From positions 1 through 20,074 of IMG/VR virus record IMGVR_UViG_3300046003_008725: a stretch of DNA of 20,074 nt; one strand, given 5' to 3'. The notes below the pieces were generated by a model, which did no database searches, had not been told where the DNA came from, and saw only the letters and a list, made by a program, of their open reading frames with translations. Made by a program: the position numbers and the translations under genes. Below, in pieces: positions 1 to 20,074 of this stretch; position 1 is the stretch's first letter, and each line of letters starts with the position of its first letter. Source of the DNA: a virus.

Positions 1-633
1 AATATTTTATCTGAAGAATATTTTTTAACTCATAAATACGATGCATTTGCTATCAATGCTCTAAAAGATGGTATCTATAAAGAAGAATTAGTTAGTTTTA
101 GAATCCATAACTCATCTTATTCTCTTGAAGGAAATAGAGAAAGAGTTATATCAACTTCTTTCTATTCTACAAATGCTAGTAGTGATTTTGAATTGAATAG
201 AATGATAGTGATTGGTAAAGTAGGTCAAATGTTACTTGATAATAAAAGTAACATTATTTTAGGATGGAATGAGTTATCTAAAAAACGTAGTATTAAAACA
301 GAAGAGATTTATCGTGAAATAGGTATTCTAGAAAAGGAACTAAGAGAATTAAAGTTATCTCTGAAAGAAATTGAAAAAGAAGAAATGTATAATATACTTA
401 GTGAAGGAGTACATTTCAAAATGGATGAGTTTGTAACATTAGATATCAATAATAAAGAATCTAGATATCTCTCTTATATTAAGTTGTTATCTACTAAAAA
501 TAAATCAGTAGTTGTAAAATATATTGGTCATAGAGATGAAGATTTTACTACAGCAACTGTTAGATTGATGCATTTAGAAAGATTTATTATTAGATATTCT
601 AATCTACTAGCTCCAAAAGAAGTATTAGCTTAA
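1..633 (+). CDS. 5'-truncated hypothetical protein with central coiled coil
   Basis: The frame is open from the first base to a TAA at 631-633, so the gene begins upstream of the window; at least 210 residues are present. A TTG at 193 could be read as a start, but there is no stop before it and the residues encoded upstream look like ordinary protein, so an internal start is unlikely. The visible part has a mixed alpha/beta N-terminal portion, a lysine/glutamate-rich helical stretch about residues 95-125 (EIGILEKELRELKLSLKEIE) that looks like a coiled coil, and a C-terminal domain with many beta-branched residues. No catalytic motif or known family was recognised. No terminator follows it; the next small gene starts 29 bases downstream on the same strand. 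Confidence 0.75.
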   Translation, partial: NILSEEYFLTHKYDAFAINALKDGIYKEELVSFRIHNSSYSLEGNRERVISTSFYSTNASSDFELNRMIVIGKVGQMLLDNKSNIILGWNELSKKRSIKTEEIYREIGILEKELRELKLSLKEIEKEEMYNILSEGVHFKMDEFVTLDINNKESRYLSYIKLLSTKNKSVVVKYIGHRDEDFTTATVRLMHLERFIIRYSNLLAPKEVLA

Positions 634-662
634 TATATTATAAAACTTAAATATAAAAAACT

Positions 663-821
663 ATGGTTACTAATATTATTCGAAAAGTATTTAATATTAA
701 TTCTGAAAAAATTAATCGTGATGGTGATCTAAAACCTAAAGGTGTAAAATATACTATTAGGGGAGATTATGGTTTTAATGAAACGTTTGAACATATTTTT
801 AGAGAACGACTAAAGAGTTAA
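663..821 (+). CDS. small hypothetical protein, 52 aa
   Basis: An ATG at 663 opens a 52-residue frame starting MVTNIIRKVFNINSEKIN and ending at TAA 819-821. The protein is basic, with a GVKYTIRGDYGFNETFEHIF stretch that looks like a short beta-hairpin plus helix. The leader is A/T-only (AATATAAAAAACT), the usual look of a Bacteroidota start region. It sits 29 bases after the truncated first gene and 2 bases before the next small gene, which suggests one operon. Not recognised. Calling it a gene rests on tight packing and strand agreement more than on sequence similarity. Confidence 0.55.
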   Translation: MVTNIIRKVFNINSEKINRDGDLKPKGVKYTIRGDYGFNETFEHIFRERLKS

Positions 822-823
822 AT

Positions 824-976
824 ATGAAAACTGAAAGAGATATTAAATTATTGATTGTGGAATTAGAGAATTGGATTTCACAAATTAAGAGAGAAAATCC
901 TAATGATGGAGATATTGCTATATTAATAGCGAATGAAAAAATTAATGTATTAAAATGGGTGTTAGATGATATTTAA
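824..976 (+). CDS. small helical hypothetical protein, 50 aa
   Basis: The ATG at 824 lies two bases after the previous stop. The 50-residue product (MKTERDIKLLIVELENWISQ at the start, VLKWVLDDI at the end) is predicted to be mostly alpha-helical with an amphipathic heptad-like pattern and one DGD turn, so a small helical hairpin is likely. Its last 11 bases overlap the start of the next gene, which suggests translational coupling. Family unknown. Confidence 0.6.
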   Translation: MKTERDIKLLIVELENWISQIKRENPNDGDIAILIANEKINVLKWVLDDI

Positions 977-1106
977 AGAATATGATCAGGCAGTTATATA
1001 CGCTGCTCTAAATGATATAAAAGGTTATCATGTAGCGGGGAATAAAAAAGGTGGATGGTTAATACTAAAAGGGAATAAAGTAGTAAAAATAAAATGTCTA
1101 AACTAA
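966..1106 (+). CDS. small hypothetical protein, 46 aa
   Basis: It starts at an ATG inside the end of the preceding gene (11-base overlap) and ends at TAA 1104-1106. The product is MIFKEYDQAVIYAALNDIKG, then HVAGNKKGGWLILKGNKVVK and a short tail. A helix followed by the strands GGWLILKG and NKVVKIK suggests a compact alpha-beta-beta fold. Both flanking genes overlap it, typical of phage small-gene chains. No family recognised. Confidence 0.5.
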   Translation: MIFKEYDQAVIYAALNDIKGYHVAGNKKGGWLILKGNKVVKIKCLN

Positions 1107-1273
1107 AAAAGGGAGATACAGTACGATTTCCATTCGCAGGAACGATCCACATAGGTGTATTTGAAGAGATTAGAGAAGTGGAATATGGATCAGTAAAAAG
1201 AACTTACTATGTTTGTAGGACAGAAGAAGGTACTGCGTATCCTGTTGACAAAACTCTAGTAAGTAAAATTTAA
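1094..1273 (+). CDS. small beta-rich protein, SH3/KOW-like look, 59 aa
   Basis: The ATG at 1094 overlaps the previous gene by 13 bases; the stop is TAA 1271-1273. The product begins MSKLKKGDTVRFPFAGTIHI and continues GVFEEIREVEYGSVKRTYYV. The KKGDTVRF opening, followed by alternating strands and a YYVCRTEEGTAYPVD segment, resembles small SH3-like or KOW-like barrels, where KxGDxV is a frequent opening. That is a fold impression only; no function is claimed. It is the last gene before the first promoter cassette. Confidence 0.6.
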   Translation: MSKLKKGDTVRFPFAGTIHIGVFEEIREVEYGSVKRTYYVCRTEEGTAYPVDKTLVSKI

Positions 1274-1314
1274 ACTAACAATTTTTTTACATTTTTTTGA
1301 AGCAATTTCAAAAA

Positions 1315-1392
1315 GCACGCAAACTATTTCGCGAAAGTTCCATGCAAAATTTTTGGAAAACCGAAGTTTTCAGCGTAGATTTACATTGTTGA
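1315..1392 (+). promoter_or_regulatory. promoter cassette, copy 1
   Basis: The cassette contains TTG at 1353-1355, exactly 20 bases, then TAGATTTAC at 1376-1384 and the shared tail ATTGTTGA. This matches the Bacteroidota promoter layout (-33 TTG and -7 TAnnTTTG) except for A in place of the final G. The spacer holds a hairpin-capable GAAAAC-CGAA-GTTTTC. Upstream lies an imperfect inverted repeat (CGCAAA ... TTTCGCG) and the shared TTCCATG. It precedes the gene at 1446. In this copy the 53-base leader lacks the CGG/TGG hairpin seen in other copies. Confidence 0.8.
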
Positions 1393-1445
1393 GTTACAGG
1401 TTAACGAAACGTAAATAAATATATAAAATATAAATAATAAAGGTT

Positions 1446-1865
1446 ATGAGAGGAATACAATTATTTCAGATTAGAAAATCCAATAATAAGTTTGATCCTA
1501 AGTATTTAATGAATGATAACGATGAGTTATTTGTTGTAGAATATAATGGTTACCATATTACTATAATTAGACATAAGTTTTGGGATAATACATACCAATC
1601 AAATTTAAGAATAATTAAAGATGGAAGTCAATTGGTGGATGGAGAACCTAACGAATATGGAGTAAGTTGTGCTCTATGGATCCAACAAATATCTTCCAAA
1701 AATCCAGGAAAAACTGAAGAAAAACTGATATTAAAAGCTAAAGCTATTATTGATAGGTTAGATGAAAATGGAAGAGGGGAGTTATGTCTATGTAATAGAG
1801 GTAATATAATTGAAGATCCGAATATAATTGCAGAATTTGCAAAATACGCGCAAACTGTTTCGTAA
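1446..1865 (+). CDS. hypothetical phage protein, 139 aa
   Basis: The start is set by the cluster-wide signal AATAATAAAGGTTATG, and the gene follows promoter copy 1. The 139-residue product begins MRGIQLFQIRKSNNKFDPKY and has an alpha/beta middle (FVVEYNGYHITIIRHKFW), a long helix around EEKLILKAKAIIDRL and a C-terminal segment with two cysteines (ELCLCNRGN). The CxC pair could bind metal but is too small a motif to assign. The last codons, for KYAQTVS, lie inside promoter copy 2, so the cassette supplies the C-terminal tail and the stop. Not recognised as a known family. Confidence 0.7.
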   Translation: MRGIQLFQIRKSNNKFDPKYLMNDNDELFVVEYNGYHITIIRHKFWDNTYQSNLRIIKDGSQLVDGEPNEYGVSCALWIQQISSKNPGKTEEKLILKAKAIIDRLDENGRGELCLCNRGNIIEDPNIIAEFAKYAQTVS

Positions 1866-1922
1866 AAATTCCATGTAATTTTGTTGGAGAACTGAGGAAG
1901 CGTTCGTAGATTTACATTGTTG
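1847..1922 (+). promoter_or_regulatory. promoter cassette, copy 2
   Basis: The cassette contains TTG at 1884-1886, 20 bases, TAGATTTAC at 1907-1915 and the tail ATTGTTG. The upstream part (CGCGCAAACTGTTTCG and TTCCATG) overlaps the last six codons and stop of the previous gene. The leader carries a GTACG/CGTAC inverted repeat (1922-1938) and then the CGG-loop hairpin at 1941-1965. It drives the genes at 1992 and 2233. Confidence 0.8.
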
Positions 1923-1940
1923 TACGTTTAAAGCGTACGC

Positions 1941-1965
1941 ATGATATAACACGGTGTTATATTAT
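1941..1965 (+). promoter_or_regulatory. leader hairpin with CGG loop, copy 2
   Basis: The arms ATGATATAACA (1941-1951) and TGTTATATTAT (1955-1965) pair over 11 positions including one G-U, closing a CGG triloop. The core ATATAACAC-G-GTGTTATAT is also a 19-base DNA inverted repeat, so a dimeric protein operator cannot be excluded. It lies about 20 bases after the predicted transcription start and 26 bases before the start codon at 1992. Related hairpins occur at 3665, 4470 and 6473. Confidence 0.7.
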
Positions 1966-1991
1966 AGAATAAAAATTAAATAATAAAGGTT

Positions 1992-2228
1992 ATGTTAAAT
2001 AAAGAAACATTAAACACATTAGAAAAAACATTCGGTCCATTCATTATAGATAGAGTTTGGGGTGGTAGTAATGCACCATTCCTTAGATTTGGTTATTGGA
2101 GAAGAGTAAATGTAAATCAACTCCAGTCTATTATTGGTAATGAAATTATTATTGAAGAAAATGATGATTGGGATGATGATTGTGGGGGTAAGTATATGTA
2201 CAAAATGATTGAACGATATAAAGGATAA
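1992..2228 (+). CDS. acidic hypothetical protein, 78 aa
   Basis: The start follows AATAATAAAGGTTATG. The product opens MLNKETLNTLEKTFGPFIID, has a central RVWGGSNAPFLRFGYWRR segment rich in aromatic and basic residues, and then a very acidic patch (EENDDWDDDCGG). This mix of a hydrophobic/aromatic core with an acidic patch recalls small phage host-takeover proteins, but no family was recognised. It is first in the operon of promoter copy 2, and its stop lies four bases before the next start. Confidence 0.7.
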   Translation: MLNKETLNTLEKTFGPFIIDRVWGGSNAPFLRFGYWRRVNVNQLQSIIGNEIIIEENDDWDDDCGGKYMYKMIERYKG

Positions 2229-2232
2229 TAAT

Positions 2233-2505
2233 ATGAAAACATTTAAAGATTTAGTATTTAATCCCCATCCATTAGGAGCAGGTATTCAAGCTGTTATGGA
2301 TTTTGAAAATGGATATGGTGTAAGTGTAGTACAAACTCCTTATTCATATGGTGGTAAAATAGGTCTATATGAAATAGCAGTAATGGATAGCGAGGGACAA
2401 GTAGTATATAATACTCCTGTAGCAGATGGTGTTATTGGTTATCTTAGAGAAGAAGACGTAACTGTTGGTATGGAACGAATTCAATTATTGCAAAGTGTTC
2501 AATAA
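2233..2505 (+). CDS. conserved phage hypothetical protein (FKDLVFxPHP type), 90 aa
   Basis: The start was placed at ATG 2233, not the upstream in-frame TTG at 2209, because 2233 comes just after the previous stop with an AAGGATAATAAT leader and gives the natural opening MKTFKDLVFNPHPLGAGIQA. The rest (NGYGVSVVQTPYSYGGKIGL, then LYEIAVMDSEGQVVYNTPVA) is beta-rich. From memory it resembles a small hypothetical family seen in many phages with a GYGVSVV..PYSYGG..GLYE..V core. No function is known to me. It is second in the operon of promoter copy 2, and promoter copy 3 begins one base after its stop. Confidence 0.8.
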   Translation: MKTFKDLVFNPHPLGAGIQAVMDFENGYGVSVVQTPYSYGGKIGLYEIAVMDSEGQVVYNTPVADGVIGYLREEDVTVGMERIQLLQSVQ

Positions 2506-2506
2506 A

Positions 2507-2582
2507 CGCGCGAACTGTTTCGCGAAAGTTCCATGCGCAAAATTTGGCTTTCGGAAAAATCGTTCGTAGATTTACATTGTTG
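2507..2582 (+). promoter_or_regulatory. promoter cassette, copy 3
   Basis: The cassette contains TTG at 2544-2546, 20 bases, TAGATTTAC at 2567-2575 and the tail ATTGTTG. This copy has the cleanest upstream inverted repeat: CGCGAA-CTGT-TTCGCG, followed by AAAGTTCCATG. Its leader does not have the CGG/TGG hairpin; instead GATTTGA (2582-2588) can pair with TTAAATC (2600-2606). It precedes the three-gene operon 2646-3534. Confidence 0.8.
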
Positions 2583-2645
2583 ATTTGAGTTATGACGTAT
2601 TAAATCAATAGTATTATATCATTTAACATATATAAAATAAAGGTT

Positions 2646-2984
2646 ATGAAAGCAGATATCAGAATTACAGCGCAGTATTATGAAAATTATAGTGATAATG
2701 ATACTCCATATTGGAAACCAAAAGGTGGTACCGAGTTTATTATCAAGGGAGTAGATCCCAATCCTGTTATGTTTGCTGCTCCTGGTGAGGTGGAGAAGGC
2801 TATCGAAAACCTATTGTATGATTATTGTAACAGTCATTCTAAGTATACTTTGATTGATTGGGAGTTTATATATAGTGAACCTATTGAATTAGATAAGGAT
2901 AATTTCCTATGGCATATGGGGATTGATGAGCATCCAGGGCCAGGTATGTTCATAAATGAAGATGATGAGGAATGGGCAAAATAA
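2646..2984 (+). CDS. hypothetical phage protein, 112 aa
   Basis: The start is fixed by AAATAAAGGTTATG. The product opens MKADIRITAQYYENYSDNDT, followed by PYWKPKGGTEFIIKG, a helix (EVEKAIENLLYDYCNSHS) and a very acidic C-terminus ending NEDDEEWAK. The ITAQYYENY...PHW/PYWKPKGG pattern looks familiar from uncharacterised phage proteins, but no function can be given. It is the first gene of the operon driven by promoter copy 3; 31 bases separate it from the next. Confidence 0.75.
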   Translation: MKADIRITAQYYENYSDNDTPYWKPKGGTEFIIKGVDPNPVMFAAPGEVEKAIENLLYDYCNSHSKYTLIDWEFIYSEPIELDKDNFLWHMGIDEHPGPGMFINEDDEEWAK

Positions 2985-3015
2985 TTGGTAGATAATTAAA
3001 TATAAAATAAAGGTT

Positions 3016-3276
3016 ATGTTAGAACAACTAAAAAATACACTTTCAGAATCAGTTATCGATATCTATACTTTTAGATCCGAAGATCTCCCACTTGAAGAGG
3101 AGTTTTATAAAGATCACTATGCTAGTATGGGATGGGCGTTATATAATATCCAGAAACATCTAACTCTCAAATCATTAATTGATGCTCTATACAACTACGA
3201 GTTTGATTATATGGGGATTGATAGTGAAGAAGAGGTTGATGAATTGTTAGAATCTTTCTTTGAATTAAGTAAATAA
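3016..3276 (+). CDS. acidic helical hypothetical protein, 86 aa
   Basis: The start follows AAATAAAGGTTATG. The product (MLEQLKNTLSESVIDIYTFR at the N-terminus, EEEVDELLESFFELSK at the C-terminus) is acidic and largely helical, with a few aromatic residues and no cysteine. No motif or family recognised. It is the second gene in the operon of promoter copy 3, with 15 bases to the next start. Confidence 0.7.
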   Translation: MLEQLKNTLSESVIDIYTFRSEDLPLEEEFYKDHYASMGWALYNIQKHLTLKSLIDALYNYEFDYMGIDSEEEVDELLESFFELSK

Positions 3277-3291
3277 TAAAATATAAAGGTT

Positions 3292-3534
3292 ATGTTAAAG
3301 CAAAATAAAAGAGAACCGTTACTAAAAAACTATCGAGGACAATACCGATACCTCTTCAACTGGAAGAGCGGAGGGTTCAATGATATATGGGCTGAGAATT
3401 TAGTAGAGTTCAAGAAGAAACTAAAGAGAGAGTATCCGGGATCAGAGTCACAAGTAGATTATGATACACTACATAAAGCTACTCTTACACGAAGTAGAGA
3501 ATGGGATAGAATTGGTAATATGTGGTGGGACTAA
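3292..3534 (+). CDS. basic hypothetical protein, 80 aa
   Basis: The start follows ATATAAAGGTTATG. In contrast to its acidic neighbours the product is basic and rich in Arg, Lys and Trp: MLKQNKREPLLKNYRGQYRY at the start, a helix WAENLVEFKKKLKREYP, and the ending NMWWD. The charge would suit nucleic-acid or RNA-polymerase binding, but that is only a charge argument. It is last in the operon; promoter copy 4 lies just downstream. Confidence 0.7.
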   Translation: MLKQNKREPLLKNYRGQYRYLFNWKSGGFNDIWAENLVEFKKKLKREYPGSESQVDYDTLHKATLTRSREWDRIGNMWWD

Positions 3535-3563
3535 CAAAGTACTTAAGTTAAATTGTTGTATTT

Positions 3564-3647
3564 GCAAGGAACGCGCGAATTGTTTCGCGAATGCTCCTTG
3601 CTACTTGCTTGGAGAAGCAAAAAATCGTTCGTAAATTTACATTGTTG
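3564..3647 (+). promoter_or_regulatory. promoter cassette, copy 4
   Basis: The cassette contains TTG at 3609-3611, 20 bases, TAAATTTAC at 3632-3640 and the tail ATTGTTG. The upstream inverted repeat is elaborated into a long composite hairpin: GCAAGGA (3564-3570) pairs with TCCTTGC (3595-3601) around the inner CGCGAA-TTGT-TTCGCG. That structure could also act as a weak terminator for the previous operon, though no U-run follows. It precedes the genes 3716-4349. Confidence 0.8.
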
Positions 3648-3664
3648 AGCGTTTAAGCTTCAAT

Positions 3665-3687
3665 TAGTATAACATGGTGTTATATTA
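3665..3687 (+). promoter_or_regulatory. leader hairpin with TGG loop, copy 4
   Basis: TAGTATAACA (3665-3674) pairs with TGTTATATTA (3678-3687) over ten positions including one G-U, closing a TGG triloop. It is the same element as at 1941 and in the same place, between the predicted transcription start and the first start codon. Differences from the other copies keep the pairing. Confidence 0.65.
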
Positions 3688-3715
3688 TAATATAATAAGG
3701 TAAATAATAATGGTT

Positions 3716-3877
3716 ATGGAAGATATGATAACAGTTCAAATCCTGAAAAATGGTCAACCACTTAAAGAATTTAAGTGTGAAGAGAAGAAGTTACATATAA
3801 CATTTGCTACAGCTCATTCTATAGCAGGTGGATTATGGAATGGTGTGGATGCATTTAGTGTAAAAATAAATAAATAA
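3716..3877 (+). CDS. small hypothetical protein, 53 aa
   Basis: Two in-frame ATGs occur (3710 and 3716). The second is chosen because it sits at the fixed position after the variant signal AATAATGGTT. The product reads MEDMITVQILKNGQPLKEFK, then a short helix and GGLWNGVDAFSVKINK: a beta-rich small domain, perhaps a hairpin plus helix. No family recognised. It is the first gene of the operon of promoter copy 4. Confidence 0.6.
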   Translation: MEDMITVQILKNGQPLKEFKCEEKKLHITFATAHSIAGGLWNGVDAFSVKINK

Positions 3878-3881
3878 GATT

Positions 3882-4001
3882 ATGACAAATAGCGAGATTT
3901 TGGATTTAATAGATACATTAAACCAGTATAAAACAGGTAATGTAACAAATAAGGGATTAGAAGAGGCGTTAGAAGAAGCATTAAATAAATTAAAAAAATA
4001 A
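3882..4001 (+). CDS. very small helical protein, 39 aa
   Basis: An ATG at 3882 after AAATAAATAAGATT opens 39 codons ending at TAA 3999-4001. The product, MTNSEILDLIDTLNQYKTGN followed by a helix LEEALEEALNKLKK, is a plausible two-helix peptide. It starts five bases after the previous gene and ends twelve bases before the next, filling the operon exactly. Function unknown. Confidence 0.55.
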   Translation: MTNSEILDLIDTLNQYKTGNVTNKGLEEALEEALNKLKK

Positions 4002-4013
4002 ATAATAAAGGTT

Positions 4014-4349
4014 ATGTCAACAAGATCTAAAATTGGTATCGAAAATGAAAATGGTAGAGTTAATGCTATCTACTGTCACTGGGATGGATATCCTGAATAT
4101 AATGGTAAGATATTAAAAGAACACTATTCAGATAGAAATAAACTACAACAACTACTTGAATTAGGAGATATTAGTGTGCTAAAGGAGGATTTGGATAAAG
4201 TAGAAGCTTATCATAGAGATCTTTGTAAAACATACTATCCACCAATGGAATATCTAAATGTAAATTCATTTAGTAGACAATTTGGATTTGAATATGGATA
4301 TGTGTTATCAAAAGAAGGTGAATGGTTAACATTTGAATCCAAACTTTAA
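4014..4349 (+). CDS. conserved phage protein, RSxIGIENENG / YCHWDGYP type, 111 aa
   Basis: The start follows AATAATAAAGGTTATG. The protein opens MSTRSKIGIENENGRVNAIY and goes on CHWDGYPEYNGKILKEHYSD. This RSxIxIxxxxGxxxxIYCHWDGYPxxxGxxLxxxY signature belongs to a small protein found widely in tailed phages and plasmids, of unknown function as far as I know. The remainder is a helical segment (KLQQLLELGDISVLKEDLDK) and an aromatic-rich C-terminus (QFGFEYGYVLSKEGEWLTFE). It is the last gene of the operon of promoter copy 4; copy 5 starts 25 bases downstream. Confidence 0.85.
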   Translation: MSTRSKIGIENENGRVNAIYCHWDGYPEYNGKILKEHYSDRNKLQQLLELGDISVLKEDLDKVEAYHRDLCKTYYPPMEYLNVNSFSRQFGFEYGYVLSKEGEWLTFESKL

Positions 4350-4374
4350 ATAATAGATTGCAAGATTTTCAAAG

Positions 4375-4452
4375 ATTGCGTAAACTGCTTCGCGAATGCC
4401 TCATGTGCAAAATTTGGTTTACTGAAGAATTGTTCGTAGATTTACATTGTTG
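4375..4452 (+). promoter_or_regulatory. promoter cassette, copy 5
   Basis: The cassette contains TTG at 4414-4416, 20 bases, TAGATTTAC at 4437-4445 and the tail ATTGTTG. The upstream inverted repeat is degraded (TTGCGTAAACTGCTTCGCG) and the shared box reads CTCATG. It heads the longest operon of the cluster, 4516-5966 (six genes). Confidence 0.8.
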
Positions 4453-4469
4453 AACGTTTAAGCTTCAAT

Positions 4470-4492
4470 TGATATGACATGGTGTTATATCA
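4470..4492 (+). promoter_or_regulatory. leader hairpin with TGG loop, copy 5
   Basis: TGATATGACA (4470-4479) and TGTTATATCA (4483-4492) pair over ten positions with one G-U and close a TGG triloop. At the ninth pair out from the loop this copy has G-C where the others have G-U, A-U and U-G, so pairing is kept although both bases vary. It is followed by the leader of the gene at 4516. Confidence 0.65.
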
Positions 4493-4515
4493 TATAGAAT
4501 AAAAAAATAAAGGTT

Positions 4516-4752
4516 ATGGAAATGAATATGACAGTAGAAAAGGTTATCGGAATGTATGCAGATGGTATTATTACAGATAGAGAATGCTGTGATATGATTG
4601 ATGTTATTACCGGGGAGTATACAACTATAAAAGAGGAAGTGGATTATGATTGGTATACAGAAGAAGAAATGGAACACGATTATAAGTGGGATGTAGACAA
4701 CTACGAGGAATACGATTATGAGTTAGAAGCTTCACAGTATGATTATTTGTAA
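4516..4752 (+). CDS. very acidic hypothetical protein, 78 aa
   Basis: The start is set by AAAATAAAGGTTATG. The N-terminal half (MEMNMTVEKVIGMYADGIIT, then DRECCDMIDVITGEY) is helical with a Cys-Cys pair. The C-terminal half is a run of Asp, Glu and Tyr (WYTEEEMEHDYKWDVDNYEE and onward), giving a very low expected pI. Such tails are typical of DNA-mimic or host-polymerase-binding phage proteins, but no specific family is recognised. It is the first gene of the operon of promoter copy 5. Confidence 0.7.
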   Translation: MEMNMTVEKVIGMYADGIITDRECCDMIDVITGEYTTIKEEVDYDWYTEEEMEHDYKWDVDNYEEYDYELEASQYDYL

Positions 4753-4773
4753 TTTAGATATAAAATAAAAGTT

Positions 4774-5007
4774 ATGATATCATTTAGAGAATTAAAAGAG
4801 TTGATTATTGAGAATGAAGTAGAATCTATGGTAGATGTACATGGAGAAGATGCTTCAATGTATATTGATGGTATTACAGATGAAATTAATATGTGTGAGG
4901 ATATAGATGATATTATCTCATTTTATGATCAACATGCAATTGATATGAGAGAAGCATTTTATATCGTTACTGAGTTATTAATGAACAATTCAAATCTAAA
5001 TAAATAA
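4774..5007 (+). CDS. acidic helical hypothetical protein, 77 aa
   Basis: The start follows AAAATAAAAGTTATG, a one-base variant of the cluster signal. The product (MISFRELKELIIENEVESMV, then a strongly acidic middle rich in Asp and Ile) is helical with no cysteine and ends MNNSNLNK. Unrecognised. It is the second gene of the operon, 21 bases after the previous stop and 8 bases before the next start. Confidence 0.7.
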   Translation: MISFRELKELIIENEVESMVDVHGEDASMYIDGITDEINMCEDIDDIISFYDQHAIDMREAFYIVTELLMNNSNLNK

Positions 5008-5015
5008 TAAAAGTT

Positions 5016-5324
5016 ATGACATTACCATTTAATTTAACATCCGTTCTATCTGCTAGAGAAATTGAAGGATACGATATTATCGAAAATACATTCCCGGTTA
5101 TTAGTAAGTGGAGTGGTAGACAGGTTACAATAACAGAAGCGATATATGAGGCGCTAAGTGAAGTTATATCGGATTATGAAGATTGGCCTGAGGATCAGGG
5201 ATTTGGTAGTTCAGATATGACATTTGCTAAAAAATCATTTATTGATAGTATGATTGGAATAGCTAATCTACATGATGATTATAAAACCGATTTTAGACCA
5301 TTTCTTAAAGTAATTCAAAAATAA
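5016..5324 (+). CDS. hypothetical protein, 102 aa
   Basis: The start follows AATAATAAAAGTTATG. The product opens MTLPFNLTSVLSAREIEGYD and has a helix EAIYEALSEVISDYEDWPED, a glycine/serine turn (GFGSSDM) and a C-terminal helix bundle. The hydrophobic pattern suggests a compact globular alpha-rich domain. No motif or family recognised. Third gene in the operon of promoter copy 5. Confidence 0.7.
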   Translation: MTLPFNLTSVLSAREIEGYDIIENTFPVISKWSGRQVTITEAIYEALSEVISDYEDWPEDQGFGSSDMTFAKKSFIDSMIGIANLHDDYKTDFRPFLKVIQK

Positions 5325-5335
5325 ATATAAAGGTT

Positions 5336-5539
5336 ATGGTGTATAAAGATTGGGATGAATATGTAAATCCAAACTATATTTCAGTAGTATTAGAGGATAA
5401 TAGCAAACTAATAATATGGAAAAAAAATGTTAGAGGTGGTACTAGAGTATATCAGGCTATTTTAAGAGCTTTTCATGATAATGATTATACGATTACGAAT
5501 AAAATTGTAAGTGCTATGGTTGACAATTTAAATAAATAA
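5336..5539 (+). CDS. small hypothetical protein, 67 aa
   Basis: The start follows AAATATAAAGGTTATG. The product opens MVYKDWDEYVNPNYISVVLE, continues with strands DNSKLIIWKKNVRGGTRVYQ and ends with a helix IVSAMVDNLNK. It looks like a small alpha/beta fold of moderate basicity. Not recognised. Fourth gene of the operon; the next gene starts four bases after its stop. Confidence 0.65.
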   Translation: MVYKDWDEYVNPNYISVVLEDNSKLIIWKKNVRGGTRVYQAILRAFHDNDYTITNKIVSAMVDNLNK

Positions 5540-5543
5540 AGAT

Positions 5544-5720
5544 ATGAACAGACGACAATACAGTACAATCATTCTAAATACACTCCCTATTCTACTGTGT
5601 GTGGGAGTAATAATTGCATTTACCTCCCCTGGACGTGATATAACAATGTGGGATATAATGGTAGGAATAATCGTGAGTTACTATTCAGGAATAATCGTGT
5701 ATAAAAATAAAAATAAATAA
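5544..5720 (+). CDS. small membrane protein with two transmembrane helices, 58 aa
   Basis: The ATG at 5544 comes after AAATAAAGAT. The product has a basic N-terminus (MNRRQYST), a hydrophobic helix about residues 9-28 (IILNTLPILLCVGVIIAFTS), a short polar loop (PGRDIT) and a second hydrophobic stretch about residues 35-52 (DIMVGIIVSYYSGIIVY), then a lysine/asparagine tail. This is the layout of a small inner-membrane protein with both ends inside. It could be a lysis, superinfection-exclusion or host-membrane modifier; nothing selects among these. Confidence 0.65.
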   Translation: MNRRQYSTIILNTLPILLCVGVIIAFTSPGRDITMWDIMVGIIVSYYSGIIVYKNKNK

Positions 5721-5729
5721 ATTCAGCAT

Positions 5730-5966
5730 ATGAATAATACAATCACAAACACAACAACGTATAACGGATGGAGCAATTGGGACACGTGGAATGCCTACAA
5801 TTGGATAACGGATGATGAGCTAATGTATCGTCGAGCTGCTCGTTCAACAGATGCTAATCACCTATATGAAACAATGGAAAATTATATTGTACGGGTGAAT
5901 GATGGGATTGATATTGATAATGTTAATTGGGTGGAATTGTATGATGCGTTTAATGAGGGTGTGTAG
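5730..5966 (+). CDS. conserved phage protein with NGWSNWDTWNA motif, 78 aa
   Basis: The ATG at 5730 opens MNNTITNTTTYNGWSNWDTW, then NAYNWITDDEL. The YNGWxNxxTWNxxxW core is a motif I know from small uncharacterised proteins of phages and plasmids, so a conserved domain is likely; its function is unknown. The rest is helical and acidic. The start lacks the AAAGGTT signal (leader AAATTCAGCAT), unlike the earlier genes of this operon. It is the last gene before a gene-free stretch beginning with two hairpins. Confidence 0.8.
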   Translation: MNNTITNTTTYNGWSNWDTWNAYNWITDDELMYRRAARSTDANHLYETMENYIVRVNDGIDIDNVNWVELYDAFNEGV

Positions 5967-5971
5967 ATAAT

Positions 5972-5991
5972 AGTTTCGATGTACCGAAACT
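5972..5991 (+). terminator. hairpin after the 4516-5966 operon
   Basis: AGTTTCG (5972-5978) pairs with CGAAACT (5985-5991) around the loop ATGTAC, seven base pairs, starting six bases after the stop at 5966. The following TTCTATTTAG is only mildly U-rich, so termination here alone would be weak; the second hairpin at 6021 may do the work. Confidence 0.45.
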
Positions 5992-6020
5992 TCTATTTAG
6001 ATATAACGGAACTATAATTT

Positions 6021-6042
6021 AGAATAACCAACAGGTTATTTT
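6021..6042 (+). terminator. terminator of the AGAATAACC / GGTTATTTT type, rightward
   Basis: AGAATAACC (6021-6029) pairs with GGTTATTTT (6034-6042), counting one G-U, around the loop AACA. The 3' arm runs into the U-rich TTTT, so this is a low-GC intrinsic terminator candidate. The same element with one loop base changed occurs in the opposite orientation at 7499-7520, at the end of the leftward operon. Confidence 0.6.
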
Positions 6043-6398
6043 AGATCCAACATAACTAATGTTTAGATGCATGGTAACACAAGTGTGGACAACGGAATAT
6101 AAGTGGGGGTGGTAATGGTAGAAGTTTCGATTAATCTAAAAGTAATGGTATAGTATGTGGAACGGGATAGGTATGGTGTTGGGGATAGGGAGAGGCAAAT
6201 ATTAACCTACTCACATCGCTAGCCAACCTATTCTAAACCTCTTCTAAAGTATATACACGAATTGCACTATTTGCAAAAAACACATATAAAAATTGCAAAT
6301 AAGAAGAAAGCTCACTTATACCAATTGTTAAATTTGCAAAGTTTAATTTAAATTTAAAATTTTTTTGTTAAATTTTTAAAAAAATTATTAACCACTTG

Positions 6399-6459
6399 TT
6401 AAAAGCCTCATGTGAAACGCTTGGAGACCTGAGGATCTGTTCGTAGATTTACATTGTTG
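6399..6459 (+). promoter_or_regulatory. promoter cassette, copy 6
   Basis: The cassette contains TTG at 6421-6423, 20 bases, TAGATTTAC at 6444-6452 and the tail ATTGTTG. The upstream CGCGAA repeat is absent; instead TTAAAAG stands 15 bases before TTG, as in copy 7. The shared box reads CCTCATG. The leader has the palindrome CGTTAACG and then the CGG hairpin at 6473. It drives 6518, 6811 and possibly the tRNA-like RNA. Confidence 0.8.
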
Positions 6460-6472
6460 ATTTACGTTAACG

Positions 6473-6497
6473 ATTATATAACACGGTGTTATATGAT
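6473..6497 (+). promoter_or_regulatory. leader hairpin with CGG loop, copy 6
   Basis: ATTATATAACA (6473-6483) and TGTTATATGAT (6487-6497) pair over 11 positions with one U-G, closing a CGG triloop. It sits 20 bases upstream of the start codon at 6518. The pair at position nine is U-G here, against G-U, A-U and G-C in the other three copies. Confidence 0.7.
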
Positions 6498-6517
6498 AAT
6501 ATAAAATAATAATGGTT

Positions 6518-6793
6518 ATGAACGGTATTGAATTTAATTTTGTAGGTAAGTATAATAATGGAACATTAGAATCTGGTATTCCATTCACATACAAAGGTAG
6601 AGAATATAAAACACATGTATTTACCTATTCTAGAGATACAAATTATTCCATTGGTAGAGCTGAGTTATTCGGTTCCACAATGAATATAGATAAGGTAACT
6701 AAACAGTATGTTAGTTTGTATTCATATGATATGATGACTCAGAGAACCAGCTATAAAATGGCTTTATCAGAAATGGTATTCAACGTAGAATAG
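6518..6793 (+). CDS. hypothetical protein, 91 aa
   Basis: Two in-frame ATGs (6512 and 6518) are present. 6518 is preferred because it keeps the fixed spacing AATAATGGTT-ATG shared with the gene at 3716. The product opens MNGIEFNFVGKYNNGTLESG and continues IPFTYKGREYKTHVFTYSRD: a beta-rich protein with alternating strands and many Tyr, ending in a helix-strand segment. No family recognised. It is the first gene of the operon of promoter copy 6, with 17 bases to the next start. Confidence 0.7.
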   Translation: MNGIEFNFVGKYNNGTLESGIPFTYKGREYKTHVFTYSRDTNYSIGRAELFGSTMNIDKVTKQYVSLYSYDMMTQRTSYKMALSEMVFNVE

Positions 6794-6810
6794 AATAATA
6801 AAATAATAAT

Positions 6811-7026
6811 ATGAATCGTTACATGAAATTTAAAATCGAGAAAGAAACAAGGTGGGATGCTAGTAAAATGGATAGCGTAACCAAGTATTTTATTTGGGCG
6901 GGTAGCCAATGTTTAGCTTTAGTTAATACTGAAGCTGAAGCTATAGTAATGTATGATAAAATCAAAGCCAACTATATTAAAGGTGAGACTATAGTGATAC
7001 TAGAAGAGGATATTGAGATAAAATAA
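6811..7026 (+). CDS. hypothetical protein, 71 aa
   Basis: The ATG at 6811 follows AAAATAATAAT. The product begins MNRYMKFKIEKETRWDASKM and ends with a beta/alpha part, KYFIWAGSQCLALVNTEAEA then IVMYDKIKANY and an acidic tail. It reads like a small alpha/beta domain. Methionines at residues 1 and 5 are both possible starts; the first is used. Not recognised. The tRNA-like RNA begins nine bases after its stop. Confidence 0.65.
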   Translation: MNRYMKFKIEKETRWDASKMDSVTKYFIWAGSQCLALVNTEAEAIVMYDKIKANYIKGETIVILEEDIEIK

Positions 7027-7034
7027 TATAAAAT

Positions 7035-7157
7035 AGTCAGGTGGCGGAAATAGTGGCTGTGCATTCTCCAGCCAATGTGGTAGACGCACTTCAGAAATAA
7101 GACGGGTATAGGCTAAGCGCTAATCCTATACGTGCAGGTTCGAGTCCTGCCCTGACA
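7035..7157 (+). tRNA. aberrant tRNA-like RNA, leucine-type D arm, anticodon not assigned
   Basis: Acceptor: GTCAGG (7036-7041) pairs with CCTGAC (7151-7156); the seventh pair would be A-A. T arm: GCAGG (7134-7138), loop TTCGAGT, CCTGC (7146-7150), with all the usual conserved bases. A long variable arm, GTATAGG (7106-7112) with CCTATAC (7125-7131), makes it type II. TGGCGGAAA at 7042 and TGGTAGACGC at 7078 are the two halves of a leucine-like D arm, but about 27 extra bases with their own hairpin (TGGCTG/CAGCCA) lie between them. No normal 5+7 anticodon arm can be drawn at 7088-7105. CCA is not encoded. It may be a decayed, rearranged or non-translational tRNA. Confidence 0.5.
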
Positions 7158-7181
7158 ACACATAACCGTAATTTTTAAAAT

Positions 7182-7391
7182 GGGGTATTCCGTATGGGAT
7201 ACCCCTACCTGTGTCCGTACGTGCGCGTATACGCCTTGGCCGGTATGCCGTATATATTACGTAGTTACGCCCATACGCGTAGGTATCCATATATGCGTGG
7301 GTGCCGGAAAAAGGATTGTAGATGTACAAACATCTCTCTTAACTCTTTCCACCCCGACCAATATATACAAATATCCCAAACACAAAAAAAT
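7182..7391 (+). ncRNA. candidate structured RNA, GC-rich hairpin series
   Basis: Hairpins seen: GGGGTATTCC (7182-7191) with GGGATACCCC (7196-7205), ten pairs with one U-G, loop GTAT; CGCCCA-TA-CGC (7268-7278) with GCGTGGGTG (7295-7303), nine pairs with a two-base bulge; AGATGT (7320-7325) with ACATCT (7330-7335), loop ACAA. The stretch 7182-7310 is dense in CG and TACG/CGTA, unlike the AT-rich surroundings, and carries no believable protein on either strand. It ends in a strong terminator at 7392. It lies just downstream of the tRNA-like RNA and may share its transcript. Function unknown. Confidence 0.4.
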
Positions 7392-7415
7392 GGCCCCCAT
7401 AAAGGGGGCCTTTTT
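7392..7415. terminator. strong intrinsic terminator, likely bidirectional
   Basis: GGCCCCC (7392-7398) pairs perfectly with GGGGGCC (7404-7410) around ATAAA, followed by TTTTT and preceded by a run of seven A. The A-run on one side and the T-run on the other allow termination of both the rightward cluster and the leftward operon. Confidence 0.9.
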
Positions 7416-7498
7416 CCATTTTACCCATTTTGGAAAAAAAACATAAAGCGGCAACCTTCTTTTTTAAAAAACCTTTTTGGGTATGGAAAGTATATACA

Positions 7499-7520
7499 AA
7501 AATAACCTATTGGTTATTCT
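7499..7520 (-). terminator. terminator of the AGAATAACC / GGTTATTTT type, leftward
   Basis: Read on the minus strand: AGAATAACC, loop AATA, GGTTATTTT, then TGT. It starts 13 bases after the stop of the leftward gene 7534-7929, where that operon should end. The stem is identical to the rightward element at 6021-6042, and the loop differs by one base. Confidence 0.65.
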
Positions 7521-7533
7521 CAAAAAATCAAAA

Positions 7534-7929
7534 TCAGTACTCGTTGCCAGCGGCAATACGCGTTACGTATTTTTTAACCATTATCACATCTTGAACTAAA
7601 CTACTAACAGTTTCGTTATTAGATTTTTTATCAAACTCATAGTTTAATCTTATGGTTTCTATCTTTTCATTCAAGGTACGTAAAGTAGAGGGGATATCCA
7701 CTTCTTTTTCAAAACCATTATTTTTAAGGATAGTTCGCATTTGTTCAATTTCCACGTACAAATCCAAATATTTTGAATCTAAATCTTTAATCAAAGCATG
7801 ATATTCAATCAACGTTCGTTCATACTCATCATCTTTAAAAGCACTTTTTCTAGATTTCCATAACCCAAAAACACAAATACCCAGGGTAACTAAACCCCCA
7901 ATGACAACGCCTAATGCAAATAATTCCAT
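7534..7929 (-). CDS. membrane-anchored coiled-coil protein, 131 aa
   Basis: The start was set at the minus-strand ATG ending at 7929, seven bases after the stop of the thioredoxin-like gene; an upstream in-frame ATG would overlap that gene by 23 bases. Residues 2-23 (ELFALGVVIGGLVTLGICVF) form one transmembrane helix, followed by KSRKS as the cytoplasmic stop signal. The rest is charged and helical with heptad patterns (LIEYHALIKDLDSKYLDLYV, and LRTLNEKIETIRLNYEF). An N-terminal anchor plus coiled coil is the shape of phage i-spanins and of several unrelated phage membrane proteins; no outer-membrane partner was seen, so spanin is only one option. Third gene of the leftward operon. Confidence 0.75.
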   Translation of the reverse strand: MELFALGVVIGGLVTLGICVFGLWKSRKSAFKDDEYERTLIEYHALIKDLDSKYLDLYVEIEQMRTILKNNGFEKEVDIPSTLRTLNEKIETIRLNYEFDKKSNNETVSSLVQDVIMVKKYVTRIAAGNEY

Positions 7930-7936
7930 AATTTTT

Positions 7937-8239
7937 TTATTTAAATAATGCCGATTCAATTTCTTTTATATTCGTAGATTGGATTCTTTCTCTTTCTTTT
8001 CCCCCCACAAAATAAACCAAAGTGGGGTAATATTCAATGTCGTAATAATCAGCTGTACTTTCAAATCTATCACCATCCAGAAACATAAATTCTACGTCCG
8101 TATGAACTTGTTCAAGTAACGGAACAATAATTTCGGTTACTCGTTTACATGCTGAACATGTGGGGGAACCAAACACAACCACGGCTTTTTCTACTTGCCG
8201 TGTATAGTTTTGTAGTGGAAAACTTTTTACGTGTATCAT
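7937..8239 (-). CDS. thioredoxin-like protein with CSAC active site, 100 aa
   Basis: The start is taken at the minus-strand ATG ending at 8239 (MIHVKSFPLQNYTRQVEKAV); a longer frame to 8275 would overlap the upstream gene. The product has the thioredoxin pattern: strand AVVVFGSPTC, the redox motif C28-S-A-C31 at the start of a helix, a strand VEFMFLDGD, and YYPTLVYF at 70-77 with the expected cis-proline at P72. At 100 residues it is close to normal thioredoxin length. The motif is CSAC instead of the common CGPC or CPYC. Phage thioredoxins and glutaredoxins usually reduce ribonucleotide reductase or act as cofactors of phage enzymes; no reductase lies in this window. No signal peptide, so cytoplasmic. 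Confidence 0.85.
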   Translation of the reverse strand: MIHVKSFPLQNYTRQVEKAVVVFGSPTCSACKRVTEIIVPLLEQVHTDVEFMFLDGDRFESTADYYDIEYYPTLVYFVGGKERERIQSTNIKEIESALFK

Positions 8240-8255
8240 AAAATATTTTTTATAG

Positions 8256-8423
8256 CTAAAAAAACAAAGCCCCAATAGTTACTCCAAGATATACTCCTAA
8301 AGACATTGAATTTAACATTAGTGTTACCCCGTATTTTAGCTCTTCATTTTTAATAAATTTTGGAACTGTAAAAGATATCAACATTGACCACCCTACAATT
8401 AAAATAAATAATAATGGATTCAT
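8256..8423 (-). CDS. small membrane protein with two transmembrane helices, 55 aa
   Basis: The minus-strand ATG ends at 8423 and the TAG is at 8256-8258. The product is MNPLLFILIVGWSMLISFTV, then a charged loop PKFIKNEELKYG, then VTLMLNSMSLGVYLGVTIGA and LFF: two hydrophobic helices joined by a polar turn. It begins about ten bases from the predicted transcription start, so its leader is extremely short. It is the first gene of the leftward operon, 16 bases before the thioredoxin-like gene. Function not recognised. Confidence 0.75.
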   Translation of the reverse strand: MNPLLFILIVGWSMLISFTVPKFIKNEELKYGVTLMLNSMSLGVYLGVTIGALFF

Positions 8424-8438
8424 AACTTTGTTTTTTAT

Positions 8439-8470
8439 TTAAATATAATAAGGTTTTTTGTGGGGGACAA
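8439..8470 (-). promoter_or_regulatory. leftward promoter TTG-N20-TATATTTA
   Basis: On the minus strand TTG (8468-8470 on the plus strand) is followed by exactly 20 bases and TATATTTA (8440-8447). This is the same geometry as the seven rightward cassettes, but without their upstream repeat, CATG box or ATTGTTG tail. It lies directly upstream of the gene starting at 8423. Confidence 0.7.
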
Positions 8471-8556
8471 GCTATTTTTGAAAATATTGTATATACGGAT
8501 AAAGGGGAGTGGTATGGTAAAGCTGGCATTGCTGATATTTATCATAAAATATACGA

Positions 8557-8907
8557 ATGGCATCTTATAATTCAAACCAATTAAGTGGAGCTGGTGCTCC
8601 AATTGAGGCTTTAACAAGTGGAACTACTTATACTTTTACTATAGCTTCACCCGCAACAGGTTCATCATATTTTACGTTAGAAACCGTTAGAAATCCATTA
8701 GGTTTTTATAGTTCAACGTCTGCCACCACTGCAAGAGGGACATTTGGAAGTTTAACTAATGTAACGGGATTAGTTTCTTCATCTTATATTTTTTCTGTTG
8801 TGGTTCAACCTGGAGGAGGGTCATTTACTTTTACTCCGGCTGCTAATGTTGCAGTTAGTGGATCTTTCTTAAGAGGAACAGGTGGAATTTCTTTAACTAT
8901 TTCTTAA
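8557..8907 (+). CDS. small beta-rich protein, possible virion decoration or fibre component, 116 aa
   Basis: The ATG at 8557 follows AAAATATACGA; an in-frame stop at 8545 rules out an earlier start. The product is nearly free of charged residues and rich in Gly, Ser, Thr and Ala with alternating hydrophobics: MASYNSNQLSGAGAPIEALT, then SGTTYTFTIASPATGSSYFT, ending GGISLTIS. That composition is typical of all-beta phage surface proteins (decoration proteins, fibre domains). No cysteine, no signal peptide. A virion role is an inference from composition. No family recognised. Neighbours are a leftward thioredoxin operon and a cassette-driven DUF932 gene, so it stands alone. Confidence 0.7.
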   Translation: MASYNSNQLSGAGAPIEALTSGTTYTFTIASPATGSSYFTLETVRNPLGFYSSTSATTARGTFGSLTNVTGLVSSSYIFSVVVQPGGGSFTFTPAANVAVSGSFLRGTGGISLTIS

Positions 8908-8974
8908 AAGCTTTTAAAAGTACTCCACAGGTAGCTTGGCTCCGCAGGAGGCCTGTCGTATATTTACGGTGTTG
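8904..8974 (+). promoter_or_regulatory. promoter cassette, copy 7
   Basis: The cassette contains TTG at 8936-8938, 20 bases, TATATTTAC at 8959-8967 and then GGTGTTG. The upstream part is the palindrome TTAAAAGCTTTTAA, which starts inside the stop codon of the previous gene; AAAAG stands 15 bases before TTG as in copy 6. The spacer is GC-rich and self-complementary (CTCC-GCA-GGAG, within ACAGG/CCTGT). The leader can form TGTTGT (8970-8975) with ACAACA (8984-8989). It drives the DUF932 gene. Confidence 0.75.
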
Positions 8975-9008
8975 TTAATGGTTACAACAATAAAAACAAA
9001 TAAAAGTT

Positions 9009-9812
9009 ATGCTAAATCTACAAAATTCCGAGTTCAAAACATTAGAACAAATCAGATCAATCGCTCCTTCAATTTTTACAAATCATGGAGCTAAAGGTAC
9101 TTCCGAAAAGTACTCTCACATTCCTACCGACCGAGTAATTCGAGATATGGAGCTTCTAGGATGGGGAGTTGCAGATGCTAAAGAAGTTAAAGCACGTAAA
9201 AATGCAGGTTACCAAAAACACTTAGTTGTATTCAGAAATCCTGATGTTGTTATCAATGGTGCTGATAATGATACCGTTTTCCCTCAAATTCTATTAACTA
9301 ACTCACACGATGGTAAAAATAGCTTTACGTTTACTGCGGGATTGTTTAGAATGATTTGTGAGAATGGTTTGGTTGTTTCAACTGAACAGTTTGATGAAAT
9401 TAAGGTTCGTCACATGGGTTATGATTTTGATAAATTGCAAGATACAATTAAAAAATTGGTTGAAAATCTTCCTCTAACAGTAGAGGCAATGAATCAAATG
9501 GTTAATACCGAATTGGAACAAGATCAAATTGTATCCTTAGCTAAAGATTTGTTGGATCTAAGAGTTGAAAATAGCAAAAATACATACGATATTAATGCTA
9601 TTGAAGCTATTTTAACTCCTCAAAGAAACCAAGATATGGGTACTGATTTGTGGAAAGTATTTAATCGAATCCAAGAAAATATTCTTGAAGGAAATTTTGA
9701 TTATCAAACACTTAAAGGTAAATCTAGAAGTGCTAGAAAAATCAAAAACTTCCAACAAGATTTGGAGTTAAATAAAAAGATGTTTTCTAAGGCTTTAGAG
9801 TATGCTAATTAA
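9009..9812 (+). CDS. DUF932-family phage/plasmid protein, 267 aa
   Basis: The start is set by AAATAAAAGTTATG after promoter copy 7. Family signs: SHIPT (36-40), a GYQKHLVVFRNPD strand region (67-79), the hallmark NSHDGKNSFTFTAGLFRMIC then ENGLVV (98-123), and IKVRH (131-135), followed by a long helical part. This order (SHxPT, HxxxFR, NSHDGxxxxxxxxGxFRxxCxNGLV, IxxRHxG) is that of DUF932, common in phages and conjugative plasmids and of unresolved function; the length is normal. It is the only recognisable enzyme-sized protein among the cassette-controlled genes, so it is probably made early. A GC-rich terminator follows at once. Confidence 0.9.
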   Translation: MLNLQNSEFKTLEQIRSIAPSIFTNHGAKGTSEKYSHIPTDRVIRDMELLGWGVADAKEVKARKNAGYQKHLVVFRNPDVVINGADNDTVFPQILLTNSHDGKNSFTFTAGLFRMICENGLVVSTEQFDEIKVRHMGYDFDKLQDTIKKLVENLPLTVEAMNQMVNTELEQDQIVSLAKDLLDLRVENSKNTYDINAIEAILTPQRNQDMGTDLWKVFNRIQENILEGNFDYQTLKGKSRSARKIKNFQQDLELNKKMFSKALEYAN

Positions 9813-9816
9813 AAAG

Positions 9817-9842
9817 AAGGGGGGTTAAACCCCCCTCTATTT
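9817..9842 (+). terminator. intrinsic terminator after the DUF932 gene
   Basis: GGGGGG (9819-9824) and CCCCCC (9830-9835) pair around TTAAA, with A9818-T9836 adding a pair. An A-run precedes it and a U-rich CTATTTAAATTTT follows. It lies seven bases after the stop of the gene at 9009 and just before the next start. Confidence 0.75.
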
Positions 9843-9849
9843 AAATTTT

Positions 9850-10332
9850 ATGAAAAAAATTACTCTTGAACAGGCCGAAAAATATATTCCGTTGGAGGAT
9901 GATACTGTGAATAGAAATATTCATAGAGCTTCGTATTATACTATAAGCCCACACCCTAATTTTGAAATGGCTAGTAAGGGATGGGAAAAGATTACTTATT
10001 ACTTGTCTAAAAGAAATGATATATACATTAATAGAGGAGAAGGCAATCAATGGATCTATATCCTTTCTAATCCTACTATTCCTAATGCTTTAAAAATAGG
10101 ATATACTAATTTATCTCCAGAGTTAAGAGCAAAACAAATATCATCTTCTACAGGAGTAGTAGTACCTTTTAAAGTAGAATGGGCTTTTAGATGTTTTGAT
10201 GGGGCTTTGATGGAAAATGAAGTACATACCGTTTTAAAAGAATATAGAATAAGCAATCAAAGAGAATTTTTCCAAGTAGATTTGGAGGAAGCTAAAAATA
10301 TTATTACATTAATTGGGAAAAAATATACTTAA
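9850..10332 (+). CDS. T5orf172 / MUG113-type GIY-YIG-like protein, 160 aa
   Basis: Residues 68-75 (WIYILSNP) and 81-86 (LKIGYT) form the GIY-YIG-like strand pair, followed by RAKQISSSTGVVVPFKVEWA (93-112), a glutamate and histidine in ENEVHTVLKEYR (122-133) and REFFQVD (138-144). This is the T5orf172 pattern, a GIY-YIG relative found in phages, often beside or fused to DNA-binding domains. The 65-residue N-terminal part, rich in Tyr and charged residues, is not recognised. Nuclease activity is likely by family but not shown. A homing-type or host-DNA role is possible; it is not inserted in a recognisable gene. The start lacks the AAAGGTT signal (leader TTTAAATTTT). Confidence 0.8.
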   Translation: MKKITLEQAEKYIPLEDDTVNRNIHRASYYTISPHPNFEMASKGWEKITYYLSKRNDIYINRGEGNQWIYILSNPTIPNALKIGYTNLSPELRAKQISSSTGVVVPFKVEWAFRCFDGALMENEVHTVLKEYRISNQREFFQVDLEEAKNIITLIGKKYT

Positions 10333-10367
10333 CAGTATTTATGATTGCAAATATGACAATCTTTTAA

Positions 10368-10787
10368 ATGATTCCTAAAGATAATATATTTAGTTTATTT
10401 CAAAATGAGGATACTATAGAAGTTTATGAAAACTTTATGGATAATCCTTATGTTAAGATAGGAATGTTCAATAAAATTATCAGAAACAATACAGTATTTA
10501 ATATAAAATTTAAAAAGTTTCTTGATAGTGTTGATCCAAATTATGATAAAGACTATATAGATTCTTCTTCTAAATTTATAACATTTAATAGAGCATTCTT
10601 TTATATTAAAGATATTGATGTAGAAAACCAACAACACATTGATGCTTTAAAATGTCATGATTTTGAGGGTTTAATATTAAATTTAGATTCCTCTATATCT
10701 TTTTTTGAAAAAGGAGAAGAATACGAAAAGTGTAGCCACTTATTTAAAATCAAAAAACTTGTTGAAGAGTCTTTACAGACAACTTGA
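10368..10787 (+). CDS. hypothetical protein, 139 aa
   Basis: The start at 10368 follows a short out-of-frame reading of eight codons ending in TAA right before the ATG. The product opens MIPKDNIFSLFQNEDTIEVY and is rich in Phe, Ile, Asn and Asp, with a helical C-terminus (SHLFKIKKLVEESLQTT) and no cysteine pair or catalytic motif. The strong AT codon bias matches its neighbours. Not recognised. The 5' region contains TATTTAT, loosely similar to the motif before the late genes. The stop is followed by a long polypurine hairpin region. Confidence 0.65.
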   Translation: MIPKDNIFSLFQNEDTIEVYENFMDNPYVKIGMFNKIIRNNTVFNIKFKKFLDSVDPNYDKDYIDSSSKFITFNRAFFYIKDIDVENQQHIDALKCHDFEGLILNLDSSISFFEKGEEYEKCSHLFKIKKLVEESLQTT

Positions 10788-10909
10788 CTCCCCTATCTCT
10801 CTTAATTAACTTTATATCACGGGATTTAAAGAAATGAGAGAAAGGGAGGAGGGGGGAAGGAGAGGGAATGGAATCCGGGGGGTAGGAAATATAAATAAAT
10901 AAAATAAAA
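10788..10909 (+). other. polypurine tract with long inverted repeat
   Basis: CTCCCCTATCTCTC (10788-10801) can fold onto GAGAGAAAGGGAG (10836-10848) with one mismatch and one bulge; inside the loop CTTTA pairs with TAAAG. From 10836 to 10868 the plus strand is 33 purines in a row, with GGG and GGGGGG runs, and another GGGGGG follows at 10877. A TATAAATA stands at 10890-10897, only 12 bases before the next ATG. No gene is present. The hairpin could end the previous transcript, and the G-runs could form a quadruplex or a protein site in the leader of 10910. Confidence 0.5.
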
Positions 10910-11107
10910 ATGAGAAATCGAAGCTTAATGCAAAAGAAAGTAGAATATCTTGAATCTACTTTAATCAATCTACAACGTATTGTTAAAACACAAGAACCAA
11001 TAGAAGTTTATATTCAAAATATTGAAAAAGGATTAAATGTTATTGAAGACTTGAAAAGTATGATAGAGGCCGAACCTTTATCACCTAACGAAGTAAATAA
11101 ATTTTAA
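10910..11107 (+). CDS. small coiled-coil hypothetical protein, 65 aa
   Basis: The ATG at 10910 follows the A/T leader AAATAAAATAAAA. The product opens MRNRSLMQKKVEYLESTLIN and stays helical almost to the end (IQNIEKGLNVIEDLKSMIEA), with a heptad-like pattern of Leu and Ile; a dimeric coiled coil is likely. Not recognised. It is 16 bases before the HD-domain gene and probably co-transcribed with it. Confidence 0.65.
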   Translation: MRNRSLMQKKVEYLESTLINLQRIVKTQEPIEVYIQNIEKGLNVIEDLKSMIEAEPLSPNEVNKF

Positions 11108-11123
11108 ATTAATATAAAGGGTT

Positions 11124-11909
11124 ATGAAACTAACAGCTGAACAAATCCAAGATAATTGGAATGAATTTTTGAAGAATATTGATCTATATATTTCTTCTCC
11201 TAGAAAAGAAAAATTATTGGAATTCTATAAAAAATATGAAGACAGGTTGGTTTTGATGCCTGCCGCTCATAAAAAAGAATATCACAATGCATTTCCTGGA
11301 GGGTATGTAGAGCATGTTAATAGAGTGGTACAAGCTGCTATTAAGTTACATTCAGTATGGGAGGAATTTGATGCAGATATGTCAACTTTTACGGTAGAAG
11401 AGTTGGTGTTTTCCGCTATTAACCATGATCTCGGCAAAATGGGTGATGCGAATCATGAATCGTATATTCCCCAGACAGATCAATGGAGAAAAGATAAGTT
11501 AGGAGAAGATTATATGTTTAATAACCAACTCCCATTTTCTTCCGTTCCAGATAGGGGATTATTCCTACTCCAATCTCATGGTATCCAGTATACTTTTAAT
11601 GAGATGGTAGCTATTCAGACACATGATGGGTTATATGATGAAGGTAATAAGAAGTATTTACTTAACTTCATGCCCGAACAAAAACCTAGAACTTGTTTAC
11701 CATATATCTTACACCAAGCAGACTTATTGGCTGCAAGAGTGGAATTTGAAAAAGAATGGTTGCCTAAATTTAAAGAGAAAAAACAAGATAATTTGGAGGA
11801 GCCAAAGAAGAGTTTTACATTGAATAATAAAACTAAAACTAATATAAAAACCAAAGCTCTAGGTAGTTTATCTAGCGTAGGTTTAAAAAATATGTTAGAC
11901 GATTTGTAA
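11124..11909 (+). CDS. HD-domain phosphohydrolase, 261 aa
   Basis: The start follows ATATAAAGGGTTATG, a variant of the cluster signal. Metal-binding residues of an HD domain are visible in order: H64 (GGYVEH), H101-D102 (INHDLGK), H167-D168 (QTHDGL) and D200 (LHQADLLAA, with H197 just before). The C-terminal 45 residues are a low-complexity lysine/threonine tail ending GLKNMLDDL. HD proteins cleave phosphate esters, often nucleotides or cyclic dinucleotides. In phages this could serve nucleotide metabolism or removal of host signal nucleotides; the substrate cannot be told from sequence. It is followed after one base by a membrane/coiled-coil gene. Confidence 0.85.
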   Translation: MKLTAEQIQDNWNEFLKNIDLYISSPRKEKLLEFYKKYEDRLVLMPAAHKKEYHNAFPGGYVEHVNRVVQAAIKLHSVWEEFDADMSTFTVEELVFSAINHDLGKMGDANHESYIPQTDQWRKDKLGEDYMFNNQLPFSSVPDRGLFLLQSHGIQYTFNEMVAIQTHDGLYDEGNKKYLLNFMPEQKPRTCLPYILHQADLLAARVEFEKEWLPKFKEKKQDNLEEPKKSFTLNNKTKTNIKTKALGSLSSVGLKNMLDDL

Positions 11910-11910
11910 T

Positions 11911-12177
11911 ATGATAGAAACTATAATAATTTTAGGAATAATGGTCGTGATCTTAGGATACACGACCATCAACCTTCTGGTCAAGAATGAAAAAGCCGAA
12001 GATATAATTATCTCTCAACAAAACTACATTTCATCAATTTCAGAAATAATTAAAAATTCTGAAAAGAGAATAAAGGAGATAGACGAAAAAGAAATTTTTA
12101 AATCTGATGACGAAATTGGTTGGTTTTTCAACGAACTTAAGAAAATCCAAAACATACTCTCTCAGTACAAAAACTAA
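11911..12177 (+). CDS. membrane-anchored coiled-coil protein, 88 aa
   Basis: Residues 3-23 (ETIIILGIMVVILGYTTINL) form one transmembrane helix at the extreme N-terminus, then LVKNEKAEDIIISQQNYISS and a charged helix with EKRIKEIDEKEIFKSDDEIG and WFFNELKKIQNILSQYKN. The FKSDDEIGWFFxELKxIQ ending resembles a conserved small protein of T4-like phages, function unknown. Its layout parallels the leftward gene 7534-7929, which has the same anchor-plus-coil shape but no visible sequence similarity. A spanin-like or anchoring role is possible. It lies between the HD gene and the late sigma factor, separated by one and six bases. Confidence 0.75.
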   Translation: MIETIIILGIMVVILGYTTINLLVKNEKAEDIIISQQNYISSISEIIKNSEKRIKEIDEKEIFKSDDEIGWFFNELKKIQNILSQYKN

Positions 12178-12183
12178 ATTTTT

Positions 12184-12885
12184 ATGATAAAAAAACGAAA
12201 CAAAAAAAGTAAGAATTATTTTACTCAAGAAACTGAAGATTATATTGTATTATATAATAACTCAAAGGATTTTGAAGAAAGAAGTAGGATATATGAGAGA
12301 CACATCCACTATGCCTTTTTTAAATTAACCCAAAATATAATTCATACTTTTAAATTTTATCATACCGAAGTAGAGGAATTAGAACACCTACAACATGAAA
12401 TAATCACTTTCCTTTTATCTAAAATTCATTTATTTGACCCATCCAGAGGAGCTAAAGCATATTCTTATTTTGGAACTATTGTTAAAAGATGGCTTATATT
12501 ATATAATACTAAAAATTATAATAAAAAAGTAAATAAAACGGAAATTGGTGAATTAGACAAAGAAGGTACTACACATTTTTATACTTTAGAAGATAATTCT
12601 AAAAACGAACTAGATAAGTATTTAGATTTATATGTTGAACATTGTACTAAAAATATATTTGAATTATTTCCTAAAAAGAATGATGCCCAAGTAGCAGATG
12701 CAATACTTGAAATTTTTAGAAATAGAGAAAATTTAGAAATTTTTAATAAGAAAGCACTTTATATTTACATCAGAGAAATAATAGATGTAAAAACCCCCAA
12801 AATAACTAAAATATCTAACCAATTGTACGATATTTTTAAAACTAATTATGTTTTTTATCTTGAAAACGGATACGCTAAATTTTAA
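12184..12885 (+). CDS. late-transcription sigma factor, T4 gp55-like, 233 aa
   Basis: The product has a YFTQETEDYIVLYNNSKDFE and RSRIYERHIHYAFFKLTQNI N-terminal part, then TEVEELEHLQHEIITFLLSK (61-80) and FDPSRGAKAYSYFGTIVKRW (84-103). This matches sigma region 2 (core binding and -10 melting) as found in gp55-like factors of T4-type phages. The C-terminal part is less conserved and there is no region 4, which explains a promoter without a -35-type element. It redirects host RNA polymerase to phage late genes. It stands right before the structural block it should control. The strand-opening region was identified by pattern, not alignment. Confidence 0.85.
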   Translation: MIKKRNKKSKNYFTQETEDYIVLYNNSKDFEERSRIYERHIHYAFFKLTQNIIHTFKFYHTEVEELEHLQHEIITFLLSKIHLFDPSRGAKAYSYFGTIVKRWLILYNTKNYNKKVNKTEIGELDKEGTTHFYTLEDNSKNELDKYLDLYVEHCTKNIFELFPKKNDAQVADAILEIFRNRENLEIFNKKALYIYIREIIDVKTPKITKISNQLYDIFKTNYVFYLENGYAKF

Positions 12886-12900
12886 GTTTTTTTTATACCT

Positions 12901-12912
12901 ATATTTATAACA
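12901..12912 (+). promoter_or_regulatory. ATATTTATAACA motif, candidate late promoter
   Basis: The 12 bases ATATTTATAACA lie 7 bases before the ATG at 12919, and the identical 12 bases lie before the ATG at 16135. No TTG stands at the 17-23 base distance, so it does not fit the host-type promoter. A late sigma factor without region 4 would need only a -10-like box. TATTTATA is the reverse complement of T4's TATAAATA, so the orientation is uncertain. Confidence 0.4.
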
Positions 12913-12918
12913 AAAATT

Positions 12919-13263
12919 ATGGGATCTTTAGATAACGTAGTATTTGGTAAAAAGAAATTTTCGGATATTTTAAACGAAATATACGATAACCAAAAACGCA
13001 AAGAAAAACAAATATCAGGATTAATTGCTGAATTAAAACCTCTTATTAGTGATATAGGAGATGCTACCTTAATTGTCCCCCTCATTAAAGAATATTTAGA
13101 AATTGGCGTTAAAAACGACGAACAATTAATCAAAATGGCCACTATCATACAGCGTGCGATGAATAATAGTAGTGGTGAAGAATCGCTGGGAATTACCGAA
13201 GAGGAAAAACAACAATTAATGGAAGAATTAGAAAAAATTAATTCTGATAAGGATAAAAAATAA
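12919..13263 (+). CDS. conserved T4-like tail-region protein, 114 aa
   Basis: The product opens MGSLDNVVFGKKKFSDILNE and continues with helices (IYDNQKRKEKQISGLIAELK), the hydrophobic ATLIVPLIKEYLEIGVKNDE, and a charged coiled-coil C-terminus ending NSDKDKK. From memory, a similar short protein sits before the baseplate hub gene in other marine T4-like phages; its role is not known to me, perhaps an assembly factor. Its last base is the first base of the next start codon (TAATG), so translation is coupled to the hub gene. It is the first gene of the late block. Confidence 0.75.
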   Translation: MGSLDNVVFGKKKFSDILNEIYDNQKRKEKQISGLIAELKPLISDIGDATLIVPLIKEYLEIGVKNDEQLIKMATIIQRAMNNSSGEESLGITEEEKQQLMEELEKINSDKDKK

Positions 13264-14525
13264 TGGGAAGTAAATTTGGATTTGCAGGAATTAACCAACC
13301 ATATAAATCAGATACTTCAATTGATGCTATAAGTAGACAAATTGAAGCGTTAGGTAATAAATTTATTCCTGCTCGTGTAATTGATGTAATACTTGATGAA
13401 ACTCATCCTAATTTTAAAAATTATGGTGAATGGAATGGTATTGGAACTATAAAATATGAATTAATTCTCTCTCCTGAGAGTGAGAAATTAGAAAAAAATA
13501 TAGCTAAACCCTTATTAGCTAATATTAAACATTTCCCATTAAAAAATGAAATCGTATTTCTAGTTAGTCTCCCAGATGTTAATTCTTTAGATAGTTTAAA
13601 TGATAATAAAATTTTTTATTATTTAAATGTAGTATCATTATGGAATCATCCTCATCATAATGCTTACCCAAATCTTTTTAATAAAAGTCCTTTACCTCCT
13701 TCTCAAGAAAAAGATTACCAATCTATAGAAGGAGGAAATGTGCGAAGAGTAACAGATAATTCTACAGAAATAAATTTAAATTCCACTAATAATAGTGGAG
13801 GAAAATTTGTTGAAAAAATTAATACTCATCCCATTCTTCCTTTTACAGGAGATAACATATTTGAAGGTAGATTTGGGAATAGCATTAGATTAGGAAGTAC
13901 AATTAAATCTAACAGTATATATCAAAATAATTGGTCTACTACAGGAAATGAAGGTGATCCTATTATTATAATGAGAAATGGCCAACCACTTAATTCTTCA
14001 GAGGAAGGATGGTTACCTACAGTAGAAAATATAAATAATGATTTATCTTCTATTTATATCACTTCTACTCAAAGAATACTTATAAATGTATCCAGCAAAA
14101 ACTATTCAGGTATTTCTGCAGAACAAACCCCATTATATCCCATTTCATATAATCAAAACCAAATAATATTAAATTCAGGAAGAATTTTATTTAATTCATC
14201 AACTGATAGTATTCTTTTATCTTCTCAAAAAGTTATATCACTATCTGCTAACGAAGATATAGGAATTAGTACTAGAAAAAATGTTACCTTAACTGGTGAT
14301 TTGATTAAATTAGGAGGAATTAATGCTGGAGAATCTTTAATTTTAGGGGATAGTTTTATAAAACAATTTAAAGTTTTATTAGAAACTATGAATTTACTTT
14401 GTGATGCCTTAGTGGCAGAACCAGCATTAAAAGGAGGAGCTCCTGCAGCCGCTTCCCAATTAAAAACTATAATTAATCTTATAAAAGGTAAAAATTATTT
14501 ATCTAGATTTTCTAAAACTATTTAA
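13263..14525 (+). CDS. baseplate hub / spike-like protein, 420 aa
   Basis: The N-terminal part, about residues 30-130, is beta-rich (KFIPARVIDVILDETHPNFK, NGIGTIKYELILSP, NEIVFLVSLPDV, FYYLNVVSLWNHP) and looks like the OB-type domain of gp5/VgrG hub proteins. The middle is Asn/Ser-rich. Residues about 280-350 show repeated short strands (QIILNSGRILFNSSTDSILL, SSQKVISLSANEDIGISTRK) like the beta-helix of a tail spike. A helical C-terminus (FKVLLETMNLLCDALVAEPA) closes it. There is no lysozyme domain, unlike T4 gp5. The product would sit at the tail tip and help pierce the host envelope. Position before gp25 and gp6 supports this; the exact subunit is uncertain. Confidence 0.65.
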   Translation: MGSKFGFAGINQPYKSDTSIDAISRQIEALGNKFIPARVIDVILDETHPNFKNYGEWNGIGTIKYELILSPESEKLEKNIAKPLLANIKHFPLKNEIVFLVSLPDVNSLDSLNDNKIFYYLNVVSLWNHPHHNAYPNLFNKSPLPPSQEKDYQSIEGGNVRRVTDNSTEINLNSTNNSGGKFVEKINTHPILPFTGDNIFEGRFGNSIRLGSTIKSNSIYQNNWSTTGNEGDPIIIMRNGQPLNSSEEGWLPTVENINNDLSSIYITSTQRILINVSSKNYSGISAEQTPLYPISYNQNQIILNSGRILFNSSTDSILLSSQKVISLSANEDIGISTRKNVTLTGDLIKLGGINAGESLILGDSFIKQFKVLLETMNLLCDALVAEPALKGGAPAAASQLKTIINLIKGKNYLSRFSKTI

Positions 14526-16106
14526 ATGGGAGAAGAACAATTATTACAGTTAGCCCAACAATTTCTTTTTTCGGATGCAGGTAAAAAACTGATAGGAAAA
14601 GATATTGATTTAAATTCACTTGAAAATCAAATTAAATCTGAAATACAGTCTAGAGCACTAGAATTCCAATCTAGGGTTAATGGAAATAATACAACCCAAA
14701 AACCAACTTTATCTCGAGAAGAAAGAAAAACAGCTCGCCAAGACGAAAGGGCTAAAAACCGTGAAGAAAGAGAAAAACGGATAGAAGAAAAAAGAAAAGA
14801 AAGAGAAAAGCGAGCAGAAGAAAGAAAAGAAAGAGGTGGGACATTAGGCCAATTTATTCCCAAATTTAGAGCATACACTACTTCAGGTAGAGTATTTGAC
14901 CAATTTACAAAACAACCTATAGAAGGAGTTAAAGTTCAAATAGCTATTAAAGATCCTAATACAGGAGGAGTAATTCCTATTTCTGGAGAAAGAATTAGAG
15001 ATGAAGAAGGAAATGTTACACAAAGAGATATTTATACTAATAATGAAGGTTTTTTTATAATTAATTACCGTTTGCCTTATCTTCCATTTAATAATAAATT
15101 ATTAGTTGAAGCATATGTTTTATATACTAAAGAATCATATTTACCTCTACCTCAATCTTTATTAACAGGAGAAAGGGAAGTTAAGGAAGTTTTACCTATT
15201 TTTTCTTTAATAAGCTTAGCTCAAGCTGCAAGTGATGCTTTACCTGAATATTTAGGTGAATATTATCCTATATATAAAACTACAAGAGAAGTTCTTTTAG
15301 CCCCTAAAGAAAAAGTTTTAGTTTTTAGAAAACAACAAATACTAAAAAGTATTAATGTCATTCAAACCCGATTACTTCCATTAGCTATAGAATTGTTATT
15401 AGCTTTTGGCATTACTAAATTAAGTGAAAGAAATCAAAAAGTATGTCCCTCAGCTTCTACTTTAAATACTAATACTGAACGTAGAAATAGAGTTGTTAGA
15501 CAATTAAATCAAATATTTAAACAAATTACCTTAAATACTGCTATAGCTGCAGCTCTTACTGCTATTGCTGCTTTATTGAAATCTAATAAAAGTATTATTT
15601 TAAATTTACCCCTACCTTTAGGGGCGCCAATAGGAGTAGGAGTTCCATATAGCGCAGTTGCTAAATTACAAGAAGTAGAACAGGTATTAACTGAATTAGA
15701 AAGTGATAATACTGAATTAAACAAACAAATTGTAAATGGTTTAGTTTTATTAACAGCTGCAGTTGCTACAATATTAATTTTATTAAAATTATTAGATGAG
15801 TTAACCCAAGAATGTGCTACTGAACTTAGTGTACAACCTGAAGCTTTATCTCAAGAATTAATAGATTTATCAAATGAAGCTAATGAAGAAGGAGTATCTT
15901 CCCCTAATATTGTAAATGGATTTACTTTAGAAGTACAAACTATAGATCAAAATGCAGTAGGTAGTTTAAAAAGAAGACAAGCAATTGGTAAAAATTCACA
16001 AGGTATTATACTAATTAAAGGAGACCCATCATTCAGCTCCAGCGATCAAATATTAATTAATGAACTAGCGTTTTATATTCAATCAAATAATTTAAAAGCA
16101 TTCTAA
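14526..16106 (+). CDS. baseplate-region protein with coiled coil and carboxypeptidase-regulatory-like domain, 526 aa
   Basis: It starts directly after the stop of the hub gene. Order of parts: helical N-terminus (1-55); a highly charged Arg/Glu/Lys helix (about 62-105, REERKTARQDERAKNREERE); a beta-sandwich of the carboxypeptidase-regulatory type (about 119-187: TSGRVFDQFTKQPIEGVKVQ and TNNEGFFIINYRLP); a helical section; two long hydrophobic helices rich in Ala, Ile and Leu (about 335-355 and 400-422); and an ordered C-terminus (RRQAIGKNSQGIILIKGDPS). The hydrophobic helices could be buried in a tail tube or insert into a membrane during infection. No T4 equivalent is assigned. Location between the hub and gp25 makes a baseplate or tail-tip role likely. 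Confidence 0.6.
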   Translation: MGEEQLLQLAQQFLFSDAGKKLIGKDIDLNSLENQIKSEIQSRALEFQSRVNGNNTTQKPTLSREERKTARQDERAKNREEREKRIEEKRKEREKRAEERKERGGTLGQFIPKFRAYTTSGRVFDQFTKQPIEGVKVQIAIKDPNTGGVIPISGERIRDEEGNVTQRDIYTNNEGFFIINYRLPYLPFNNKLLVEAYVLYTKESYLPLPQSLLTGEREVKEVLPIFSLISLAQAASDALPEYLGEYYPIYKTTREVLLAPKEKVLVFRKQQILKSINVIQTRLLPLAIELLLAFGITKLSERNQKVCPSASTLNTNTERRNRVVRQLNQIFKQITLNTAIAAALTAIAALLKSNKSIILNLPLPLGAPIGVGVPYSAVAKLQEVEQVLTELESDNTELNKQIVNGLVLLTAAVATILILLKLLDELTQECATELSVQPEALSQELIDLSNEANEEGVSSPNIVNGFTLEVQTIDQNAVGSLKRRQAIGKNSQGIILIKGDPSFSSSDQILINELAFYIQSNNLKAF

Positions 16107-16110
16107 AACC

Positions 16111-16122
16111 ATATTTATAACA
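16111..16122 (+). promoter_or_regulatory. ATATTTATAACA motif, second copy
   Basis: The 12 bases are identical to 12901-12912 and lie 13 bases before the ATG at 16135, in one of the few intergenic gaps of the late block. Such a repeat in two late gaps is unlikely by chance even in AT-rich DNA, though the sample is only two. It may mark a second late transcription start ahead of the baseplate wedge genes. Confidence 0.4.
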
Positions 16123-16134
16123 TATACTAATATT

Positions 16135-16506
16135 ATGAAATTAGACATATTAAGAAAAATCATTAGAGAAGAAGTAAAGGGTGCAATACAAGAAGAGCTA
16201 AAAGATCTTTTACTTGAAGCTATTCGTAGTTCTAAACCTGTTGTAGAAACTCAAACTTACAATCCTGTATCTACAGCTGGTTATATTTCACCTTCTACTA
16301 GTACTTCTACAGCTACAGTTTCAAAAGAACAACTTAGAGAAAACTATAGAAATATACTAGGTGAAACTGCAGCCTCATTTAATACTTCACAAGTAGGAAA
16401 ACCTTTACAATTAAATGGTTCTATGGATACAGCTTCACCTAACGGTAGATTACCTGAAGGAGAAGTACCAATGAACATGATCATGGGTTTAATGAATAAA
16501 AAATAA
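16135..16506 (+). CDS. conserved T4-like hypothetical protein of the baseplate region, 123 aa
   Basis: The N-terminus is an amphipathic helix (MKLDILRKIIREEVKGAIQE and ELKDLLLEAI), followed by a Ser/Thr/Pro-rich linker (about residues 33-63), a short helix (KEQLRENYRNILGET) and a polar tail ending GEVPMNMIMGLMNKK. The helix-linker-tail design suggests a scaffold or assembly partner. A similar short protein upstream of gp25 is familiar from T4-like marine phages, function unknown. The stop overlaps the next start by one base (TAATG). Confidence 0.7.
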   Translation: MKLDILRKIIREEVKGAIQEELKDLLLEAIRSSKPVVETQTYNPVSTAGYISPSTSTSTATVSKEQLRENYRNILGETAASFNTSQVGKPLQLNGSMDTASPNGRLPEGEVPMNMIMGLMNKK

Positions 16507-16913
16507 TGGCATTTAATGTAAGACAAATATTCCCTAATGATCTAAAACCTAGAGTTGCTATAGGAGTAGATCTTCCATTTAATGGAGCAGGAGTTTTTGT
16601 GTTAAATTATACTACTAAAGATGCCATTAAAAATAACCTAATTAATTATTTTTTAACTAATCCTGGTGAAAGACCCGCTAATCCAACATTTGGAGCTGGG
16701 TTAAGAGTATATATTTTCAATCAAATTAATAGTGGTAATCTTGATTTTATAAAAGAAGATGTTCAACAAAAATTGATAAATAATTTTCCCAATATTATTG
16801 TAAATTCTGTAGAAGTTTTGGGTCAAGAAGATTACAATACAATTAATATAATTATTAAGTATAGCATTAAAAATACTGGAATAAACGATGAATTACAATT
16901 AACATTTGCATAA
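16506..16913 (+). CDS. baseplate wedge protein, T4 gp25-like, 135 aa
   Basis: The product matches the gp25/W family: VFVLNYTTKDAIKNNLINYF (helix), then LTNPGERPANPTFGAGLRVY with the hallmark GERPxxPxFGxGL, then a helix (LDFIKEDVQQKLINNFPNII) and a final beta-hairpin. Length is normal for the family. gp25 sits in the inner baseplate wedge, helps start sheath polymerisation, and is conserved across contractile tails and type VI secretion systems. It is followed by gp6-like with a TAATG overlap, the usual neighbour in wedge assembly. Confidence 0.92.
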   Translation: MAFNVRQIFPNDLKPRVAIGVDLPFNGAGVFVLNYTTKDAIKNNLINYFLTNPGERPANPTFGAGLRVYIFNQINSGNLDFIKEDVQQKLINNFPNIIVNSVEVLGQEDYNTINIIIKYSIKNTGINDELQLTFA

Positions 16914-18754
16914 TGGCAGTAAATAGAGATATAAAATATTTAAATAAGGATTTTAACGAATTTAGATCACAACTTCTAAATTACGCGCAAACTTATTTCC
17001 CAACCACATACACCGATTTTACTCCTTCTTCCCCTGGGGTAATGTTTATGGAAATGGCCTCTTATGTAGGTGATGTTTTATCTTTTTACTTAGATAATCA
17101 AATACAAGAAAATTTTTTACAATACGCACGTCAATCCAATAATTTATATGAATTGGCTTACATGTTTGGTTACAAACCTAAAACAACAGGATTAGCTACA
17201 GTAGATGTTGATTTTTACCAACTTATTCCAGCTAAAACAATAGGATCAGATGTTGTACCTGACTATGATTATGCTCTTTATATAGATTCAAATACTCAAA
17301 TATCTTCTAAATCATCTAACACTAAATTTATAATTGAAGATCCTATAGATTTTACTATATCCAGCTCTTTAGATCCTACTACGGTTAGTGTAGCGCAAAT
17401 AGCTGGTGGAAATCCTGCATATTATTTACTTAAGAAAACACGTAAGGCAATATCTGGTACTATTAGTTCTACTAGTTTTTCGTTTGGATCTCCCGTGGAA
17501 TTCTCAACAGTAACTATTAATGGGGCAAATATCGCGGGCATAATAGATATTGTGGATTCTGACGGTAATATATGGTATGAAGTTGATCATTTAGCACAGG
17601 AATTAGTATTTGATGGTATAAAAAATACTAACATAAATGATCCTAATAATTATCAAAACAGTGATAATACTCCTTATATTCTACAAACAAAACAAGTACA
17701 ACGTAGATTTACAACTAGATTTTTAAATCCTACTACTTTACAATTACAATTTGGATCAGGTAATCCTAGTGATAATGATGAGAATGTAATACCAAATCCT
17801 TCAAATGTAGGATTAGGTTTACCATTTGAAAAAAATAAATTAACAACTGCTTATTCCCCTACTAATTTTATATTTACAAATACTTATGGAATTGCCCCAT
17901 CTAACACTACTTTAACTGTAAGATACTTAGTTGGTGGGGGTGTAGAATCAAATGTTAATGCTAATGATTTAACTTTACTAAACACTAGCACAGTTAAATT
18001 TTTAAAAAATAATTTAAATTCTACTACTTCTCAGTACATATTTAATTCTGTTGCTTCTAATAATGAATTAGCAGCTAGTGGAGGTCAAGATGGAGATAGT
18101 ATAGAAGAAATAAGACAAAATTCAATATCCAATTTCTCTACCCAGTTACGAAATGTAACTGCTGATGATTATTTGGTTAGAGCTTTAAGTATGTCTCCAA
18201 GATATGGAGTAATAGCCAAGGCATACACCGAAAAACCTAAAGCAGATGATGCTAATACTACATTAGACTTATATATTTTAACTTATAATTCAGTTGGAAA
18301 TTTAGTAAATTCCTCTACTACATTAAAAAATAATTTAAAAACCTACATCAATCAATATAGAATGATTGGTGACACTATTTCTATTAAAAATGCATTTGTT
18401 ATTAACGTAGCATGTGATTTTGAAATAATAACTTTACCCAATTATAATAGTAATGAAGTAATATTTAAATGTATTTCTGCTTTACAAGAATATTTTAATA
18501 TTAATAATTGGCAAATTAATCAACCTATTATTTTAAGAGATATAAATACTTTAATAGATAATATTGAAGGAGTACAAACTGTAAATAAAGTAAACATTAC
18601 AAATAAAGCAGGAACAACCTCTGGATATTCACAATATGCTTATGATATAGCAGGTGCTACCCAAAAAGGAATAATTTATCCTTCACTTGATCCTTCTATA
18701 TTTGAATTAAAATACCCCAATACCGATATTAAAGGAAGAGTAGTAACTATATAA
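16913..18754 (+). CDS. baseplate wedge protein, T4 gp6-like (baseplate J), 613 aa
   Basis: The N-terminus reads YLNKDFNEFRSQLLNYAQTY, then FPTTYTDFTPSSPGVMFMEM and ASYVGDVLSFYLDNQIQENF, the strongly conserved opening of gp6-like wedge proteins (SPGxMFxEMASYVGDVLSFYxDNQ). A long beta-rich middle follows, then SGGQDGDSIEEIRQNSISNF (about 384-403) and the C-terminal module with the RNVTADDYLVRALSMSPRYG pattern typical of baseplate J proteins. Length is close to that of T4 gp6 (660). gp6 forms the inner ring of the baseplate and triggers the shape change at infection. The start codon overlaps the gp25-like stop. Confidence 0.92.
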   Translation: MAVNRDIKYLNKDFNEFRSQLLNYAQTYFPTTYTDFTPSSPGVMFMEMASYVGDVLSFYLDNQIQENFLQYARQSNNLYELAYMFGYKPKTTGLATVDVDFYQLIPAKTIGSDVVPDYDYALYIDSNTQISSKSSNTKFIIEDPIDFTISSSLDPTTVSVAQIAGGNPAYYLLKKTRKAISGTISSTSFSFGSPVEFSTVTINGANIAGIIDIVDSDGNIWYEVDHLAQELVFDGIKNTNINDPNNYQNSDNTPYILQTKQVQRRFTTRFLNPTTLQLQFGSGNPSDNDENVIPNPSNVGLGLPFEKNKLTTAYSPTNFIFTNTYGIAPSNTTLTVRYLVGGGVESNVNANDLTLLNTSTVKFLKNNLNSTTSQYIFNSVASNNELAASGGQDGDSIEEIRQNSISNFSTQLRNVTADDYLVRALSMSPRYGVIAKAYTEKPKADDANTTLDLYILTYNSVGNLVNSSTTLKNNLKTYINQYRMIGDTISIKNAFVINVACDFEIITLPNYNSNEVIFKCISALQEYFNINNWQINQPIILRDINTLIDNIEGVQTVNKVNITNKAGTTSGYSQYAYDIAGATQKGIIYPSLDPSIFELKYPNTDIKGRVVTI

Positions 18755-18757
18755 AAA

Positions 18758-19909
18758 ATGGCAGTATACAAATTATTTCCTTCAAAGGACGCTAGTATAT
18801 ATTCTTTTTACCCCACTATGAATACTGGGATTGACTCTATTATTGAAATAGGAAACTTAAACGTTAACTATGATCCTGTACCCCAAGTATTTAGATTTTT
18901 AGTTCAATTTGATCAATCTGAAATTGAAGATGTTATAGATAATAAAATTGGAAATACTAATTTTTCTAGTAGTTTAAAATGTTTTATAGCAACAGCTCAA
19001 GGAGTAGTTGCACAAACTGATTTAGAAGTATATGCTGTATCCGATTCTTGGAATAATGGATCTGGTACTTATCTAGATTCTCCATTTACTACCAATGGTG
19101 TAAGTTGGAGATATAGAAATTTTGAAGGAGGTAATTTTTGGACTCCAAGTGGTTTTCCTGCATATGTAACTGGATCTTATTCCGGAAGTTATACAGGTGG
19201 AGGAACTTGGTATACAGGATCTAATGATCCTAATCATACTAAATTAACCCCAACTCAAAGTTTTGATTATAGAACTGCTAAAGATTTAAATGTAGATGTA
19301 TCTGATATTGTAAAAGTATGGTATTCTAGTTCAAATTCTATTGGCGGTTATACTAATATACAAAATAACGGATTTATAGTTAAATGGGAAAAAGCAGTTG
19401 AATTTAGCACTAATGATGCTATTCAACCTATAATGCAATTTTATTCCGTAGACACAAATACAATTTATCCTCCTTGCTTAGAAATAAAATGGGATGATCA
19501 AGTATATGATTCCGGAAGCTTATCCCCTATTACTACTAGTAATTTTTATGCATCTTTAGATAATAATCCTGGTGTATTCTATACGGATAGTGTAAATAGA
19601 TTTGGTATAAATGTTAGAGAAGAATTCCCTACTAGAACCTTCCAAACCACTTCAGTATACACTAATAATAAAGTTTTAGATAGTAATTCTTTATATGCTG
19701 TAAAAGATTTAGATACTAATGAATTTGTAGTAGATTTTGATCCTAAATTTACAAAAATAAGTTGTGATCCTATTAAAGGAAATTATTTTGATGTTTACAT
19801 GAATGGGTTAGAACCTGAAAGATACTATAAAATATTAATTCAAACTACTATAAGTGGTAGTACTATAATAAAAGATGATAATTATTACTTTAAAATAGTT
19901 AATGGGTAA
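18758..19909 (+). CDS. virion protein with DNRLRE-like beta-sandwich, 383 aa
   Basis: It opens MAVYKLFPSKDASIYSFYPT, MNTGIDSIIEIGN, then FRFLVQFDQSEI, and later VYAVSDSWNNGSGTYLDSPF with GVSWRYRN. The order (SKDAxI, NxGxxxxxxIG, FRxLVxFD, then WNxGSGTY and VSWxYR) is that of DNRLRE-type domains, beta-sandwiches found in cell-surface and wall-associated proteins. The C-terminal half is also beta-rich and aromatic. In this position it may be a peripheral baseplate or short fibre component that touches the cell surface; it does not resemble T4 gp7 or gp8. It starts three bases after the gp6-like stop and overlaps the next start. Confidence 0.65.
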   Translation: MAVYKLFPSKDASIYSFYPTMNTGIDSIIEIGNLNVNYDPVPQVFRFLVQFDQSEIEDVIDNKIGNTNFSSSLKCFIATAQGVVAQTDLEVYAVSDSWNNGSGTYLDSPFTTNGVSWRYRNFEGGNFWTPSGFPAYVTGSYSGSYTGGGTWYTGSNDPNHTKLTPTQSFDYRTAKDLNVDVSDIVKVWYSSSNSIGGYTNIQNNGFIVKWEKAVEFSTNDAIQPIMQFYSVDTNTIYPPCLEIKWDDQVYDSGSLSPITTSNFYASLDNNPGVFYTDSVNRFGINVREEFPTRTFQTTSVYTNNKVLDSNSLYAVKDLDTNEFVVDFDPKFTKISCDPIKGNYFDVYMNGLEPERYYKILIQTTISGSTIIKDDNYYFKIVNG

Positions 19910-20074
19910 TGGAACAAAAGGTAGATACCAAAAAAAGTGTATTTGATAAAAATCAATATTCAAAAACTATAGATACTAGTTTTAAAGAATTTGGAGTTAC
20001 AACTATTTCTGATGATCTTCAATCCCAACCTACCATAGAACAATTTTTTGACTTGTATAACCAATTGTTTTATG
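19909..20074 (+). CDS. 3'-truncated structural-region protein
   Basis: The ATG at 19909 shares a base with the preceding TAA, and the frame is open to the window end (55 codons). The visible part (MEQKVDTKKSVFDKNQYSKT, IDTSFKEFGVTTISDDLQSQ, PTIEQFFDLYNQLFY) has a polar N-terminus followed by a helix. The YxKTIDTxFxELG...QPTxxxFFxLYNxLFY pattern seems familiar from baseplate-region proteins of marine T4-like phages, function not known to me. Probably co-translated with the gene before it. Confidence 0.7.
   Translation, partial: MEQKVDTKKSVFDKNQYSKTIDTSFKEFGVTTISDDLQSQPTIEQFFDLYNQLFY

Follow-up and report, generated by a model that had tools for sequence, protein, structure and literature searches.

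Between ca. 1.3 and 6.5 kb of a viral sequence from IMG/VR lie small genes without recognised function, arranged in modules that each open with a repeat whose core reads GTARATTTACATTGTTG. Are these repeats mobile transcription cassettes through which accessory genes are exchanged, or promoters that merely stand between genes? The original prediction had compared them with the promoter-early stem-loops (PeSLs) of T4-type phages, for which a passage of PMC4503421 cites Arbiol et al. 2010 and Comeau et al. 2014. The stretch analyzed here, hereafter the window, spans a whole IMG/VR record (20,074 bases) and represents a phage fragment. The favored reading, with a probability of about 0.75, is that they function as transcription cassettes within the hyperplastic region of a Bacteroidota T4-superfamily phage and that recombination between them moves gene modules.

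Origin of the window and its relatives

The baseplate wedge protein of the window exhibits 47% identity with its homolog in Flavobacterium phage vB_FspM_immuto (MW353175; hereafter immuto), a T4-like phage whose genome encodes gp20 and gp23, and the DUF932-like product f020 (PHROG 12094) exhibits 42% identity with the DUF932 protein of immuto. Judging from these homologies, the window would derive from a T4-superfamily phage of Bacteroidota. Among the accessory proteins scanned, none gave a confident Pfam match.

Relatives were collected by scanning IMG/VR with the cassette core, and ten related contigs were read. As expected if the repeat occurs across metagenomic phage contigs, each carries 2-11 copies, clustered in one accessory region; in a 113-kb relative (G006), all 11 copies fall within 85.8-105.9 kb. 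A looser pattern returned single matches in unrelated viral contigs, which look like chance. A cellular or prophage origin was rejected, the core pattern yielding only seven single copies, in unrelated taxa and judged to be chance, in 85,000 bacterial and archaeal genomes. A known RNA family was also rejected: the best match, Ocean-VII, reached 17 bits for a gathering score of 53.5 bits, which is chance level.

Anatomy of the cassettes

Searching the window for the core TAGATTTACATTGTTG with up to three mismatches revealed eight matches versus 0.59 expected, a number reached in none of 100 shuffles. Six full cassettes were delineated between positions 1297 and 6459 (core G at 1375, 1906, 2566, 3631, 4436, and 6443). 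The features of the region, all on the plus strand, are as follows.

1297..1391, plus: cassette copy 1, core G 1375; TTGnAn..TTTCAA palindrome, conserved block, TTGG (-33), TARATTTAC (-7), and ATTGTTG tail
1392..1445, plus: leader type A (agttacaggttaacgaaacg); same type before f087 and f097 in relatives
1446..1865, plus: accessory gene f056, a module between two cassettes; missing from G004 and G007, which have a chimeric cassette there
1828..1922, plus: cassette copy 2, core G 1906; f056 extends into it with its 3' end
1923..1991, plus: leader type B, two adjacent hairpins (GTACG..CGTAC; TGATATAACACGGTGTTATATTA)
1992..2505, plus: accessory genes f007 (1992-2228) and f031 (2233-2505)
2488..2582, plus: cassette copy 3, core G 2566; f031 extends into it with its 3' end
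2583..2645, plus: leader type C, TTGATTT..AAATCAA hairpin
2646..3534, plus: accessory genes f014, f012, and f008; two internal cassette-free junctions with TAAAGGTTATG starts
3553..3647, plus: cassette copy 4, core G 3631; long upstream hairpin CAAGGA..TCCTTG
3648..3715, plus: leader type D, TATAACATGGTGTTATA hairpin
3716..4349, plus: accessory genes f015, f013, and f016
4358..4452, plus: cassette copy 5, core G 4436
4453..4515, plus: leader after copy 5, TGATATGACATGGTGTTATATCA hairpin with G-U kept
4516..5966, plus: accessory genes f045, f017, f005, a unique ORF (5336-5539), f046, and f018
6365..6459, plus: cassette copy 6, core G 6443; upstream block most diverged
6460..6517, plus: leader type E, ATATAACACGGTGTTATAT hairpin
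6518..7026, plus: accessory genes f006 and f047
8936..8974, plus: same-class promoter, TTGG-N19-TATATTTACGGTGTTG, that lacks the upstream block; 5' of the conserved DUF932-like gene f020
9009..9812, plus: conserved gene f020 (PHROG 12094; 42% identity to the immuto DUF932 protein)

The repeat predicted before each accessory operon is real but longer than the ca. 75 bases first proposed. In the window and its relatives, 61 full copies were reduced to 22 non-redundant ones, 21 of which align gap-free over 95 nt (-78 to +16, counted from the core G). The elements follow in the order TTGnAn..TTTtCAA, cgcgcrAACtgtTTngcGAAAGytcC, TTGG at -22 (core G numbering), and TTCGTARATTTACATTGTTG. The sole gapped copy is without 11 bp, its upstream block being closer by about one helical turn. 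A few copies have a 1-nt deletion in the tail and were included in the final counts.

This near-rigid spacing suggests proteins bound to DNA, more so than an RNA structure. The upstream inverted repeat that had been described for the cassettes is strong in some copies but not in all, and own arms pair slightly better than swapped ones (-6.6 versus -5.8 kcal/mol, P=0.018). Reading the upstream block as a structured RNA was rejected, this pairing advantage being weak and the rigid spacing favoring DNA binding. In G006, the 56-nt upstream block reaches high scores at cassettes alone, never without the promoter, and other promoters of the same class occur without it. The expectation that the repeats stay outside conserved operons holds for the full cassette but not for a shortened form of the promoter: a diverged short copy at 8958, in which AAAG, TTGG, and GTANATTTAC are kept and the upstream block is absent, precedes a conserved operon.

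A putative phage promoter class shared with immuto

An analogous array was identified in immuto, with 16 copies of TTG-N20-TATMTTTAGGTATCAATAATTAAAAC on one strand at 67.6-73.9 kb (shuffles gave 0), nearly all directly 5' of one small gene; the literature searched contained no published description of it. Like the window cassettes, this array has one cassette per small gene, the same promoter class and spacing, and a comparable location, with DUF932, T5orf172, and baseplate genes close by. It differs by its TATMTTTAGGTATCAATAATTAAAAC tail, a shorter leader, and the lack of the 56-nt upstream block. The PeSL-like logic first noticed in the window recurs on another tail, in immuto and dozens of contigs. 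Immuto-related contigs contain 309 copies in 44 loci, with 180 of the 269 interior modules consisting of a single gene. In 99% of 188 non-redundant copies, the TTG is placed at exactly -23, with 20 nt separating it from the -7 element. Further relatives (L148, L158, and L187) combine the same promoter class with other tails.

Across the full sequences, 35 instances of TTG-N20-TAnnTTTA were counted in immuto (2.0 expected) and 24 in G006 (2.2 expected). Neither phage showed an enrichment of the host form TAnnTTTG, and the promoter differs from the plain host consensus. Primary (sigma-A) promoters of Bacteroidota have a -33 TTTG and a -7 TANNTTTG, the final G of which is nearly invariant, and their -33 element is weak in F. 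johnsoniae (PMC6847099; PMC9723704). The phage class shares with them the -33 TTG, the spacing of about 20 nt, and TAnnTTT at -7. However, the last base of its -7 element is A instead of the nearly invariant G, and its -33 element is strict. The structural gene blocks of immuto, which make up 40% of the genome, contain only 2 of the 35 occurrences (P=5e-6). This depletion suggests early or middle use of the promoters, possibly through a phage-altered polymerase. A candidate sigma factor gene at 12184-12885 of the window was set aside, its Sigma70_r2 match reaching only E=0.038 with nothing credible in PDB, and a gp55-like role for its product is a guess. As the promoter class departs from the host consensus, the redirection of the host polymerase becomes a question testable in immuto, a cultured phage.

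Gene exchange at cassettes and at gene starts

Comparison of the relatives, using gene families defined by simple ORF rules, revealed that the cassettes stay and that the genes between them strongly differ, as the original prediction had anticipated. For instance, f008 and its cassette are followed by f015 in the window, G005, and G006, and by f097 in G004 and G007. Likewise, f004 is followed by a cassette and then by f056, f007, or f012. The prediction had named two outcomes that would speak against it, an unchanged gene content between cassettes and repeats inside conserved operons, and neither appeared.

The cassettes are mosaics, their left half tracking the upstream gene and their right half the downstream gene. 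Over all cassette pairs, none being picked, those sharing the upstream gene alone are 0.81 identical at -105..-79 and 0.46 at +17..+26, and those sharing the downstream gene alone are 0.42-0.52 and 0.75 identical in the same two intervals. The f056 module offers the clearest case of gain or loss: it is absent in G004 and G007, where a single chimeric cassette is found (G004:2970 and G007:11194). Left of -38, these chimeras match the first window cassette (W:1375) at 24/26 and 25/28 informative sites, respectively, and right of -30 they match the second one (W:1906) at 39/39, with a break at -38..-30 that was equaled in none of 20,000 shuffles. Such a junction is what recombination between two neighboring cassettes, or the reverse event, would be expected to produce, and it indicates that recombination inside cassettes moves genes.

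Chimera triplets were chosen by eye, and three of the 12 tried gave no chimera; between chimeras, the crossover intervals vary (-38..-30, -30..-24, -5..+3, and -2..+17), which argues for homologous rather than site-specific recombination. An integron-like or other site-specific system, in which a dedicated recombinase would target the repeat at a constant position, would be consistent with ordered arrays of single-gene modules and with the palindromes in the repeat. In integrons, however, gene cassettes are exchanged at one fixed point of the recombination site and an integrase gene lies nearby. The shifting crossovers of the phage cassettes, together with the lack of any recognised integrase or recombinase among the window proteins scanned, make such a system highly improbable. 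Another explanation sees in the repeats ordinary promoters belonging to a single regulon, whose similarity is maintained by selection for a common activator or polymerase, with gene turnover occurring by other means and independently of the cassettes. In its favor, the rigid spacing and the 11-bp deletion of about one helical turn both point to protein binding, and the promoter class serves conserved genes too. In addition, adjacency breaks are no commoner at cassettes: neighbors were found separated in 63% of comparisons across cassette junctions versus 73% across cassette-free ones. Yet a regulon accounts poorly for cassette halves that travel with different neighbors, for a chimeric cassette at the very junction where a module was gained or lost, and for the excess of cassettes at small indels of one to three genes. 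Twelve of the 27 indels fall at cassette junctions versus 22% of junctions having a cassette (P=0.007), and in the immuto type 64% of indel sites have a cassette versus 51% of junctions (P=0.003). Shared regulation as the sole explanation is thus considered unlikely.

The repeats had also been proposed as recombination points. The crossovers inside chimeric cassettes agree with this proposal, but cassettes are neither the only nor the privileged points of exchange, plain gene starts being at least as common. Synteny breakpoints reach 19.3 per kb at cassette-free gene starts, 12.1 in cassettes, and 3.0 elsewhere (91 sites versus 26 expected at these gene starts, 87 versus 40 in cassettes), and 15 of the 27 small indels do not involve any cassette. 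With genes exchanged at least as often where no cassette is present, the cassettes could be bystanders merely lying between genes. In a further reading, exchange would proceed mainly through the gene-start repeat AATAATAAAGGTTATG, in one-gene units, the cassette itself being another unit gained or lost between genes. The breakpoint density, highest at cassette-free gene starts, fits this scheme, and so do the start motif A[AT]nGTTATG, present in 12 of 16 accessory genes but 1 of 14 core genes of the window, and a new gene found in G005 exactly between leader B and f007. Against it, selection against breaks inside genes would by itself concentrate breakpoints at gene starts, and crossovers inside cassettes are seen too. 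As the main route of exchange, gene starts therefore appear somewhat unlikely, although their motif might be a second shared sequence serving exchange.

Hairpins and leaders

A leader hairpin often follows the repeat, as initially noted: TATAACAYGGTGTTATA occurs after four of the six window copies, and many leaders carry it with G-U-preserving changes. In most long leaders, the invariant TTG tail supplies the 5' arm of a hairpin at the leader start, TATAACAYGGTGTTATA being the second hairpin where present. A PeSL-like hairpin, in turn, is not a general feature of the window type, in which a stem around the -33 TTG followed by a T tract was found in 3 of 22 copies versus 0.43 (maximum 2) in swapped controls, and in none of the six copies of the window itself; CCGAAAGCTTGGCTTTCGGCTTTTTT is an example of a convincing terminator with a T tract. 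This pairing around the -33 TTGG gave P values of 0.002 to 0.04 depending on the arms chosen. Hairpin support for this cassette type is modest. In the immuto type, hairpins spanning the TTG are clearly under selection, with -3.8 kcal/mol for own versus -2.5 for swapped arms (0/5000 permutations as low) and a TTG-spanning stem with T tract in 24 of 188 copies versus 4.8 (maximum 12) in swapped controls.

A model for modular gene exchange

According to the cassette reading, the unit would be a rigid promoter of ca. 95 bp. From 5' to 3', it would consist of a regulatory block, the -33 TTGG, 20 nt of spacer, the -7 TAnnTTTA, and a start region reading ATTGTTG; next come a leader that can be exchanged and usually contains hairpins, and then the TAAAGGTTATG start site. 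The same, probably early or middle, expression would be conferred on whichever small gene follows the cassette, and in some copies the hairpin around the -33 TTG may also terminate part of the previous transcript. Because the cassettes are alike within and between genomes, they could recombine, presumably by a homologous pathway that inserts, deletes, or replaces modules of one or a few genes, and cassette-free gene starts would provide the second type of exchange site.

Whether this extends to a general plug-in system of Bacteroidota T4-superfamily phages is more doubtful, if still conceivable: lineage-specific tails would be joined to a shared phage-specific promoter, TTG-N20-TAnnTTTA, read by a host polymerase retuned by a phage factor, with terminators nested at -33 so that modules drop in and out without disturbing their neighbors. 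Through these arrays, accessory genes of Bacteroidota phages can be located, perhaps host-takeover and anti-defense genes among them, and several hundred natural cassette copies are now at hand.

Comparison with T4 PeSLs

PeSLs are units of T4-type phages lying between small accessory genes. They combine a sigma-70 type (TTGACA/TATAAT) early promoter with an effective terminator stem-loop and are excised as mini-circles. By analogy, the Bacteroidota cassettes would work like them: they are repeated promoter units located among small unrelated ORFs in the accessory (hyperplastic) region of a T4-like phage, and recombination between units adds or removes genes, as reflected in the chimeras, the mosaic profile, and the indels. 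PeSL-style shuffling of accessory genes would extend to phages that infect another phylum of bacteria, based on a different promoter and with the hairpin placed differently. The cassettes are not filed as strict PeSLs because their promoter is TTG-N20-TAnnTTTA rather than of the sigma-70 type. Moreover, their hairpin is built around the -33 element and its T tract falls in the spacer, whereas that of PeSLs lies in the spacer or the -10 element, and it is confined to a minority of cassettes (24/188 in the immuto type, 3/22 in the window type). The window type further differs by its 56-nt upstream block and a pair of hairpins in the 5' leader. For those copies in which a stem-loop and the promoter are merged, a parallel may be drawn with RB49, the phage on which the definition of PeSLs is based. 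In the RB49 sequence, hairpins are visibly placed inside sigma-70 promoters, as in TTGACAGGGGATCGGTGATCCCCTATACT; in TTGACGGGGATCGCGAGATCCCCTATACT, the hairpin lies within the spacer.

Start motif of the accessory genes

The accessory genes in the window, whose starts lie between 1436 and 6517, frequently share their start region, AATAATAAAGGTTATG, which is common to 12 of 16 accessory genes vs. 1 of 14 core genes. It carries a Shine-Dalgarno-like AAAGG just 2 nt from the ATG; Shine-Dalgarno sequences are said to be absent from the Bacteroidota, the phylum infected by these phages. In the cultured relative, Flavobacterium phage vB_FspM_immuto (MW353175), AAAGGTTATG also occurs at genes outside the cassette array.

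Promoter variants and neighbouring features

Perfect terminator-like hairpins nested around the -33 TTG were observed in other TTG-N20-TAnnTTTA promoters of the 113-kb relative G006 (L060, about 50601 and 52685), examples being AGCTTGGAGACCCAAGCTCTTTTTTTT-ACC-TTTATAT and AGCTTGGAATTCCAAGCTTTTTTT. In the related contig G001, one cassette (L045, about 7123) has its -33 element 11 bp closer to the upstream block, approximately one helical turn.

Other features were noted in the window:
7036-7156, plus strand, tRNA-like sequence (GTCAGG..CCTGAC ends, T-arm GCAGGTTCGAGTCCTGC)
7534-8423, minus strand, short divergent gene block within the accessory region
12184-12885, plus strand, conserved protein weakly matching Sigma70_r2 (E=0.038)

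The tRNA-like sequence has an apparent insertion in its D arm and was called by neither ARAGORN nor Rfam. The equivalent slot in G006 is occupied by a tRNA-Tyr (L052:3882-3971), and G001 has a tRNA-His near it (L045:10797-10868). The non-coding stretch at 7160-7330 is rich in TACG/CGTA words, in contrast to its AT-rich surroundings. Within the minus-strand block, the gene at 7937-8239 appears thioredoxin-like (CxxC) by eye and is kept in relatives. A possible role for the 12184-12885 product is that of a late sigma factor resembling gp55; the immuto protein to which it is 45% identical adjoins the baseplate genes.
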